From positions 1-64,000 of the forward strand of contig JAJCXO010000232.1 of NCBI GenBank assembly GCA_029263395.1: a stretch of DNA of 64,000 bases, in the 5' to 3' direction. A model generated the notes under the pieces. It searched no databases. It worked only from the letters and a program-made list of their open reading frames with translations, and was not told the origin of the DNA. Within the stretch, counting starts at the first letter, position 1; every line of letters starts with the position of its first letter. The position numbers were made by a program, and so were the translations under genes. The DNA comes from Acidobacteriota bacterium. GTDB lineage: Bacteria > Acidobacteriota > Thermoanaerobaculia > Multivoradales > J023. Shown piece after piece: positions 1-64,000 of this stretch.

Positions 1-1
1 C

Positions 2-130
2 AGCACTAACAAGGCTGCGAGGGATCTCTCGAGTATGCCCCTTGTCGTTGATCCCGAGTCGGCCGGGGTGATGGGAGCAGAAGAAGAGGATGTTGTCCCT
101 AACCCTGACTCTCTTGACTTGGCGGTCTAG
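2..130 (+). CDS. possible C-terminal end of a gene cut by the left edge
   Basis: An open frame enters from the left edge and ends at a TAG at 128-130, giving about 42 codons. The tail is acidic (a GAEEEDV stretch near the end) and has no recognisable domain. It would run convergent to the TVP38 gene on the minus strand. The only support is an uninterrupted frame and plausible composition, so it could be a chance frame. Confidence 0.3.
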   Translation, partial: STNKAARDLSSMPLVVDPESAGVMGAEEEDVVPNPDSLDLAV

Positions 131-153
131 AGACCACCGCAGCCCAGGCTGAC

Positions 154-903
154 CTATCCCTGACGCTGCTTCATCAGCTCGCGGTAGCGCTGGCGCCTGC
201 GCCAACCCTGCCGTATCGTCGGCCAGCCGGTGACGACGTTGAACGCACCCCAAACCAGGATGTAGCTCGCACCCATCATCGCCGATGGGTTGAGGATCAG
301 CTGCGACGAAAAATACGTGTGCATCAACGTCGACGGGATCAGCCCCAGAGTCGACGTGGTGAGGAAACGCGGCGCTTTGACACCGGCCATAGCAGCGCCG
401 TAACTCACCAACCAGAACGGCAGCGGTAGGAAACGCGCTTGCACCAAAGGCCAGAAACCTCGACGCTCAAAAATCATCTCAGCGCGACGGAGCTTCTTAC
501 CCGCCAAGGCGACAATAAAATCGCGTCCCAACGCCCTACCGACGTAGAACGCCGCCATTGCGCCGAGCACCAACCCGAGAGTGTTGTAGAACGACCCCAG
601 CCACGGGCCGAAGACTACACCGCCGCCGACAACCACTGGACTCATCGGCACACCCAGCGGCGCCAAAACCACATAAACCACAATCAAGATCAGCGGCGAC
701 CACGGCGAACCGCGCAATTGCTCCAACAGCTCGATCATCCGGTCGCGGGCAAAATAGTCACCCAGCGGGGTGAAACGCAGCAGAACAAAGCCGAGCACGA
801 GCAGTGCCACCAGGACGCCGATCTGCAACCAAGCTTTGGATGGAACTCTCCGCAGCGCCGCGACAATACCGCGGCGCTCTTCGATAGGAGTTGGAGGGTT
901 CAA
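154..903 (-). CDS. TVP38/TMEM64 (SNARE-associated, DedA-like) membrane protein
   Basis: This 249-residue integral membrane protein has a TM helix near residues 25-45, then the SNARE-associated/VTT core at about 70-200. The core carries a glycine- and proline-rich re-entrant segment (VVLAPLGVPMSP) and the family's GR-LG-R motif after a long TM. The family (TVP38/TMEM64, related to DedA) is linked to lipid scrambling and envelope homeostasis; no substrate can be read from the sequence. It is the last gene of a six-gene minus-strand run, 26 bp after the YggX-like gene. The C-terminal 20 residues are very basic (WRRRQRYRELMKQ), consistent with a cytoplasmic tail. Length is normal for the family. 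Confidence 0.85.
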   Translation of the reverse strand: MNPPTPIEERRGIVAALRRVPSKAWLQIGVLVALLVLGFVLLRFTPLGDYFARDRMIELLEQLRGSPWSPLILIVVYVVLAPLGVPMSPVVVGGGVVFGPWLGSFYNTLGLVLGAMAAFYVGRALGRDFIVALAGKKLRRAEMIFERRGFWPLVQARFLPLPFWLVSYGAAMAGVKAPRFLTTSTLGLIPSTLMHTYFSSQLILNPSAMMGASYILVWGAFNVVTGWPTIRQGWRRRQRYRELMKQRQG

Positions 904-929
904 CGTAGCATCCGAGTCGCAAGAGGCGT

Positions 930-1187
930 TCAGCCACCATTCAACTGCAGGAATACCCGTGCCTGCTCAGCCAGAATATCCTGCGACTTGGGATCCATGA
1001 AGTTGAGCTTGAGCTCGTTGATCACCATCACTTCATTCTGCTTCCATTCGGCCCAGCAATTGGTGCAGATCTCGGCACGGATCTGGTCGCCAAGCTCACC
1101 AGCATAAAACACACCGGTTGCAGCTGGCGCCGTGAGGCCACAGCGGACGCAGTCAACATCCGTGCCGGACGCTTTTGTTTCAGACAT
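930..1187 (-). CDS. YggX-like (Fe(II)-trafficking/oxidative protection) protein with a zinc ribbon
   Basis: An 85-residue protein. Residues from about 27 onward match the YggX pattern (YAGELG...I...W.EW...MVINE.KLN..D......L), a small family associated with iron trafficking and protection of Fe-S clusters from oxidation. Unlike enterobacterial YggX it has two CxxC pairs, C13/C16 and C41/C44, which look like a zinc ribbon or an Fe/Zn site. The first pair lies before the conserved core; the second replaces part of the usual helix. The start is preceded by a GGAG-type ribosome site (ACTAGGAGAACTC just upstream). It sits between an unrecognised small gene and the TVP38 gene with short gaps, so it is probably co-transcribed. 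Iron handling is inferred from the family only. Confidence 0.7.
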   Translation of the reverse strand: MSETKASGTDVDCVRCGLTAPAATGVFYAGELGDQIRAEICTNCWAEWKQNEVMVINELKLNFMDPKSQDILAEQARVFLQLNGG

Positions 1188-1205
1188 GAGTTCTCCTAGT
1201 GCAGA

Positions 1206-1472
1206 TCAAGCCTCACCGGGCAAGATAATCAGACTTTCCGAGCGCTCCTGTACTTCTTTGGGGATCGACACCAAAAACAGCTGGTCCTGGCGCTTCTCAG
1301 GTAGGCCGCGCAGATTCTTCACAACCTCATCGGGGACAATCAGTTTGATATAGGCCCGCCGCTTGTCGTTGCCCCGTGCACTGTCCAGCAGCAAGTCCTC
1401 GACCGGAACGACCTCAACCCTTTCGGGGTACTTCTCGAGTGCAAATGCCAAAGACTGTAGATTCTCGCTCAT
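1206..1472 (-). CDS. small conserved-looking protein, function unknown
   Basis: An 88-residue soluble protein. The frame opens 27 codons further upstream, but the ATG at 1472 is chosen because a perfect AGGAGGG ribosome site lies about 6 bases before it. The sequence is acidic and mixed alpha/beta, with a hydrophobic IKLIVPDEVVKNL stretch mid-way and a QDQLFLVSIP stretch near the C terminus. I do not recognise a family and see no signal peptide or metal motif. It lies 87 bp after the UDP-xylose synthase gene and 18 bp before the YggX-like gene. Confidence 0.7.
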   Translation of the reverse strand: MSENLQSLAFALEKYPERVEVVPVEDLLLDSARGNDKRRAYIKLIVPDEVVKNLRGLPEKRQDQLFLVSIPKEVQERSESLIILPGEA

Positions 1473-1559
1473 ACTCAGCCCTCCTGAGCTCGACCTGCCC
1501 GCTCGATTATCGATTGGTGCTACGAAGCTCACCGATCGCGAGCCCGCAGCCACAGAAGT

Positions 1560-2504
1560 CTACACCTGATGGGTGAGCAGCTCGCGGAAGTAGGCGATGG
1601 TCTTGGCCAGCCCTTCATCGAGAGCGACCCGCGGCTCCCAACCGAGATGTTTACGAGCCATGGTGATGTCCGGCTGCCGCGTCTTGGGATCGTCGATCGG
1701 CAAGTCTCGATGCTCAATGACACTATCGCCACCGGTGAGCTTCAAAATGTGTTCGGCAAACTGCAAGATCGTCATCTCACTCGGATTGCCGATATTCGTC
1801 GGATCACTGCGGTCACTCATCAACAGGCGGAAGATACCTTCGACAAGATCGTCGACGTAACAAAAAGATCGAGTCTGTGAGCCATCGCCAAATACCGTCA
1901 ACGGCTCGCCGGTGAGCGCCTGTTGAATGAACGCCGGTACCACTCGCCCGTCGCGCGGTCGCATCCGCGGGCCGTAAGTGTTGAAGATCCGTACGATACG
2001 GGTCTCGATGCCATGGAATCGATGATAGGCCATGACCATCGCTTCGGCGAACCGCTTGGCTTCATCGTAGACGCCGCGCGGCCCCACCGGATTGACATTG
2101 CCCCAATAGGTCTCGGGCTGCGGATGCACCAGCGGATCGCCATAAACCTCGGAGGTCGAGGCCAAAAGCAACCGAGCTCCCTTGGCCTTCGCCACACCGA
2201 GCGCGTTGTGGGTGCCGAGGGAGCCGACTTTGAGCGTCTGGATCGGCAGCTCGAGATAGTCGATCGGACTCGCCGGTGAGGCGAAGTGCAATACGTAGTC
2301 GACCGGTTCTTTGACCTCAAAAGATTGGGAGACGTCGTGTTCGATGAGTCGAAAATCTGGACGCCCTTCGAGGTGGGCGATATTGCGCGGTCGCCCGGTC
2401 AGGAAGTTGTCGACGCAAATGACGTGATGGCCCTCGGCGATCAATCGCTCACACAAATGCGAACCAAGAAAACCCGCGCCACCCGTTACTAAGCTAGTTG
2501 TCAC
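1560..2504 (-). CDS. uxs: UDP-glucuronate decarboxylase (UDP-xylose synthase)
   Basis: A 314-residue extended short-chain dehydrogenase that would convert UDP-glucuronate to UDP-xylose with NAD+ retained. The Rossmann motif GGAGFLG is at 8-14, TSE at 117-119 and the catalytic YxxxK at Y146/K150. The segment [19 protein letters not shown], about 30 residues after YxxxK, is characteristic of bacterial and plant UXS enzymes rather than of dTDP-glucose dehydratases. The start is a GTG. The gene is 34 bp downstream of UDP-glucose dehydrogenase, whose product is its substrate. Length is typical for the short soluble form. Confidence 0.9.
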
Positions 2505-2538
2505 GTCGCCGTGCCTTCCTATTCATGAGTTGGTATCG

Positions 2539-3879
2539 TCATTCCGGGCGGCCTTCCGGACGGCCTTCAGGGCGACCTTCAGGCCGGCCAACCGAGATGT
2601 ACCGAAAGCCCGCCGCGGCCATCTGCGACGGCTGGTAGATATTCCGCAAGTCGATCACCAGTGGTTGGTCGAGTAACTGCTTCAATCGAGGCAGCTCGAG
2701 AGCACGGAACAGATTCCACTCGGTGAGGATCACCAGGGCCACAGCCCCTTCCGCCGCGTCATAGGCATTGTCGCAATAGGTCACCTCGGGCAGAATCTCC
2801 CGACACGCGGGCATGGCCTCGGGATCGTACGCCCTGACCTCGGCGCCATCGGCCAACAGTCCCTCGACGATCGGTAAAGCCGGCGACTCTCGGATGTCGT
2901 CGGTATCGGGTTTGAACGACAAACCCAGGACCGCCACTGTCCGCCCTTTGAGGTCTCCCAAGGCAGTGCGGATCTTTGTCAACATCCGCGCCTTCGTCTC
3001 CTCGTTGGCTTCCAGCACTGCATCGATGATGCGGAAACGCATTCCCTTCTCACGCGCGATCTGCGCCACCGCCCGCGTGTCCTTGGGAAAACACGAGCCT
3101 CCAAAACCTGGCCCAGGATGCAAAAACTTGGGGCCAACTCGGCTGTCTAGTCCCATACCCTGGGCTACCACACCGACATCCGCGCCGAACGCCTCGCACA
3201 GCGCTGCAATCTCGTTGATGAACGAGATTTTGGTCGCCAGAAAACCGTTGGACGCATATTTGATCAGCTCTGCCGACTCGACATCGGTGACCACAAACGG
3301 CACATCGGCGACCCGCAGCGGCGAATAGATCTCTAACATGATGTCGATCGCCCGCTGGTCGCGGGTTCCGATAACCACCCGATCGGGATGCAGAAAATCG
3401 TCGATCGCGGATCCCTCACGCAGGAACTCGGGATTTGAGACGACGGCGAAGTCTTGGTTGCCGCCCGACTCTTCCGAAACGATCTTTTCGATCTTCTGGC
3501 CAGTACCGGTCGGCACCGTGCTCTTGGTTACGATGACCTTGTAATCGTTGAGATGCTGCCCAATCGACCGCGCCACCTCTTCGATGAACGACAGATCCGC
3601 CGAGCCGTCCGCTCGCGGTGGCGTTCCAACGGCGATGAACACCGCCCGCGCTGCCTCAATCGCTGGGCCGAGTTCAGTAGTGAACCGGAGCCGCCCCTCC
3701 GCCATGTTCTTGCGAACGATCGATCGTAGGCCTGGCTCGTAGATCGGAACCTCGCCTCCTTGCAGAGCTTCGACCTTGCTCGCGATCTTGTCGACGCCTG
3801 TGACATTCATCCCAAAATCCGCCAAACAGGCTCCAGTGACCAAGCCTACATAGCCGCTACCAACGACACAGATCTTCAT
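2539..3879 (-). CDS. ugd: UDP-glucose 6-dehydrogenase
   Basis: A 446-residue NAD-dependent dehydrogenase oxidising UDP-glucose to UDP-glucuronate. The N-terminal Rossmann motif GSGYVG is at 7-12. The catalytic cysteine C263 lies in the conserved GFGGSCFPKD motif, and the C-terminal UDP-binding domain carries the GLSFKPDTDD(I)R signature. It feeds both neighbours: the decarboxylase downstream and the 4-epimerase upstream. The last 16 residues are four copies of GRPE encoded by a 12-bp tandem repeat (2545-2592) running right up to the TGA, an unusual tail not found in typical family members. Confidence 0.95.
   Translation of the reverse strand: MKICVVGSGYVGLVTGACLADFGMNVTGVDKIASKVEALQGGEVPIYEPGLRSIVRKNMAEGRLRFTTELGPAIEAARAVFIAVGTPPRADGSADLSFIEEVARSIGQHLNDYKVIVTKSTVPTGTGQKIEKIVSEESGGNQDFAVVSNPEFLREGSAIDDFLHPDRVVIGTRDQRAIDIMLEIYSPLRVADVPFVVTDVESAELIKYASNGFLATKISFINEIAALCEAFGADVGVVAQGMGLDSRVGPKFLHPGPGFGGSCFPKDTRAVAQIAREKGMRFRIIDAVLEANEETKARMLTKIRTALGDLKGRTVAVLGLSFKPDTDDIRESPALPIVEGLLADGAEVRAYDPEAMPACREILPEVTYCDNAYDAAEGAVALVILTEWNLFRALELPRLKQLLDQPLVIDLRNIYQPSQMAAAGFRYISVGRPEGRPEGRPEGRPE
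2545..2592. repeat. 4 x 12-bp tandem repeat at the 3' end of ugd
   Basis: Four imperfect 12-bp units (plus-strand form CGGACGGCCTTC) encode the GRPE repeats that end the dehydrogenase. The stop codon follows directly. Confidence 0.85.
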
Positions 3880-3942
3880 ACGCTGCCTCTACCTCGAATC
3901 GAATGACGTTACGGGAAGGTCGGGGAGGGCGGGGGGCACGGG

Positions 3943-4917
3943 TCAAGTGCGCTCGGATTGGTACCAGGCGACGAATCGGCGCAGGCCCTCTCGGATCGGT
4001 ACTTGCGGGGAGTAACCCAGAAGGGTGCCGGCCTTGGAAACATCGGCATAGGTAATCGGCACGTCACCAGGCTGGTCGGGAAGATACTTGATCCTCGGTT
4101 CGACAGCAAGCTCCGACCCCAGCCACTGTACGAGGTCTCCCAAGCGGGTAGTTTCGGCGCCACCGAGATTGAAAATCTCGAACCCTGGGGCCAAGTCGAG
4201 GGCCGCAATGATACCGCTGACGATGTCATCGATATACGTGTAGTCGCGCCGGCTGTCGCCGTTGCCAAACAAGGTGATGACTTCGCCCTGAGCCAACAGG
4301 TTGGTGAATTTGTGGATCGCCATCTCCGGCCTTTGGGACGGTCCATAGACGGTGAAGAATCGCAAGCAGGACGTCTTGAGACCGTAAAGATGGTGGTAGT
4401 TGAAACACATCAACTCGCCGGTGCGTTTGGTCGTAGCATAAGGACTGATCGGCATGTCGATGGGATCGTCTTCAGAAAACGGTACCTTTGGATTGATCCC
4501 GTAGACTGACGACGACGAACCGAACACAAACACCTCGGGCCCTCGGCGACGCGCCGCCTCGAGCAAATTCAACGTGCCGATGCAGTTGACCTCTTCATAG
4601 AGGATCGGTTCCGACAAACTCGGCCGAACTCCCGCTCGGGCCGCCAGATGGATGACAGCGTCAAAGCCGCCCCAGCCAGGATTTTGACTGGCGTCGAACA
4701 GTCGATCTACCAAGTTGGCATCTCGAATGTCGCCCTCGACCAGACGATAGTCATCACGGTCGAGCATCGGCGCCACGTTGGCCCGTTTGCGTGCCGGATC
4801 ATAAAAATCGTTGAAGTCGTCGAGCACAGTGATGCGCTCGCCGCGGCTCAACAACCGCCGGATCAAGTTTGAACCGATGAATCCGGCGCCGCCGGTCACC
4901 AGTATGTGTCCTGTCAT
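3943..4917 (-). CDS. NAD-dependent epimerase, probably UDP-glucuronate 4-epimerase
   Basis: A 324-residue extended SDR enzyme. The ATG at 4917 is chosen because the glycine motif GGAGFIG then falls at 9-15; the 95 codons upstream are low-quality sequence. SSS is at 136 and the catalytic YxxxK at Y160/K164. The segment LDDFNDFYDPARKR at 32-45 is typical of UDP-glucuronate 4-epimerases, which make UDP-galacturonate, though other hexose epimerases are possible. Being first in the operon with Ugd next supports UDP-glucuronate as substrate. Confidence 0.85.
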   Translation of the reverse strand: MTGHILVTGGAGFIGSNLIRRLLSRGERITVLDDFNDFYDPARKRANVAPMLDRDDYRLVEGDIRDANLVDRLFDASQNPGWGGFDAVIHLAARAGVRPSLSEPILYEEVNCIGTLNLLEAARRRGPEVFVFGSSSSVYGINPKVPFSEDDPIDMPISPYATTKRTGELMCFNYHHLYGLKTSCLRFFTVYGPSQRPEMAIHKFTNLLAQGEVITLFGNGDSRRDYTYIDDIVSGIIAALDLAPGFEIFNLGGAETTRLGDLVQWLGSELAVEPRIKYLPDQPGDVPITYADVSKAGTLLGYSPQVPIREGLRRFVAWYQSERT

Positions 4918-5216
4918 GTTTCGGCTTCGTGAGAGCCGCGCAGTCAAACGCGAGTCTCGGGATAGGAAGTTGGGAGGATCAAGTGACTGATTGAACAGAT
5001 CGACTGTAGGTTTGGCCGCCAAGCGTATCAGCGATATGAGCCCGAATCTACAACCGCTGGGATCAGAGTGATCAAGCTCAAGTTTATTAGATCCGCGACG
5101 CCTAGGCGTGTATCCTTGGATCATCTGCTTCGCGCTAGCGTAAGGCCACGCGCCCGGTTGATCCACAATCCTTGCCCCACCCAAAGATCCAGCCACGAAC
5201 AAAGGACCTAGAGAGT
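4918..5216. promoter_or_regulatory. divergent intergenic region with a perfect 12-bp palindrome
   Basis: This 299-bp gap separates the minus-strand nucleotide-sugar operon from the plus-strand mrp gene, so it should hold both promoters. The only clear site is the perfect palindrome ACGCCTAGGCGT at 5098-5109, about 110 bp before the mrp start; it could be an operator. I could not assign convincing -10/-35 boxes. Confidence 0.4.
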
Positions 5217-6302
5217 ATGTCGAAGGATCTCGAAGCCCACATCTGGGAAGCGCTCAAGACCGTTCAATACCCGGGAATGAGCCGCGATATCGTATCGTTC
5301 GGTTTCGTCCGAAAACTCGACGTTACCGGCGGCACAGTCACTGTCGAACTCGAGATGTCGACGCACAATCCGGAGGCCGCAGAACAGGTTCGGACTGCAG
5401 TCGTCGAAGCAGTGCGTGCAGTTGATGGCGTCACCGCCGTCGAGGCAAAACTACGCGTCCAACAACCCCCCAACCGTGGCGCATCGGCACAACGTGCGGT
5501 AGCTCGTGACCCCGGCCTGCTGCCCGGCGTAGAACACGTGGTAGCCGTCGCCAGCGGTAAGGGAGGCGTTGGTAAATCGACCGTTTCGGCAAACTTGGCG
5601 GTGCGGATGGCGCAACTCGGTCTCCGTGTAGGGCTCCTCGACGCTGACATTTACGGACCTTCGATGCCGATGATGTTCGGCATCACTGAGCGACCACGCA
5701 CCGATGGCCAAACGCTCCAACCGTTCGACAAGTACGGTGTCAAGGTGATGTCACTAGGCTTCATGGTCGAGATCGACACACCGGTGATCTGGCGAGGACC
5801 GATGGTGATGCGAGCCCTGGAACAAATGCTGGGTCAGGTCGAATGGGGCGAGCTCGACTACCTGATCGTCGACCTGCCGCCTGGCACCGGCGACGCCCAA
5901 CTCACCTTGACCCAAAAGGTACCGCTGTCCGCCGCCGTGATTGTCACCACTCCCCAGGACGTCGCCTTGATCGACGCCCGCAAGGGCCTTGCCATGTTCC
6001 GCAAAGTCAACGTGCCGGTGGTTGGAATCATCGAAAACATGTCCGGGTTTGCCTGTCCTCATTGTGGCGAGACAACTCACGTGTTCAAACATGGAGGCGG
6101 CGAGCGTACCGCCGAAGTGGTCGGCACCGCGTTTCTGGGTTCGATCCCATTGGATCCAGCGATCGTCGCTGGCGGCGACTCCGGCGAACCGATTGTCGTC
6201 ACCCAGACCGAAGGTGTCCATGCCGATGCCTTCGAGAGCATCTGCGAGGCAGTCATCGCCGAAGTCCGTCGCGGACAGAAACCCACGCTGAGAATCGTCT
6301 AA
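5217..6302 (+). CDS. mrp: Mrp/ApbC-type P-loop ATPase, Fe-S cluster carrier
   Basis: A 361-residue member of the Mrp/NBP35 family that binds and transfers Fe-S clusters in the cytoplasm. The N-terminal MIP18/DUF59-like domain is at about 4-80, the deviant Walker A SGKGGVGKS near 113-121, and DLPPGTGD near 219-226. The bridging-cluster CPHC motif is at C280/C283. The ATG at 5217 is chosen over one 45 bases upstream because it begins at the MIP18 helix and follows an AAAGGA site. The next gene starts 34 bp downstream, so the two may share a transcript. Confidence 0.93.
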   Translation: MSKDLEAHIWEALKTVQYPGMSRDIVSFGFVRKLDVTGGTVTVELEMSTHNPEAAEQVRTAVVEAVRAVDGVTAVEAKLRVQQPPNRGASAQRAVARDPGLLPGVEHVVAVASGKGGVGKSTVSANLAVRMAQLGLRVGLLDADIYGPSMPMMFGITERPRTDGQTLQPFDKYGVKVMSLGFMVEIDTPVIWRGPMVMRALEQMLGQVEWGELDYLIVDLPPGTGDAQLTLTQKVPLSAAVIVTTPQDVALIDARKGLAMFRKVNVPVVGIIENMSGFACPHCGETTHVFKHGGGERTAEVVGTAFLGSIPLDPAIVAGGDSGEPIVVTQTEGVHADAFESICEAVIAEVRRGQKPTLRIV

Positions 6303-6336
6303 TCCCGACCCTTCGTCATACCGTCGATCGGCTGCC

Positions 6337-7026
6337 ATGACTGTCGCCATCATTGCCGATTGCCATCTCGGGGGGCCGGGCGGTGCCGCCGAGGCTTTGC
6401 TCGCCCAACTCGAGACCTTGAAAGACCGCGGCTGTCGCCGCGTCGTCTTGATGGGGGACATCTTTCACGTCTGGGTCGGTAAACGCAGCTTCGAAACACC
6501 GTTGATCCGTCAAGTGCTCGACGCTTTCGAGCGGTTGAGAGATGCCGGTATCCGGCTCGACTACATCGAGGGGAATCGCGATTTTTTCATCGCTCGTGGG
6601 CCTTATGCCAAGGTCTTCGACACCGTGTCGACCGAGCTCGAGTTCGAGGTTGGCAGTACCCGGTACTTAGCCGTACACGGTGATGGCCTCAATGATCGCG
6701 ATCGCCAATACCTGTTCTGGCGATGGTTCTCGAAGAGCCTGCCGGTACGCTGGGCGGTCTCGACCTTGCCCCCGCCGGTGGCTCGCTACCTGATGCATTC
6801 CAGCGAAGCCAAGCTCGCCAAAACCAACTTTAAGCACAAGATGGAGATTCCGCGCGAAGCCATCTTGCAGTATGCGGCCAGGCGCTTGCCGGAAGGTTAC
6901 GACGTGTTGGTTCTCGGCCATTTCCACGAGCCACGGGTCTGGCCGTCTGGCACCGGTGAAGTCCGCATCATCGACGCCTGGTTCAACCAGCACCACATCG
7001 AGTGGTTAGAAGCCCGAAGCGACTAA
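6337..7026 (+). CDS. LpxH-like UDP-2,3-diacylglucosamine diphosphatase family phosphoesterase
   Basis: A 229-residue calcineurin-like metallophosphoesterase with all metal-site motifs in order: D8-x-H10, GD41, GNRD at 79-82, HGD at 114-116 and GHFH with H195/H197. Size and motif spacing match the LpxH/LpxI-replacing group, which hydrolyses UDP-diacylglucosamine to lipid X in lipid A synthesis. A basic, hydrophobic insert after HGD (about 125-160) resembles the LpxH lipid-binding cap. This supports a Gram-negative envelope. Assignment to LpxH itself is probable, not certain. Confidence 0.8.
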   Translation: MTVAIIADCHLGGPGGAAEALLAQLETLKDRGCRRVVLMGDIFHVWVGKRSFETPLIRQVLDAFERLRDAGIRLDYIEGNRDFFIARGPYAKVFDTVSTELEFEVGSTRYLAVHGDGLNDRDRQYLFWRWFSKSLPVRWAVSTLPPPVARYLMHSSEAKLAKTNFKHKMEIPREAILQYAARRLPEGYDVLVLGHFHEPRVWPSGTGEVRIIDAWFNQHHIEWLEARSD

Positions 7027-7164
7027 CCCGTGGCGCGCTTCAGTGGACTCTAACTTGGTATCGACCGTTGACAAAAACCCTCTACGATAGGATCGAGCCA
7101 GCGAGTCGGGACTCTGGGAACCCCAAACCCCATTTCTTTGATCGATGACGCTAGGAGGATCGAG

Positions 7165-8235
7165 ATGTCGCATCGCACCAGCCCCTGCCACCCCATGCAG
7201 TGCATCCTGCCACCTCACATGATCGAAACCGTGCGCATGCGCGGCGACGCCAAAATGCGGAAGATGTGCGACACCCTCGAACGCGAGGCCGACAAGGCCC
7301 GTGAGGCGCGCCAGGATTTTGCTCAGGTCCAGCCGTTCGGAGCCCCACCGCGGGTGGCGCTAGCCTCTCAGCCAGCCCTCGACCGCACCGTCTACGATGC
7401 CCAAAATCGTGCGACATTACCCGGCAAGTTGGTACGCAGCGAGGGTGATCCACCCTCTGGTGATGCGCAAGTAGATGCGGCCTACGATGGTGCTGGCGAT
7501 ACCTACAAGCTCTACTTCGAGCAATACAAGCGCGATTCCCTGGATGGCAATGGCCTACCGCTGGTGTCCAGCGTGCACGTGCGCCGCAAATTCAACAACG
7601 CGTTCTGGAACGGTCAGCAGATGGCCTATGGCGACGGTGACGGCACCATCTTCAAACCGCTCGCGGAATCGCTGACCGTCTGTGGCCATGAACTCTCCCA
7701 CGGTGTGGTGCAGTTTTCTGGTGGCCTGCTCTATCAAGACCAATCGGGAGCTCTCAACGAGAGCTTTGCGGATGTTTTTGGTGTCCTCACCGACCAATAC
7801 AAAAAGGGTCAAACCGCTGCCGAAGCCGATTGGCTGATCGGCGCCGAGATCCTGGGCGACAACATCAACGGCGATGCGTTACGATCGATGAAGGCCCCCG
7901 GCACAGCGTACGATGATGCCCTGTTGGGCAAAGATCCGCAGCCTTACCACATGGACTTCTACAACACTACGACCAGTGACAATGGAGGCGTCCACATCAA
8001 TTCGGGCATCCCTAACCAAGCCTTCTACCTGCTGGCCCAGTACCTTGGCGGTAACGCCTGGGAAAAAGCCGGGCACATCTGGTACGACACCATGCAGCAA
8101 ATCAACAACCCGCGGGCAACCTTTGCCGAGTGGGCCGACAAGACGGTGGAAGAAGCCCGCAAACGCTTCAACACCGGCAGTCGCGAAATGATCCTGACCC
8201 GACGTGCGTGGAAACTGGTAGGTATCGACATTTGA
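7165..8235 (+). CDS. M4 family metalloprotease (protealysin-like)
   Basis: A 356-residue thermolysin-fold zinc protease. The start at 7165 is fixed by a textbook site (CTAGGAGGATCGAG). Residues 1-45 look like the short protealysin propeptide (CILPPHM motif at 13-19) and there is no signal peptide, as in protealysins. The zinc site is HELSH at 175-179 with the third ligand E199 in NESFADV; HINSGIPNQAFY supplies the later active-site histidine region. The next gene, 13 bp downstream, encodes an emfourin-like inhibitor, the classic partner of protealysin. Protealysins may act inside the cell or after release; the location here is inferred. Confidence 0.92.
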   Translation: MSHRTSPCHPMQCILPPHMIETVRMRGDAKMRKMCDTLEREADKAREARQDFAQVQPFGAPPRVALASQPALDRTVYDAQNRATLPGKLVRSEGDPPSGDAQVDAAYDGAGDTYKLYFEQYKRDSLDGNGLPLVSSVHVRRKFNNAFWNGQQMAYGDGDGTIFKPLAESLTVCGHELSHGVVQFSGGLLYQDQSGALNESFADVFGVLTDQYKKGQTAAEADWLIGAEILGDNINGDALRSMKAPGTAYDDALLGKDPQPYHMDFYNTTTSDNGGVHINSGIPNQAFYLLAQYLGGNAWEKAGHIWYDTMQQINNPRATFAEWADKTVEEARKRFNTGSREMILTRRAWKLVGIDI

Positions 8236-8248
8236 GCCAGGTCAGTCG

Positions 8249-8608
8249 ATGAAACTCATCTTGAAGAGCTCTGGGGGTATCGGAGGCCTGCGCTTCGAAG
8301 GCGCGCTCGATACCGCCGACCTGCCAGCCGAGCTTGCACAGCGTACCGAAGAGCACCTCAGCTCGGAGAATTTGAAAGCGGCTTCTGGAGCGCGCTCGAA
8401 ACCGGCGTCGACACCGTTTTCGATGTCGACATCGATACCCACACCAGATGCTCAACAATACGAGATTCATCTCCTGCCTGAGCATGAGGACGGTGCTATC
8501 GAGCGCCACATTGTCACCGATATGTGTCCAGTTGGCGAAGTCCTCGATGTCATCGACGACTTGCTCGCCGAAGTCGTTCAACGTAAGGCGGACGCAGCCA
8601 ACGACTAG
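8249..8608 (+). CDS. emfourin-like inhibitor of the M4 protease
   Basis: A 119-residue protein whose N terminus (MKLILKSSGGIGGLRFEG), DLP turn near 24-26 and C-terminal amphipathic helix match the emfourin pattern known from protealysin operons. There, the small protein blocks the protease active site. A serine/proline-rich insert (about 45-66) separates the two halves and is longer than usual. It is 13 bp after the M4 gene and probably co-translated. The assignment rests on the N-terminal pattern plus the gene pairing. Confidence 0.75.
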   Translation: MKLILKSSGGIGGLRFEGALDTADLPAELAQRTEEHLSSENLKAASGARSKPASTPFSMSTSIPTPDAQQYEIHLLPEHEDGAIERHIVTDMCPVGEVLDVIDDLLAEVVQRKADAAND

Positions 8609-8837
8609 CTACCCAAGGCTCGAGATCCCTCGGCTATCGCCTCCCAATCGACGAGCCGCTTTTCAAATTGACCTCACCCGAGACCAGGCGTAGGCTGAAT
8701 CTCTTAGACTTGACTCCGTGGCCCTACGGCTTGATCGCGGGTCGTACGACTGCCGATTGTGTTCACCACATCTCCCGATCGTCGCTATCTTGAAACTGAA
8801 CACTGCTTCGAAATCGAACACCGTGGAGTACTACTTT

Positions 8838-11384
8838 ATGGTCCCATTGCAAAACAACCGAACCATGGCCGGCAAGACACTCACCAACAGACCTCCTTCC
8901 CCCACGCTCGTCGCCGCGATACTTCTAGCCATCCTGCCAAGTTTCGCAGGCAGCGCTTCAGCTTCAGAGGTTCAAGAGCCCGACGCCTCGCGCATCCAGA
9001 CGATACAGACAGCGAACGGTGACACCATCCTGGTCACCCGGGCCCTCCGCGGCACGGCGCCGACCATCGACGTCATCATGCAGAACTATGCCGGCCCCGA
9101 CGACTACGACCAGCCAGACCGAGCCATCTATAATCCGTCGGTCACTGAGCCCATCTTCGGCAACCGACAGTTGCCGGTCGCCGAATCGGACCCCGCCATG
9201 CGGCCAGCGGCACCCAGCCGAGCCCCTTCTACGACTCTCAGCTTCGGCGGCTACGACAGCTCTGATAATTCCTCCGGACTCTTTCCACCCGACACCAATG
9301 GTGACGTTGGCCGGGTCTACTACGTCCAGTACAACAACGTCGGTTGGAAGTATTTCAACAAGTCCAACGGCTCGTTGGCAGGTGGTCCGTTTGTCGGTAA
9401 CAGCTTCTGGCAAGGCTCGACCTTGCCAGCAAGCAGCCCGTGCGTGACCAACAACGCGGGCGACCCCATCGTGCTCTACGACCACCTGGCGCAGGAGTGG
9501 GTATTCAGCCAGTTCGTCAGCCCGAGCAACACCGAAGGCCACCAATGTTTCGCCATCACCATCGGCGGCAACCCCGCCGGCCCCTACTTCGTTTACGACT
9601 TCGTGGTCGGGCCAGCAGCGCCCAACGGTGAGTTCAACGACTACGAGAAGATTGGTCTGTGGAGTGATGGTGGCACCCAGAGCTCTTATCAGATGAGCTC
9701 CAATCAATTCAGCCTTCCGGGCCTTAGTTTCCTCGGTATTCGAGCCACAACCTTCGAACGTAACGCGATGTTGGCAGGTACCACGGCGACGTCGATCTCG
9801 TTCTTCAAAAGCGTAGCTACCGATCCGAGTGCCGCCGGCCATGTTCCGTTTACACTGCAGCCGGCCCATCTCGAGGGCCCTCTGCCGCCAACCGGCAGGT
9901 GTGCCCCCTACCTGCAGCTCAATGACGGCGCGTTCACTGGTCAAACCGGCACCGAAGCTGATGGCTACCAGTTCTGGGAGCTCTGCAGCAACTTCGCCAC
10001 GCCAGGCAGCACCACCTTCACTGAAGGTCCGTTCGTTGCGTCGGCAGCCTTCACCATCCCTGGAGGCAATGTGCCCCAGCCAGGAACTGCAGTTCAACTG
10101 GGTGTGCTCCGAGGGCGGGCGATGTACCGCTTCAGCACCCGGATGATCAACGGCGCTCTAGAAGGTGTCGTCTCCCATGATATCGACGCTGGCGGTGGTC
10201 AGCACAGCGTGCGTTATTCCCACTTTTCCCTACCCAGCTTGGCCGGCGTCAGCTTGACCGATCAAGGTACGTTCTCCCCCCCCGACAGTCAATCGCGCTG
10301 GATGCCCGCTGCCGGCCTCGACAGCCAAGGCGACATCGCGATGGTCTACTCGCGTTCGGGAAGCTCCGCCGGTCAGTTTCCGTCGGTCTACTTCACGGGC
10401 CGTGAGACCGGCGCTGCCGCGGGCACGTTGCAGACCGAGTCGGTCTGCGTCGACGGCACCGGCATCCAGACCGGCACACAAAACGGTGTCGGCCGCTGGG
10501 GAGACTACGCCTCGGTCAGCATGGACCCGGTTGACGACTGCACCTTCTGGATCACCAACGAGTACATCGAGACGACTGGATCCACCGACTGGGACACCCA
10601 GATCTGTAGTTTCAGCTTCCCTTCTTGCCAGGCAGCGGTGAGTTGCAAGATCGGCGTCTATCGGCCAAGTAACCGCCTGTTTCTGCTCGATGTCGACGGT
10701 AGCGGCACGTTCTCTGTGCCCGCTGGCGATCAGGCATGTCAATTCGGCGTGAGTGGCGACATCCCGCTGTCTGGCGATTGGAACGGCGGTGGCGACGACG
10801 ACATCGGCGTCTACCGGCCGGCCAGCCGACTGTTTCTTGCCGACCTCGACGAGAGTTGTACCTACTCGGCAGCGAACGATGAGACTTTTCTCTTCGGTGC
10901 CGTTGGCGACATACCCTTGGTCGGTGATTGGAACGGTGACGGCGACGACGATATCGGCATCTATCGACCATCCAACCGCCTCTTCCGTCTCGACCTCGAC
11001 GAAGATGGTGTCTTCAACCCCGCCAACGACGCACAATTCCTCTTCGGCCTGATCGGCGACACCCCCTTGGTGGGCGACTGGAACGAAGACGGTGACGACG
11101 ACATCGGCATCTATCGACCGTCCAATCGGGTCTTCCTATTGGATTCCAATGAGAACTTGGTCTACGACCCGGGCGTCGATATTGGCCACCTGTTCGGCTT
11201 GATCGGTGACTTACCGCTGGTAGGTGATTGGAACGGCGATGGCGACGACCAGACCGGCGTCTATCGCCCCGCAAATCGACTCTTCTTGCTGGATACCAAC
11301 GAAGACCGTTTCTTCACCCTGGGTCCAGATCAGGGCTTCATTTTCGGCGTCGTCGGCGACACGCCGATCATCGGCAGCTGGTAG
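8838..11384 (+). CDS. secreted protein with C-terminal FG-GAP-like repeats
   Basis: An 848-residue exported protein. With the ATG at 8838 (an ATG at 8865 is also possible) a hydrophobic signal follows, ending near SASA-SEVQ. The N-terminal two thirds are beta-rich, Asn/Gly/Ser-rich, and resemble sialidase-type propellers (repeated D-x-G and W motifs), but I cannot name a catalytic family. From 10650 on there are five 50-51-residue repeats of the form IGVYRPSNRLFLLD ... FG..GD.PLVGDWNGDGDDD. Their DxDGDDD loops look like calcium sites of FG-GAP/VCBS repeats. The last repeat runs to the C terminus. A strong terminator follows. Confidence 0.8.
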   Translation: MVPLQNNRTMAGKTLTNRPPSPTLVAAILLAILPSFAGSASASEVQEPDASRIQTIQTANGDTILVTRALRGTAPTIDVIMQNYAGPDDYDQPDRAIYNPSVTEPIFGNRQLPVAESDPAMRPAAPSRAPSTTLSFGGYDSSDNSSGLFPPDTNGDVGRVYYVQYNNVGWKYFNKSNGSLAGGPFVGNSFWQGSTLPASSPCVTNNAGDPIVLYDHLAQEWVFSQFVSPSNTEGHQCFAITIGGNPAGPYFVYDFVVGPAAPNGEFNDYEKIGLWSDGGTQSSYQMSSNQFSLPGLSFLGIRATTFERNAMLAGTTATSISFFKSVATDPSAAGHVPFTLQPAHLEGPLPPTGRCAPYLQLNDGAFTGQTGTEADGYQFWELCSNFATPGSTTFTEGPFVASAAFTIPGGNVPQPGTAVQLGVLRGRAMYRFSTRMINGALEGVVSHDIDAGGGQHSVRYSHFSLPSLAGVSLTDQGTFSPPDSQSRWMPAAGLDSQGDIAMVYSRSGSSAGQFPSVYFTGRETGAAAGTLQTESVCVDGTGIQTGTQNGVGRWGDYASVSMDPVDDCTFWITNEYIETTGSTDWDTQICSFSFPSCQAAVSCKIGVYRPSNRLFLLDVDGSGTFSVPAGDQACQFGVSGDIPLSGDWNGGGDDDIGVYRPASRLFLADLDESCTYSAANDETFLFGAVGDIPLVGDWNGDGDDDIGIYRPSNRLFRLDLDEDGVFNPANDAQFLFGLIGDTPLVGDWNEDGDDDIGIYRPSNRVFLLDSNENLVYDPGVDIGHLFGLIGDLPLVGDWNGDGDDQTGVYRPANRLFLLDTNEDRFFTLGPDQGFIFGVVGDTPIIGSW
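10650..11384 (+). repeat. five 150-bp coding repeats (FG-GAP-like)
   Basis: Units start near 10650, 10803, 10953, 11103 and 11253 (spacing 153, 150, 150, 150). Each encodes YRP.NRLFLLD then GDWNGDGDDD. The third and fourth are the most alike, suggesting recent duplication. Confidence 0.85.
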
Positions 11385-11410
11385 TTCGGAAGCGACCGCC
11401 CCCCCTGACT

Positions 11411-11467
11411 CGAGCGAAGTCGCTCGAACCTTGGCCGGCAGGGCCTCACAACCCTGCCGGTTCTGTT
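11411..11467 (+). terminator. double hairpin, intrinsic terminator after the FG-GAP gene
   Basis: A first stem CGAGCG/CGCTCG (11411-11426, 4-nt loop) is followed by a perfect 9-bp stem CCGGCAGGG/CCCTGCCGG (11435-11460, 8-nt loop) and TTCTGTT. It separates the FG-GAP gene from the CotH operon. Confidence 0.8.
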
Positions 11468-11478
11468 AGATTCCAGCC

Positions 11479-14061
11479 ATGCTCGTCAAGGGAGTTCGGC
11501 GTCGAGAGTCACGGACGGGCCTTATCTTGGTCGGCGGCCTGCTGGCAGCCCTGTTGGTTGGGTTGGGGGTTTTGGGTTCAGATCTCTCGGAAGCCGGGAA
11601 CCGTGAGCTGTTGTGGGCGATGGTGCGGCCGGCGCAGAAGCTCCCGCTCTCGGTCGACCTGGAGATCGAGAGCGTGGGCTTGCGGATCAAGTGGGAAGAT
11701 CTCGCCAAGCTGGAGCGCAAACGGGAAGAAGCCTTGCGTCGAGGTATCTTGGTGACCGGCCCGGAGGACATGGTCCCAGCCCATCTCATCCCCCCTCCCC
11801 GCCTCGCAGCAAGCGACGCCGAGTCACTCATTGGGGCAAAAGTGCGTCTCAAAGGCGATTGGAGCGAACACGTCAAAGGACGCCATTGGTCGTTCCGGGT
11901 CAAGCTTGCCGGCGACGGTCGTCTCTTTGGGATGAAGACCTTCTCGCTGCAGCATCCCAGACACCGCAACGGCCTCCACGGCTGGCTCTACCACCAAATC
12001 CTCCGCCGCGAAGGAATCGTGGCGTTGCGGTACCGCTTCGTCCACCTCGTTCTCAATCAGGACGACCTTGGTATCTACGCCGTCGAGGAGCACTTCGATC
12101 ATCGCCTGCTGGAAAACAACGGGCAGCGTGAAGGTCCGATCCTGCGTTTCGATGAAGACTTGCGCTGGGCGATGATGGTGGATCCCAACCTGTCCCAACC
12201 CACTCGCAGCTTGAGTGAGCTCAGCGATATCCGACCGTACAGCGCATCGCGAGTCGAGGGCGATCATGTCCAGAAAGCCGCATTCGTCCGCGCCGCCAGC
12301 CTGCTCGAGGGTATTCGCACCGGGGCCTTACCTCTTGCTAACGCCCTCGACGTCGAGAAGATGGCTCGGTTCTACGCCATCGCCGACCTCGTCGGCGGCC
12401 ACCATGGCATCGGCTGGGGTAACCAACGGTTCTATATGAACCCGATCACCGCTCGGCTCGAGCCGATCGGCTTCGACGCCAACGCTGGGCTGGAGCTCGA
12501 CAGCACCGCGATCGAGCTTGGCGAGGGTTTGGCACCTCTGTGGCGCCACCAGGAGTTTCGCCAAGCTTACCTTGGCGAGCTCGAGCGTCTCGCCCAGCCC
12601 GCTTACCTCGACACCCTTTTTGCTGAGCTCGGCGACGAGTTGGCACGGCAACAAGCCATCCTGGCGATGAACACACCTGGCCCTCAAGTCGCCATCGATA
12701 CACCTGATGTCACACCGCTGGCAGCGACGCGTGCCGTCTACGAGTCCAATCAACGCGTCATCCGCAAAGTCCTTCAACCGCTGCGTGCTTTACGGGTCCA
12801 TCAGGCAACCGCAACGGCCGTTGACCACATCCAACTCGAGCTCGTCAGCCTCAATAAGGTACCCCTCGAAATTGTTGCGTTGACGCGGCCAGATTCGCCA
12901 ACCACTCTGACACTGCCATCGCCCCTGCTACTGGCACCCTGGGATCAGGGCCCGGTACGGGTGGACTCAGTCCACTTTGAGCTCGACGCAAGCACCCGTG
13001 CAACCTGGCGTGATCTCGACGGCACTCAGCTACAGTTTCGCGTCGCCGGGACCCAAGCTCTCCTCACCGAGACCGTGCTGCCTTGGCCCGCACCTCGGGC
13101 CGAACTGGTGCCACCGGACCTGATGGACGCCTCTTCGCAAGTCCCAGAGCGCCCCTTCCTGCTGCTTTCCGGCGACGAGATCCGCATTCGTCCCGGTGCT
13201 TGGGTTCTCGATCGCAACCTGGTGATTCCCGCTGGTTACCGCCTGGTGGCCGGCGCGGGGGTGTCTCTCGATCTCCGCGACGGCGCCAGCCTATTGGCCT
13301 ACTCTCCCCTCGACTTCCGGGGGCAACCCGAGCAGCCGATCGTAATCCGATCGAGCGACCTGACTGGCCAAGGTCTAATGGTCGCGAACGCTGATGACAC
13401 CTCATACCTCGACCATGTGATGGTCGAAGGCCTAGCAGCACCGCGTGGGCGGGGCTGGGCAATGACTGGTGCCGTAACCTTCTATCAATCACCGGTTGAA
13501 GTTACCCATAGCTCATTCGGCGGCAATCACGCCTCCGACGACGCTCTCAACATCGTTCGCAGTACACTGACCATCCACACCACCCTCTTTCACGACACCG
13601 CATCCGATGCGATCGACATCGACTTTGGCAACGGTGAGATCCGCGACACCCACTTCGACCGTATCGTCGGAGACGCTGTCGATATCTCTGGCAGCCAAAT
13701 CACTCTCGGACAATCGACCTTCCGGCGTATTGGAGACAAGGCGGTCAGCGTCGGTGAGAGGAGCCGGCTGCAATTCAGAGATCTCAAGATCGAGGGAGCC
13801 CGCATGGGATTGGTCAGCAAAGACGCATCGACGTTGGAAGGTAACGGGCTCGATCTGCGTGCCACCGAGATCGGCTTCTCCGCTTTCCGCAAGAAACCAG
13901 AATACGGCCCAGCGTCACTCACCGTGTATGGCTATCAAGCGACCGAAGTCGAGACCCTATACCAACTCGAAATAGGCTCCGAGCTGACTCTGGAGTCCGA
14001 GACGATGCCCCCCAATGCTGAGAACCTGAGGCAACAACTCTACCCCGACGGAGACTCTTGA
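11479..14061 (+). CDS. CotH-type kinase fused to a parallel beta-helix domain, membrane anchored
   Basis: An 860-residue protein. It has an N-terminal TM helix at about 14-34, and a CotH kinase-like domain at about 100-430 with the hallmarks KGDWSEH, FSLQHPRHRN, WLYHQILRREG, LVLNQDDLGIYAVEEHFD and, later, GFDANAGLEL. From about 560 to 830 a right-handed beta-helix is suggested by short alternating beta repeats with Asn/Asp turns. CotH proteins are atypical secreted kinases that phosphorylate spore coat or surface proteins. Here the predicted topology puts both domains outside the membrane. The stop overlaps the start of the ECF sigma gene by one base, linking surface kinase and sigma factor. 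Substrate unknown. Confidence 0.85.
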   Translation: MLVKGVRRRESRTGLILVGGLLAALLVGLGVLGSDLSEAGNRELLWAMVRPAQKLPLSVDLEIESVGLRIKWEDLAKLERKREEALRRGILVTGPEDMVPAHLIPPPRLAASDAESLIGAKVRLKGDWSEHVKGRHWSFRVKLAGDGRLFGMKTFSLQHPRHRNGLHGWLYHQILRREGIVALRYRFVHLVLNQDDLGIYAVEEHFDHRLLENNGQREGPILRFDEDLRWAMMVDPNLSQPTRSLSELSDIRPYSASRVEGDHVQKAAFVRAASLLEGIRTGALPLANALDVEKMARFYAIADLVGGHHGIGWGNQRFYMNPITARLEPIGFDANAGLELDSTAIELGEGLAPLWRHQEFRQAYLGELERLAQPAYLDTLFAELGDELARQQAILAMNTPGPQVAIDTPDVTPLAATRAVYESNQRVIRKVLQPLRALRVHQATATAVDHIQLELVSLNKVPLEIVALTRPDSPTTLTLPSPLLLAPWDQGPVRVDSVHFELDASTRATWRDLDGTQLQFRVAGTQALLTETVLPWPAPRAELVPPDLMDASSQVPERPFLLLSGDEIRIRPGAWVLDRNLVIPAGYRLVAGAGVSLDLRDGASLLAYSPLDFRGQPEQPIVIRSSDLTGQGLMVANADDTSYLDHVMVEGLAAPRGRGWAMTGAVTFYQSPVEVTHSSFGGNHASDDALNIVRSTLTIHTTLFHDTASDAIDIDFGNGEIRDTHFDRIVGDAVDISGSQITLGQSTFRRIGDKAVSVGERSRLQFRDLKIEGARMGLVSKDASTLEGNGLDLRATEIGFSAFRKKPEYGPASLTVYGYQATEVETLYQLEIGSELTLESETMPPNAENLRQQLYPDGDS

Positions 14062-14672
14062 TGGACGGATCCAATGTCATCCGGGCCGCCTTCAACGAAC
14101 CCGAGCTGGTTGCGGGCCTACGTCGCGGTGACGACGAAGCCTTCGAGCTCCTGGTACGGACCTATGGCGGCCAGTTACTCCAAGTTGCGCGTCGCTTCCT
14201 GCGCGAGGAAGACGCACGAGATGCGGTACAAGAAGCCTTCCTGAGCGCATTCAAAGCGATCGACCGCTTCGACGGCAAGGCCAAGATCTCGACTTGGCTA
14301 CATCGCGTGGTCGTCAACGCCGCGCTGATGCGGCTGCGCAAGAAGAGCTCAAAAGTCGAAGAAAGCCTCGAGCCGCTACTGCCGACCTTCATCGAAGATG
14401 GCCACCGAGAGCATCCCGGGGCCGCATGGCCTGACAGCCCGGAAGAAATAGTCGGTCGCGAGCAACTCCAAGACGTTGTACGCCAAGCCATAGATCGACT
14501 ACCCGTCAAGTACCGTAGCGTCGTCTTGCTGCGCGATATCGAAGAATTGAGCGGGGCCGAAACCGGTGAGATGCTCGGACTCACCGCCAACGCTGTCAAA
14601 GTGCGGCTACACCGCGCACGCTTAGCCCTGCGTGAGTTACTCGATCCTCAGATCCTGGAGGGCGCGGCATGA
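14061..14672 (+). CDS. ECF RNA polymerase sigma factor (RpoE-like)
   Basis: A 203-residue group 4 sigma factor. Region 2 includes EEDARDAVQEAFLSAFKAIDRF and the WLHRVVVNAALMRLR stretch. Region 4 carries LPVKYRSVVLLRDIEELSGAE and the recognition helix VKVRLHRARLALRE. The ATG at 14061 shares its A with the CotH stop codon. A TTG one codon earlier is less likely. The anti-sigma gene overlaps its end (ATGA). It probably directs an envelope regulon that may include its own operon. Confidence 0.95.
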   Translation: MDGSNVIRAAFNEPELVAGLRRGDDEAFELLVRTYGGQLLQVARRFLREEDARDAVQEAFLSAFKAIDRFDGKAKISTWLHRVVVNAALMRLRKKSSKVEESLEPLLPTFIEDGHREHPGAAWPDSPEEIVGREQLQDVVRQAIDRLPVKYRSVVLLRDIEELSGAETGEMLGLTANAVKVRLHRARLALRELLDPQILEGAA

Positions 14673-14911
14673 CCTGCAAAGACTTGATCGATTTCCTGAT
14701 GAGTTATCTCGACGGCGAGCTGCCCGAAAAAGAAACGCGCCAATTCGAAGACCATCTAGGCATCTGTGTCAATTGCGAAAGTTATCTCGAGAGCTACAAA
14801 GAAACCGTTCGGCTCGGCAAGATGATCTGCCAGCCCAACGAAGCGCTACCGACCGATATCCCCGAAGACCTGGTCGCGGCAATTCTCGAAGCCCGTCGAG
14901 CGGGTGTCTGA
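14669..14911 (+). CDS. zinc-binding anti-sigma factor (zf-HC2/ZAS type)
   Basis: An 80-residue protein with the ZAS signature H29-x3-C33-x2-C36 (HLGICVNC) and an upstream cysteine C3, a usual zinc ligand set. It overlaps the sigma gene by 4 bases, the standard arrangement for a sigma/anti-sigma pair. It has no TM segment, so it would be cytosolic and respond to redox or another cytosolic cue, or act through another protein. No further gene follows on this strand. Confidence 0.9.
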   Translation: MTCKDLIDFLMSYLDGELPEKETRQFEDHLGICVNCESYLESYKETVRLGKMICQPNEALPTDIPEDLVAAILEARRAGV

Positions 14912-15111
14912 GCTCGTGTGCGCCTCGTCCCGGTCAGAACCGAAATCACGCTCCGCATCGAGCTGAGTGAGCACCCGAACCAAGGCGAAAGGTAGAGCCG
15001 TTATTCGTTGAAGAACGGGACGATCTCCCCCAAAGGTCCCGCGTACAGTTGCGGTACACCCTCGGGCCAGCCATCTACGGGTGAGGACGATCGCAACACC
15101 CGGGGGCCGAG

Positions 15112-15930
15112 CTACGGCGCGATCAGCGGCCTGACTACTACGCGCAATACGCGATGGTTGGCGCGGAACCCGGCGCGTTCGATGGCCCGGCGAGCGCCCA
15201 GGTTGGTTACCTCGGTGGAGCAATAGGGCGTAAGCCCCTCGTCCAGGCTGCGCTTGACCAGGCTGGAGAGCATGCGTGAGCCTATGCCCTTGCCGCGCTC
15301 GTCACCGCATACGATCATCCCCAATTGGGCCAAGCCGGGCTGTTGCCGATCCCGACGCAGCTCTCCCACACTGAGCAAACGCGATCCCTCCTCGAAAAGG
15401 ATCAGTTCCTGGCGTTCGAGCCGCTCACGGTTGTAGTGCTCCAAGAAGTCTCTCGGCGCTCCGATCGCCTTGGCCTCAAAGTCGACGATACGCTGGTGAT
15501 CGCTCGCCTCGGCCACATGCAGGGGATCCAATCCCGGTCCCTCCGGCTCCACCATCCACCTGAAAAACAAAGAGTGGGGCTCGACGGCGGAGGCTAGATC
15601 CAGCGCCGATGACAAGTAGTTGGGGTCCGAGGTGTAGACCATCATGACCGTGGCTGAGCACTCGCTCAGCACCCAGCGCAACAACTCCGTTGAGCGGTGC
15701 TGGAAGCGCGGCACAACATAGAACCGTAACAGCTTGCCTGCTTCATCCACACAACAAGAGCCAGCCACTTCGTCCCCTACCATCAAGGCATGGGGAGTGG
15801 CCATATCGGCAAAGGCGGCCCACATGTCATCCATCGGGGCAACCAACTGGGCCAAGTATTCGGCGCGGTGATGAGCATAAACCGACGCAGCATCATCACC
15901 TAGGGAAAGGTGCTCGGGTTCTGAAGGCAT
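15112..15930 (-). CDS. GNAT-family N-acetyltransferase (two-domain)
   Basis: A 272-residue protein. The C-terminal half has a clear GNAT acetyl-CoA motif (GMIVCGDERGKGIGSRMLSSL; R/Q-x-x-G-x-G/A), followed by CSTEVTNLGARRAIERAGFR, the usual beta6/alpha4 region. The N-terminal half is similar in size and looks like a degenerate second GNAT domain. Substrate unknown. It lies immediately downstream of the small membrane protein gene (1-bp gap) on the same strand, so the two are probably co-transcribed. Confidence 0.8.
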   Translation of the reverse strand: MPSEPEHLSLGDDAASVYAHHRAEYLAQLVAPMDDMWAAFADMATPHALMVGDEVAGSCCVDEAGKLLRFYVVPRFQHRSTELLRWVLSECSATVMMVYTSDPNYLSSALDLASAVEPHSLFFRWMVEPEGPGLDPLHVAEASDHQRIVDFEAKAIGAPRDFLEHYNRERLERQELILFEEGSRLLSVGELRRDRQQPGLAQLGMIVCGDERGKGIGSRMLSSLVKRSLDEGLTPYCSTEVTNLGARRAIERAGFRANHRVLRVVVRPLIAP

Positions 15931-15931
15931 C

Positions 15932-16393
15932 TCAGTCGACGGGCCGGGGCTCTACCGATTTGTGAATCGAAACTTCATCAATTCTCGTGATGCTACCCAA
16001 GGCTTCAATCTGCGTCGACGCATCCCCAACGATCTGTTCGTACAACGCCAAGACCTTGGGATCGAACCCAGGAGTTTCCTTCGCCGCCAGCTTGACCAGT
16101 AGCATCTGATTGAGAAAATTGTTCAAGATATGGTGAGTCGACGACAACATGGCCTTGTATATCTTGATCTTTTCGCGCTCGACTCGATGGGATCTCCTCA
16201 TCCTGGCTTGGTCGAACAACGCGAAAACCAGAACAATACCAAGGGGAATAACAAACTCGTCCAGTTCGTAATGTTCGATTTCCACAAAGAAGTCGACCAC
16301 TGCCTCGAACAACTCGAAACCCGTTAGCTTCGTGAACAATAGAACCGCGATGGCGATACTTACCCCGACCAGGGTCAGCGTGTACTTCGTCAT
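15932..16393 (-). CDS. small membrane protein with an orphan histidine-kinase-like dimerisation helix
   Basis: A 153-residue protein with two TM helices (about 7-22 and 48-62), a basic juxtamembrane stretch, and then a helix containing SSTHHILNNFLNQM (H87/H88). This resembles the H-box of histidine-kinase DHp domains. No N, G1, F or G2 boxes follow and the protein ends about 65 residues later, so it cannot be a complete kinase. It may be a phosphotransfer or adaptor protein, or a family I do not know. The GNAT gene follows with a 1-bp gap. Confidence 0.65.
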   Translation of the reverse strand: MTKYTLTLVGVSIAIAVLLFTKLTGFELFEAVVDFFVEIEHYELDEFVIPLGIVLVFALFDQARMRRSHRVEREKIKIYKAMLSSTHHILNNFLNQMLLVKLAAKETPGFDPKVLALYEQIVGDASTQIEALGSITRIDEVSIHKSVEPRPVD

Positions 16394-16421
16394 GGCTTCC
16401 TAACGACAATCGTCTTCAGTG

Positions 16422-16475
16422 TTCGGCGATTACTGTCCGTTCGGCGATTACCGTCCGTTCGGCGACTACTGTCCG
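16422..16475. repeat. 3 x 18-bp tandem repeat
   Basis: Three head-to-tail units of TTCGGCGATTACTGTCCG, each differing by at most one or two bases, lie upstream of the membrane protein gene. Confidence 0.9.
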
Positions 16476-16600
16476 GGCAAACACCCATCATCACCGCTGA
16501 CCAAAATCTCGCCCGACTCAGCATGATCACTAGAAACGTCGAGGATTATAGCCTCGACTTGCCGAGGATTGCCCCCAAACTCCCATGCACATAAGACTGG

Positions 16601-16625
16601 CTCTCCACCGCTGAGAGAGTTTTTT
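16601..16625 (+). terminator. weak hairpin plus T-run in the oxidase leader
   Basis: CTCTC and GAGAG (16601-16605 and 16615-16619) can pair with a 9-nt loop directly before TTTTTT. It lies about 140 bp before the oxidase start, so it could act as an attenuator, or stop antisense transcription. The stem is short and the call weak. Confidence 0.3.
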
Positions 16626-16767
16626 GGAGCTTCCAGCAGAGCTTTCCCACCCCTCGTAGGCGCCTGACTGGCGATCGACGGTAAGACAGTGTTAGCCTCG
16701 GTCTGATTTCTCTGCCAATCCGACTTCGGTTGATCGCTGACCGACCATTGCCTACAAGGAGGTTCAA

Positions 16768-18879
16768 ATGCCGCATCCTGGAAACTGGAAGCTTGCTCAT
16801 CAATCTCGAATTCCAACCCGTCCGTTGGCAGCAGCGCTGTCGATCTGGGCCTTGGGACTCATAGCCTGCGGCCCAAAGGCAGAGCCACCACCCGACCCGG
16901 ACCCGCAACCGACGGCCAAGGTTTCGCCCCCTGACCCGGAGATGCTCAACATCGCTACGGCAGAGGAGTGCGGAACCTACCAACAGGAAGTCTTGAAGGA
17001 GCCGGCGAAGATCCAACCGGTTGGTGCCGAGCTCGGTACCCAGCTATTTGTCGCGATGCTGGAACGCTGTGTCCCGGTATTCGACAGTAATACTGGCTGG
17101 ACTATGCAGAAGCTGTCACTGCGCACCTACGGCTACCCCAGAGATCACACCAGTCCAGTCGATCCCAACGAGCTGCGGGATAGCAGCGATCATGCCAACG
17201 TGGTGTGGAGTGCCCCCGGTCCCACCATCGTGTTGAACAAAGCAACGGATCCCGGCATCAACAACGGCACACGCTTCAAGATGAATCTCTACAACTTCCT
17301 GGCCCCGCAGGCAGATCCCCACGCCTGCAATCCGATCGGACGTGCCGCCAACTCGTTCGGTCGTGGTGCCCAGGCGATGTTCACCCCCAACACTGAGCCG
17401 AACTGCTTTCACGGCGACAATTCGACCAACTTCCATTTCCACGGCTTTCACGTGTCGCCACAACCCCACCAGGATTGGGTAGGACTCGAGCTCCTGCCTT
17501 TCGGCTCGACGCCGCCAGAACATGCAGTCCACGTTCGTGGTGCCGCGGTGATCGGCGAATATCCTTTTGACGTCGACCCATTGCGTTACACCCAAGCCGA
17601 GGGCACCCATTGGTACCATGCCCACAAACACGGTTCGACGGCGCTACAGGTGCTCAACGGTCTGGTCGGTACCTTCCAGATTCTCGGCGAGTTCGACAAG
17701 GAGCTCGATGGACTGTTCGCTAGCCAAGGCGGGCTCCCCGACAAGGTGTTAGTGGTGCAACAGGTCCAGGAGCGTCCCCCGGGCTACCAGAACGGCTCCC
17801 CCCGGCCCTCCATGCCGCTGATCAACGGGATGGCCAACCCGATTATCGAAATGAAGCCTGGTGAGATCCAACGCTGGCGTTTCATCGGAGCCACCATGCA
17901 GGCCTCTGCCCAGCTGGAGATCGGCTTCCCGCCAAGCTCGGGCGCGGCCCCAGAAATCCGGCAAATCGCGATGGATGGCGTGCAATTTGCGCCGCAGAAT
18001 TACGCCCGCCAACTAATGCTACGCGCCTCAGACAACCAAGCCGGCGCCGATAATGCGGTAGCAAATGTGATGAATCTCGATCCCGGCAATCGCATTGACC
18101 TGCTGGTGCAGGCACCCACCGAGGCGGGTCGTCACACGATGACGTTCAAAATGGTTGCCAATCTGCACGAAACGGCGGCCGAAGATCTTACCGATCAACT
18201 CGAAGCTCTCGTACGTTTCAGCAACACCAACGCTCTCGCCACTGGTGCAGCAGAAGCCACTGACCCTCCGTTGTTGACGGTAGTCGTTGAAGGTGAGCCG
18301 GTGAACAGTACTTTCCCCACCGAGGATCAATTTCCGAAGTTACCCAACTTCCTCGACGATCTCACACCACCGTTCAAGCCAAGAACCGTCGCTTATCAGA
18401 TGAAAAACCAAGGCCAGCTCGAACTAGTCGAGTTCGACATCTGTGGGCAGAAGTTTGATCCCGCTTGCGTCAACGAAACCCTGACCCTCGAGGTCCCGGA
18501 AGAGTGGACGTTGACCAACAACAGCAACATTGCCCACCCTTTTCACATCCACACCAACCCGTTTCAACTGGTCAGCGACGGACCGACCGAGTTCCAGCCG
18601 CCCTACATCTGGCGCGATACGGTGGCGATTCCCACCGGCACACCTACCGATCTAGGACACGCGGTGATCCGTTACGAAGCGACCGAATTCACCGGCGAGT
18701 TCGTCAACCACTGTCACATTCTCGGTCATGAGGACCGCGGCATGATGCACAACGTACAGACCGTCTGCCCCAACGGCAAATGGGGCAAGCCGACGTCGGA
18801 TCTCAGTCCTGAATGTCGAGAAGGTAATTACCAGCCGGCGGCACCAAAGTGTGAACCGGGGACCTGCGAAGGCGGCTGA
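16768..18879 (+). CDS. multicopper oxidase, predicted lipoprotein
   Basis: A 703-residue secreted oxidase. The N terminus has a hydrophobic segment ending in LIAC (C34), a lipobox, followed by a Pro/Asp-rich linker. Copper ligands appear in order: HFHGFH near 222-227, HWYHAHKH near 280-287, HPFHIH near 589-594, and HCHILGHEDRGMM near 648-660. The last supplies type 1 and type 3 ligands with an axial Met. This is the laccase/CueO/bilirubin oxidase layout. The start is fixed by AAGGAGG 6 bases upstream. Roles could include Cu(I) or Mn(II) detoxification or phenol oxidation; the sequence does not decide. Confidence 0.93.
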   Translation: MPHPGNWKLAHQSRIPTRPLAAALSIWALGLIACGPKAEPPPDPDPQPTAKVSPPDPEMLNIATAEECGTYQQEVLKEPAKIQPVGAELGTQLFVAMLERCVPVFDSNTGWTMQKLSLRTYGYPRDHTSPVDPNELRDSSDHANVVWSAPGPTIVLNKATDPGINNGTRFKMNLYNFLAPQADPHACNPIGRAANSFGRGAQAMFTPNTEPNCFHGDNSTNFHFHGFHVSPQPHQDWVGLELLPFGSTPPEHAVHVRGAAVIGEYPFDVDPLRYTQAEGTHWYHAHKHGSTALQVLNGLVGTFQILGEFDKELDGLFASQGGLPDKVLVVQQVQERPPGYQNGSPRPSMPLINGMANPIIEMKPGEIQRWRFIGATMQASAQLEIGFPPSSGAAPEIRQIAMDGVQFAPQNYARQLMLRASDNQAGADNAVANVMNLDPGNRIDLLVQAPTEAGRHTMTFKMVANLHETAAEDLTDQLEALVRFSNTNALATGAAEATDPPLLTVVVEGEPVNSTFPTEDQFPKLPNFLDDLTPPFKPRTVAYQMKNQGQLELVEFDICGQKFDPACVNETLTLEVPEEWTLTNNSNIAHPFHIHTNPFQLVSDGPTEFQPPYIWRDTVAIPTGTPTDLGHAVIRYEATEFTGEFVNHCHILGHEDRGMMHNVQTVCPNGKWGKPTSDLSPECREGNYQPAAPKCEPGTCEGG

Positions 18880-19000
18880 CTAGCAAGCTGACCGGCGCCT
18901 AACCCTTCAGCTCGAGACTCATCGCGAGGGTTGGGCGTCGCTCAACAACCATCCACTTGCCGGCCGTCTTCTGCAGCCATGAACAGGCACCTGACTTGCC

Positions 19001-19348
19001 TCAATAAACCCGAGTGGATCTCGATACCCCCGCACGACTCTTCATCCGAGAGCTGATCACAACCGTCAATCTCCGCATCTCGTCCATGATCGGATCACCA
19101 TCAGGCCAGCCGCCTCCCTGATGATAGTGCGCCCGCTGACGGGCAAATAGCAGGATACGCAGGTCATCCAGCGAAAGACTGTCCAAGGGCTGCTCGTCGA
19201 GCTTTTTGACATAAACCCCCAGGTCGCGCGCCTCGCCACCAACTTGCTGGTAGCCGTTGAGGGTCTGAGCGAAGCGGATGACCTCGACGCCCGAAGAACC
19301 TGGAGAGGGGACGTCAGCGAGCGTCAGTTCATTGGTTGGAATGATCAT
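19001..19348 (-). CDS. hypothetical protein
   Basis: A 115-residue soluble protein starting at the ATG at 19348; a TTG seven codons upstream is less likely. It is charged, with a helical middle (DSLSLDDLRILLFARQRAHYHQGGGWPDGDPI). I recognise no family. It lies 35 bp downstream of the MORN-protein gene on the same strand and could be its operon partner. Coding is supported mainly by composition and position. Confidence 0.5.
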   Translation of the reverse strand: MIIPTNELTLADVPSPGSSGVEVIRFAQTLNGYQQVGGEARDLGVYVKKLDEQPLDSLSLDDLRILLFARQRAHYHQGGGWPDGDPIMDEMRRLTVVISSRMKSRAGVSRSTRVY

Positions 19349-19403
19349 AGGCCATTGTGACACCAGCAACTCGTGCAGTCACCCCCTGCACCTCAGTGAG
19401 AAC

Positions 19404-21410
19404 TCACTCGACTCTAAACTGCAAGCTCCAACCGTAGGCCCCACCTTCATAAAAGGTCATCATCTGACCGATGGCGTGCTCGCCGCGCTTGGCATAAAGC
19501 GTCCATTCATAGAACTCCCCGAGACGGGTTGGCGGCAGCTCGAGGTCAACTGAGGTATCGAACGTTTGACTTTCGACCATCACTTCCAAATCAGCAGGTG
19601 GATCACAATGCCGACGGGTGATCTTGTAGCCATACTCAATACCTTTGGGGTCCTCCTTGGCCGGTGGTTGCCAAGCAAAGGTGAATTGCCCAGGTAGTGG
19701 CTCGACCGCCGCACAGTCAAGGTTTGTTTCCGGGAAGTCTTCGTTGCTGTCCCAGGGTTCAGTAAGGCGCAGGGTGTAGAGCAAAGGTGCAGTGGCCTGG
19801 GTGACTTCGCCTAGCACCACTTCAAATCCTGAACTCGACGCTAAATCCCCGGTCCGCTGCCTACCGTTCAACGGTTCAGCGTCAACCTCCACTTTCATGT
19901 AATAGCTGCCGGGCGACAAACCGTAAACCTTGACCACCCCGTTCTCGACTTCGGTTCGAGGATGTGGATACTTTCGGGTGTGGTTGTTGATAAACCAGAT
20001 GTCGAAGGCTGGACCAGAAGGTTCGAGACTCTGGTCGGAGCCGCTATCGAGAACCCCCTCTACGGTCCCGTCCGGCGGACCGTGTGTGCCGGTTGAGTCG
20101 GTCACTGGCTCGGAGGTGGGTTCGCTGTCGACGGGCAAAGCCCCTGATTCCGCCGTCCCGGCAACAATCTGCTGCATCTCTTCTTCGGTGATCGTCGCGA
20201 TACAACAGATGTCCCCTTCGAGGGCACTGTCGATCAACTCGACGTCTGTCGCGGCGGCTGTTTTGTCCTCCGGCTGCGGCGAGTTGAGCTCGACGTAGGG
20301 GCGATCACCGATCATCAGCTGGATGGCCGCTACCTGTACCTCGTCGGATACTTTCGGCGGTAGCTCGACGCCTGGTGGGGCGTGCCACAGCTCAACTTTC
20401 TTACCGTCTTGGTAGAGCCCACTCTCGATGACATCACCAGCGGCATCACGCAACACAAACGCGCCGTCACGGTACAGGAAATGCAGCTGACGAGTGGCAC
20501 AGAACTCCTCACGCCCGTCCGCCGAGGTAGTCGGCACCGCTTGGTCAGGGCACTCCTGCCCAGCAACCGTAAAATCCCCTTCGACGACACTCCGATAGCC
20601 TGATTCATAGAGGATACGCCAACGCTCTGATCCATCCGAAAAAAAGCCGATCCATTCGCCGTCGAGCTCCCCGCCGCGGTAGGTACGCACCTCGCGTAGA
20701 GACCCGTCGAGATAGTAGGCGCGGCTTTCCCCATCGGGTCTGCCTTCGACGAAGGTTTCTTCTTCGACCAACACTTCCCGGCCGAACGGTCCTTCGAAAA
20801 CACGATGGAGGCCATGCCGCCGATCGTTCTCGTAGGTCATGATCTCGCGCAGCAGATAACGTTTCGCCCCGTTGGCGTCGACCTCGGCGTCCCAGGTGAC
20901 ATAGGGCCCAACCAACACCTGTTCGCCGTGCTTATCCGTTTTGTGGCACTGCGACCACATCCGCGGACGATGGTCAAAGCCGAAGGAGCGCTCACGCCTC
21001 GAACCTGGCGGGCACAGGTCTTCAGGTTGCAGGATGTAGCGACTCGCCTCACCGGGCAGCAGCATACGCTGCGATTCGATGGTTCCACTGGGCGTCCAGG
21101 AGACCCAGAGTCCAGCTTGCACACCCTTGAGATAAAGTCCTTGGCGGGCCGTCGAGCCGTCGGCATAAAGCTCCAGATACGGACCGTGACGGGCAACCCG
21201 AGTTCCCCTCGTCGCCTCGCACCACAAGGCTGAGCGAAAACCGTCAGGCGCTTCGACGCGGCGCAGCTCGGTGCCCTCTGGGCAGGTGATCTCCTCAGCG
21301 GACCAACGCGGTAACACTTCCTTCGCCTGTGCTTGCGTCGAGATCCACACCCCAACCGTGAGTAACCACACCAGAGTCGACGACCGCAACACTAGGGCTC
21401 GGTCAAGCAT
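19404..21410 (-). CDS. secreted MORN-repeat protein with C-terminal Fn3-like domains
   Basis: A 668-residue protein with a signal peptide (hydrophobic about 10-28, ending AQAQA). Residues about 70-350 hold several MORN_2-type repeats (G-x-Y..Y-DG-S-x-x-x-G-x-Y-x-x-G-x-x-x-G-x-W-x-x-x), as in YwqK-like proteins. A Ser/Thr/Pro/Glu-rich linker (about 420-470) precedes beta-sandwich-like segments (YYMKVEVDAEPLNG, FTFAWQPPAKEDPKGIEYGYKI) typical of fibronectin III folds. Ten or more cysteines suggest an extracytoplasmic location with disulfides. MORN repeats usually mediate lipid or protein contacts; the role here is unknown. Confidence 0.75.
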   Translation of the reverse strand: MLDRALVLRSSTLVWLLTVGVWISTQAQAKEVLPRWSAEEITCPEGTELRRVEAPDGFRSALWCEATRGTRVARHGPYLELYADGSTARQGLYLKGVQAGLWVSWTPSGTIESQRMLLPGEASRYILQPEDLCPPGSRRERSFGFDHRPRMWSQCHKTDKHGEQVLVGPYVTWDAEVDANGAKRYLLREIMTYENDRRHGLHRVFEGPFGREVLVEEETFVEGRPDGESRAYYLDGSLREVRTYRGGELDGEWIGFFSDGSERWRILYESGYRSVVEGDFTVAGQECPDQAVPTTSADGREEFCATRQLHFLYRDGAFVLRDAAGDVIESGLYQDGKKVELWHAPPGVELPPKVSDEVQVAAIQLMIGDRPYVELNSPQPEDKTAAATDVELIDSALEGDICCIATITEEEMQQIVAGTAESGALPVDSEPTSEPVTDSTGTHGPPDGTVEGVLDSGSDQSLEPSGPAFDIWFINNHTRKYPHPRTEVENGVVKVYGLSPGSYYMKVEVDAEPLNGRQRTGDLASSSGFEVVLGEVTQATAPLLYTLRLTEPWDSNEDFPETNLDCAAVEPLPGQFTFAWQPPAKEDPKGIEYGYKITRRHCDPPADLEVMVESQTFDTSVDLELPPTRLGEFYEWTLYAKRGEHAIGQMMTFYEGGAYGWSLQFRVE

Positions 21411-21739
21411 CGAATCGATCCTCCAGTCGTCTCCCCAAGCCGCCGATCGTGACTGGCCATCACGACAGCGGATGGCGCCGTTTTAGCCTCTAGAATTCCT
21501 GCTGCGAGCAGGTACCCAGGGATGATACTCGACGCCTCAGAAGATTGGGACGATCACGAGTATGATCGTTGATCCTAGATCTGACCTACAGCGTATGATC
21601 TAACCGACGGCGTTGCACAGCAAGGGTTTTCGGCCATGGATCCGCCAATAGCGCTGACTGATCGATGCGGTCCTCGTTCGATTCATCCTGGGTTTGGAGC
21701 GACTCGGTCCAGGATGACTCTCACCCGCAGCTGACAGCC
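21411..21739. other. 329-bp intergenic region, nothing named
   Basis: It lies between the MORN-protein start and the end of the M56 gene, both on the minus strand, so it should contain the MORN gene promoter. I found no repeat, convincing terminator or small gene. Confidence 0.5.
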
Positions 21740-23479
21740 CTATGGATTGGGTCGATCACTCTTGGACGCTTTCCCCTCGTGTTCCCGCTGCTTTGCCTCA
21801 AGGCGCCGGGCCTCGGCCTCACGGACGCGCTCATGGATCTCGGACGCCCGCTCCTCCAACTGCTGGAGCTCTTCCTCCAACTGTTTGGCCTGCTCCGCGA
21901 GGGCACGCTCATCGACCATTGACGCTCGAGCCTCTAGTTCCTGTAGCTCGAGCTCCAGACGCCGAGCATTCGCCTGGTGAGCTTTTGCCTTCATTTTCAC
22001 AGACTCAGCTCTCATTGCACGGTGCTGCTCCTGCAACATATGCTGGGCCTTCTCCTCGCCAGCCTGCGCCTTCACCTTCGACGTCTTGGCTGCCTTTTCC
22101 CAAAGCTCCAACTCCAAACGCTGAGCCTCGGCCAGACGAGCCTGCTCTTCGGCCTCTGATGACCGCGCCTCGAGATCCCGCAGCTGCTGCTTCAACATGC
22201 GCCGGGCTTCCACCTCGCCAAATCGCGCATGCATCTCGGCAGATCGAGCGTGCAGTTCCCGCATCTGCTCTTGCACCAGCCGTCGTTCCTTGGCCGGGAG
22301 AGCGTCCTCACCCCCCTTCGACATGCGAGCCTGTAACGCCTCGAGGGCGTCTTGGAGACGCTTGGCCTCCACCTCGAGACTACGCTCGTCCGCCATCAAA
22401 TCCGGATCAGAACCTGCTTCTGGCACCGCTGGCGCTGCAAACGTCAGACTGGCGATCGGCAACAGAACGAGGGTCACCAGCACCGCCACCAAAACTTCCG
22501 TGACTCGAGAGCGTTTCCGACTGGGGCTTGTTTCCAAACTGGAGGTACTTTCCAAAATAGCCATGATGCGTCCTTCTAGTTGAGATCGAGCCGCCATGAC
22601 CGGCGAGAGGCTCGCGCCTCCACGGTAGGCCATTGCGGTCTCGAGGAGTTGATCGGCGTAAATTGCGGACGGAACCCCCTGCTCGACGACCAGCTGGTCA
22701 CAGGCCAGCTCGCGCTCCAGAGTCAGGCGACGTTGCAACCACCAGACAAGGGGATTGAACCAGTGGACGGCGCAGGCCAGGTGACCGATCAAGGTCACTG
22801 GGATGTCGCGCCGGGAGACGTGGCCGAGCTCGTGGGCCAACACCGCACGCCGACGCTCGACCGACCACGTGTCACAATCCTCAGGCAGCAGGACAGTCGG
22901 CCGAACGAGCCCCCAGACGAGAGGCATCGCTCGGCCCGACCGTCGCCGCAGCTCAACCGCCAGAGAGAGTCCGAGTCGACGCTGGATGGTAGCCAGCAAG
23001 GCAAGCCAGTTCTCGTCAACAATCGGCTCGGCACGACGGACCGCTAGGTTGCTCGCCAGCACTCGGGTGATTAGCAGCGCCAACAAAGCCAGCGCCCCCA
23101 GGGACCAACCCAGCAGCAGCCAGTCACTGGACCCCACGGTCTCAGATATCGTCGGCGACAATACCGCTCCCCCTGAATCCGCCGCGATCGCCGAATGCCC
23201 GCTGGGTTTTTGGCCCATGTCAAACGTCTCGAAGCTCGGGGTCGCTAGCCTCGGGACCACATCCCAGCTTGGCAAGACCCAAGCGAGTATGGGTACCACG
23301 AGGCTAGCCAAGAGTGCCAATGCGATCGTCAGGTGACGGATCGACGCCGGCATCCGGCACATGGCGAGCAGCCCGAACCGAGTCAACAACAGAATCAACG
23401 TGACTTTGAATGCAATCAGCAGCCCAGTGGAGAGAACCTCGGAACCGCCCAACGTTTGGAGAATCCAGGGATCCAACAT
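21740..23479 (-). CDS. BlaR1/MecR1-type M56 metalloprotease with a long coiled-coil tail
   Basis: A 579-residue membrane protease. The start at 23479 overlaps the blaI stop (TGATG), so most of the longer open frame upstream is a shadow of blaI. TM helices lie near 20-40, 48-70 and 120-142. The zinc site HELGH is at 216-220, with ERELACDQLVV about 45 residues later as the third-ligand region. Another TM lies near 315-335. The C-terminal ~230 residues are almost pure charged coiled coil (repeated LE.R..E..AR.AEA), replacing the beta-lactam sensor of BlaR1. It likely cleaves or triggers cleavage of the adjacent repressor in response to an envelope signal. Confidence 0.9.
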   Translation of the reverse strand: MLDPWILQTLGGSEVLSTGLLIAFKVTLILLLTRFGLLAMCRMPASIRHLTIALALLASLVVPILAWVLPSWDVVPRLATPSFETFDMGQKPSGHSAIAADSGGAVLSPTISETVGSSDWLLLGWSLGALALLALLITRVLASNLAVRRAEPIVDENWLALLATIQRRLGLSLAVELRRRSGRAMPLVWGLVRPTVLLPEDCDTWSVERRRAVLAHELGHVSRRDIPVTLIGHLACAVHWFNPLVWWLQRRLTLERELACDQLVVEQGVPSAIYADQLLETAMAYRGGASLSPVMAARSQLEGRIMAILESTSSLETSPSRKRSRVTEVLVAVLVTLVLLPIASLTFAAPAVPEAGSDPDLMADERSLEVEAKRLQDALEALQARMSKGGEDALPAKERRLVQEQMRELHARSAEMHARFGEVEARRMLKQQLRDLEARSSEAEEQARLAEAQRLELELWEKAAKTSKVKAQAGEEKAQHMLQEQHRAMRAESVKMKAKAHQANARRLELELQELEARASMVDERALAEQAKQLEEELQQLEERASEIHERVREAEARRLEAKQREHEGKASKSDRPNP

Positions 23480-23868
23480 CAAGGCAACTCTTGCTTGGCC
23501 TGATCGATCAGATGCTGGATGCGATCCAGCTCCTCCACATCGATCTCGGTTTTGGGATCTGCGAAGTGTGCTGCCACGGCGTCTCCCACCGAGCCCCGAA
23601 AGAACGTCCCGAGTACTGTCGACAACGCCGCTCGAGCGGCCTGTGTCCGCGCCACCGCGGGACGATACAAGTGTCGCCGACCCTCCTTCTGGCGTCGAAC
23701 ATAACCCTTGCCTTCGAGGATCCTCAACAGCGTGCGGACGGCAGTGTCGGTCGGCGGGTCGGGCATACCGGCGGCGATCTCGACCACTGAAGCCTGCCGC
23801 TGTTGGAATAGGACGTTCATGATCTGTCGCTCTCGTCGGCTGAGATTCAGGTCGTGGGTTTTGGCCAT
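23479..23868 (-). CDS. blaI: BlaI/MecI/CopY-type repressor
   Basis: A 129-residue winged-helix repressor. The start at 23868 is chosen because CAGGAGAG lies about 8 bases upstream. The N-terminal LSRRERQIMNVLFQQRQASVVEIAAGM and TAVRTLLRILEGKGYVRRQKEGRRHLYRP are the HTH and wing; the C-terminal helix dimerises. It forms an operon with the M56 protease (1-base overlap). Two matching palindromes flank a canonical promoter just upstream, so autorepression is very likely. Confidence 0.95.
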   Translation of the reverse strand: MAKTHDLNLSRRERQIMNVLFQQRQASVVEIAAGMPDPPTDTAVRTLLRILEGKGYVRRQKEGRRHLYRPAVARTQAARAALSTVLGTFFRGSVGDAVAAHFADPKTEIDVEELDRIQHLIDQAKQELP

Positions 23869-23920
23869 CAAATACTCTCCTGATATTGATCGACAGCACG
23901 CCCTGCAGCGCATCTCCAAC

Positions 23921-23936
23921 CGCCAATTTTTTGGCG
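23921..23936. promoter_or_regulatory. blaI operator 1 (perfect palindrome)
   Basis: CGCCAA-TTTT-TTGGCG is a perfect 6-bp inverted repeat. It lies between the promoter -10 and the blaI start. Confidence 0.75.
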
Positions 23937-23943
23937 CTTAGAA

Positions 23944-23971
23944 AGCATAACTCAATCCGGCACATTGTCAA
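23944..23971 (-). promoter_or_regulatory. sigma-70 type promoter of blaI-M56
   Basis: On the minus strand the -35 TTGACA (23966-23971) is a perfect consensus and the -10 TATGCT (23944-23949) is good, with a 16-bp spacer. The two operators lie on either side. Confidence 0.75.
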
Positions 23972-23979
23972 CGCCCAAT

Positions 23980-23995
23980 CGCCAATTTTTTAGCG
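23980..23995. promoter_or_regulatory. blaI operator 2 (near-perfect palindrome)
   Basis: CGCCAATTTTTTAGCG has one mismatch from operator 1 and lies just upstream of the -35. The two centres are 59 bp apart. Confidence 0.75.
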
Positions 23996-24215
23996 ATTCG
24001 TGGTCAAGGAACAGCGAGTCTTTTACCCCAGGCTCAGGCCGGGGATAAATTCCCGTGAAGTAAGCCCGTCAAGCTTGTTCCTTTGGCAAGCGCGGCAGCA
24101 CTGCATCGCCAACAACAGGGACAACACACCACGGGTGCCCGGCAGCCTAGAGCGATTCAACCCCGGCAGACCCCAATCCGCCCATTGGGCACCGAAGAAA
24201 AATAGAATAGAAGCC
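23996..24215. other. leader region before the M14 gene, nothing named
   Basis: The rest of the 347-bp divergent gap between blaI and the M14 carboxypeptidase. The frame remains open here, but composition is poor and the signal peptide begins only at 24216. No operator copy or clear promoter was found on the plus strand. Confidence 0.45.
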
Positions 24216-25946
24216 ATGAATCTTCTCAAGCAAGCCTCATGGATCTTCGCCCTGTCCGCCCTCCTAGCCGGCTCCGTATCGGCCCAGCCCGCAAGCGACG
24301 CCCCCTTGCCGGAAGCCTGGTTCGCCATCTCCGAAACCGGACCGTGGGTGGTACGGATCGCCTTTGACGCTCGGCAGACTGCTGATGACCTCTACCAACG
24401 GATCGACGTGTGGCAGATCCGACACGACGAGGGAGTGCTCGAGGCTCTGGTGTCAGCGGACGAAGCGCAGCAGCTGCGCGGTGAGGGATTTGTCCTCGCG
24501 GTCGCTGAAGAGAAGACGCGCACCCTGGCGCGTCTCGGTATTCCGTTGCCCGATCAAGGCGGTGGGATCCCGGGCTTCCCGTGTTACCGCACTGTCGAAG
24601 AGACCTACGCCACTGCTGAGGCAATTGTCGCCGCAAACCCAGGCTTGGCAACCTGGACCGACGTCGGCGACTCGTGGGAGAAGCTTCAAGACCCGAACAA
24701 CGGCTGGGACATTTTTGTGCTCGAGCTGACTCAGTCAACGGTACCCGGTCCCAAGCCGGTATTTTTTGCCAACTTCGCAATTCACTCCCGTGAATACACC
24801 ACCGCCGAACTCGGCACAAGATTCGCTGAATATCTGGTCGACAATTACGATGTGGACCCAGATATCACCTGGTTGCTGGACCATCACGAAGTCCACCTGA
24901 TGCTCCAGAGCAACCCGGACGGACGCAAACAGGCTGAGAGCGGATTGTTTTGGCGTAAAAACGCCAACAACAACTACTGTTCCAACACCAATGACCGCGG
25001 TGCGGATCTCAATCGCAACTTCGATTTCGAGTGGAATTGCTGCGGCGGGTCGTCTGGCAGCCAATGTAACCAGACCTACCGTGGCCCCTCGGCGGCCTCC
25101 GAGCCTGAAATCCAGGTGCTACAGAACTACGTCCGCTCGATCTTCCCGGATCAGCGGGGCCCTGGCTTGAACGACCCCGCTCCCGCCGACGCTACCGGTG
25201 TTGCGATCGATGTTCATGCGTCTGGAGAATTGGTGTTGTGGTCCTGGGGTTTCACTTTTGATCCGCCACCCAACGGTACCGCTCTCAGAACTTTTGGCCG
25301 CAAGTTAGCCTTCTTCAACGACCACACTCCCCTGTCGGTCCGCGAACTGACCAACGCCGATGGTGGTAGCTCTGATTTCTATTATGGTGAGCTCGGGGTT
25401 GCGGGTATGGGATATGAGCTCGGAACCCAGTTCTTTGAAAGCTGCACGTTCTTCGAGAACAACATCCTGCAGGTCAACATCGACTCGTTGGTCTACGGGG
25501 CCAAGGTTGCCCGCACGCCCTACCTCACCCCCGCTGGACCTGAGGCGTTCGACGCCACCGCACCCACCGACCCGGTCTCCCCAGGCGAGCTGGTGTTGCT
25601 GACTGCAACCCTCGACGACACTCGCTTCAACAACTCCAACGGCACCGAGCCAACGGAGACCATCACCATCGCTGAAGCCTTCGTCGACGTGCCACCATGG
25701 GACGATTCCGCCATCCCCCTCGCAATGATCGCCTCCGACGGCACTTTTGACGAGGGCGTCGAGCAGGTCGAAACGATGCTCGACACCACCGGACTCTCGG
25801 GCGGGCGTCACATGCTCTATGTGCGCGGCACTGACTCCGCCGGCAACCAGGGCGTCGTCGCCGCGGCCTTTCTCACCATCGATAGCGGATCGATCTTCGC
25901 GGATGGCTTCGAAAGCGGTAATACGTCGGCGTGGTCGGCGCGATAG
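24216..25946 (+). CDS. secreted M14 zinc carboxypeptidase
   Basis: A 576-residue exported peptidase. The ATG at 24216 is chosen because a classic signal peptide follows at once (LLKQASWIFALSALLAGSVSAQ). The M14 zinc ligands are H190 and E193 in HSREYTTAE, plus a later histidine in DVHASGEL near 333. The catalytic Glu is in the MGYELGTQFFES region near 400. The C-terminal third is a beta-sandwich-like add-on, ending in FADGFESGNTSAWS. Such DGFESG...W tails recur at the ends of secreted proteins in several bacterial groups and may be a sorting or processing signal (inference). It probably degrades extracellular peptides. Confidence 0.92.
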   Translation: MNLLKQASWIFALSALLAGSVSAQPASDAPLPEAWFAISETGPWVVRIAFDARQTADDLYQRIDVWQIRHDEGVLEALVSADEAQQLRGEGFVLAVAEEKTRTLARLGIPLPDQGGGIPGFPCYRTVEETYATAEAIVAANPGLATWTDVGDSWEKLQDPNNGWDIFVLELTQSTVPGPKPVFFANFAIHSREYTTAELGTRFAEYLVDNYDVDPDITWLLDHHEVHLMLQSNPDGRKQAESGLFWRKNANNNYCSNTNDRGADLNRNFDFEWNCCGGSSGSQCNQTYRGPSAASEPEIQVLQNYVRSIFPDQRGPGLNDPAPADATGVAIDVHASGELVLWSWGFTFDPPPNGTALRTFGRKLAFFNDHTPLSVRELTNADGGSSDFYYGELGVAGMGYELGTQFFESCTFFENNILQVNIDSLVYGAKVARTPYLTPAGPEAFDATAPTDPVSPGELVLLTATLDDTRFNNSNGTEPTETITIAEAFVDVPPWDDSAIPLAMIASDGTFDEGVEQVETMLDTTGLSGGRHMLYVRGTDSAGNQGVVAAAFLTIDSGSIFADGFESGNTSAWSAR

Positions 25947-26025
25947 ATCTTCGAGGACCGCGGAAAGCTTCCGTGGCGACCTCCTACTAACCCATCACGA
26001 TCAAGCTGCAACACGCTTGACGCCA

Positions 26026-26360
26026 ATGGAGCTCAACACGGCAAAGCACAACTTCGACTTTGCCGTGATGATGCTCAACATGGTCAAGCACAAGTTCGGC
26101 TTTACCTCGATGAGACTCAACGCGGCAAAGCACAACTTTGGCTTGACCTCGATGAGACTCAACGCGGCAAAGCGCACCTTCGACTTGACCCCAATGAAGG
26201 TGAATCCGGCAAAGCGCAACTTCGACTTGACCCCGATGAGACTCAACACGGCAAAGCACAATACGGCCTGACCTCGATGAGTCCCAACATGGCAAAACAC
26301 AACTTCGGCTTGACCTCAATGAAGTTTGATGCGGCAAAGCACAACTTCGGCTTTTGGTCG
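26026..26360. repeat. 8 x 42-bp tandem repeat array
   Basis: Eight units begin with ATG at 26026, 26068, 26110, 26152, 26194, 26236, 26277 and 26319. The spacing is exactly 42 except for a 1-bp deletion in unit six. On the plus strand each encodes 14 residues of the form M-R-L-N-x-A-K-H-N-F-G-L-T-S. An 81-residue frame runs 26026-26271 until the deletion causes a stop; units 7-8 continue in the next frame. The minus strand is also open through most of the array, so translation cannot be decided. It fills most of the 423-bp gap between the M14 and pirin genes. Confidence 0.9.
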
Positions 26361-26369
26361 AGGCGCGGC

Positions 26370-27272
26370 TCAGTGATCCAAGAACGATCCTTGCTGTAAT
26401 TCACGGAATGCCTGACTCAGCTCGGCCTGGGTGTTCATCACGATTGGGCCCTGCCAGGCGACCGGCTCTTTGAGCGGCTTGCCCGAGACCAATAGGAATC
26501 GGATCCCATCCTCCCCTGCCTGCACGGTCACCTCGTCGCCTCGATCGAACAACACCAGCGATCGATTGTTGACTTCGGTGGAGTGGGCTGCGGCACCACC
26601 ACCGACATGTTCGGTGGGTGCTGCTAAAGGCGCGGAGGCATGAAGGAATTGACCGCCACCGGCAAAGATGTAGGCGAAGGCGTGACGGCTGGTTTCGACC
26701 GGTAGCGTCTTACGACACCCCGGTGGTACCGAGACATCGATGTAGACCGGATCGGCAGCGATACCGTCGACCGGACCTCGCTTGCCCCAAAAGCTTCCAC
26801 AGACGATGCGGGCCTGCGTGCCATCGTCTTCGGTGACCACCGGAATATCGGCTGACCGAATCCCCTGGTACCGCGGCGGCGTCATTTTGAGGGACGACGG
26901 TAGGTTCGCCCACAACTGAAAACCGTGCATACGCCCAACAGCATCCCCTTGCGGCATCTCTTGGTGGACGATGCCGCTGCCGGCGGTCATCCATTGAATA
27001 TCACCGGCCGCGATAGTGTCTCGGTTGCCCAGACTGTCACCATGTTCGACGGTACCCGCCAACACGTAGGTAACGGTCTCAATGCCCCGATGCGGATGCC
27101 AGGGGAACCCCTTCAGGTAGTCTTCCGGATGATCGTTGCGAAAGTCGTCCAACAGCAGAAAAGGATCAAGTTCCGACGGGTCACCGAAACCGAAGGCACG
27201 GTCGAGACGGACGCCGGCACCCTCCATAGCGGGGGTTGCCGTGCTGACACGCTTGACGGGTCTGATAGACAT
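26370..27272 (-). CDS. pirin family protein
   Basis: A 300-residue bicupin. The N-terminal cupin carries the pirin metal motif HPHRGIETVTYVLAG followed by H-x-DS-x-GN and QWMTAGSGI.HQE, giving the 3-His/1-Glu iron site. The C-terminal cupin is the more degenerate half (HAFAYIFAGGGQF). Pirins include quercetinases and redox-dependent co-regulators; neither role can be chosen here. The gene starts 157 bp from the divergent receptor kinase and ends beside the 42-bp array. Confidence 0.9.
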   Translation of the reverse strand: MSIRPVKRVSTATPAMEGAGVRLDRAFGFGDPSELDPFLLLDDFRNDHPEDYLKGFPWHPHRGIETVTYVLAGTVEHGDSLGNRDTIAAGDIQWMTAGSGIVHQEMPQGDAVGRMHGFQLWANLPSSLKMTPPRYQGIRSADIPVVTEDDGTQARIVCGSFWGKRGPVDGIAADPVYIDVSVPPGCRKTLPVETSRHAFAYIFAGGGQFLHASAPLAAPTEHVGGGAAAHSTEVNNRSLVLFDRGDEVTVQAGEDGIRFLLVSGKPLKEPVAWQGPIVMNTQAELSQAFRELQQGSFLDH

Positions 27273-27429
27273 TGCGGGACTCCTTTCAGTGGCAGGTATC
27301 TACAGCATACACCTGCACCGCATTAGCGGGAGGTCAACTTCTTGATCCACTGATGCATATCGTCTCGCTTGTGCGCATAAAAGGATGGAGAGCGTCCGCA
27401 GTGGTATCGTCTGCGGGACAATGTAGAGG

Positions 27430-29844
27430 GTGCTTAGACGCCTGGCTTCAACCCCAATTGCTGGTCCTATGCGCTCGCGAGACCGAGCCGATGAATCGAG
27501 TGTCGACGTGAAATATTGCCCACTATGCGGGACCGAGTATCCCGATGGGGACCTCTGCCCCACTGACCAGGCTGTTCTGATCCAGGTCCAGGACACCTCA
27601 GACCCTCTGATCGGCCAGGTGCTCAAAGGCACCTACCGCATCGAGGAACAGATTGGTGCGGGTGGCATGGGCGAGGTTTATCGCGCTGTCCAGATGCCCT
27701 TGGGCCGCGACGTGGCGATCAAATGCCTGCTGCCGAGCCTGCTGTCGACGCCTTCGATGGTGCAACGCTTCTTTCAGGAAGCGAAGCTGCTCAGTCAGCT
27801 GAACCATCCCAATGTCGTCAGCATCATCGACTTTGGCAACACCGAGGCCGGTCTGATTTTCATGGTCATGGAATTCCTCGATGGCTCGACCCTCGGCGAT
27901 CTGGTGCCGCAAGATCATGGACTGCCCATGCCTCAGGTGCTGCGCTTGATGCAGCAGGCCTGCTCAGGCGTCGGCGCCGCCCATCGCTGCAATCTGGTGC
28001 ATCGTGACCTCAAGCCCGAAAATGTTTTCGTCGCCCGCAGCGCTGGCGGCGAAGAGGTGGTGAAAGTACTCGACTTTGGGATCGCCAGGGTCCTCGAAGG
28101 TGAGCAGAATACACGCTTGACCCAAACCGGCATGCTGATGGGTACCCCAGGATTCATCGCACCGGAGCAAATTCAATCGACCTGCGAAGCGGACTCCAGG
28201 GCGGATATTTATGCCCTTGGGGCAATTCTCTATTTCATGCTCACCGGCGGCCGGCCGTACGAAGGTGCAACCCCGCAGTCGATTTTCGCGCAGCAGTTGA
28301 ATGACGCGCCGATTATGGATCTAGGCCGACTCGGCGAGTTTCCACAACTGGCCGCCGTGGTGCACAAAGCCATGCACATGGACCCCGCGGCTCGTTATCA
28401 ACAAGCCGAGGAAATTGCCGCCGCGCTAAACACCGCCTCCGATCCGACCCTGTCGCCAAGTGAGTTCACCGGTCACTCGACAGGGCGCCGCGCTTCAACA
28501 GCGACCACACCGCCCACGGTCATGACAAGGGCGCCTCAGACTGGCGACCGCCCCTTAGTACCAACCGTGGACATGCGCCCGACCGAGGTGATCCCACGGC
28601 CACAAAAGCGCACCTGGCTGGCACTGGTAGGGACTATCCTGCTCGTCGCGTTCATCGTCGCTGGTGTGTTCTGGCAGGCGCAAAAGGAGGGCCAGGTGGC
28701 TGGCGAAGAAGCGACCGCCAGCGACCGAGGGATCACTGCAGACCGTGTGCTGCTCGGCATGAGTGCGCCGTTTTCCGGCGCCTCTCGCGAGCTTGGCCGC
28801 GGTATGCAGCTCGGGATCGAAACCTGCCTGCTGGAGATCAACAAAGGCGGCGGGATTCATGGTCGTGAGCTCGAATTGATCGCCCTCGACGATGGCTACG
28901 AACCGAGTCGCACCGTCGCCAACATGGCCGAATTGTTATTCGAACGAAATATTTTCGCCGTGCTCGGCAATGTCGGGACACCAACCGCCGAGGTCGCCCT
29001 GCCACTGGCTCTCGAACAGAAGGTCCCCTTCTTCGGAGCTTTCACCGGCGCTGATCTGCTGCGCAAACAGCCACCGGACCGTTTTGTCTTCAACTATCGC
29101 GCTAGCTACTCCGAAGAAACCGCCGCCATCGTCGAATACTTCCTTGATGTTGCGGGCCTCGAGCCGTCGGAGATTGCCGTTTTTGCTCAAGAAGACAGTT
29201 TCGGTGATGCGGGCTACCGCGGGGTCGTCCACACGCTCGAACAACGCGGCTACCAAGCCTCGGTGCCGCGCCTGGGCTACCGACGCAACACGACGGCACT
29301 CGACAACGCGGTCCATGCCATCGTCGAACAGCATCCGCAAGTGCGAGCTTTGGTGCTGGTAGCGACGTATCGCCCCGCCGCGCAGCTCATTCGACAACTC
29401 ACGGATGCCGGTCGCGAGCTTTCCTACGCTAGCTTATCCTTCGTCGGCAGCCGCGCCTTTGTCGAAGAGCTGACCCGCATGGGGCCGCAGTACACCGAAG
29501 GGGTCATCGTGACCCAGGTTGTTCCACACTTCGAGTCGGACGACCCCGGCGTGGCGCGCTACCGAGAACAGTTGGCCCAACACTACCCAGCCGAGCAACC
29601 GGGTTTTGTCTCACTCGAGGGTTACCTCACGGCGCGCATATTCACCGAGGCCCTGAAGCGAGCTGGCGAGCAGCCGACGATCGAGTCCTTTGTAGATGCG
29701 GCAGAGTCGATCAAGGATCTCGATCTCGGCATCGGCTCGACCCTCCACTACAACCGTGATCGTCATCAGGCGACGAGCCGCGTCTGGGGAACGGTGCTCG
29801 ACAATGCAGGCCGCTATCAGGTGCTGCCACTAGCGGCGCACTGA
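27430..29844 (+). CDS. receptor Ser/Thr kinase with extracytoplasmic Leu/Ile/Val-type binding domain
   Basis: Up to 804 residues. The order is a zinc ribbon (YCPLCGTEYPDGDLCPTD, about 29-46), then a complete PknB-like kinase at about 66-330. The kinase has the glycine loop GAGGMGEVY, VAIK, HRDLKPENV, DFG and the APE equivalent APEQ. A Pro/Thr linker follows, then one TM helix (about 395-417), then a type 1 periplasmic binding fold like branched-chain amino-acid receptors (LLGMSAPFSG...GMQLGIE, IFAVLGNVGTPTAEVALPLA) to the end. This makes a single-protein receptor that could sense a small molecule outside and signal by phosphorylation inside. The start is uncertain (GTG 27430, ATG 27469 or GTG 27508). 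No transport genes are adjacent. Confidence 0.9.
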   Translation: MLRRLASTPIAGPMRSRDRADESSVDVKYCPLCGTEYPDGDLCPTDQAVLIQVQDTSDPLIGQVLKGTYRIEEQIGAGGMGEVYRAVQMPLGRDVAIKCLLPSLLSTPSMVQRFFQEAKLLSQLNHPNVVSIIDFGNTEAGLIFMVMEFLDGSTLGDLVPQDHGLPMPQVLRLMQQACSGVGAAHRCNLVHRDLKPENVFVARSAGGEEVVKVLDFGIARVLEGEQNTRLTQTGMLMGTPGFIAPEQIQSTCEADSRADIYALGAILYFMLTGGRPYEGATPQSIFAQQLNDAPIMDLGRLGEFPQLAAVVHKAMHMDPAARYQQAEEIAAALNTASDPTLSPSEFTGHSTGRRASTATTPPTVMTRAPQTGDRPLVPTVDMRPTEVIPRPQKRTWLALVGTILLVAFIVAGVFWQAQKEGQVAGEEATASDRGITADRVLLGMSAPFSGASRELGRGMQLGIETCLLEINKGGGIHGRELELIALDDGYEPSRTVANMAELLFERNIFAVLGNVGTPTAEVALPLALEQKVPFFGAFTGADLLRKQPPDRFVFNYRASYSEETAAIVEYFLDVAGLEPSEIAVFAQEDSFGDAGYRGVVHTLEQRGYQASVPRLGYRRNTTALDNAVHAIVEQHPQVRALVLVATYRPAAQLIRQLTDAGRELSYASLSFVGSRAFVEELTRMGPQYTEGVIVTQVVPHFESDDPGVARYREQLAQHYPAEQPGFVSLEGYLTARIFTEALKRAGEQPTIESFVDAAESIKDLDLGIGSTLHYNRDRHQATSRVWGTVLDNAGRYQVLPLAAH

Positions 29845-29881
29845 ACCTAGCGGCGCACTGAACCTAGCCGCACAATGAACC
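29831..29881. repeat. 3 x 17-bp tandem repeat containing the kinase stop codon
   Basis: Units TAGCGGCGCACTGAACC at 29831 and 29848 are identical; the third, at 29865, differs at a few positions. The real stop TGA lies in unit one, so the repeat copies the gene end. Confidence 0.9.
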
Positions 29882-30043
29882 TGACGGCCGCTCGAGCTCC
29901 CTGACTCGAGAAGTGTGTAGAATCGTCTCACATCCGGTAGTGGGAAGGTACAGGTCTAGCAACGTCTATTTGGGACCCGTTGCGCCAAAAAAATAAGCCA
30001 CTGCCAAGATTCACGCGCAGGCGAGAGAAGACTCGAGACCATT

Positions 30044-30859
30044 GTGATCGATACCATCCAACAGTTCAGCCCCGTCACCCAGGCTTTGTTCGCATCGCTC
30101 TTCACTTGGGGGGTGACAGCGCTCGGGGCGGGTCTGGTGTTTTTCACCCGAACCGTCAGCCCCAAGCTGATGGACTCCATGCTCGGATTTGCCGCTGGCG
30201 TCATGATCGCCGCGAGCTTTTGGTCGCTGTTGGCGCCAGGTATCGAAATGGCCGAACAGATGGGCCATCAGCCGTGGCTAACCGCCGCCCTTGGATTCAT
30301 GGCTGGCGGGGTCTTCATGAGGATCGCGGATCGCTTGCTGCCACATCTCCACCTGGGCCTGGCAGTGGAGAAAAGTGAGGGGCCGAAAACCCACTGGCGG
30401 CGAAGCACCTTGCTGGTACTCGCGATCACCCTCCACAACATTCCAGAAGGCCTTGCCGTAGGCGTGGCCTTCGGAGCGGTGGCGGCTGGCCTGCCATCCG
30501 CCACCATCGGCGGTGCGATCGCGTTGGCTATCGGCATTGGTCTCCAGAACTTCCCAGAAGGCGCCGCGGTCTCGCTGCCCTTACGCCGCGAAGGCATGAG
30601 CCGCGCCAAAAGTTTTTTCATGGGCCAGGCCTCTGGTATCGTCGAGCCGATTGCAGCCGTCATTGGGGCGGTTTTTGTCTTGAGGATGCAGAACATCCTG
30701 CCTTACGCTCTGTGTTTTGCTGCCGGCGCGATGATTTTTGTCGTCGTTGAGGAGCTGATCCCAGAATCTCAACGCCACGAGAAGAATATCGATCTGGTCA
30801 CGCTGGCGACAATGGTCGGTTTCACCGTGATGATGATCTTGGATGTAGCGCTCGGCTGA
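30044..30859 (+). CDS. ZIP family divalent metal transporter
   Basis: A 271-residue inner-membrane protein with about eight TM helices. The signature [14 protein letters not shown] (TM4) and [13 protein letters not shown] (TM5) carry the metal-binding His, Asn, Glu and Gln residues of ZIP transporters of the ZupT/GufA type. A cytosolic loop HLHLG plus a charged segment follows TM3. Likely uptake of Zn, Fe or Mn. The start is a GTG at 30044. Confidence 0.93.
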
Positions 30860-30871
30860 GCCACCTGGTTA

Positions 30872-30936
30872 GCCACAGCCACCGGATTAGCCACAGTCAC
30901 TGGATTGGAACACAATCACTGGATTGGAACACAGTG
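30872..30936. repeat. about 3.5 x 18-19-bp tandem repeat between zip and ppk2
   Basis: Units GCCACAGCCACCGGATTA, GCCACAGTCACTGGATTG and GAACACAATCACTGGATTG are followed by a partial copy that ends in the GTG start of the next gene. Confidence 0.85.
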
Positions 30937-31716
30937 CTCGAACACCTCGACCTCAATTTCAAGTTATCTAAGAAGCAGTACCAGGAACGCCTGCCGATCC
31001 TGCAACGTCGCTTACACCAGCTCCAGCAGGCTTGTTGGAATCAGCAGTTGGCCAGTGTGCTGGTGTTCGAGGGCTGGGACGCAGCCGGTAAGCTGAGTAC
31101 GATCCGCAAGCTGACCGAGTGGCTGGAGCCCCGCGGCTTCGACATGCACGCCACGGTGGCGGCACGCAGCACAGAGCTCCAGATGCCCTGGTTGTGGCGT
31201 TTCTGGATCAAGGTCCCGGACTACGGCCACATGGCAATTTTCGAGCGCTCCTGGTATCGCCGAGTGCTGATCGAACGGGTCGAAGAGCTGGTACCGCCAG
31301 AGGAGTGGCAACGCGCCTACGAGGAGATCACCTCATTTGAACGATCCCTGGCGGACGATCGTTACGAGGTCGTCAAGTTTTTCCTCCACATCGACCGAGC
31401 TGAGCAGCGGCGCCGTTTGAACCGGCTGCAGAAAGACAAGCGCAATGCCTGGCGGATAGAACCCACCCATTTGGAACGCCACGAGAAATACAGCGACTAT
31501 CTCGCGGCGGCCGAGGAAATGCTGGAACGCACCGAGGCCGAGTGGGCACCTTGGACCATCGTCGAAGCCACCGACAAACGGTGGAGCCGGGTCAAGATCT
31601 TCGAGAGCTTGATTGCACGGCTGGAGACCGGACTGGCGAAACGCGGCCTCGAGGTACCGGCAGCGATCGAGCCGGTCGACCCGGGCCACGAGACTCTGGA
31701 GGTTTTAGATCCTTGA
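30934..31716 (+). CDS. polyphosphate kinase 2 family protein (first of a pair)
   Basis: A 260-residue PPK2-fold kinase. Walker A GWDAAGK is at 47-53, and the lid/Walker B region FERSWYRRVLIERVEE is typical of PPK2 enzymes, which move phosphate between polyphosphate and nucleotides. The position after the P-loop has LSTI instead of the usual GGTI. Its start is GTG. The second PPK2 gene overlaps its stop. The pair resembles single-polypeptide two-domain PPK2 enzymes split in two, so a heterodimer is plausible. Confidence 0.85.
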   Translation: MLEHLDLNFKLSKKQYQERLPILQRRLHQLQQACWNQQLASVLVFEGWDAAGKLSTIRKLTEWLEPRGFDMHATVAARSTELQMPWLWRFWIKVPDYGHMAIFERSWYRRVLIERVEELVPPEEWQRAYEEITSFERSLADDRYEVVKFFLHIDRAEQRRRLNRLQKDKRNAWRIEPTHLERHEKYSDYLAAAEEMLERTEAEWAPWTIVEATDKRWSRVKIFESLIARLETGLAKRGLEVPAAIEPVDPGHETLEVLDP

Positions 31717-32441
31717 CGATACTCGGCAAGCTCGATCTCACCAAGTCGCTGGACAAGCAGGAGTACAAGACGCAACTGCTCGAGTATCAACTCCGGCTGC
31801 GGGACGCCGCTTTTCGGTGTTATCAGCAACACCAATCAGTCATTGTCGTTTACGAAGGCTGGGATGCAGCCGGCAAGGGTGGCAGTATCCGCCGCTTGAC
31901 CGAGAAGCTCGACCCCCGCGGCTACCACGTCTACTCGATTGCAGCGCCGAAGATCGGTCGCAAGCGTTTTTTCCTGTGGCGCTTTTGGCGCCGCTTGCTG
32001 CCGCCGGACGAGAAGCAGATCACGATTTTTGACCGCAGCTGGTACGGCCGCGTCCTGGTCGAGCGAGTGGAGGGTTTTGCCGAGGAGCAAGATTGGAAAC
32101 GAGCCTATCGCGAGATCAACGATTTCGAGCGCGAGTTGACAGCTCAGGGTATCTTACTCGTCAAGTTTTGGTTCCAGATCGATCCCGATGAACAATTGCG
32201 GCGATTCGAAGCACGGAAGCTGATCCCCCACAAGCGCTGGAAGCTGACCGATGAGGACTACCGCAATCGGGAGAGATGGGCTGATTACGAAGTCGCCATC
32301 GACGAGATGCTGCTCAAAACCAGCACACTGACGGCTCCATGGACGGTGATTGAGGGTAATGACAAATATTACGCACGGGTCAAGAGCCTGCGTCACATGG
32401 TTGAAACGCTCGAAGCGAAACTCGACGAGGCCGCCGAATAG
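31713..32441 (+). CDS. polyphosphate kinase 2 family protein (second of a pair)
   Basis: A 242-residue PPK2. The start is taken as the TTG at 31713, whose last two bases begin the previous stop (TTGA), because GGAGG lies about 10 bases upstream and the conserved N terminus begins there. The Walker A GWDAAGKGGSI is intact, with DPRGYHVYSIAAP and FDRSWYGRVLVERVEG following as in canonical PPK2. This copy keeps the glycine-rich P-loop tail lost in its partner and is probably the active subunit. Confidence 0.88.
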   Translation: MTILGKLDLTKSLDKQEYKTQLLEYQLRLRDAAFRCYQQHQSVIVVYEGWDAAGKGGSIRRLTEKLDPRGYHVYSIAAPKIGRKRFFLWRFWRRLLPPDEKQITIFDRSWYGRVLVERVEGFAEEQDWKRAYREINDFERELTAQGILLVKFWFQIDPDEQLRRFEARKLIPHKRWKLTDEDYRNRERWADYEVAIDEMLLKTSTLTAPWTVIEGNDKYYARVKSLRHMVETLEAKLDEAAE

Positions 32442-32459
32442 CCTTCGGAGGCCGCTCCA

Positions 32460-33956
32460 CTAGCGAAACATCAACTGCTGACCATTGAACTCCGCCAGGT
32501 AAGCCTTTGCGTCGAGCTTGCGCCTGGTGCTGGCAGAGGTCATGTACCGTATTTTGCCGAAAATCGGACGCTCGGGTCCCCACGCTCGATCGTAACGTCC
32601 CAAGCACCAGAAGATACCGCTGTAGGAATTGGGGTTACGGCCGTCTACGGCATATTTGTTGTTGAGCTCGATCATGACGGCAAGCGCATCCCGCGGCGTG
32701 GCGGACCACTCGAGAATCTTCTTGGCCCACAACATCCGCAAATAGTTGTGAATGCGCCCATCGCGGATCAACTCGCGCTGGGCCGCGTTCCACAACTCAT
32801 CATGGGTGGCAGCTGCTTCGAATTCGCTCGGCGTGTAGACGTAACTACGGGGGTCGCTAGCGTGTACCGCGAGCGTCTCGCGAGCCCACAGTGGCAGAGA
32901 CTCATAACGCTCGTAGTCCTCCCGTAACGCGCACATGTTGTAACCGAGCTCACGCCAGGTCACTAGCTGGTCGAGAAACGCTTCTGCCGGTTCGCTCATC
33001 CCCCACCAGCCGCTGCGGCTTGCTGTTGCCTTGTGGAACAACCGACCAACATTCCAGCCTTCGAGGTTGGCGATGGCGTCAAAAACCTCGTGAGCCGACA
33101 CATGACCGAAGTGCAAATAGGGCGAAAGCTCACTCGTCGCTCGCTCCCTGACGTCGAGTCGGCCGTCCGTGTAACGGCCTAGTTGGCGGTCGAGGAAACG
33201 CCGCAGAGCAAAACCGCCTGCCTCGCGCCCTCCGCGATAGGCGACCGGCGGTACCGAATGATCGATCGGCATGGCCGCAAGGGCTCCCGAATCGGACGCT
33301 AGAGTCTCGACCTCGGCAAGTGGCCAACGCGCCACAACCCCTGCCGGTAATCGCTCGAGGGCGGGCAAGTTCACCTCAGCCAGTGGATTTGCCCTGGGAA
33401 ACGCATCCAGATGTTGGACCAGGGTCTTCTGAACGTAACGTCGAAAATCGACCGCCCGAAGATAGACCCGATCGGTGGCCCGCAACGGCATCAGGCCATT
33501 GGAGTCAACCTGCTCCAGGCGCACGGTGAGACGGCTAGCGGCGGCAGCAACCATCCGAGGCAAAAAGAAACATGGAAAATCATCCGTCACCACCACTGCT
33601 GCACGCTGCGACAGAGCCTCGAGCAGACCGCGGCCGTCGCCAGGGCGTGATTCGAGATACGGGTAGTAACTGACCGGCGTCCCGCGTAACCGGCGTGCAT
33701 TGTCCACCATGCCCTGCAGGACAAACGCGTGCAATCGATCCGAGGCCCAGGGGTAGCCACAGCGCAGTGCCTCGAGTACTACTAACGGCTTACCAAGCTC
33801 ACAAGCCCAATCCACGGCACGCTCGAGCCCAAAGTTCCAGTCCACGCGACGGGATGCAATCATCCAGTAGAGCACGTAGTCACCGGTGGCCCGCACTGGA
33901 GCCTGGTTACAAGACACTACCCGGAGGCCAGGAACGTTGGATTCGATATCGGACAT
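32460..33956 (-). CDS. class II CPD photolyase
   Basis: A 498-residue DNA photolyase using FAD and light to split cyclobutane pyrimidine dimers. The class II pattern is clear: YWMIASRRVDWNFGLERA near the N terminus; ERATSELSPYLHFGHVSA and EAFLDQLVTWRELGYNMC in the FAD domain; RIHNYLRMLWAKKILEWS, NNKYAVDGRNPNSYSGIFWCLGRYDRAWGPERPIFGKIRYM near the end. It converges with the PPK2 pair (18-bp gap). It suggests a light-exposed habitat. Confidence 0.95.
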   Translation of the reverse strand: MSDIESNVPGLRVVSCNQAPVRATGDYVLYWMIASRRVDWNFGLERAVDWACELGKPLVVLEALRCGYPWASDRLHAFVLQGMVDNARRLRGTPVSYYPYLESRPGDGRGLLEALSQRAAVVVTDDFPCFFLPRMVAAAASRLTVRLEQVDSNGLMPLRATDRVYLRAVDFRRYVQKTLVQHLDAFPRANPLAEVNLPALERLPAGVVARWPLAEVETLASDSGALAAMPIDHSVPPVAYRGGREAGGFALRRFLDRQLGRYTDGRLDVRERATSELSPYLHFGHVSAHEVFDAIANLEGWNVGRLFHKATASRSGWWGMSEPAEAFLDQLVTWRELGYNMCALREDYERYESLPLWARETLAVHASDPRSYVYTPSEFEAAATHDELWNAAQRELIRDGRIHNYLRMLWAKKILEWSATPRDALAVMIELNNKYAVDGRNPNSYSGIFWCLGRYDRAWGPERPIFGKIRYMTSASTRRKLDAKAYLAEFNGQQLMFR

Positions 33957-33991
33957 GAGATCCCTCTGAGAATCATGGGTTTTGCGACTGC

Positions 33992-34206
33992 CTAGATTGC
34001 ATCCAAGAACACATCGAGAGCTCGGTCGGTCTTGTGGGCTGCGCCGCAGCTCCAGAACTCCCCGGATCTCTTGCAGTCTGCCTAAGTTATTGTGGTGCCA
34101 ACGGATACGAGATGCAAACAGGTGCGAAGCTCAAACATGCTCGCTGCTTGCTCGCTCCACAAGACCTCCCTCACTGAGCCGAAAATGGCAAGACTGGACG
34201 GGATCT
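33992..34206 (+). repeat. 0.2-kb direct repeat, copy 1
   Basis: About 215 bp here recurs at 35021-35234 with high identity and a few small indels. Landmarks shared by both are CTAGATTGC at the left end, GAGAGCTCGGTCGG, GTGGGCTGCGCCGCAGCTCC (a GCTGC/GCAGC hairpin) and GCCGAAAATGGCAA at the right end. It fills most of the 359-bp gap between the photolyase and the lipoprotein gene. Confidence 0.9.
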
Positions 34207-34315
34207 ACCTAGATTTTCCGACCACGTACGGCAGAGCCGCTCTTTAGCATACGCTTACACTACCGTCTCGGAGTCAGCGTCGATCTCAGCCACTCAAGAG
34301 AATGAGGATTTTCCC

Positions 34316-35038
34316 ATGAAGCTTCACCCAACCTGGATCCACGGCTTGGTATTCTGTGTCCTGAGCCTCGGGATCTCCTGCACCAAGCCGGTTGACGATC
34401 AAAACGCTGCCGGCACCGCACCTACGCTCGACAGCCAGCCCGCGGCAGAAGAGGCGTCACCCCAGGAATCCTGGTGGCATCAACTCAATGCTCTCTGCGG
34501 CAACGCCTTCAACGGTCAACTGACCTCTCGAGACAGCGTCGACGCAGAGTTCGCCAATCAGGCGATGACGATGCACGTCCGCCACTGCGAAACCAATCGG
34601 CTCGAGATCCCTTTCCACATCGGCACGAATCGCTCGCGCACTTGGATCTTGACCCGCACAGATCAAGGACTGCAACTCCAGCATGACCATCGCCACGAGG
34701 ATGGTAGCCCGGATGCCGTCACCCTCTACGGCGGCCACACGAGTTCGCCCGGCACCGCGGTTGTCCAGCAGTTCCCTGCTGATGACTTCTCCAAACAGCT
34801 ATTCGAAGCCAATGAGCTCCAGGCGTCGGTAGTGAATGTGTGGAGCATGGAGATCATCCCCGGCAAGACGTTCTCTTACACCTTGCGACGCCCCGAGCGT
34901 CACTTCCAAGTCGACTTCGATCTCACCCAAGTGGTGGATACACCACCAGCACCCTGGGGACACGGCGACGAGCGCCAGCTCAGAGGCCCTGGACGGCTGA
35001 CCCAAGCGGCAGAGCCTAATCTAGATTGCGTCCTGTAA
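34316..35038 (+). CDS. predicted lipoprotein of unknown function
   Basis: A 240-residue secreted protein with a lipobox, SLGISC (C22), after a hydrophobic signal. The mature part begins with a Pro/Ala/Glu linker; the body has cysteine pairs (LNALCGNAFNG and HVRHCETNR) and an HIGTNRSRTW motif followed by HDHRHEDGSPD and LYGGHTSSPG. The histidine-rich region could bind metal. I do not recognise an enzyme family. Its last six codons lie inside the second 0.2-kb repeat, so the repeat unit may be a duplicated gene end. Confidence 0.8.
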   Translation: MKLHPTWIHGLVFCVLSLGISCTKPVDDQNAAGTAPTLDSQPAAEEASPQESWWHQLNALCGNAFNGQLTSRDSVDAEFANQAMTMHVRHCETNRLEIPFHIGTNRSRTWILTRTDQGLQLQHDHRHEDGSPDAVTLYGGHTSSPGTAVVQQFPADDFSKQLFEANELQASVVNVWSMEIIPGKTFSYTLRRPERHFQVDFDLTQVVDTPPAPWGHGDERQLRGPGRLTQAAEPNLDCVL

Positions 35039-35234
35039 CACGCCGAGAGCTCGGTCGGCCTTGTGGGCTGCGCCGCAGCTCCAGAACTCGCCGGATCTGC
35101 AACGAGAAGCCTAAGCCCTTTTGGTGCTAGCGGATACGAGATGCGAACAGGTGCGAAGCTCAAACATGCTCGCTGCTTGCTCGCTCCACAAGACCTTTCT
35201 CACTGAGCCGAAAATGGCAAAACGAGACGGGATC
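35021..35234 (+). repeat. 0.2-kb direct repeat, copy 2
   Basis: Counterpart of 33992-34206. It begins inside the lipoprotein gene (final codons and TAA) and continues downstream. In copy 1 the bases matching the TAA read AGA. Confidence 0.9.
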
Positions 35235-35242
35235 CAATCTAA

Positions 35243-35315
35243 CAAGTTGCGCAGGCGCCTCCGAAACGCCTGCACAACTTGGGCGGTCTTTCAGTCTGAG
35301 GATGTATACAGACTG
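35243..35315. terminator. two strong hairpins between convergent genes
   Basis: The first hairpin pairs CAAGTTG/CAACTTG (35243-35249 with 35275-35281) and GCAGGCG/CGCCTGC (35251-35257 with 35267-35273) around one mismatch. The second pairs CAGTCTG/CAGACTG (35292-35298 with 35309-35315). They lie between the lipoprotein gene and the convergent small gene. Neither has a long T-run, so this is termination or RNA stability rather than a textbook terminator. Confidence 0.6.
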
Positions 35316-35325
35316 TAGATGCTGG

Positions 35326-35559
35326 TTACGCTTCGGCGACGATGTGGTCGCCGTCCATAAAACGTTCGACCATTTTGGTGCCATCGTCCAACATCTGCAT
35401 AACTGTGACGCGCTCGAACTTTTCCTTGTGCTCGCTAGCGAACTTCTGCGCTGCTTCGAGATCTTCAAAATCCTTTGATTGAAGCGGCTTGATCGGGAGC
35501 GACTTGCCGTTGTCTCCAACCTTGGGGATGTCGTGCAGGTAAACGTTGTATCCGGCCAT
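35326..35559 (-). CDS. small hypothetical protein
   Basis: A 77-residue soluble protein starting at 35559, with AAAGGAGAACCC placing a good ribosome site 5-8 bases upstream; the longer upstream frame is not supported. The composition is alpha/beta with a repeated pattern (KDFEDLEAAQKFASEHKEKFERVTVMQML) and an acidic C terminus. It looks like a small stand-alone domain; I cannot name it. It is divergent from the kinase gene. Confidence 0.7.
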   Translation of the reverse strand: MAGYNVYLHDIPKVGDNGKSLPIKPLQSKDFEDLEAAQKFASEHKEKFERVTVMQMLDDGTKMVERFMDGDHIVAEA

Positions 35560-35793
35560 GGGTTCTCCTTTCCAAGATGAATGACTATGGTCACCGACTG
35601 TGGTCGCCGAACTTTGTACCGGGTTGACCAGCCTAGTCAACCCTTTTCTCTTGACGCCCATGGTTGCACAAGCCATTGTTGCTGGTTGAGCCTGTATGAA
35701 CCTTTCCAGACCTTGATCTGACTCCGCACGCGTCGTCCATCCCAACAGGCTGGGTTGGTGGTAGACTCCCGCCGCTGCACGGGACAGCAGATC

Positions 35794-37545
35794 ATGGACA
35801 AGATCGGAAAATACGAAGTCCTCGATAAGATCGGGTCGGGTGGGTTTGCGGTCGTCTACAAAGGTTACGACCCATTCATCAAGCGCCCGGTTGCCATCAA
35901 GGTGTGCTACTCGCGCGACGAGGAGACCCGCAAGCGATTCCATCGTGAGGCGGAGATAGCTGGTCGCCTGGTGCATCGCAACATTACCGCGGTGTATGAC
36001 TTCGGGCTGCACGAGCAGATGCCTTACTTGGTGGAGGAATATCTACCGGGGGAAGACCTCGCGCATATGATTCGACGGCGCGAGCCCGAAGCCTTGGAGG
36101 AGAAGCTGGATGTTTTGCTACAGATCGCCAGCGGGCTCGGATTTGCCCACTCGCGAGAAGTGATCCACCGCGACATCAAGCCATCGAACATTCGGATCCT
36201 CGACAACGGCCGAGTGAAGATCATGGATTTTGGCACTGCCAAGCTGGCCAACGTCGAGAGTAATCTAACCCAGACCGGAATGACCCTCGGTACGGTCGCT
36301 TACCTCTCCCCGGAACGCCTGTTGGGCAAACCGTCGGGTACCAACTCCGATCTGTTCTCCTACGGGGTCCTCGGCTACGAGCTGTTGTCGTTCCGGCGAC
36401 CGTTCATCGGCCGTAACATCCCCAACTTGATCGACCAGGTGCTGAATGCCTCGCCGGTGCCACTGGCCGAAAGCTGGCCCGACTGTCCACCCAGCCTGGC
36501 CGTTGTTATTCACAAATGCCTGTCAAAGGATCCGACGACTCGTTACGCGTCCTGTGTCGAGTTGACTCGCGATCTCGAGCAGGTACGGGCCGAGACCTGC
36601 TCCTACCAAGATCCGACCACCGGGACGATCAGCACAGCACTCTCCGCTGACATCAAGCTCTCTGGACTGCTGGAGCACGCTCGAGAGCTATACAACCGCG
36701 GCAAGCTGCAACGATCCAGTGTGCTACTCGACGAAGTGCTGGAGATCGCCCCTGATCACGCTGAAGCCAAACGTCTGCTAGCAGCCTGCCACCAGACTGC
36801 CGCACCCGATCTCGAGGGGACCGCGACTGTCGCCACTCAGACCGGTACTGTCCCTCAGACCGGTACTGTCTCACAGACTGGTGTAATCCCCCAGACAAGC
36901 CCCGGCGATCAACTCGTGTCTGAGACACAGACGATTTCTGAGATACCCGAATCGACCCAAGTCTCGACTTCGATCTCATCTTGGGAAGCGCCGGCAGCCA
37001 GACAACAGCGCAAGATCGGTGAGGCTATTTCGAGCATCGAAGGTTACGTCAAGGCCGGGCAACTGGTGGGTGCCGCCAAGGCGCTCGAGTTCGCGACGCA
37101 GTTCCTCGGCGACTTCGATCAGACCGAAACGCTGAGGCAACGTATAGTGGACGCAGCCAAGGCCGAGGTAGCAGGTGTCCGCGAAACCGCGCTGAGCCAG
37201 GCTCACAGTATGGTCGAAACGATGGCCGAACTGCGCCGCAAGAACCGTTTGCCGATCGAGCAAGCGCAACGCATCGTCGACTGTGTCCACACTTTCGATC
37301 CCGACGATCTTGCCGGTCGCCACATCCTCGCCGCCCTTCACCAAGACGCTCAGGCCAAACCCTCGCGAGCTCCGGACCCAAAACAACAGGAAGCCATCGA
37401 AAGTATCGAGAGGCTACTAGACGAGGGGGATCCAGCGATGGCCGAACGAGCACTGCGCTTCGCTGTCCAGCTGTTTGGAGAGTTCGACCAAACCCAGCGG
37501 CTCGAGCAACGCATCTCGGATGCTCTGCGTCGGTCTCAAACCTAA
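35794..37545 (+). CDS. cytosolic Ser/Thr protein kinase with tandem C-terminal helical repeats
   Basis: 583 residues, starting at the ATG 35794. The kinase domain is at about 7-265 with GSGGFAVVYKGYDPFIKRPVAIK, HRDIKPSNI, DFG and a TQTGMTLGTVAYLSPE activation loop. After a Thr/Gln linker with an 18-bp repeat (QTGTVP units, DNA 36829-36895) come two homologous ~50-residue helical segments (near 410-460 and 530-580, each ending GEFDQT..L.QRI.DA). No TM helix is visible, so it should be cytosolic. It is closely related to the next kinase gene, with the same YDPFIKR signature, so the two arose by duplication. Confidence 0.9.
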   Translation: MDKIGKYEVLDKIGSGGFAVVYKGYDPFIKRPVAIKVCYSRDEETRKRFHREAEIAGRLVHRNITAVYDFGLHEQMPYLVEEYLPGEDLAHMIRRREPEALEEKLDVLLQIASGLGFAHSREVIHRDIKPSNIRILDNGRVKIMDFGTAKLANVESNLTQTGMTLGTVAYLSPERLLGKPSGTNSDLFSYGVLGYELLSFRRPFIGRNIPNLIDQVLNASPVPLAESWPDCPPSLAVVIHKCLSKDPTTRYASCVELTRDLEQVRAETCSYQDPTTGTISTALSADIKLSGLLEHARELYNRGKLQRSSVLLDEVLEIAPDHAEAKRLLAACHQTAAPDLEGTATVATQTGTVPQTGTVSQTGVIPQTSPGDQLVSETQTISEIPESTQVSTSISSWEAPAARQQRKIGEAISSIEGYVKAGQLVGAAKALEFATQFLGDFDQTETLRQRIVDAAKAEVAGVRETALSQAHSMVETMAELRRKNRLPIEQAQRIVDCVHTFDPDDLAGRHILAALHQDAQAKPSRAPDPKQQEAIESIERLLDEGDPAMAERALRFAVQLFGEFDQTQRLEQRISDALRRSQT

Positions 37546-37639
37546 CCCGGCCCGAGCCACCCAGCAGCCCCCTCACCACCGCACCCACGGCGCGGACCGT
37601 GGGGTGCTAAACTCGCAGAGCTAGCAGGTTTCGTGCGTC

Positions 37640-39580
37640 ATGGAGAACATCGGCAAATACAAGATTGAGAAGAAGATCGGCTCCGGCGGTTTCGGAGAGG
37701 TATTCAAGGGCTACGATCCGTTTATCAAGCGTCACGTAGCGGTCAAAACTTGTAGTTCCCAAGACGAGGAGATCCGTAATCGCTTCTTTCAAGAAGCCGA
37801 GATCGCCGGCAACCTCCAGCACCGCAACATCACTACGGTCTACGACTTTGGCATCCACAACGGGCTGCCCTATCTGATCCAAGAGTACTTGTCGGGGGAA
37901 GATCTCGACACCAAGATCAAGCGTCACGACTTCCTGCCCTACCCAGAGAAGCTCTACTACCTGCTGCAGATTGCCCGTGGCTTAGCGCAGGCCCACACCA
38001 AGGGCGTCATCCATCGCGACATCAAGCCAGCCAACATCCGGGTGCTGGAAGATGGCATGGTCAAGATCATGGATTTTGGCATCGCCAAATTGGCCCAGCA
38101 GGAAAGTGGCCTGACCCAGACCGGCATGACCTTGGGCACCGCCGCCTACCTCGCTCCCGAGCAGATACGCGGCGAGGATGTGGACCACCGGACCGATATC
38201 TTCTCTTTCGGCGTGCTCGCCTACGAGTTGCTGGCTAGTGAGCGGCCGTTTCAGGGGCAACAGATTTCGTCTGTCATCTATCAGGTGCTGCATCACGAGC
38301 CGACACCGCTGATCAACCTCGCTCCGAACACGCCGGCCGGCTTGGTGGCGATCGTGGAACGTTGTCTTTGTAAAGACTCCACTGAACGCTTCGCTAACGG
38401 TAGCGCCTTGGTCAAGGAGCTCGAAAGCCTGCAGCGAAGAGACCGCCCACAACCTGCTCACAAAAAGTCTGCTCGCAAAGAGTCTGCCCCCAAAGAGCCG
38501 CCGAGCCCAGCGCTGGACGCGTCCGAGCAACAAACCGAAACCTTGCACTACGATAGTCCGCAGCGCACGACACAACGCCTCGATACCCCGGCGCCGTCTG
38601 AAGCCATCACCCAGCACCAACGACCCACTGAGGCAGTCGCCACCGAGGCGGTCGCCACCGAAACAGTGGCAACCGCGACCGGACCTCAGCTTGAAGATAT
38701 CTCCTACCACACGGGGCAGCACGACGACAGCCAACGCGACTCGGTCGGGCCGCACTTCGCGGTGCAAGCCAAGCCATCCTCCCGTTGGTCGACAGTGGCC
38801 AGCGCCGTCACGCTGCTTTTGCTGGCGGCGATAGCTGCTGGCGCTGGCTGGTGGTTTGGCATGCGCGACGAATCTAGAGCTGAAACTGGGCGGGACGCCA
38901 CGGCGCTCGAAGATTCGGCCACAATCGATGTGAGCCCGACACTAACCGAGGAGGGAGCCGACTCTCAGACGCCGACGGGTGAAGGTACAACCGAGAGTTC
39001 AGTCTCAGAGACCTCCAAACCGAGTGAGGCCTCGAGCTCAGAAACGACAGCAGACAACACCGCCTCGAGTCCTGAGCCACTACCTGCCAAACCTTTGCCC
39101 GGGCGACTGATCCTGCCAATCGTCGATTGGACGCAAGGCATGACACTGCGGATCGCCAATAGGACCTACCAGTTGCGTGGCCGGCGCTCGATCGAACTAC
39201 CGCCAGGCAGCTACCAGGCGGTCTTCGAACTCGACGCCGAAGATTACAATCCAGCACCGCGCACCGTGCAGGTCTCAATCGTCGAAGGTAAGCCCAAACG
39301 GCTAGCCATCGCAATTCCACAACCGGGGGTGCTCACCATCCGCCCGCTGCCGTTACGATCACAGGGCGAGGCACTGATCGACGGCGAGCCGGTGGGCCCA
39401 ACGCCACTGAACAAAGTCAAACGCGAGCCGGGCGAGTACACTATCGAGATCCGCCCCCAGGGTGACGACGGGGAGGGATTGACCGAGACTGTCCGCTTGG
39501 AGTCGGGCAAGGAAGTCATCTTGTCATTTGATCTTGCTGCTGGCGAGATTCAATCGCACACCAAAACACTGCCTCGCTGA
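37640..39580 (+). CDS. membrane Ser/Thr protein kinase with an extracytoplasmic PEGA-like domain
   Basis: 646 residues. The kinase domain is at about 7-270 (GSGGFGEVFKGYDPFIKRHVAVK, HRDIKPANI, DFG, GTAAYLAPEQ). The linker has KSARKESAPKE repeats and three 15-bp units encoding EAVAT (38630-38674). One TM helix lies near 382-405, then an acidic Ser/Thr-rich stalk, then a PEGA-like beta domain at about 490-640 (PLPLRSQGEALIDGEPVGPTPLNKVKREPGEYTIEI). This PknB-with-PEGA layout is common in Acidobacteria and Myxobacteria. It is probably expressed with its sister kinase and the TPR-PDZ gene. Confidence 0.92.
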   Translation: MENIGKYKIEKKIGSGGFGEVFKGYDPFIKRHVAVKTCSSQDEEIRNRFFQEAEIAGNLQHRNITTVYDFGIHNGLPYLIQEYLSGEDLDTKIKRHDFLPYPEKLYYLLQIARGLAQAHTKGVIHRDIKPANIRVLEDGMVKIMDFGIAKLAQQESGLTQTGMTLGTAAYLAPEQIRGEDVDHRTDIFSFGVLAYELLASERPFQGQQISSVIYQVLHHEPTPLINLAPNTPAGLVAIVERCLCKDSTERFANGSALVKELESLQRRDRPQPAHKKSARKESAPKEPPSPALDASEQQTETLHYDSPQRTTQRLDTPAPSEAITQHQRPTEAVATEAVATETVATATGPQLEDISYHTGQHDDSQRDSVGPHFAVQAKPSSRWSTVASAVTLLLLAAIAAGAGWWFGMRDESRAETGRDATALEDSATIDVSPTLTEEGADSQTPTGEGTTESSVSETSKPSEASSSETTADNTASSPEPLPAKPLPGRLILPIVDWTQGMTLRIANRTYQLRGRRSIELPPGSYQAVFELDAEDYNPAPRTVQVSIVEGKPKRLAIAIPQPGVLTIRPLPLRSQGEALIDGEPVGPTPLNKVKREPGEYTIEIRPQGDDGEGLTETVRLESGKEVILSFDLAAGEIQSHTKTLPR

Positions 39581-39656
39581 GTAGCCGCTGCTCTAAAAAC
39601 GCCGCCTCTCCTGAAATACCGTTTCTCCTGGATCACAGTCTCTGAGCTCACCGAGC

Positions 39657-41408
39657 ATGAAATACCTCCTGACAATCTTTCGGATCACCCTGATCACCCT
39701 GATCGGCCTAGCTGGGCCAGCATCGGGCCAAGGCAATGCCGCCAACGGCGAAGATCTAGCAGCAGCCAGCGCCCTCGAAGAGCTCAGGCTATTGGCAGAG
39801 GAGAGTTTCGCAGAAGACGATCTGGATGCAGCGATTGCCTTATACCGACAACTGGCCGATCGTCATACGGTTCAAGATGAGAAGACCCGGGTTTTGATGA
39901 TTGTGGCCTACCTAGAGCAGTCTTCAGGCCGCCACAAGGATGCGGTCACCACCGTGCGCGACGCTCTCAGCGTCGACCCTGACTACACCTTCCGCGCCGA
40001 GCTTTACGACGAAGCCATGCGCAACGTGTTCTATCAGGGTCAGAAACTGGCGGTCGAGATGCGCTCTGAGCTCGCCGAGGAGCATATTCGTAAGGGCAAT
40101 GACCACTGGCGAGCCGGGCAATACGCCGAGGCCGGCCGGAGCTTCGCAACTGCCCTCGGCTACCAACCCGATCACCCCAAAGCGCTCTACAACCTAGCGC
40201 TGGCGCATCTCCAAGAACAGCGCTCCGAGGACGCCGAAGCCGGTTTCCAAAAACTGCTTGCACTGGGCGACCGAGTCGAAGCTAGCTTGCAGACGTTGGC
40301 GAGGGTCAACCTCGGTCATCTCTACCTACAGCGCGACCTCGCCCAAGAGGCGGAAGACATACTGCTGCAAGCGGTCGCGACCGAACCGTCAAACTCGAAG
40401 GCGTGGTCGATTCTCGGGGTGGCCCAGCGACAGCAGGGCAAATCATCAGACGCCGCCAACGCTTTCCGGCGATCGTATGAGCTGCAGCCGGATAACCCGG
40501 AAGCGATGAGTCACCTGGCGCTGGCCTACATCGACGCTGAAGATTGGCAACAAGCCGTCTCGATTCTCGAACGGGCCACCGTCGTCGACAACACCAACGC
40601 CAACCTCTGGTTACACTTGGGTCGCGCTCGCAACGGCCTGCATGGCCACGGGCAAGGCACATCTTCGCAGGCCATCGCCGCTTTCGAGAACGCGATCCGG
40701 CTCGATCCGAACGACGCTGGGGGCTGGGCCAGCAATGCCGCGGTGCACATGGCCCAACTGTATTACGAAACCCAAGCCTACACCCAGGCGGTCGCGCAGG
40801 CGGATCGCGCTCTGGCCTGGCGTAGCGATCTGGTCAACGCCCATGTCTACCAGGGACTGGCGAAGGAATCTCTCGGTGACTTGCACGGCGCCCGTGCAGG
40901 CCTCGAAACTGCCCGGCAACTCGATCCAACCCGCGCCGACACCCACTTCAACTTGGGCAGCGTGTACTATCAACTCGGTCTCTACGACGAAGCGGAAGCG
41001 GCGCTCGAACGGTCCTTGGCCATTCAGGCCAACTTCCCACGGGCCACGGAGCATCTACAAGCGGTTCGAGAGGCTCGTGACCGACCCCGGGTCACAGCAC
41101 CACCCGCATCAACTCGCCGAGGTCGCGCAACAGCAGCCAAAAAACCGCGCCTCGGGATTCGCTATGCCGACATCGACTACGCAGCGATTGGCCTCCGCGG
41201 TGCCATGGTGGAACGTGTCGAAGCAGGCAGTGCCGCCGCTCGTGCCGGGATCCGCAAAAACGATCTGATTCTGAAGGTTGATGGTCGTGACGTCACCAGC
41301 GCTGAGCAGCTCAAAGGGTACGTTGCCACACGCACTCGCGGTAGCCGATTGAGCTTCACGATTCTGCGGTCCAACGTCCCGACTTACGTTGACGTCACGC
41401 TCAACTGA
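39657..41408 (+). CDS. secreted TPR protein with C-terminal PDZ domain
   Basis: 583 residues with a signal peptide (about 1-22, ending ASGQ). It then has about ten tetratricopeptide units (e.g. AKALYNLALAHLQEQRSEDAEAGFQKL, NPEAMSHLALAYIDAEDWQQAVSIL, ADTHFNLGSVYYQLGLYDEAEAAL). The last 90 residues are a PDZ domain (LRGAMVERVEAGSAAARAGIRKNDLILKVDGRDVTSAEQL). It is a periplasmic scaffold by prediction. The gene is 76 bp after the PEGA kinase and may be a partner or reader of the extracytoplasmic PEGA domain. Confidence 0.88.
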   Translation: MKYLLTIFRITLITLIGLAGPASGQGNAANGEDLAAASALEELRLLAEESFAEDDLDAAIALYRQLADRHTVQDEKTRVLMIVAYLEQSSGRHKDAVTTVRDALSVDPDYTFRAELYDEAMRNVFYQGQKLAVEMRSELAEEHIRKGNDHWRAGQYAEAGRSFATALGYQPDHPKALYNLALAHLQEQRSEDAEAGFQKLLALGDRVEASLQTLARVNLGHLYLQRDLAQEAEDILLQAVATEPSNSKAWSILGVAQRQQGKSSDAANAFRRSYELQPDNPEAMSHLALAYIDAEDWQQAVSILERATVVDNTNANLWLHLGRARNGLHGHGQGTSSQAIAAFENAIRLDPNDAGGWASNAAVHMAQLYYETQAYTQAVAQADRALAWRSDLVNAHVYQGLAKESLGDLHGARAGLETARQLDPTRADTHFNLGSVYYQLGLYDEAEAALERSLAIQANFPRATEHLQAVREARDRPRVTAPPASTRRGRATAAKKPRLGIRYADIDYAAIGLRGAMVERVEAGSAAARAGIRKNDLILKVDGRDVTSAEQLKGYVATRTRGSRLSFTILRSNVPTYVDVTLN

Positions 41409-41416
41409 GCGTGACG
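41393..41416 (+). terminator. 10-bp hairpin over the end of the TPR-PDZ gene
   Basis: CGTCACGCTC/GAGCGTGACG is a perfect 10-bp stem with a 4-nt loop; the stop codon lies across the loop and 3' arm. There is no T-run, so it may be a bidirectional stop between convergent genes. Confidence 0.5.
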
Positions 41417-41483
41417 GACTGGAACCGATCCAGCGCAACTAGGTCCGGCAAAGAGAGTTGGAGCCTCCCCAAGGCTGTGCCCA

Positions 41484-42722
41484 CTAGCTCGGAACCAACA
41501 CCAAATCGTAGGCAGCACGGTAGCGCGCAGCTACAGCGTCCCAGCTTAATTCTTCGAGCGTGCGACGGCGGCCGGCGGCTCCCATCGCTCGCGCCTTGGG
41601 CAGATCCTGAAGTAGCCGGGACAACGCATCGTTGACCGCCTGAGGGTCTTTTTCCGGCACCAGATAACCTTGGACCCCATCGTCGATAGCCAACGGGATA
41701 CCTGAGATCTCGGTGGCTACCACCGGCAGCGAACTCGCCATCGCTTCGAGGATGACGTTGGGCAACCCATCAACATTGCCTTTGGGGTCGTGGACCGCCG
41801 GCAACACAAAAAGGTCGGCGGTGCGGAACAAGTCGGGCAAATCGTCGTGCCCTACTGCGCCAGGAAAATGTACCCGATCCGCCCACTCCGCGGTAGCCCG
41901 ACGAAACTCTTCCAACCGATCACCACCGCCGGCCAGTATGAGATGAGCCTCTTGGTGACGAGCCATCAGCCGATCGAGGCCGGCTATCAGCACCTGATAA
42001 CCCTTTTTGGTTGCCATTCGCCCCACCGACAACATCACTGGCGCATGGTGAGGAATGCCGAGTTGTTCACGCCAAACACCGCGACGTTTGGGATCGGGCG
42101 CAAATTGTTCAGCATCGACCCCATAGGGAATCACCCGTGCGTATGCGGGATCAAAACCCAGGGCACACACTCGGTCCACCAGTTCCGGCGAGCAGCCAGT
42201 AAGCACACTGGCCCGACGCAGCGATCTGCCTACCCACTGCCGGATCAAAGGCTTCTCAGCGACAAAAACATCGCTGCCATGGAGGCCAACGGCAACCGGG
42301 AGCGATTTGGCGAAATAGCTCGCCACCAATCCATTAGGTACCACCCAATGTGCATGCAGCAGATCATAGGGTTGACGGTTAGCAACGCCGCGCTGCAGTT
42401 CGGTACGGACTGCTCGAAGCGCACCGAGCACATACAACGGTGCGACACTGGCGGCACCTGCCCGCATCGTCTCGTCCGCCTGGAGACTGCGACTATAGCC
42501 AATCAGCTCCCAACTCTCGGGAGCGTACCTGAAGCTACGCACTGACACGCTGTCATCGTCCCAATGCTGGCGGACATCAGGGGCATGCGGCGTCAACACC
42601 GTCACCCGATCACCACCTCGCACCAACCCGCGAGCCAACTCGCGGATAAACGGCCCCGAAGTGTCGCCAGCAAATCGCGGGTAGGTCTGGGTGAGGAAAA
42701 GAAAGTTCTTGCCCAGGCCCAC
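41484..42722 (-). CDS. GT4-type glycosyltransferase
   Basis: A 412-residue GT-B retaining glycosyltransferase. The N-terminal domain begins LFLTQTYPRFAGDTSGPFIRELARGL; the GT4 nucleotide-binding half has VLSVGRMATKKGYQVLIAGLDRL, the catalytic-loop pattern VILEAMASSLPVVATEISGIP, and the EX7E-type motif (near PNVILEAMASS). The start is GTG, sharing its first base with the last base of the GT2 stop (TAGTG). It likely adds a sugar to a polysaccharide or glycolipid. Confidence 0.9.
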   Translation of the reverse strand: MGLGKNFLFLTQTYPRFAGDTSGPFIRELARGLVRGGDRVTVLTPHAPDVRQHWDDDSVSVRSFRYAPESWELIGYSRSLQADETMRAGAASVAPLYVLGALRAVRTELQRGVANRQPYDLLHAHWVVPNGLVASYFAKSLPVAVGLHGSDVFVAEKPLIRQWVGRSLRRASVLTGCSPELVDRVCALGFDPAYARVIPYGVDAEQFAPDPKRRGVWREQLGIPHHAPVMLSVGRMATKKGYQVLIAGLDRLMARHQEAHLILAGGGDRLEEFRRATAEWADRVHFPGAVGHDDLPDLFRTADLFVLPAVHDPKGNVDGLPNVILEAMASSLPVVATEISGIPLAIDDGVQGYLVPEKDPQAVNDALSRLLQDLPKARAMGAAGRRRTLEELSWDAVAARYRAAYDLVLVPS

Positions 42723-43774
42723 TACTCCAAACGCTCGTGGATCGAATAACTATCGCTGCGACGAAAATTCTTGAACGTGATCATCTCACCCAACAAACCG
42801 GTCGTCAGGGTTTGAAAGCCCAACAACATCAACAGGATTCCGAACAGCAACAACGGCCGGCTGGCGAGCGAGAAAGTCGCCTCGACTCCAAGCAGCGATT
42901 GCAGCGTTGTCCACCCTGATTGTGCGACGAACCATAGTGCCGCCAGGTAGAGATTGACGAGAAAACCCAACGACATGAACAACATGCCGAATACACCAAA
43001 TAGATGTAACGGCCGGCGGGTGTAACGGGTAATGAACAGTACCGTCAGCAGATCGAGAGGGCCCTTGTACAGTCGATGCCAGCCGTATTTGCTGCGACCA
43101 TGCTGACGCTTCTGATGGGACACTTTGATCTCACCGATGCGGAAACCGCGACGACTCGCCAGTACCGGGATGTATCGGTGGAGTTCACCATAAATTGAGA
43201 CCTGTTCCAGCACCTCGCGGCGATAGATCTTGAAACCGCAGTTGAAGTCGTGCAGATCAACCTGAGCAACACGCCGGGTGGCCCAATTGAAAAGTTTTGA
43301 TGGGTACCGCTTCGAGGGTGGATCTTGACGGTCCTGCTTCCAGCCCGAAACTAGATCGAGCCCCCCCGTCTCGAGCTTGTCGAGAAAACGTGGGATCTCC
43401 TCCGGCACATCCTGCAGATCGCCGTCGATAGTTACCACCAACCGTCCCCGGCTGTGTTCGACACCAGCGGTGATTGCTGCTGCCTTGCCGAAATTTCGGC
43501 GAAAGCGCACTAGCTTTACCCGGGAATCCTCGGCATGCATCGCCCGCACCCGCTCGACGGTATTGTCCTGCGAGCCGTCATCAACGAACACAATCTCGAA
43601 CGAACGTCCCAGGTCATCAAACACCTGAGTGACACGGTCGCGCAATTCGACGACACTATCTTCCTCGTCGAGTACCGGCACCAAGATGGTGACGTCTGGA
43701 GCCTCGACATCGACAGATTCGGCTTCTGAGGCCAACTTGGCGTCACGTATAGATACGGTGTTCTTGGAAGACAC
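42722..43774 (-). CDS. GT2 polyprenyl-phosphate glycosyltransferase-like
   Basis: A 350-residue GT-A enzyme with two C-terminal TM helices, the DPM1/GtrB/ArnC layout. Its donor site VDDGSQDNT and the DGDLQDVPEEIP motif are clear. LFNWATRRVAQVDLHDFNCGFKIYRREVLEQ and the QKRQHGRSKYGWHRLYKG segment are typical of polyprenyl-phosphate sugar transferases. It probably loads a sugar onto undecaprenyl phosphate for transfer across the membrane. It overlaps the downstream GT4 gene. Confidence 0.9.
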   Translation of the reverse strand: MSSKNTVSIRDAKLASEAESVDVEAPDVTILVPVLDEEDSVVELRDRVTQVFDDLGRSFEIVFVDDGSQDNTVERVRAMHAEDSRVKLVRFRRNFGKAAAITAGVEHSRGRLVVTIDGDLQDVPEEIPRFLDKLETGGLDLVSGWKQDRQDPPSKRYPSKLFNWATRRVAQVDLHDFNCGFKIYRREVLEQVSIYGELHRYIPVLASRRGFRIGEIKVSHQKRQHGRSKYGWHRLYKGPLDLLTVLFITRYTRRPLHLFGVFGMLFMSLGFLVNLYLAALWFVAQSGWTTLQSLLGVEATFSLASRPLLLFGILLMLLGFQTLTTGLLGEMITFKNFRRSDSYSIHERLE

Positions 43775-43837
43775 GGTATTCTCGGATGGTGTTGATTTGG
43801 GAAACAGCAGAAGACGGGCCTCGGCCGGCTGCCGATT

Positions 43838-45745
43838 CTAACGCATCAGCTGGTGATAACGCTCCTGAGTTCCCTCGAGCGGCTCGACGTTGAGCTCATT
43901 GACCAACAACTCTTGCATACGAATGAACTGGCGTCGTACCAGATCGCGACGGCCTTGTCGGGCATACAGCTCCATCACGGCGAGATGAACACGCTCTTCG
44001 AAGGGCTCTTCGATCAGCAGCGAGCGATAGGCGTCGATTGCCAACGTACGACGATCGAGACGGGTGCAGAGATCCCCGATATTGCGTAGCAGCTGGGCAT
44101 AGTCCTGATAGAGGGCATCACGCTGAGGCCGCAACCAGGCGGCTTCTGAGCCCGACAGGAGTGGGCCATGGTAAAGCCCCCAGGCTTCGAGCCAAGCGTC
44201 GAGGGCGCGCTGCTCTTCTCCCGGCTGCTGAGTCAGGAGCAACCGGCCGGCAGTGATCTGCTCACGAAATCGCTCACAATCGACCCACCAACCGAATTCT
44301 GGATTGAGGACGTAGATGCCCTGCCGATAAACGAATACCCGTTTCGAAGCCAGAGCACGACGAGCCTCGCTCAAGGTGGGATGGAAGTTTTGGCGAATGG
44401 ATCGTTCCGAGGCGTCTTGCCAAATCGCGTCGACCAACTCGTCTTTGGTTGCTCGATGCCCAGGTGCCAACGCCAAGTAGGCAATGCTCAACAACGAGCG
44501 ATGTAGACGCCAACTCAGCTCTCGCTGGCTGCCGTCGGACTCGATTCGCTGAATCACCGGCTGACCGAGCAGCTGGAGTCGATATTTCGGCGGCGATACT
44601 GCCGCGCCAGACAGGGTTGCGCTGTGAGACAGGGCTGCGCTGTGAGACGGGATTGGTTTGTGAGCCGGGATTGGTTTGTGAGACAGGGTTGCGCTGTCAG
44701 ACGCAGTAACGCTGTCGGACGGTGCTACCGTACCCAACTGCAACGATCGTTCGGACGGCGCGTCGAGACGATCGCTAACTGGAGCCACAGCTGCGGCTGG
44801 GCGGCCAGCGATCGGGGTTCCAGCCGGGCCGGCAGGAACATCACGACGTAATTGCCGGACCAACTCGAGCTGTTTTGCTTCGCCAGCCAATCGCAGGTAC
44901 CGCTCGGCTTTCGCGCCTGTTCCGAGGTTGTGGGCGGCGACCCCGAGTCGCCTGAAGAGGTCACGCTCGTTCCTTCCCGGCAAACCACCAGCGCGTACCA
45001 CTCGGCGCAATAATCGTGGCAGGCGAGCGGGTTTTCCCGGCTCGCTGATCAGCCACCCCCAATCGTCGATCAACCGTTCGAAAGCCGCGAGTCGGCTGGG
45101 CTGCGACGTCCAGACCCGACGCCACAACGGCGCGTCAACTTCTTCAGCGACGGCGCATTCTTGGATGACCGCCGTAGTCTCGGCATCCAGCCGACTTAGC
45201 ACCCGCTGAGCAAAACGGTCGGTAAAATCCGGTCGGCTTAGCGTCGCCTCCAATGATTCCTCGGATGACCAATTCGCACGCAGCCACAGCAGAGGCCCCA
45301 ACCAACCATCACTCACACGCCGTAGCTCTTCGATCCGGGCCGCACTGGTACCGCTGCCAAAAAGCTCTTCGATCTCGCTACCGCGCAGCAGCAGTCGCGA
45401 CGGAGCCATCGATCGTAGCGGCAGAACTCGATCCCTCGAACGGCAATCGATCGGTAAAACCAACCGCTGTCCGGGACCCAAAACGGCGGCGGCAGCCAAC
45501 AACTGCTGGCTGTCATAGGTGCCTTCAGCCACTAGCCAGCGTGCAGAAGAGCCGTTGACAGCAGCTTTGAGATCAGTATCCCCAAGGCCAGCCCAGGCAG
45601 CTGGATCCTCAGTCGCCAGCTGCTCTAGCAAACGCCACTTGCCACTCCAGGGCCATGCCCAGGCTTCGATAAGGGGTTGGTCACAGGCACGCAGCTGGTC
45701 GAAGAATCGCCGAACGAAGGAGGCGGGAAGGCTTTGGTCGACCAT
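43838..45745 (-). CDS. BTAD-domain (SARP/MalT-like) transcriptional regulator
   Basis: A 635-residue soluble protein. The N-terminal 300 residues resemble the winged-helix/ATPase-derived part of MalT-type regulators (EELRRVSDGWLGPLLWLRANW; no intact P-loop seen). A middle linker of six 18-bp repeats encodes HKPIPS/HSATLS units. The C-terminal half has an OmpR/SARP-like DNA-binding domain (SIAYLALAPGHRATKDELVDAIW, RSIRQNFHPTLSEARRAL), then a bacterial transcriptional activation domain with TPRs (RNIGDLCTRLDRRTLAIDAYRSLLIEEPFEERVHLAVMELYARQGRRDLVRRQF). It may control nearby envelope genes (inference). Confidence 0.85.
   Translation of the reverse strand: MVDQSLPASFVRRFFDQLRACDQPLIEAWAWPWSGKWRLLEQLATEDPAAWAGLGDTDLKAAVNGSSARWLVAEGTYDSQQLLAAAAVLGPGQRLVLPIDCRSRDRVLPLRSMAPSRLLLRGSEIEELFGSGTSAARIEELRRVSDGWLGPLLWLRANWSSEESLEATLSRPDFTDRFAQRVLSRLDAETTAVIQECAVAEEVDAPLWRRVWTSQPSRLAAFERLIDDWGWLISEPGKPARLPRLLRRVVRAGGLPGRNERDLFRRLGVAAHNLGTGAKAERYLRLAGEAKQLELVRQLRRDVPAGPAGTPIAGRPAAAVAPVSDRLDAPSERSLQLGTVAPSDSVTASDSATLSHKPIPAHKPIPSHSAALSHSATLSGAAVSPPKYRLQLLGQPVIQRIESDGSQRELSWRLHRSLLSIAYLALAPGHRATKDELVDAIWQDASERSIRQNFHPTLSEARRALASKRVFVYRQGIYVLNPEFGWWVDCERFREQITAGRLLLTQQPGEEQRALDAWLEAWGLYHGPLLSGSEAAWLRPQRDALYQDYAQLLRNIGDLCTRLDRRTLAIDAYRSLLIEEPFEERVHLAVMELYARQGRRDLVRRQFIRMQELLVNELNVEPLEGTQERYHQLMR
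44609..44716. repeat. 6 x 18-bp tandem repeat in the BTAD linker
   Basis: Six consecutive 18-bp units (form AGACAGGGTTGCGCTGTG) encode the six-residue linker repeats. Confidence 0.9.
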
Positions 45746-45750
45746 CCCGT

Positions 45751-45814
45751 GAACCTATCTCTTCAAGAGACCCATCACTCTAGAGACCTATCTCTCTAGG
45801 AGACCTATTCCTGC
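45751..45814. repeat. 4 x 16-bp tandem repeat over the end of coaD
   Basis: Four 16-bp units (form GAGACCTATCTCTCTA) fill the gap between the BTAD gene and coaD and include the coaD stop codon. Confidence 0.85.
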
Positions 45815-46317
45815 GGACGCTTCACCCGTTCACGCATGCGCTCCAGCACCTCTTTCGGCACCAAACCCTCGAGATCTCCCCCGAGCAAAAAGACCTCCTT
45901 GGTCAATCGACTCGAGAGGTAGCTGTACTCTTCCTTGGGCGTCAAGAAGACGGTCTCTACCCGCGGATCGAGACGCCGATTCATCAAGGCCATCTGGAAT
46001 TCGGCTTCAAAGTCCGAAACGGCCCGCAAGCCGCGGACAATGGTGCGGGCGCCAATCTCGCTCATAAAGTCCACCAGTAGGCCACTGAAGCTCTCGACTC
46101 GACAGTGTGGCTGATCCGCCAGGACTTCTTGCAGAATCTCGACTCGTTCCTCGGTCGAAAACAGCGGATTCTTGGACGTGTTGTTCAGAACGGCCACCAC
46201 AACCTCGTCGAAAATCGGGCAACCGCGCTCGATAATATCGATGTGGCCGTTATGGACCGGATCAAAGGATCCAGGATAAACCGCAACTCGGGTAGCTAGT
46301 GCGCTAGGCTTTTGCAC
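45805..46317 (-). CDS. coaD: phosphopantetheine adenylyltransferase
   Basis: A 170-residue nucleotidyltransferase converting 4'-phosphopantetheine and ATP to dephospho-CoA. The class signature GSFDPVHNGH is at 16-25; KNPLFSTEERVEIL, GLLVDF and VRGLRAVSDFEAEFQMALMNRRL follow as in all CoaD proteins, then EEYSYLSSRLTKEVFLLGGDL near the end. An extra ~9 residues precede the core. A 2.5 x 16-bp tandem repeat (46338-46375) lies just upstream. Confidence 0.97.
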   Translation of the reverse strand: MQKPSALATRVAVYPGSFDPVHNGHIDIIERGCPIFDEVVVAVLNNTSKNPLFSTEERVEILQEVLADQPHCRVESFSGLLVDFMSEIGARTIVRGLRAVSDFEAEFQMALMNRRLDPRVETVFLTPKEEYSYLSSRLTKEVFLLGGDLEGLVPKEVLERMRERVKRPQE

Positions 46318-46337
46318 GACTAATCCTCAGCAAGACC

Positions 46338-46375
46338 GGTCTTTTATGCAACGGGTCTTTCATGCAACAGGCTTC
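46338..46375. repeat. 2.5 x 16-bp tandem repeat upstream of coaD
   Basis: GGTCTTTTATGCAACG is repeated with two changes at 46354; a partial third copy follows. It lies between the propeller gene stop and the coaD start. Confidence 0.75.
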
Positions 46376-46388
46376 CTCAGCCGGCAAT

Positions 46389-48620
46389 CTAGTTGTTGGC
46401 CCCTAACAGATTGAAGGTTACCACGTTGTGTGCCGCGTCGCTCACTCGCAGAAGCAGGAGTTGCGCGTCGGCCGGAACTTCGATCTGCAGTCGCTCGCGC
46501 CGACCGTCGAGGAGACCATCAGCTGCGGCCACCGGGCGCCACTCTGTCGCGTCGGAACTGACCGCCACAGAACGCATCGGCGAAAGCGCATCCTCGAGTT
46601 CGAGCTCGAGCGTCGCCCCCCGTCGATTCCGCGCAGCCAGCATCGGCGGCGTGTGATCGATCACCACCGATTCACTGAGCTTGTGATCCGTCAGCGCTTC
46701 CTCCGGCAGCCGAGCCTGCGCATCGCTGGCCGTCAGACGGAACCGATAGAGGCCGTCTGGCAGCACCGTCGCGTCAAAACCGTAGTGATCGTCGGTGATC
46801 TCGGCCACCATTGGCAACCAGGCGTGTTCACTATCCGCCAGCCGGAATTCGAGTCGATACCAGAGTTCGTCCTCGTTGGCGTCCTTGGCACCCCACCGAA
46901 GCGTTCGGTAGCCTTTTTTCCACAGGCTTTTCTTAGAGCCTCCGCTACCATTCTTCGGTGTCTCCAAACGTAATGTCGTAAAGATACCGTCGCGGTTAGG
47001 GCTCCAGGGTTCGAAGGTTTGATTCTGCGGGTTGAAACTTGTCGGCACTAAAATCTCACCCGGGTCGAGCACTTCAAGGGTCTCGATCTCGGGCGCCAGA
47101 TTCTCCTGACGGTAGCTGAGTTCGACGCTCTTCAGCTGCGGGGCATCGTCCGAGCCACGTTCGAGTTGCGCCCGCCACTGCACATAACGGCCGTGTGCAA
47201 TGTCACCGAGGGCAACCTCCTGACCACGCCCTGCCCCGCCAGCGCAGGCGATACATCGTGCCTCACCTCCAGTGGTCCAATCCGTCCAGGTGGCATCCGG
47301 CGTGGCGCTCATCCCGCTGCGAAAGTCCAGGTTGACCGCCGCGCCCCGCGGCAGCGCTCCGTTCCACAGAAACGAGCCATAACGAGCAACCTGGGTACTA
47401 TCGAGTACCGCGCTGACGTAGGTGCCAGCCGCTTCCACATCGTCATGCAGCCGGTAGAGCGCCGAGGCGTTGGCGGTCACTGCGGCAGCACCGGCCGGCC
47501 CTGACACCAGAGCAGCGATCTGCCGTTCCTCGAGCATTGTTTCCTGCATCAGTCGACGATCGCTCCAACGATATATTTTGCCTTCTTGCCCTGTACCGAT
47601 CCACAACTCGCCGTCCTGCCACAACAAGGCATGCACGGTCTCGCTCTGAAAGCTCGCTACCTCCGCAACCTTGCCATTGGGCGAGATTTCGAGAATCACA
47701 CTGCGCGGGCCGCTGAAGCTGGAGCTACGCGAGCCCACGGTGTCCTGAGTGGGGTCGACGACTGTCGCAGTAGTGGCCGCCTCATCTGCCGTCGAAGCCG
47801 TGCTGCCTGAACTCTTAGCCGATAGGTCGACGAAACTTGCTTCCGACGCCAGCACTGCGGCATAGGCGGTCCCATTTTCGGCCGCGACTACGCTGAGGAC
47901 TTCTGGATGCGCCGCATCATGTAACGTCTTGGCGGTGCCGTCGGCGTCCAAACGCACGATCAACCCCTGGCCGGCGGTTCCCAACAGCACTCCCCCATCG
48001 GGCAGACTTGCGATCGACCGCACATGGGCGTCACGGCTTTCGAACAGCATCTCGCTGTTGCCCTTGGCATCGATCCGGTAAAGACGCCCTTTCAGCCCTG
48101 TCGCTACTAACAAGCGTCCTTTGGCATCTTGCTCGAGATCCCAAATGTAGCTGTCCTCAGCCTCGAAAACGACTTCAGCCTCCGCGCCGTTCTCCAAATC
48201 ACCGTGCACTCGGTAAACCTTGCCTTGCGGTGAGGTACCCGCAAACACAGTGCCGTCGGCAGCGGCCCAAACCGCAAAAACCTCGGGTTCTTCGGCGGTC
48301 AAAACTTCGCTCACCTCACCTTTGCGGTCGACCATGAGCACCTTGCCCGAATTGCCGGTACCAACCACCCAACCCTTGGGGTGCGCAGCGGCGGTAAATA
48401 CGAAAGGCTCCTCGATCATGGCCAGGCGTTCGAACTGCCGAGCGAGCGTCACGTGACCGTCCGGGTCGACGCTCAGGCCTTCCAGAGTCCCGGCCAGTAC
48501 TGCTTCCTGAGAGTCGGTACGAAAAATTTTGACTTCGGCAGCATTCACTCCCAATGCCAGCCATCCACACCACAGGGCGATCGCTACTCTCCCGCTCACG
48601 TCGGCTCCTCGAAAAGTCAT
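46389..48620 (-). CDS. secreted beta-propeller protein with C-terminal Ig-like segment
   Basis: 743 residues with an N-terminal signal (VAIALWCGWLALGVNA). The first ~400 residues show NHL/SMP-30-like propeller repeats (G.VYRV...G....V......I..L...A.G.LLVATG..G.LYRID), followed by low-complexity Ser/Thr. The C-terminal part has beta-sandwich-like segments (YGFDATVLPDGLYRFRLTASD). Its ATG overlaps the stop of the S55 protease gene (ATGA), so the two are translationally coupled and probably function together. Function unknown. Confidence 0.8.
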   Translation of the reverse strand: MTFRGADVSGRVAIALWCGWLALGVNAAEVKIFRTDSQEAVLAGTLEGLSVDPDGHVTLARQFERLAMIEEPFVFTAAAHPKGWVVGTGNSGKVLMVDRKGEVSEVLTAEEPEVFAVWAAADGTVFAGTSPQGKVYRVHGDLENGAEAEVVFEAEDSYIWDLEQDAKGRLLVATGLKGRLYRIDAKGNSEMLFESRDAHVRSIASLPDGGVLLGTAGQGLIVRLDADGTAKTLHDAAHPEVLSVVAAENGTAYAAVLASEASFVDLSAKSSGSTASTADEAATTATVVDPTQDTVGSRSSSFSGPRSVILEISPNGKVAEVASFQSETVHALLWQDGELWIGTGQEGKIYRWSDRRLMQETMLEERQIAALVSGPAGAAAVTANASALYRLHDDVEAAGTYVSAVLDSTQVARYGSFLWNGALPRGAAVNLDFRSGMSATPDATWTDWTTGGEARCIACAGGAGRGQEVALGDIAHGRYVQWRAQLERGSDDAPQLKSVELSYRQENLAPEIETLEVLDPGEILVPTSFNPQNQTFEPWSPNRDGIFTTLRLETPKNGSGGSKKSLWKKGYRTLRWGAKDANEDELWYRLEFRLADSEHAWLPMVAEITDDHYGFDATVLPDGLYRFRLTASDAQARLPEEALTDHKLSESVVIDHTPPMLAARNRRGATLELELEDALSPMRSVAVSSDATEWRPVAAADGLLDGRRERLQIEVPADAQLLLLRVSDAAHNVVTFNLLGANN

Positions 48621-50527
48621 GGCTTACGAACCTCGAGATCGATCCGCACCAGACCACTGATCGGATCGTCGAGCGTTTCCATTTCCTGATGCACAATATC
48701 CAGCCACAGGGAGTTCCCTACAGACCGGCCACCGGCTGCAAAAATCGACCGCATCGACGCAGGCAGATCACGCAGCACCTCGCCGCCAACCGCCAGTCCC
48801 GGCTTGGGAACCAAACCCAGCGTCAACAACTCCCGGCGCGAATGAAAAGACTGCAGCATCTCCAGGGCCTGCTCGAAGGTGTGCGGTTCGCGTTGTTCGA
48901 ACGATAGGCGCGCTGCGTCCATGCTGGATCCGTCGCCAATCAATACGACGTAGCGACCTTCCGGCACCTCATCCGGCACTGTCACCTGAACCACCCGGCG
49001 GAAGATCTCTCCGCGATACGCCTTAAACTCGAGCGTCACCGGCACCGTTTCACCCGGCTCGACCCGGGTACGCCCGGTATGCGCCGATAGCAACGTCTCA
49101 GTACGCGGCCGATCAACCTGCGTGAGCTCGACCTCCACCGATTCGATCTCGACCTCGGTAAAAGCATTAAACTCGAGATAGGCGACATAACTCAACAGGT
49201 AGATGATGCCGTCGAGCGCTGATTGATCACCATCGAAGCTCTGCCGGGCAACAACGTCGGAATAACCACGCAGAGCAATCCGAGCTTCGACATCGAGCCC
49301 TTGATAACCGCCCGAGTAAGTTCCGGAGTTGATCGCACCCAAGGCTGAAATCGCGATCAACACCGGCCGCATTTGGGGCAGATTCGAAACCTGCATGTGG
49401 TACTCGTGCTCGGTGAGCCCAGCCAACCGAACCGTCAGTGGTGTGGTTGGCGCCGAATGTCCGAGGAATCCGCGGATGCCGGCTTCACGATCTTGATCGA
49501 AGGCACCGATCATCGGGCCGGCGTTCGAAACTTTGAACGAGCTGGCTGCGTTGGCGATGATGGTGATCACCTCGGAGGCCGCCAAAGGCAAGTTGACCGG
49601 CCCAAGGGAAAACATCGGGTGACCGAAGGCCAAAATCTCATCACCATCGCGATCGGTGACCGTGCCATGGGCGGCGAGGTTGAGATCACCTTGCACCAAA
49701 ATCGCCGCCACCGAACTGCCCGGCCGCAAGTCTTCAGCGCCCGGCATCGCGTCAGCCCCTAACATCTCGACTCCGCCGCGTTGTCCGCCACCGGTGGCGC
49801 CCATCGGGCTGACCTCACCGAGGGAGCTACGCAACAACGTCATCGCGCTATCGCCAAAACCCGAGGCTGTCCATTGCAAGCTGGAGCGGGCACCGTTCTG
49901 TACCATCGGCACCCAGCCTGCCAACTGCCGCGCTACCAGGTCTTGCGGAAAGTCTTGGCTCACCAGGTCGGCAAGCTCAAGGCTCAGGCCAGACGCAGAA
50001 CGCGGAGCAGTCCCGGCCGGTAAGGTCGACAGTTGGCGCATGGCACCAATCGGTGTGATGCCAGCGATCGCGTCGAGACTGAAGTTGTAACTGAAAGCCA
50101 CCGCCCCCGCTAGCCGGCCATCGAAGTAGACCGGGCTACCGCTCATGCCAGCCACCACGCCACTGCGTTCGAGATCTTTACCGGTCAGCCGCGCCATGAT
50201 GTAACTCAGCTCGGGGGTCATGTTGCGGACCACCCCCAACACCTCGACCTCGAAGCGCTCGGGCTCGTTGCCGGCAAACACCGACAGACCATATCCCTTC
50301 TGGCCGCGGATGAGCTCGTCGGGAGTGATCGTCGGGCCGGCACCTGGTACATCATCGGTTGGGCTTGCCGGGGCTGGAAGACTGGTCTGTGGAGGACTGG
50401 CCTGTGCCAAAACGGTCGGCGCCACCAGGGTGAGAATGGCGAAGACCATCCAGCAAAACGTTACCAGGCGCCGCCCCGCCCCCGTCCCTCCCATCACCAC
50501 GGTTTGGGCTTGGAATAGTTTGTTCAT
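48617..50527 (-). CDS. SpoIVB-type (S55) serine protease, predicted secreted
   Basis: 636 residues with a signal peptide (TFCWMVFAILTLVAPTVLAQ). The S55 domain has YGLSVFAGNEPERFEVEVLGV and the catalytic-serine motif SGVVAGMSGSPVYFDG (S131). A conserved AHGTVTDRDGDEILAFGHPMFSLG motif probably supplies the histidine. In Bacillus, SpoIVB cleaves a membrane complex to activate a sigma factor during sporulation. No sporulation genes are here, so it is more likely an envelope signalling or processing protease. The C-terminal ~250 residues form an unassigned domain. Confidence 0.9.
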   Translation of the reverse strand: MNKLFQAQTVVMGGTGAGRRLVTFCWMVFAILTLVAPTVLAQASPPQTSLPAPASPTDDVPGAGPTITPDELIRGQKGYGLSVFAGNEPERFEVEVLGVVRNMTPELSYIMARLTGKDLERSGVVAGMSGSPVYFDGRLAGAVAFSYNFSLDAIAGITPIGAMRQLSTLPAGTAPRSASGLSLELADLVSQDFPQDLVARQLAGWVPMVQNGARSSLQWTASGFGDSAMTLLRSSLGEVSPMGATGGGQRGGVEMLGADAMPGAEDLRPGSSVAAILVQGDLNLAAHGTVTDRDGDEILAFGHPMFSLGPVNLPLAASEVITIIANAASSFKVSNAGPMIGAFDQDREAGIRGFLGHSAPTTPLTVRLAGLTEHEYHMQVSNLPQMRPVLIAISALGAINSGTYSGGYQGLDVEARIALRGYSDVVARQSFDGDQSALDGIIYLLSYVAYLEFNAFTEVEIESVEVELTQVDRPRTETLLSAHTGRTRVEPGETVPVTLEFKAYRGEIFRRVVQVTVPDEVPEGRYVVLIGDGSSMDAARLSFEQREPHTFEQALEMLQSFHSRRELLTLGLVPKPGLAVGGEVLRDLPASMRSIFAAGGRSVGNSLWLDIVHQEMETLDDPISGLVRIDLEVRKP

Positions 50528-50542
50528 CTTGAGTTTTGTGTC

Positions 50543-51265
50543 CTACCCTTCATTCGGCTTTCGAGACACAGAGGCTCCAACAGGAGGCAGCGGAGCCGGG
50601 ATCGGATGCAGTTGATTCGCGGGGAAAGCCCCCTGCCTCAGAATACGTGGTTCCAGAACCCCTGGAGTCGGTGTGTCACCAAGTTCCCACCGAACGAGGG
50701 TTGAAGGAGGGCCGCCGGGCAGTTGGCCGTCGTCGACGATCACAACCGAAGGTCGATTGACGGATCGCCGCTTATGGAAAGGCTGGAGAAAGGACTCGAG
50801 CTCCTCGGGATCGAGGATTGGCGGCGCGCCGGATCGATTGGCGCTGGTTGCCGTCACCGCGAATCCTAGGTCTCGCATCAACTGACGCAAACGCCGATGG
50901 GCCGGAACGCGCAACGCCAGGGTCGCGTCGCCCGCAGCCGCCGCCAGCGGCTTGTCGACCGGTAATACGACGGTCAGCGGCGCTGGCCACAACCGGGACA
51001 GGGGCTCGAACTCGGGGCGTGCCGGGTCGACGCCGAGGGCGATGACCTGCTCGATGTCGGCCGCAACCACCGGCAACGCCATATCTCCCTGGCGTCCCTT
51101 GAGCTCGAAGATCGCCGCGACACCTCCAGCGTGGCGAGGATCAGCCGCCAGGCCATAACTCGACTCGCTGGGGATCGCCAATACCCCACCAGCTTTCAGG
51201 TGTGCCCGCAGATCGCTGACCGGCTGGCCCCAATGCCAGCGTTCGGGCACCTCTGCCGCGGTCAA
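50543..51265 (-). CDS. Sua5/YciO/YrdC family, L-threonylcarbamoyladenylate synthase
   Basis: 240 residues. The YrdC domain has GGVLAIPSESSYGLAAD, KGRQGDMALPVV, RLWPAPLTVVLP, LALRVPAHRRLRQLM and VTATSANRSGAPP, in the family order. It would make threonylcarbamoyl-AMP for t6A tRNA modification. The family usually has KPL after KxR; here it reads DMALPVV, so KxR is partly changed. It overlaps recN by 4 bases and precedes the S55 gene by 15 bp, so the three share an operon. Confidence 0.9.
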   Translation of the reverse strand: MTAAEVPERWHWGQPVSDLRAHLKAGGVLAIPSESSYGLAADPRHAGGVAAIFELKGRQGDMALPVVAADIEQVIALGVDPARPEFEPLSRLWPAPLTVVLPVDKPLAAAAGDATLALRVPAHRRLRQLMRDLGFAVTATSANRSGAPPILDPEELESFLQPFHKRRSVNRPSVVIVDDGQLPGGPPSTLVRWELGDTPTPGVLEPRILRQGAFPANQLHPIPAPLPPVGASVSRKPNEG

Positions 51266-52977
51266 CCTCCGGCCCCTTCGATCAACTCACGGGCATGAGA
51301 GCGAGACAACTCCGTCACTTCGCTGCCGGCCAACATACGCGCCACTTCGTCCACTCGGGCGTTCTCCGCCAACCGCTGCAGGCGGGTATGCGTACGCCCC
51401 TTGCGGACTTGCTTCGAAACCTTGAAGTGCAGGTCGGCACAGCTCGCAACCTGGGGCAAGTGAGTGACCGACAGGATCTGTCCACCGCGGGCCAAACGTT
51501 TCATCTTGGCGCCGAGCACCGCGGCCTCGCCACCACCAACACCGGCATCCACTTCGTCGAAGACCAGAGTCACCGGCCCAGTCGTCCGAGATCCACCGCG
51601 AGTCGCCAGCTGCACCGCCAGATACAGCCGCGACAACTCACCACCGGACGCCACCTTGTGCAACGCTCGCAGCTCCTCGCCTGGATTCGGCGAGAACACG
51701 AAAACCACATGGTCGTAGCCGAGCTCACCAAACTCGATCCCCTCCCCTGCCACCTGCAGTTGGCTGTCAGTGCGACGCCGACGCTCGAGGCGGACTGAAA
51801 ACTGCGCCTTTTCAAGCGCCATATCGCGCAGATCCTTCTTCACCCGGCGCGCCAACGTCTCGGCCCACCGGCGACGCCCGTCAGACAACTCACCAGCAAC
51901 CTCCCGGTAGTTGGCGATCGTCTGCCGGACCTGTTCTTCGACCTCGGCGAGAGTGCTCTCATCCCCTTCGAGCTCCAGGAGCTCAGCGGCTAGGGTTGCA
52001 CGGCGTTCCAAGGTCTCCGCGCTGCTGGTGCCATGCTTGCGAAACATCCGCTCCAACGTCACCAAACGATCTTCGATCGCATCGAGACGCTTGGGATCGG
52101 CTTCGACCTCATCGAGACGGTGACGCAAAGCGGCCTCGAGCTCTCCGAGGCGGATACTGAGCTCGTCGAGCTCCCGCACCCAGCCCCCTGCTTCGGGCTC
52201 CCAGGACTCCACCGCTTGCAACGCCTGCCGCGAGCGATTCACCTGATCATAAGCAGCCGACTCTTGATCGAACAGCAGGGTATTGGCTTCGTCCAACGCT
52301 TGCTGAATCGACTCGGTGTGACGCAAGACTTCGCGATCGCGCCGCAGCTCGTCTTCCTCTCCCAACTCAATTTTGGCGTCATCGATCTCCGCCAGCTGGA
52401 ACCGAAGGAAGTCGATACGCTCGTGGCGCGATCGATCGTCGCCAGACAGCCGCTCGAGGCGTGCCGCAGCGGCGCGGTATCCAGCGAAAGCATCGGCAAC
52501 CTGCTGCAGTAACTTGGTCGCTTCAGCGGCACCACAGAGGTCGAGCCAAGTCCGTTGCAATTCGGGCGCGACCAATCCCAATTCTTCGCGCTGACCGTGA
52601 ATGCGGATCAGAAAGGGCGCGATCTCGGCCAGCAGCTTGAGGGTCACCGGCCGATCGTTGACGAACACTCTATTGCGCCCGCTGCGAGCGACCTCCCGTC
52701 GAACCACCAGCTCGTCGCCGTCGAGCTCGATCCCGGCCTCGAGCAGCAGCTTCTGAGAGCCGCTATCGGGGTCGAAGAAACCGGTCACCGTCAACGAATC
52801 GGCACCGGTGCGGATCAAATCGCTCGACGCCCGCACGCCTGAAAGCAATGCCAACGAGTCGACCACAATCGACTTCCCTGCCCCCGTCTCACCACTGAGC
52901 ACGTTGAATCCAGCCCCCAACTCAATCGAGGCTTCTTCTAAAACGGCAAGGTTGCGGATGTGAAGATCACGCAGCAC
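51262..52977 (-). CDS. recN: DNA repair protein RecN
   Basis: 571 residues, an SMC-like ATPase acting in double-strand break repair. Walker A GETGAGKS is at 29-36, the central ~300 residues are an Arg/Glu-rich coiled coil, and the C-terminal half has the RecN signature FVFSPNPGEELRALHKVASGGELSRLYLAV, Walker B LVFDEVDAGVGGGEA and SVTHLPQVAS. Length matches RecN. It heads the operon with Sua5 and the S55 protease. Confidence 0.97.
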   Translation of the reverse strand: MLRDLHIRNLAVLEEASIELGAGFNVLSGETGAGKSIVVDSLALLSGVRASSDLIRTGADSLTVTGFFDPDSGSQKLLLEAGIELDGDELVVRREVARSGRNRVFVNDRPVTLKLLAEIAPFLIRIHGQREELGLVAPELQRTWLDLCGAAEATKLLQQVADAFAGYRAAAARLERLSGDDRSRHERIDFLRFQLAEIDDAKIELGEEDELRRDREVLRHTESIQQALDEANTLLFDQESAAYDQVNRSRQALQAVESWEPEAGGWVRELDELSIRLGELEAALRHRLDEVEADPKRLDAIEDRLVTLERMFRKHGTSSAETLERRATLAAELLELEGDESTLAEVEEQVRQTIANYREVAGELSDGRRRWAETLARRVKKDLRDMALEKAQFSVRLERRRRTDSQLQVAGEGIEFGELGYDHVVFVFSPNPGEELRALHKVASGGELSRLYLAVQLATRGGSRTTGPVTLVFDEVDAGVGGGEAAVLGAKMKRLARGGQILSVTHLPQVASCADLHFKVSKQVRKGRTHTRLQRLAENARVDEVARMLAGSEVTELSRSHARELIEGAGG

Positions 52978-53140
52978 GGTGGACGTCGGTTTCCAGGTCG
53001 ATTGAAAGGCACACGGCCAACTCTCGAGAAGGCTCGGAGCAGACCCGTGAAGAGCTGGCAGTCTAGCAAAAAGACAGCCTCCGACGGGCGTTCAACGTCG
53101 AGACGCCGGGACAACATTTGGGCAGGGTCGGCCTTGTGGA

Positions 53141-54118
53141 TCAGGTCGGTGGCGTGGCACAGGTGACGCGATTGCGTCCCGCGCTTTTGGACATGTACAT
53201 CGCCCGATCAGCAGCGTCATAAAGATCTTCGGGGCGCTCGATTCCCGGCTTGAGGGTGGCAACTCCAAACGAACACGTGATGTTGACATCAACATCGGTG
53301 TAGGTGAACACCGCAGCTTCGAACTGCGCACGCAGCTTCTCCGCCAAATCGACCGTACCTTCGAGTGCCATCTCAGGGCTCATGATGACGAACTCTTCGC
53401 CACCGGCACGAGCGAAGACCTGCTCTGGCCGCAACCGCTCCGTGGTCAACCGTGCAATCTGCTGCAGAACAAAGTCGCCACAGAGGTGGCCGAAGGTGTC
53501 GTTCACGTCCTTGAAGTGGTCGATGTCGAACAGAATGAGGCTCAACGGCCGCTGATGCCGCAGGGCACGCGCCAACTCACGCGTCAGCTCCTCGTCGAGC
53601 TTACGTTTATTGTAGATCTGGGTCAGACCGTCGGTCATCACCAAGTGATAAATCGCCTCGTGATAGGCGTGTTCCGGATCTTGCTCGTGCAGGAATTTGA
53701 AGTGCGCGGCGCCGAGCTGGAAGCGGTCTCCACTACGCAACGACTGGGCAGATCTGGCCCGCAGATCGTTGACATAGGTACCATTGGTGGATCTCAGATC
53801 CTCGACCTCGACCACCGCTCCCCGGTGGTTGAGGCGTGCGTGGTGCCGAGACAAGGACTGGACTTCCGGCATGCTGATATCCGCCGCCGACGAACGCCCG
53901 ATCGACAACCGACTGTGAGGCGGCAGTCGGTAACGTGTGCCGAGCATCTCGTTGTGCGGATGGGCAATCAGGATAATGTTGGCTTCCACCGCCTGCCGAC
54001 CGCCGAGCTCGTTCGCCATCGGCAGAGGGTCAGCCAAGGCCGTCCGCTCCAGCTCGAGGACTGAATCGAGATCCACTGTCGTTTCGTCGGTTTTGGTTTC
54101 CCGCTTCACAGATTCCAT
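53141..54118 (-). CDS. FHA-domain diguanylate cyclase
   Basis: 325 residues. An FHA domain at about 65-140 (LSIGRSSAADISMPEVQSLSRHHARL, LRSTNGTYVNDL) binds phosphothreonine. A GGDEF domain follows at about 155-320, with the active motif GGEEF near 236-240 and the DALTQIYNKRKLDEEL-type entry (here GLTQIYNKRKLDEEL). FHA plus GGDEF would let a Ser/Thr kinase switch c-di-GMP synthesis; several such kinases lie in this window. No TM segment. Confidence 0.9.
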   Translation of the reverse strand: MESVKRETKTDETTVDLDSVLELERTALADPLPMANELGGRQAVEANIILIAHPHNEMLGTRYRLPPHSRLSIGRSSAADISMPEVQSLSRHHARLNHRGAVVEVEDLRSTNGTYVNDLRARSAQSLRSGDRFQLGAAHFKFLHEQDPEHAYHEAIYHLVMTDGLTQIYNKRKLDEELTRELARALRHQRPLSLILFDIDHFKDVNDTFGHLCGDFVLQQIARLTTERLRPEQVFARAGGEEFVIMSPEMALEGTVDLAEKLRAQFEAAVFTYTDVDVNITCSFGVATLKPGIERPEDLYDAADRAMYMSKSAGRNRVTCATPPT

Positions 54119-54386
54119 CCTGTCGAATGCAGTATCACTTCAGACCTATCAGTTCAGACCATCAGCTCCAGACCGATCGTCTCCAGACCTGCGGTGATCT
54201 TTGCGGCAGAAATCATGCTACCAGTCGCTTCGTCGAAGGGTCAACGAACGCCCAACTCAGGAGCGCGCTCCTAACGATTTGCTTTCGTGCTTCGCTAAAG
54301 CACAGTGTCTTTCAACAAAGCACAGTGTCTTTCTACACAGCGTCCTTCTACAAAGCACTCGCCGGCCGAGAGAACTCGTCGGGCGA
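54119..54386. other. 268-bp intergenic region with two repeat patches
   Basis: It separates the FHA-GGDEF start from the amidotransferase end. It holds four 13-16-bp units sharing CAGACC (54133-54195) and three ~20-bp units sharing AAAGCACAGTGTCTTTC (54297-54360). Confidence 0.75.
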
Positions 54387-55121
54387 TCAAGTGTAGAGCT
54401 CTAGGAACCGCCGCAGAAGGCCATTAGCCTCGGAAGTGGGACGCAGGCCATCCACCACTTCCTCAGTCTGCTCCTCGGACTCGAGGTAATAGCCCCGATA
54501 CATCAACAGCCGTGCGCGGAGTTGCTCGGGCGTCATCTCGCCGTGGAACTGCGTGCTATAAACCGGTTGACCGGCGAGCCGCATCGCTTGATAACGACAA
54601 CCCGTGGTTGTGGCCAACTCTTGAAATCCGGCTGGCAGCTCGGCAACGCAGTCATGGTGTACCAGATTGGCATCAAATTGGTCGGGAAGCCCGTCGAACA
54701 GCGCGTCTTCGCTGCCCGCCTGCGTGAGCCCAATCCGGTAGGTGCCAATCTCTTCATGCTGGGGATCGGTAACAACCCGACCGCCGAGAGCCCGGGCCAA
54801 CAAATGATGCCCCCAGCAGATACCGAACAACGGCTTGTGGTGGGCGACCGCTTCCTGCGCTAGAGCTTCCAGCCACGGCATAAAGGGATAGTCCTGGGTC
54901 ACCGAATGATCTCCCGAACCACCGATCAAAATGGCGTCGGCATCTCGCAACTGATGCCACCGGATCTCGGGACGTTCGAGCACATTCCAGGTGTACAGTT
55001 GCTCCTGCCGCAGGCCGGTACATTGCCGGATACACCAACTCTCGTGACGCTCGGCCTCGACCATTCCGCGGATCTGGACCAGCACCACCCGCAGAGAACG
55101 GGCCGCGAGGGGCGTCTCCAT
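54387..55121 (-). CDS. class I glutamine amidotransferase-like protein
   Basis: 244 residues starting at the ATG 55121, after the proC stop; 20 further upstream codons overlap proC and are not used. The triad is C102 in GICWGHHLLARAL, with H193 and E195 in STQFHGEM. The family resembles GuaA-type/GMP-synthase-like amidotransferase domains acting alone, some of which are peptidases of gamma-glutamyl compounds. It lies 16 bp after proC, which suggests a role in glutamate/proline metabolism. Confidence 0.85.
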   Translation of the reverse strand: METPLAARSLRVVLVQIRGMVEAERHESWCIRQCTGLRQEQLYTWNVLERPEIRWHQLRDADAILIGGSGDHSVTQDYPFMPWLEALAQEAVAHHKPLFGICWGHHLLARALGGRVVTDPQHEEIGTYRIGLTQAGSEDALFDGLPDQFDANLVHHDCVAELPAGFQELATTTGCRYQAMRLAGQPVYSTQFHGEMTPEQLRARLLMYRGYYLESEEQTEEVVDGLRPTSEANGLLRRFLELYT

Positions 55122-55137
55122 CACCGCTGCCGGCGCC

Positions 55138-55959
55138 TCAACCACTGACCAGTTCCCCGGCACGGCGGCCAGCTTCGACAATCGCCTTGATCACCGTCAC
55201 CCGCAGACCACCTTCTTCGAGCTTGAGCAAACCGTCGACCGTGCAGCCCGCCGGGGTCGTGACCTCATCCTTGAGCAGCGCCGGGTGAGCCCCCTTTTCG
55301 ACCACCATCTGGCCGGCTCCGAGACAGGTTTGGGCAGCCAGCTCGGTGGCGACTGTCCGCGGCAGTCCCATTTTGACACCACCCTCAGCCATCGCCTCGA
55401 TGACGACGTAAATGAACGCCGGGCCACTGCCCGACACCCCGGTGACGGCGTCGAAGTATTTTTCGTCGAGTACCAAGCTGCGGCCGATACGCGAAAACAA
55501 CTCCCGCCCCATCTCGACGTGGTCAGCAGTTGCCCAGCGCCCGCCACAGACCGCGGTCATGCCGGCACCAATTTGGCTCGGAGTGTTAGGCATTGCCCGC
55601 ACCACCGGCACCTCCTTGCCAACGTGGCTTTCGATCATCTCGGTCGTCAAACCGGCGACGATCGATAGTAGAACTTGCTGCTCGTTGAGGTGGCCGCTCA
55701 ACTCTTCGATCACCGCCGGTGCAATCTGCGGTTTGACACACAGCATAATAACCTCGGCGCCGGCCACCGCAGCGCCGTTGTCGAGCGTCGTCTCAATGCC
55801 GAAGCTGCGTTCGAAATGATCGAGACGCTCGCGATGTCTGGCGGTTGCTACCACCCCGCGGGCTTCGACAACTCCGGTACCGACCAGGGCCGAAACCAAC
55901 GCCTCGCCCATCTTGCCAGCCCCGATTACCGCCAAACGGCCAAGTTTCAAGGTCTCCAT
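55138..55959 (-). CDS. proC: pyrroline-5-carboxylate reductase
   Basis: 273 residues, making proline from P5C with NADPH. Rossmann motif VIGAGKMG is at 11-18, and VRAMPNTPSQIGAGM, VTGVSGSGPAFIYVVIEAMAEGGVKMGLPR and DEVTTPAGCTVDGLLKLEEGGLR are the classic ProC block. It is in the same operon as a proline dehydrogenase that runs the other way, an unusual pairing. Confidence 0.97.
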   Translation of the reverse strand: METLKLGRLAVIGAGKMGEALVSALVGTGVVEARGVVATARHRERLDHFERSFGIETTLDNGAAVAGAEVIMLCVKPQIAPAVIEELSGHLNEQQVLLSIVAGLTTEMIESHVGKEVPVVRAMPNTPSQIGAGMTAVCGGRWATADHVEMGRELFSRIGRSLVLDEKYFDAVTGVSGSGPAFIYVVIEAMAEGGVKMGLPRTVATELAAQTCLGAGQMVVEKGAHPALLKDEVTTPAGCTVDGLLKLEEGGLRVTVIKAIVEAGRRAGELVSG

Positions 55960-55971
55960 TGCACGTGACTC

Positions 55972-56874
55972 CTATTCTCCCCGTAGCAGGGCTTTCAGCA
56001 CATAGCCCGCGATCTTGGGATTCTCTCGCAGTCGACGTACAGAGTAGAGGTACCAATCTCGCCCGTAGGGAACATAAACCCGCAGACGATGACCGTCCTT
56101 GATCAGAATACGACGCAGTTCAGGCTCGACGCCGAGCAACATTTGAAACTCGTAGCGATCACGGTCCAAGCCGAGACGGTCGATCAAGGCGACCGCGGCA
56201 CACACCAAATACTCGTCATGGGTCGCGATGCCGACATAAACCCCTTGCTCGAACAGCTTCTCGAGCGCTTTGACGAAGTTGTGACGTACCGTGTCGTAAC
56301 CCTTCCAAGCGACTGCTCGCGGCTCGATGTAGATGCCCTTGCAGAGCCGGATATTGGCCCCCTCAGACGGCAAAGCTGCAATATCGCTCAGGGTCCGTCG
56401 CATGTAGGACTGAAACACGGTGCCGACGCTGCCGTAACGCTCTTTCAGGCTGCGGTAGAGCTCGATTGTGTCGTCGGTGGTGGCACGGTCTTCCATGTCG
56501 AGGCGGACGAAGGTGCCACTAGCCGAGGCGACCTCCACCAGCTTTTCGAGGTTCTGACGACAGAAATCCTTATCGATCGCCAAACCCATCTGGGTTGGTT
56601 TGACCGAGATGTAGCAGTCGTCGAGCCCCTCGTCACGGATCCGCTCGGCTAGGTGCAGATACTCTTCGAGGGCAGCGGTAGCCGCGGCTCGCTCGGTGAT
56701 CTCCTCACCCAGCAGATCCACCGTAGTCATCGCACCCTCCGCCTCCAACTCACGCACCGTGCGGATGGCATCGTCGCGGGTCTCCCCCGCAACATAACGT
56801 GCTGCCACCCGCCCAACGATGAACTTCGGGACTAGGGGCAGCGTCGTGACGACCAATCGGTCGAAGAGCGACAT
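55972..56874 (-). CDS. proline dehydrogenase
   Basis: 300 residues, a stand-alone FAD-dependent PRODH (TIM barrel). Motifs: EGAMTTVDLLGEE, ISVKPTQMGL, VRLDMEDRATTDDT, LCKGIYIEPRAVAWKGYDTVRHNFVKAL, GIATHDEYL, FQMLLGVEPELRRIL and YVPYGRDWYLYSVRRLRENP. The ordering matches known bacterial PRODH. It oxidises proline to P5C. A 12-bp gap to proC and a 30-bp gap to the upstream oxygenase gene indicate one operon. Confidence 0.95.
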   Translation of the reverse strand: MSLFDRLVVTTLPLVPKFIVGRVAARYVAGETRDDAIRTVRELEAEGAMTTVDLLGEEITERAAATAALEEYLHLAERIRDEGLDDCYISVKPTQMGLAIDKDFCRQNLEKLVEVASASGTFVRLDMEDRATTDDTIELYRSLKERYGSVGTVFQSYMRRTLSDIAALPSEGANIRLCKGIYIEPRAVAWKGYDTVRHNFVKALEKLFEQGVYVGIATHDEYLVCAAVALIDRLGLDRDRYEFQMLLGVEPELRRILIKDGHRLRVYVPYGRDWYLYSVRRLRENPKIAGYVLKALLRGE

Positions 56875-56904
56875 AAAAAGACTCGTTCCGTTCGCCGAGG
56901 CCGA

Positions 56905-58278
56905 TTAGGCGCCAGCAGGTCCGCCAGCAGTAGGTCCGCCAGCAGTAGGTTCGCCCACAGCAGGTCTGCCAGCAGCAGGGTCACCCGCGACCCAACGCAC
57001 CGACTTCGAACACGGGCACGAGCCACCCACGCGGCTCAGTCTTGGCATCCGACGACTCGCATCAACCGCCGTCACTTCGCCTGCCGCAACCTGTTTCAGG
57101 GTTTCGGCATAGTCTTTGAAGTCGCGGCCGGCGAGGTAGGACTCGGGCAAATGCTGACGCAGATGGACAATGTAGTCCTCGAACTTCTCGAAGACGGTAC
57201 CGTCCCAGCCGGTCATGGTGAAAGCCGGTACACCACGGCGACGGAAGAAGTCGGCGTCGGACAAGTGGATCAGGTCTTCCCAGGCAACTCCCTTCTGGGA
57301 GACTCGCTCGGTCAGGATCGACTTCAGCACCTTGTTGGCCTCGTTGCGGCTCAGCTCCGGTACCCGCGCCCGCAGGTAACGCATGTTGAGATCATCGACC
57401 AACTTGCCAACCTCGACGCGATACTCGGCCTGAGCCTCGGCATTCTTTTGCGGCTTCAACCCCATGCGAACATTCGAGCCGCCGCCGCGTTCGTCACCAA
57501 ACATCTCCAAACCGCGCGGCAGCCATTTGTTGAACGCCTTCTGCAACATATCCATGCTGATGTACACATCACCCTGAGCGGCCTCGGTGACCCAACGTCG
57601 CATCGGCACCACGCCCGCTGCCAAGTGGAAGGCTTCTTCACGCAACATCTTCGGCATCGACTCGGCCATCGGCTTGTAGGCACTGACCCGCTGCATCGCC
57701 AACTGGTATTTGCCGACCCGGTCGATCAGCGCACAGAACACGATGTTGTCGACAAACGAATCGAAATCAATGTTGAACGCGCCCAGCACATGCGAACCGG
57801 TCTGCATCGAAAGGATCTCTTCCACCAAGTCCGGCCCCGACTGGTCGGACACCGAGCTCCAGTCGTCCTCGAGCAACAGGTGCAACATCTGGTAACCGTG
57901 GCGCAACTCCTCAGCCATCATCCGCAGCATCCAGACCTGGTCGACCTCTTCCTGGGCCCGTGCCAGGGTCAACCGATGCTGTTGAATCGAGCCAAACTCG
58001 GTGGAAGCCTGGGCCCGAATGGCACCTAGTAGATGGTGTGCCCGTTCTGGCCCGAGTTCACTCGGACAGGTGAGCTTGGGTTTACCCACATCGTCACCAC
58101 ATTCGATGTCGTTGCAGATCCCGAGCTCGCGGAAAGCGCAGAGCTTGAAGTGGGGTTCCTTGGGAAAGTGCTTCTCCCAATTCTCGGTCAGGAAGTCGAA
58201 GTCGGGAATGAAGGTATTGCGCCATTTGACGACGGCGTCGTGGTACTTGCCGGGCAGAAGCGCTTCTCTCGTTCGCAT
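56905..58278 (-). CDS. PaaA/PaaC/BoxB-like di-iron oxygenase
   Basis: 457 residues. The ferritin-like di-iron core shows Glu and ExxH motifs in sequence: STEFGSIQQHR, MAEELRHGYQMLH, and MLREEAFHLAAGV, as in phenylacetyl-CoA and benzoyl-CoA epoxidases. Cysteines in the N-terminal part (LCAFRELGICNDIECGDD) are unusual. A Cys-containing stretch near 420 (GGSCPCSKS) precedes a C-terminal tail of Gly/Ala/Pro repeats encoded by 15-bp units (56911-56982). No reductase or second epoxidase subunit is nearby. It begins the operon with proline dehydrogenase and ProC. Confidence 0.8.
   Translation of the reverse strand: MRTREALLPGKYHDAVVKWRNTFIPDFDFLTENWEKHFPKEPHFKLCAFRELGICNDIECGDDVGKPKLTCPSELGPERAHHLLGAIRAQASTEFGSIQQHRLTLARAQEEVDQVWMLRMMAEELRHGYQMLHLLLEDDWSSVSDQSGPDLVEEILSMQTGSHVLGAFNIDFDSFVDNIVFCALIDRVGKYQLAMQRVSAYKPMAESMPKMLREEAFHLAAGVVPMRRWVTEAAQGDVYISMDMLQKAFNKWLPRGLEMFGDERGGGSNVRMGLKPQKNAEAQAEYRVEVGKLVDDLNMRYLRARVPELSRNEANKVLKSILTERVSQKGVAWEDLIHLSDADFFRRRGVPAFTMTGWDGTVFEKFEDYIVHLRQHLPESYLAGRDFKDYAETLKQVAAGEVTAVDASRRMPRLSRVGGSCPCSKSVRWVAGDPAAGRPAVGEPTAGGPTAGGPAGA
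56911..56982. repeat. about 5 x 15-bp tandem repeat at the 3' end of the di-iron oxygenase gene
   Basis: Units of GCCAGCAGTAGGTCC type (the first is 12 bp) encode the repeated GGPTA tail; the stop follows at once. Confidence 0.85.
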
Positions 58279-58380
58279 ATTGGCAACCTCCTGACGGGCG
58301 GATCTCTGAATCGTACCGTCGCGTCAACGCGGCATTGACCACCCATTAGGGTAGATCGTCGACGTTTGAGTGTGTGGTTC

Positions 58381-58824
58381 TTACAGTGATTTGACAAACG
58401 GCTTGAGAGACGCAGGCTCGAAGCCGAGGGACTCAAAGAAGCCGGCAATGTCGGGCATCTCCTCGTCGACCAAGGTTCGCACCTTCTCAGCGCCGCAACG
58501 CTTGAAATGATCGAGTAACGTTTCGGCGAGGCGACGGCCGATCGAGCTACCTTGGTGGTCGGGATCAACCCCCAAAACTTCGATCCAGCCGGTGGGCTCC
58601 GCCAAACCAAATTCGCCCGAGCGAACCTCGCCGAGCATGAAACCCACCACCTCGCCATCGATCACCGCCGCCAATGCCGCGTCGGGATCGCGCCTAAGAT
58701 AATACCCTATACGGCGCTCCCACTCGTCCGGATGATAGCCACCGGAGATCTTCTCGTCGATCGCGGTTACCGCCCCAATATCCACCGTGTCGAGTTGGCG
58801 CACTTGAACCTTGCTAGTGGTCAC
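58381..58824 (-). CDS. GNAT-family N-acetyltransferase
   Basis: 147 residues with the GNAT core: ALAAVIDGEVVGFMLGEV, WIEVLGVDPDHQGSSIGRRLAETLLDHF (acetyl-CoA loop Q-G-S-S-I-G-R) and IAGFFESLGFEP near the end. Possible targets include protein N-termini or small amines. It lies 103 bp upstream of the di-iron oxygenase gene on the same strand. Confidence 0.88.
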   Translation of the reverse strand: MTTSKVQVRQLDTVDIGAVTAIDEKISGGYHPDEWERRIGYYLRRDPDAALAAVIDGEVVGFMLGEVRSGEFGLAEPTGWIEVLGVDPDHQGSSIGRRLAETLLDHFKRCGAEKVRTLVDEEMPDIAGFFESLGFEPASLKPFVKSL

Positions 58825-58952
58825 AGTTTGTCCTTTGAAGTCGGCTGGGAAGCTGGGTTCGTCGAAGGAATCTACAGCACCGGGTGCTCAACTGGCTTAC
58901 CATCGATTCTAGCTGCCGGCTAGGGTGGGTCGCAAACCAGGGAGGAAGGCTC

Positions 58953-59045
58953 CATGCTTGACCGAGTGCTTACCCCCGAGCGCCGCGTCTACCTAAGCTG
59001 CTCTAGACTCTTCGAAACTCGCTCGGGCATCCGAGGAAGCCCTTG
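58953..59045 (+). CDS. possible 30-codon ORF with a strong ribosome site
   Basis: A GGGAGGAAGG site sits about 5 bases before an ATG at 58953. The frame reads MLDRVLTPERRVYLS... for 30 codons to a TGA near 59045. It overlaps the PIN gene on the other strand. It may be a leader peptide, a chance ORF, or the start of a gene cut by the neighbouring toxin-antitoxin module. Confidence 0.3.
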
Positions 59046-59519
59046 ATCGTGCTTCCTAGTCAGAATGCACAACTGGTCGAAGGCATTCTGGCTGAGCCAA
59101 CCTCGATTCGAGAGATCCAGCCAGACATCGAAGGGATGTGCGACTCTTCCAACCCCGAGTTCTGCAAGTGCGGTCAATGTAGCTCTCTTGTCAGCACAGA
59201 CAAACACAGCATCAAGCCCATGCACCTGAGCCCAAGCGATGCTCTCGTGCTCCGCCAAGTTCGTGGTGGTTGTCGCGTCGCGATGCAGCGCCTTCAAGAC
59301 CTGTTCGGCCGGGTCTGAGGAACCGATCCGGATCTCGAACGTGTCGACAGTGGGCTGATCGTCGACACGATGCTCCAAGAGTGAACGATCGATGGCGGAC
59401 GCAGCCGCCGCTGTAGTCCCGGCCACTAGCAGGACACCTGCCTGCCAGTGAGCTAAAGTTGCTGGATCTACGATTTTCGCCAGGTGCCCTAAGGGGCCAT
59501 CATCTAGGATCCAGCGCAA
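58989..59519 (-). CDS. PIN-like ribonuclease toxin candidate
   Basis: 176 residues. The start must be the TTG at 59519, since it is the only start before the first acidic residues (WILDDGP). The acidic set D6/D7, E90/E92 and D110 (AEHES, FVCADKRA) fits a PIN-domain nuclease. The gap to the upstream XRE-ImmA gene is 1 bp. Pairing and gene order suggest the toxin of a toxin-antitoxin system. The PIN call is by motif pattern and needs structural confirmation. Confidence 0.65.
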   Translation of the reverse strand: MRWILDDGPLGHLAKIVDPATLAHWQAGVLLVAGTTAAAASAIDRSLLEHRVDDQPTVDTFEIRIGSSDPAEQVLKALHRDATTTTNLAEHESIAWAQVHGLDAVFVCADKRATLTALAELGVGRVAHPFDVWLDLSNRGWLSQNAFDQLCILTRKHDQGLPRMPERVSKSLEQLR

Positions 59520-59520
59520 C

Positions 59521-60669
59521 TCAACCCCAGGTCAAGATTTCGACTGCTCGTCCATGGGAAATCACACCTAGTTCGTGGGCCTCCCTTACGACCTGAGCCA
59601 AACGACCCCGGCATAACTCAGTGACCTCAAGATCGACCTCCGAAACACTGGATGCCGCCACTCGTGCTTGCTCGAAGTCGGTCTGCCAGTCTTGCACAAT
59701 CCCCGGATCCGAGACCAGACGATCCGCTGTCGCAGCCTGAATCAGACCACAGTTCTTGGCATGCCAAACCGCTCCTTGCCAAGAGAGCCCCCAACGCCTG
59801 GCTAAGGCGAGGATCTTCTGCCGTGGCTCACGCCACCGCATTCCTCGACCACTGCGGAACCAATGCCTGACCTCGTCAGGTGGAGCAAGGAAAGCTGGCG
59901 CGAAAGCTCGCGCTCGTTGCTCGACAAGGTCATCGACAGAGCTTTCCTTGCCACTCAGTTCCGCCGCGAGATCATGTTCCCCTGCATCATGCAGGAGGTG
60001 GCACAACTCGTGAGCCAACGTCGTTCGACGAGGCAGCGTCGACTGGACGCGAGGAGACGCCTGGTTGAGGAGGATCATCGGCAAAGCACCACCCTCCATC
60101 AAACTCGCGGCATCGACGCTCGACTGTGAAAAAGCAAGCGTGGCAATGTGGACACTGAAACCTTCCAGTGCGATCTGAAGATTCATGATCGGACCACCTG
60201 GAATCTTCAAACGGTGCCGAGCAGCAGCTCCAAGTCGGTAGCCTATTTTCCATGGTTCGCTACAGTCGTCAATCGGCAAGATCTGGCGAACTTTCGACAA
60301 CGTCAGGCCTCGCCCCAGCAAGCGATACAAATCGCCTCCGATTCGGCCTAGCTCAGCAGCCAAGGCCAAGGTCCGAACCTCTGAGACACCGCATCCTTGG
60401 ACGGCATCCGCAGCCTGTCGAAATCGTGCGATGGTGCGACCGGGATCCCCTTCTTCACCCCGCAAGAGACACCCGGGATCGACCGCCAACGCTTGAGCCA
60501 ACTGCCCGAGCTCGGCAACCGTGAAGCCATCCCCCGTCTCGATCTCCCGCCAGCGATTCGACGGCAAATCAGCCCAGATAGCCATCTGGTCGATCGAAGC
60601 GCCGAACGCCTCCCGTCGCAGACGTATCCTTTGTTGAATGGTGTGACTCATATCTTCAGTTCTTTCCAT
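59521..60669 (-). CDS. XRE-family regulator fused to ImmA/IrrE metallopeptidase
   Basis: 382 residues. The N-terminal helix-turn-helix (LRREAFGASIDQMAIWADLPSNRWREIETG) is of XRE type. The ImmA/IrrE (COG2856) domain has the zinc motif HELCH (H220, E221, H224). Such proteins in phage immunity and toxin-antitoxin systems act as DNA-binding antitoxins or cleave a repressor. The start may be 60669 or the ATG at 60651. The PIN-like gene follows 1 bp after its stop, so the two form an operon. Confidence 0.88.
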   Translation of the reverse strand: MERTEDMSHTIQQRIRLRREAFGASIDQMAIWADLPSNRWREIETGDGFTVAELGQLAQALAVDPGCLLRGEEGDPGRTIARFRQAADAVQGCGVSEVRTLALAAELGRIGGDLYRLLGRGLTLSKVRQILPIDDCSEPWKIGYRLGAAARHRLKIPGGPIMNLQIALEGFSVHIATLAFSQSSVDAASLMEGGALPMILLNQASPRVQSTLPRRTTLAHELCHLLHDAGEHDLAAELSGKESSVDDLVEQRARAFAPAFLAPPDEVRHWFRSGRGMRWREPRQKILALARRWGLSWQGAVWHAKNCGLIQAATADRLVSDPGIVQDWQTDFEQARVAASSVSEVDLEVTELCRGRLAQVVREAHELGVISHGRAVEILTWG

Positions 60670-60878
60670 GGCGGAGGCTCACAATAAGACAAGTTGGAGC
60701 CTATCAAACCCGACTTCCGAGACGGTGAAGACTTGAGGAGCCGAGTCCATCGACCCAGCCCCCTCATCCACCTGGCCTCTCGGCAACCCAGTCCTCGACT
60801 AGGATGAGGCGCCTATCCGCGTCTCCGATTCAATCAACACAACTTCACAGCACATAGCCCAGGGTTTGCCTGTTACAG

Positions 60879-61775
60879 ATGCTCAAGAACTACGTCGGCG
60901 AGATAGCGGGGTTGGGCGCCGCCTTGAGCTGGGCGGTCGCCTCGATCCTTTTTCGCCGCCTCGGGTCCGCAATCCCGCCGTTTGCTCTGAATCTCTACAA
61001 GGGCATTGCGGCCGTCGTGATGCTGGTTATTGCTCTCACCCTTCGCTCGGAGCTGTGGAGTGGAGTGGGTGCCCAGGCCTTGGTCCTGCTGGCGGTGAGC
61101 GGAGTTGTCGGGATCGGGATCGGGGATACCGCGTTCTTTGCAGCCCTCAATCGTATGGGCGAACGCCGTACCGTCTTGATGGCGGAAACGCTTGCTCCCC
61201 CGATCGCCACGATCATGGCGTTCATGGTGTTGGCTGAAATTCTGTCCGCTGCCAAGTTTCTCGGGATTGCCATCACCGCAGCCGGCGTGGCGTGGGTCAT
61301 TGTCGAGCAGACGCCCAAGATGACCGTTGATGCCTCTCAGCTGAAGTCGGGGATTGGCTACGGGCTGTTGGCCGCGTTCTGTCAAGCTGCCGGTGCTGTG
61401 TTGTCCCGGGCGGCACTGACGCAATCCGAGATTGGCCCGTTGTCGAGCGCGTTGATCCGCATCGTGGGCGGCCTCGTTTTCTTGCTGGTCTGGATGCCCA
61501 GCGCTGGCCACGCCTTTGTGCCAGAAGCGGTTCGTCGGGCAAAAACCTGGCGACTCTTGCTTCTCGCCACATTCCTCGGGACGTTCCTGGGCCTTATTCT
61601 TCAGCAACTCTCACTGCAAAACACCCAGGCAGGTGTTGCTCAAACGTTGCTCGCTACCAGTGCCCTGTTCATTTTGCCACTGGTTGTACTGCGGGGAGAA
61701 ACCATCAGCTGGCGTGCCGCCTTCGGTGCTGCCGTTGGGGCTGGAGGGATCGCATTGATCTTTCTGACTAAGTGA
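60879..61775 (+). CDS. EamA/DMT family transporter
   Basis: 298 residues with about ten TM helices and two EamA repeats (LGAALSWAVASILFRRLG and GYGLLAAFCQAAGAVLSRAAL). DMT exporters carry small metabolites such as amino acids or nucleotide bases. No regulatory site was identified. It is followed by the 84-bp-period array. Confidence 0.88.
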   Translation: MLKNYVGEIAGLGAALSWAVASILFRRLGSAIPPFALNLYKGIAAVVMLVIALTLRSELWSGVGAQALVLLAVSGVVGIGIGDTAFFAALNRMGERRTVLMAETLAPPIATIMAFMVLAEILSAAKFLGIAITAAGVAWVIVEQTPKMTVDASQLKSGIGYGLLAAFCQAAGAVLSRAALTQSEIGPLSSALIRIVGGLVFLLVWMPSAGHAFVPEAVRRAKTWRLLLLATFLGTFLGLILQQLSLQNTQAGVAQTLLATSALFILPLVVLRGETISWRAAFGAAVGAGGIALIFLTK

Positions 61776-61821
61776 AACACCGATCCCTAATCGTAGTGAA
61801 TCCACGGTAGGCCTGCGCAGG

Positions 61822-61847
61822 TATCGATATCGATATCGATATCGATA
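61822..61847. repeat. hexanucleotide microsatellite
   Basis: Four TATCGA units plus TA lie just downstream of the EamA stop. Confidence 0.9.
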
Positions 61848-61878
61848 ACGCGACTTCGTGTCATCAGCCAGTGATGAC

Positions 61879-62290
61879 CGTCCTCGACGAAACAGAGGAC
61901 CGCAATCACCGGCTGTAAACGCGAAGTGTTAATCCGACCTCGTATCATCAGCCACCGTTTGCCGTCCTCGACAAAACAGAGGACCGCAATCACCAGCTAT
62001 GAACGCAATGGGTTAATCGAACCTTGTCTCCACAGTGGGCTATAGGCCTCTTTGTCGACGTAAAGAACCGATATCTGGAACTGTAAACGCGAAGGAAAAA
62101 TCGAACCTTGCTTCTACAGTTGGAATTCAGAGTTCTACAGCATGAAATGGTCCGTCATCCGCCGCTGTGGACACGAGGGGAAAATCGAACCTTGCCTACA
62201 CAGTAGCGATTCCAACCTGATGAGCCAATCACAAGGTACCAATCACCACTGTGGACGCGAGGGAAAAATCGAACCTTGCCTACACAGTGG
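61879..62290. repeat. 84-bp-period repeat array, five copies, with hairpin cores
   Basis: The core ATCGAACCTTG (or ATCCGACCTCG) starts at 61932, 62016, 62100, 62184 and 62268, exactly 84 bp apart. Around the core are inverted repeats, for example AACTGTA/TACAGTT in copy 3 and CCACTGTG/CACAGTGG in copy 5, so pairing is kept while bases differ. Copies 1 and 2 also share a GTCCTC/GAGGAC hairpin (61880-61900 and 61964-61984). On the plus strand copies 3-5 also read as a 28-residue repeat with REGKIEPC, so either RNA structure or old coding sequence could be conserved. This fills most of the 603-bp gap (61776-62378). Confidence 0.85.
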
Positions 62291-62378
62291 CAATTTAGGC
62301 GGTTCTAGCGACAACAAGGCTCTCAGCGCATAAATTCTCTCAACAGGCCCTGCTGAGCGCTGATACACTCCTAGCGGA

Positions 62379-64000
62379 ATGCGCAGCCAGACGTTCTCGC
62401 CAGCTCGACAACCGCCATCGCTGGTCTTGATCTGTCTCACAGTCTTCCTAGTGCTGCTACCGCTCACCCTGTCCAAACCTGGGATCCCGGTGTGGCTAAA
62501 GGCTGACGAAGCGGCTTTTTACCTCGCTTCCCTGAGCCTCTGGCACGACGGCGACCTGGTATGCGACAACGGCGACACACGGCGCCTGTTTCGTGAATAT
62601 GCCGGCTCCGACAACCTGTTGTTGATGAGCAAAGGCCGCGGGCAGACGGTCTACTTCAGCATCCCGATCCTCTACCCATTGGTGGCGACGCCGTTCGTAG
62701 GTCTGTTCGGTGCCAACGGCATGGTCATGCTGAATGCCGGTCTGCTGATGGCCATGGTGTGGATGGGTGTCGCTTACCTTCGTCGCTACAACAGCGAGTC
62801 GCTGGCGATTCTTTTTGCCGGTGGCTTTTTCCTACTCAGTACCGCCTTCGTCTACGTCTTCTGGCTGCAGTCCGAAGTCTTCAACATGGCCTGCATCATG
62901 GCGGCGTTCTTCTTGATGACGCGGGTTGCTGACGGATCCAACCAGGTCATCGGCACACAGCGTTCGCAGCCTGATCCAGGGAGGAGTCGACTCGCCACAC
63001 ATGCCGCGGGCGCGGCGATGCTGTTGGCGATGGCGTGTTACAGCAAACCGATGCTCGGCGTGTTGGCTCTGCCGCTGCTCTATCTGCTGATCCAGCAGCG
63101 GTCGTGGCGCGGGCTGGTCTCCTTTGCCGCCGCCGGCTTGCTGACAGCCGGGGCTCTGACCGCCACTGCCTACACGCTCACCGAACAGATTTGGCCGTAC
63201 TTTGCACCCCGCGTCGGGATCAGCTTGACGAGCCCCGTCAACTACATCGAGCGCCGTATCGAACCACGCCTACCGAAAACAATGGGCGGCGCATCACCGG
63301 TTCACCAGATCGCTCGTAGCGGCAAGAAGGCCAAGGTCACCATGGCTGCCGTTGTCTCGGAATCGGCACCCGAGTTCCTATTCGGCAGGCATGGCGGATT
63401 TTTCGCTTACATGCCGTTTGCGGTGCTGGCGATCCTCTTCTTCCTCCTCCGTGAACGTCGCTCGGTTTTCCGATGGCTGATCCTGGTCGCTGCCGTGCTG
63501 GCGGCGGTGTTGTTCATCACGATGATTCGCGGCCAGTGGCTCGGCGGCGGCGGTTTCGTTGGTAATCGTTATTTCACGGCGGTTTATCCGAGCTTCTTGT
63601 TCCTGGTGCGACGGATTCATCCATCTTGGCTGACCGCTCTGGGTTACGCCGCAGCCGCCCTGTTCCTCGGCCCTCTTCTGCTCACGCCTCTCGGTGCCAT
63701 GGTCAACTATCCGACCCTGCAAGCGCACGCACGCAACCAGCCTCTAGCAGGGCTGCCGTTAGAATGGTCTCTAGCCCGCAATCTATCCGGCTATCGACAG
63801 ATCTCGCTGGCTGACGCCAACCTTCATGGCCGCCGCGACGAGGTTGTCGAGCAAGGCGGAGAACTCTGGATTCACGGCGCCAAACGCGTCGAGATGAACC
63901 TGCTCAGCCCACGTCAAGATCAGGGATTCGTCTTCGACGTCCGCAATCTGGCCCCGGGTAACACGATCGAGCTCTGTCTCGTAGAAGACTGTCGGCAGCT
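62379..64000 (+). CDS. membrane protein, glycosyltransferase-like (partial, cut by right edge)
   Basis: 540 codons are visible with no stop. The ATG at 62379 begins MRSQTFSPARQPPSLVLICL. About eight to ten TM helices follow (e.g. GLFGANGMVMLNAGLLMAMVW, LAILFAGGFFLLSTAFVYVFW), with a loop FPRLFREYAGSDNLLLM-like stretch and later a soluble part (GRRDEVVEQGGELWIHGAKRVEMNL). The fold resembles GT-C/PMT-type membrane glycosyltransferases, with an early acidic residue pair (KADEAAFYLASLS). The family assignment is tentative. It may use a lipid-linked sugar donor. Confidence 0.75.
   Translation, partial: MRSQTFSPARQPPSLVLICLTVFLVLLPLTLSKPGIPVWLKADEAAFYLASLSLWHDGDLVCDNGDTRRLFREYAGSDNLLLMSKGRGQTVYFSIPILYPLVATPFVGLFGANGMVMLNAGLLMAMVWMGVAYLRRYNSESLAILFAGGFFLLSTAFVYVFWLQSEVFNMACIMAAFFLMTRVADGSNQVIGTQRSQPDPGRSRLATHAAGAAMLLAMACYSKPMLGVLALPLLYLLIQQRSWRGLVSFAAAGLLTAGALTATAYTLTEQIWPYFAPRVGISLTSPVNYIERRIEPRLPKTMGGASPVHQIARSGKKAKVTMAAVVSESAPEFLFGRHGGFFAYMPFAVLAILFFLLRERRSVFRWLILVAAVLAAVLFITMIRGQWLGGGGFVGNRYFTAVYPSFLFLVRRIHPSWLTALGYAAAALFLGPLLLTPLGAMVNYPTLQAHARNQPLAGLPLEWSLARNLSGYRQISLADANLHGRRDEVVEQGGELWIHGAKRVEMNLLSPRQDQGFVFDVRNLAPGNTIELCLVEDCRQ

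Follow-up and report, generated by a model that had tools for sequence, protein, structure and literature searches.

What switches on bacterial Ser/Thr kinases is named as an outstanding question in the portion of PMC6069109 consulted here, and the present locus raises it in a particular form: is a kinase that shares one chain with a type 1 periplasmic binding protein (PBP) domain a receptor, and for what kind of ligand? The window, i.e. the whole stretch of 64,000 nucleotides analysed (contig JAJCXO010000232.1 of an Acidobacteriota bacterium), holds at 27430-29844 on the forward strand a single 804-aa open frame that shows zero internal stops in the ORF listing and its translation. The gene probably starts at GTG 27508 and not at 27430, because in two orthologs (L011 and L012) stops lie immediately 5' of the matching MKYCPxCG start; in L018 an ATG occupies the position matching GTG 27508, other orthologs have M/VKYCP at the N-terminus, and the 778-aa form opens with V/MKYCPLCG. 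An in-frame ATG at 27469 is a less likely candidate for the start. Residue numbers refer to the 778-aa form, save for the Pfam ranges 69-322 and 442-793, which refer to the 804-aa frame. Along the chain a CxxC...CxxD motif is followed by a PknB-like kinase, then by a linker predicted to be disordered, a single membrane helix and finally a complete PBP domain of type 1:

27508..29844, forward strand: receptor kinase gene, 778 aa from the probable start GTG 27508, placed by ortholog starts
27517..27567, forward strand: zinc-ribbon-like motif C4-x2-C7 ... C17-x2-D20, four positions invariant in 9 orthologs
27634..28395, forward strand: PknB-like Ser/Thr kinase domain (Pfam PF00069, E 9.6e-46; motifs)
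28450..28611, forward strand: Ser/Thr/Pro-rich juxtamembrane linker, residues 315-368, predicted disordered
28615..28689, forward strand: single transmembrane helix, residues 370-394 (predicted helix and hydropathy)
28753..29808, forward strand: type 1 periplasmic-binding (Venus flytrap) sensor domain (Peripla_BP_6; AF2 model; 4kv7)

The initial annotation had placed a zinc ribbon, a PknB-like kinase, a transmembrane helix and a PBP domain in a single chain, and this holds, given the one open frame, the Pfam domains and nine sequences that align end to end with the window protein at 54-81% identity; a frameshift or two separate genes are ruled out by the same uninterrupted frame and full-length alignment. 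The design is also a less common one, as had been proposed, the full-length protein being present in 10 of the 148 genomes of the class and 9 of 40 relatives sharing the architecture, own genome included in both counts. Draft assemblies of many contigs each might lead one to suspect that the fusion is an artefact of assembly or gene prediction, but the recurrence of the fused frame in those 10 genomes, and fused frames in Hahella and in other gammaproteobacterial and planctomycete records, refute this from independent assemblies and leave it a negligible chance. Among named matches, the best carry the labels Acidobacteriota and Thermoanaerobaculia, and one carries that of Deltaproteobacteria. 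In comparison with a genus-mate (L011), dN/dS by a simple counting method, at a dS of about 1, was 0.074 over ribbon and kinase and 0.093 over the PBP domain, against 0.43 in the linker and 0.23 in the transmembrane stretch, and both ends of the chain are under purifying selection.

At the N-terminus Cys4, Cys7, Cys17 and Asp20 are invariant in the nine aligned orthologs; what had been called a zinc ribbon is thus retained as a ribbon-like motif, but with Asp at the fourth position, hence CCCD. This motif is probably cytoplasmic and may bind zinc. The kinase match covers residues 69-322 at 156.7 bits (Pfam cut-off 31.7), and the marks of a Hanks-type kinase are all present and intact, namely the glycine loop GAGGMG, the lysine of VAIK, the catalytic aspartate of HRDLKPEN (D167), DFG (D189) and the APE of GTPGFIAPE. 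PknB is the nearest solved kinase (E 1.6e-51), in agreement with the first description of the domain, which is a Hanks-type (PknB-like) Ser/Thr kinase predicted to be catalytic. In the linker 23 of the 52 residues at 315-366 are Ser, Thr or Pro, and pLDDT stays below 50 at residues 315-372 of the full-length model. The single transmembrane helix proposed earlier is the sole membrane candidate: the chain has one strong hydrophobic stretch, with a 19-residue mean hydropathy of 2.61 and none above 1.5 elsewhere, it is modelled as a helix at 370-394, and Arg/Lys flank it on the kinase side. The kinase would lie in the cytoplasm and the PBP domain in the periplasm. At full length the model is of moderate quality (mean pLDDT 75.3, pTM 0.51, from a 12-sequence alignment) and serves solely for the helix and the disordered linker.

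The C-terminal domain matches Peripla_BP_6 over residues 442-793 and nearly the whole profile (positions 4-341 of 343; E 1.8e-54, 186.1 bits against a cut-off of 31.7), and its AF2 model, built from a 69-row alignment, reached a mean pLDDT of 96.4 and a pTM of 0.94. Among solved structures this model comes closest to a Rhodopirellula baltica protein, 4kv7, with 40% identity, a TM-score of 0.92, Z 54.0 and an rmsd of 1.5 across 359 residues; 3lop is next at 27-28% identity. Sequence family and two-lobe fold are both those of a type 1 PBP, and the complete periplasmic binding fold that the initial annotation had read from the letters is borne out. Solved LivJ, LivK and Leu/Ile/Val-binding entries are fold matches at about 14-18% identity. 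The qualifier "branched-chain amino-acid-type", in turn, survives for the fold but not beyond it: E. coli LivJ gives a weak sequence match of 25 bits, the NCBIfam LivJ-type model PRK15404 scores 44.9 bits against a cut-off of 477, and a key LivJ contact is replaced throughout the family, as detailed below. The domain belongs to a family separate from LivJ, with 4kv7 as the nearest structure.

In order to compare the pockets, the LivJ contacts were mapped by alignment, without coordinates, onto 87 family rows, L045, which is cut at a contig end, being left out of the counts. The ligand contacts of LivJ include Tyr18 (Trp in LivK), Ser79, Tyr150, Tyr202 and Glu226, the last of which grips the ligand amino group. 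In the alignment Glu226 corresponds to Ser644 in 87/87 rows and Ser79 to Thr491 in 87/87, Tyr150 to Phe/Tyr565, Tyr202 to Ala/Thr/Ser with Tyr621 one residue on, and Tyr18 to Leu429. Because several LivJ contacts are replaced and PRK15404 stays far under its cut-off, "branched-chain amino acid" is best taken to describe the fold and not the specificity. Gly490, Thr491, Pro492, Gly514 and Ser644, all at positions aligned with the LivJ pocket, are each found in 87/87 rows, fused and stand-alone forms alike; such near-frozen positions suggest a common ligand site, and on these aligned residues the family probably keeps a distinct, conserved pocket.

By a pattern-limited scan of bacterial and archaeal genomes, 352 proteins were confirmed as related to the PBP domain, and the analysis used the best 80. 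Among these best 80 of 352, kinase fusions account for 12, i.e. the five closest matches and L046, L057, L058, L062, L063, L064 and L069, all of these seven but L062 and L069 being confirmed by Pfam as well; they occur in Acidobacteriota, Gammaproteobacteria and Planctomycetota. Another 11 (L047, L048, L049, L050, L053-L056, L059, L060 and L065, mostly from Myxococcota-type genomes) carry DUF4388 at the N-terminus at E <= 0.001, 9 of them above the Pfam cut-off; one is cut short and 56 stand alone. In some DUF4388 fusions a ribbon motif like that of the receptor kinase is followed by a hydrophobic stretch and then the PBP domain, and DUF4388, a domain of unknown function, suggests itself as a signalling output. 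Stand-alone members mostly have a signal-like hydrophobic stretch before the domain, as read by eye. Downstream genes were scanned at 48 of the 56 stand-alone loci (eight, whose next ORF is antisense or missing, were omitted, and at L097 the second ORF was taken) and classed by Pfam together with an independent local profile and motif count. The 3' neighbour is a signalling gene in 42/48, with 30 histidine kinases, 8 chemoreceptors (MCP) and 4 GGDEF proteins without overlap, three downstream genes having TorS_sensor_domain matches; the other 6/48 fall in no sensor class, and some may be spurious ORFs. Upstream, at the 37 stand-alone loci with a same-strand ORF, receiver (8), sigma-54 activation (4), SpoIIE (4), CHASE2 (3) and kinase-like (3) domains were found. 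On plasmids, annotated relatives from Terrarubrum and Ruegeria have an MCP gene downstream, and the stand-alone R. europaea relative of 4kv7 (L113) adjoins a histidine-kinase gene; no signalling neighbour was found for a Bradyrhizobium plasmid relative (L121). This widespread family looks sensory and not devoted to nutrient uptake, and the contrast with chemoreceptors that had been drawn is misplaced, since stand-alone relatives themselves adjoin histidine kinases, chemoreceptors and GGDEF proteins. As a separate observation, in the Magnetococcales loci L091, L092 and L094 a large gene with a kinase-like domain lies directly upstream of the stand-alone PBP gene, possibly a split version of the receptor kinase.

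Peripla_BP_6 proteins are usually ABC partners, and in E. coli livK sits with livHMGF and livJ close by, from which one could imagine that the tethered PBP passes its ligand to an ABC permease while the kinase reports transporter load. This is highly improbable: ABC permease families were found in 0/19 window ORFs scanned with Pfam, and the stand-alone relatives adjoin sensors, permease families being absent from the listed neighbour tallies. A search for linked LivHM permease genes in those 19 ORFs and in the own genome found none, PF02653 (the LivH/M-type permease) lying on contig C248 only and the nine Peripla_BP_6 places all elsewhere; an uptake partner is disfavoured, as C248 carries no Peripla_BP_6.

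Two further readings concern the pocket of the domain. That the receptor recognises, like LivJ, an ordinary amino acid, branched-chain or not, and so reports starvation or nutrients, is in keeping with the Pfam fold family, with the names under which 4kv7 and several solved relatives were deposited, and with the split GlnH-GlnX-PknG pathway, which senses Asp, Glu and Asn according to the text of PMC6069109 available; nevertheless it seems unlikely, since Glu226 of LivJ is replaced by Ser in every row and Tyr202 is replaced too, and solved proteins of the same fold are also titled for aromatic acids, urea, amides and fatty acids. The same loss of the amino-group contact could instead mean that the domain no longer binds small ligands and has become a structural or protein-interaction module, which dimerises the kinase or touches another periplasmic protein. 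Type 1 PBP folds do include protein-contacting regulators, with the AmiC-AmiR complex 1qo0 among the fold matches, and in one relative a paralogue lacks the PBP domain with kinase and transmembrane helix intact (L033:3339-4559). We regard this loss of binding as distinctly unlikely, given that the five invariant pocket-aligned positions suggest a shared ligand site and that the dN/dS of the PBP domain is as low as reported above.

The history of the two halves was followed in separate trees. The PBP tree (90 rows, built by a quick search; L045, the near-duplicate L040 and 6 of 8 own paralogues left out) has a clade of 30 rows with SH-aLRT 99 that unites 15 STK-fused, 11 DUF4388-fused and 4 stand-alone rows, and 13 of the 15 STK-fused rows group together with a support of 90; two outgroup paralogues sit on very long branches, one of them misplaced inside the family. 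In the kinase tree (33 rows, weak and duplicate kinases removed) 15 of 16 fused kinases cluster with one paralogue that lacks the PBP domain, in a clade that excludes the other kinases sampled (bootstrap 99, SH-aLRT 96). From these two groupings it appears that kinase and PBP domain moved as one unit in the proteins of Acidobacteriota and Gammaproteobacteria. The kinase of the planctomycete L057 falls outside the clade, although a single clade is not rejected (p-AU 0.28), and a separate fusion event in Planctomycetota is likely. Peripla_BP_6 paralogues of the own genome were discarded as recent donors, the four that match scoring only 24-38 bits.

By its domains the protein is to be classed as a Hanks receptor kinase whose sensor is a type 1 PBP; it belongs neither to the PASTA kinases nor to the LivJ transport proteins. 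With PASTA kinases (PknB/PrkC-type) and PknD it shares a cytoplasmic Hanks kinase, a single transmembrane helix and a C-terminal extracytoplasmic sensor, but this sensor is a Venus flytrap PBP and the N-terminus bears the zinc-ribbon-like motif; no PASTA repeats were found in it by the Pfam scan, and the NCBIfam PASTA-kinase model NF033483 gave 295.8 bits against a cut-off of 450. TorT-TorS and LuxP-LuxQ are sensory pairs of a PBP and a histidine kinase, and in these, as in BvgS-type flytrap kinases, a transmembrane kinase takes its input from a periplasmic binding domain; they use a His-Asp phosphorelay, in contrast to the Ser/Thr phosphorylation within the same chain expected here. In Venus kinase receptors the flytrap is N-terminal, so that their domain order is opposite to that of the window protein. 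The invertebrate Venus kinase receptors, amino-acid activated and dimerising according to the part of PMC4026697 available, resemble it in design only, with a flytrap outside, one transmembrane helix and a kinase inside, whereas their kinase is an insulin-receptor-type tyrosine kinase of animal origin and the window kinase is nearest to PknB. In the actinobacterial GlnH-GlnX-PknG system a periplasmic solute-binding protein likewise puts a Ser/Thr kinase under nutrient control (PMC6069109, partial text), but through three proteins, a binding lipoprotein, a membrane protein and a kinase, instead of one chain. PBP domains fused to SpoIIE-type phosphatases in Sorangium, as described in the portion of PMC2887360 at hand, are therefore a precedent for PBP sensors on Ser/Thr signalling proteins. 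The R. baltica "Leu/Ile/Val-binding protein" 4kv7 shares the PBP family with the window protein, but was crystallised without a kinase. In Actinobacteria, fusions of kinase and substrate-binding domains have a RefSeq product name. Receptor kinases as a kind are already known, their sensors being PASTA repeats or beta-propellers in the accessible text of PMC6213207, and it is the modular sensor with a crystallised stand-alone relative which sets this one apart. A literature search among open-licence papers, whose silence weighs little, found no paper on the kinase-PBP architecture.

We consider it likely that the gene encodes a one-protein transmembrane receptor Ser/Thr kinase, in which closure of the flytrap on a ligand alters trans-autophosphorylation of the kinase. 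The C-terminal, periplasmic flytrap would close on a small soluble ligand, probably inside a dimer; the signal would be relayed via the one membrane helix and the flexible linker and would change trans-autophosphorylation of the cytoplasmic PknB-like kinase, which would then phosphorylate cytoplasmic targets. The initial annotation had anticipated a Ser/Thr receptor kinase with a soluble-ligand sensor, and domain order, intact motifs, the confidently modelled PBP domain, orthology and selection now favour it, ligand binding itself staying a prediction. More tentatively, the PBP domain may belong to an ancient sensory flytrap family that recognises one conserved ligand or ligand class other than a LivJ-type amino acid. 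Bacteria would have connected this family to five outputs or more, among them chemoreceptor, diguanylate cyclase, DUF4388, histidine kinase and Ser/Thr kinase, and the Ser/Thr form would be a true bacterial Venus kinase receptor. If this is true, the activating ligand could be found through the already crystallised stand-alone relative. The sensor bears a putative pocket, stand-alone relatives should be easily made, as 4kv7 illustrates, and the ligand of one soluble PBP family could fit the receptor kinase together with many histidine kinases, chemoreceptors and GGDEF proteins. With 153 kinase-domain matches in the host genome, even a single assigned stimulus would be a foothold.

Gene order around the receptor kinase offers little guidance: no conserved order was found beyond the genus, pirin and a few other neighbours are common to the genus only and point to no pathway, and a conserved operon was dropped as a functional clue. 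Second kinases near several orthologs are to be expected, because these genomes are kinase-rich; in the window itself a pair of Hanks kinases in tandem precedes a TPR-PDZ protein (35755-41408), an arrangement kept in the genus-mate. Downstream of the receptor kinase lie two adjacent PPK2 polyphosphate kinase genes (30934-32441), a pair also present near the ortholog in G004, but on the opposite side. A BlaI-type repressor adjoins a HELGH-motif gene, BlaR1-like by eye (21740-23919), and a homologous pair is found near the ortholog in L037. The PBP-less paralogue at L033:3339-4559, in a tandem region, has ribbon, kinase, linker and transmembrane helix and ends right after the latter, a natural domain-loss variant; the ORF after it reads like an ECF sigma factor, a label given by reading. 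Between the M14 peptidase and pirin genes sits a tandem array (26031-26354) of a 42-base unit in 7.7 copies with 78% match and a 126-base higher-order period. Finally, a C-terminal motif, approximately F.DGFESGNT..WS, is common to a protein of the window, at 25890-25946, and to one encoded upstream of the L014 kinase gene, and is perhaps a sorting signal of these Acidobacteriota.

Follow-up and report, generated by a model that had tools for sequence, protein, structure and literature searches.

The MIRU/VNTR-type minisatellites of mycobacteria are intergenic repeats of tens of bp found at many loci, and MIRU units share sequence across loci. The sopC centromere of the F plasmid is a single array of 43-bp tandem repeats with inverted repeats and has a dedicated ParB-type protein. 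REPs, which in mosaic arrays form BIMEs, are short intergenic palindromes that occur many times per genome, mostly at gene 3' ends or in convergent gaps (PMC3733652). They normally have one sequence genome-wide and a GTAG or CGTC tag, the GTAG type being accompanied by RAYT transposases (PMC3733652, PMC3116915), and their inverted doublets, REPINs, are thought to be moved by RAYT and can form tandem clusters (PMC3116915).

Here we describe a tandem array of palindromic modules in a window of 64,000 nt, which is the whole stretch of DNA analysed, from an Acidobacteriota genome of 10.7 Mb in 291 contigs (the source genome). A lag scan (61815-62336) supports the array, and the features discussed below are as follows.

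60879-61775, plus strand: EamA-type transporter gene, 54 nt upstream of the array
61822-61847, no strand: TATCGA microsatellite, adjoining the array and reaching into the 5' arm of its degenerate first A unit
about 61829-62298, plus strand: array with an 84-bp period, hairpin modules A and B alternating
61913-61951, plus strand: module A copy, hairpin with 14-bp arms and an 11-nt loop
61954-61994, plus strand: module B copy, with a GTCCTC..GAGGAC inner stem
61997-62035, plus strand: module A copy
62081-62119, plus strand: module A copy
62165-62203, plus strand: module A copy
62249-62287, plus strand: module A copy, the last of the array
62379-63998, plus strand: long ORF downstream of the array, without a Pfam match, running off the window
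26015-26362, no strand: second array of the same class, about 8 copies of 42-nt hairpin units

The sequence-only reading had placed five core copies at exact 84-bp steps between 61879 and 62290, and the steps were confirmed, with the cores at 61931, 62015, 62099, 62183 and 62267 all on step. The array is longer than that reading had it: a sixth, degenerate core lies at 61847, directly past the microsatellite, so that six core copies span 61847-62267. TRF independently scored the 84-bp array, and three exact core matches and one with two mismatches were found inside it, where 0.5 would be expected over the window as a whole. The 84-bp unit is composed of two different modules of about 42 nt that alternate head-to-tail, hairpin A (39 nt with an 11-nt loop; typical form from homologous loci CTGTGGAAGCGAGG-GAATAATCGAA-CCTTGCTTCCACAG) and hairpin B (41 nt; typical form from homologous loci GGTGATTGGGCTTCTTGTCGACCGACAGAAGCGATATCACC). 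The A copies of the window array are 36-79% identical to one another.

As that reading had anticipated, a relative and other parts of the genome contain further copies. Homologous A/B arrays were detected at C285, C141, C47 and C63, of which C141 and C63 are cut by contig ends, and B-type arrays with a 41-43-nt period were found at 14 further loci (C148, C265, C234, C225, C208, C172, C92, C46, C4, C35, C135, C30, C272 and C37). The B element was matched in only 2 of the 119 genomes searched, the source genome and G001 of the same genus, and a search of 84,980 GTDB species with the B core pattern returned only the sister species, Acidobacteriota MAG OFTM268.

We then took a census of such arrays by an unbiased self-similarity scan at lags of 15-139, with genes called by a simple codon-usage script. 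In 860 kb of sampled contigs, about 8% of the source genome, 17 of the 22 intergenic arrays with a period of at least 20 had a period of 42-43 or 82-84, which extrapolates to roughly 200 arrays of this kind genome-wide. All nine intergenic arrays in 447 kb of the sister species had a period of 41-43 nt, two of the nine being on contigs picked for their B arrays; both genomes are fragmented, the sister genome into about 950 contigs. The remark that 84 bp is twice the period of the second window array (42 bp) is borne out at class level, most intergenic arrays of the genome sharing a 42-nt unit. The samples from six other genomes were small and drawn from contig starts (608 kb from G002, G006, G003/G004 and G010/G011), and they yielded no arrays with a period of 41-43 or 82-84 and one with a period of 40. 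Among the genomes checked, only this genus had the class of palindromic arrays of about 42 bases. A separate class is formed by short tandem repeats of 15-18 bp, which occur in the window at 16421, 36826, 44609 and other positions and which the census also showed to be common between genes in both genomes.

Pairwise similarity between arrays was detected only within a group comprising A, B and C30, with a weak link to L144, and within a group comprising L168, L170 and L136. Several families had no detectable similarity to either group, including that of the second window array, which has homologous arrays at C80, C248 and C184. Common descent of all the families is thus no more than a possibility. 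Within the window array, the divergence between cores that had been noted from the sequence was borne out: the B slots were 18-47% identical, except slots 1 and 2 (84%), and some B slot pairs were no better than shuffled sequence, yet every step was exactly 84. At C272, two unit types that differ in sequence succeed one another without a change in the 42-nt step. The exact steps despite the divergence, together with the period common to otherwise unrelated families, suggest that unit length is held more tightly than unit sequence. At 10.5 bp per turn, 42 and 84 nt correspond to four and eight turns, and the idea of eight helical turns (84 = 8 x 10.5) fits a length constraint, but the class also has units of 41 and 43 nt, which leaves exact helical phasing a conjecture. 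We only tentatively entertain a genus-wide ruler, in which unrelated arrays would keep to about 42 nt through a DNA-binding protein or enzyme that reads or writes the spacing and not the sequence.

These arrays resemble REPs and BIMEs in consisting of short intergenic palindromes, many per genome, in lying chiefly at 3' gene ends or in convergent gaps, and in their mosaic organization, in which different modules alternate as A-B in the window array and as A-B-B-A at C47 and C141. They differ from both in forming several families without detectable mutual similarity that share one unit length and run head-to-tail, and the Y1 genes inspected here showed none of the association typical of REPs. 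In the A and B alignments, inspection revealed no terminal tag that was constant and unpaired. With REPINs and their tandem clusters they share tandem hairpin-forming units that include flanks (PMC3116915), whereas the unit here is about 42 nt and dispersal by RAYT is unsupported. MIRU/VNTR repeats likewise stand in tandem between genes at many loci, with units of tens of bp, but the array sequences here are not shared across loci. The likeness to sopC lies in a similar period and an inverted repeat inside the unit, and the difference in the many arrays of differing sequence. Unlike in CRISPRs, which have near-identical repeats and unique spacers, whole units here repeat and diverge. Literature searches for such arrays in Acidobacteria returned the REP paper only, and one for a 42-bp description returned nothing.

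All of the 33 arrays examined were intergenic. Convergent gaps were in excess (15/28 arrays versus 40/306, p = 2e-6), also in a less biased census restricted to gaps of at least 200 nt (7/21 versus 29/268, p = 0.008). The second window array sits between a zinc carboxypeptidase gene and a pirin gene that converge on it, and the first is flanked by the transporter gene and the ORF without a Pfam match. In the sister species G001 (C373), the ortholog of this downstream ORF is preceded by one B slot and by two A units at a spacing of 84 bp. A block of about 3 kb (58848-61775: a 176-aa ORF, an IrrE/HTH protein and the EamA transporter) is missing there, its place being between an acetyltransferase gene and the array. 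Further orthologous arrays were found at C92/C363 and C21/C900. Since arrays occupy orthologous sites in the sister species, they can be old and can stay in place by inheritance.

A coding ancestry had been thought possible from a REGKIEPC-containing repeat in the plus frame of copies 3-5. This frame is carried through these copies because 84 bp is 28 codons; it is open over copies 3-5 only, with stops in window copies 1-3, and it has stops in every A/B array translated from elsewhere (C285, C47 and C141). The in-frame stops, together with the 41- and 43-nt periods in the class, contradict coding ancestry, and a coding repeat was rejected on the stops. The 63-aa ORF matched no Pfam family.

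At L094 (C46:18694-18978), a Y1 (IS200-like) transposase match without the first 20 profile positions adjoins a B-type array. An integron integrase match (TIGR02249, over the cut-off) at L110:1240-2101 (C272) is split over two frames. The 43-nt array at L154:6464-6674 (C282) has near-perfect hairpins whose ends, ATCTAAC...GTTAGAT, match the attC core consensus. The Y1 transposase genes at L127, L128 and L130 have GC-rich hairpins nearby, with CCCAGGGT...ACCCTGGG occurring in both L128 and L130; these are possibly the REPs of this genome.

The sequence-only reading took it as the mark of a conserved structure that the arms pair in each copy and change together, which would fit a structured non-coding or cis-regulatory RNA family whose hairpins are kept by selection. 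The arms do pair, and two-sided changes exist, as in the arm pairs that it had cited (AACTGTA/TACAGTT versus CCACTGTG/CACAGTGG) and between copy 3 and copy 5 (e.g. A-T to G-C); folding energy in the window array is also very low (z to about -10). As a mark of conserved structure, however, the covariation did not survive a larger alignment, an outcome that this reading had itself named as refuting it. In 17 A copies from two species, 75.5% of cells were paired versus 74.9% in shuffles, and the covariation score was 0.137 versus 0.126, a value of 0.137 being reached by 131 of 500 shuffles. RNAalifold returned no pairs for B and 10 pairs for A, none with any two-sided change. When all B types were pooled, own arms paired slightly better than swapped arms (p = 0.001), an excess that within types was marginal in M2/3 (p = 0.04) and absent in M1 and M4. 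Selection at the RNA level should favour G.T over A.C mismatches on one strand, but in hairpin arms the two were similarly frequent in the A/B arrays (32 versus 41) and in the other arrays (43 versus 56), giving no sign of such selection. Many arrays fold strongly on both strands, and the better-folding strand varies between homologous arrays with no consistent preference. With covariation at chance and G.T no more frequent than A.C, the inverted repeats are more aptly regarded as DNA palindromes passed on by descent than as a covarying RNA. An Rfam search of the window gave no match, and a conserved structured RNA family, which we consider very improbable, was rejected. The arrays at L158, L168, L169 and L208b fold little better than shuffled sequence, so that the term hairpin array fits most members of the class and not all. 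Intrinsic terminators were rejected as well (one terminator-like site versus 0.5 expected).

Mobility by Y1 (RAYT) transposases or, with the units as attC-like sites, by an integron integrase would make the arrays non-autonomous mobile elements, and we consider this poorly supported and very improbable. It is favoured by the truncated Y1 gene beside the C46 array, a Y1 fragment that follows an array-like region on C140, the integrase match 1.6 kb from the C272 array and the gene blocks beside arrays that differ between species. Nevertheless, the hairpins in the inspected flanks of Y1 genes are different ones, only 1 of 26 arrays (L154) shows the attC core pattern RYYYAAC..GTTRRRY, and at least three arrays are at orthologous sites. 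A RAYT/REPtron was rejected on the five best Y1 loci, several of which have other hairpins nearby, with arrays near two truncated or partial Y1 genes only; integron attC was rejected on the single array with core sites. The main rival, somewhat unlikely in our estimate, is neutral duplication with a preferred length: a mutational mechanism with a characteristic length of about 42 nt, such as hairpin-mediated slippage or template switching, would duplicate intergenic palindromes in tandem without any function. It would agree with the absence of covariation, the intergenic location and the array-specific sequences with apparent homogenisation within arrays, as at G001 C363, where both central units carry the same AAATGCG change. 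On the other hand, window units that have diverged to near-random identity still have exactly the same length, although indels would be expected under neutral drift, and arrays persist at orthologous sites between species that are about 75-80% identical.

Taken together, we put the probability at roughly 0.6 that the window array is a member of a genus-specific, REP/BIME-like class of mosaic tandem palindromic arrays, built of hairpin modules of about 42 nt whose unit length is constrained. Local tandem duplication, together with conversion inside the array, would drive the growth and turnover of such arrays while unit length stays at about four helical turns, and the arrays would work at the 3' ends of genes irrespective of direction, on transcripts or on supercoiling. 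As RNA, their hairpins may define or shield the 3' ends of the two transcripts that converge there; alternatively, the arrays may offer phased palindromic DNA sites to a dimeric DNA-binding protein or gyrase, by analogy with BIMEs, for which a role as gyrase or protein sites has been proposed and whose traits include binding of gyrase, IHF or Pol I.

Known REP families are defined by a common sequence, and a fixed length across unrelated array sequences departs from that. If selection or a measuring enzyme maintains this length, the genus would be a natural system, with about 200 arrays per genome by extrapolation, in which one could ask what makes intergenic palindromes of bacteria form arrays and which role their spacing has at gene ends.
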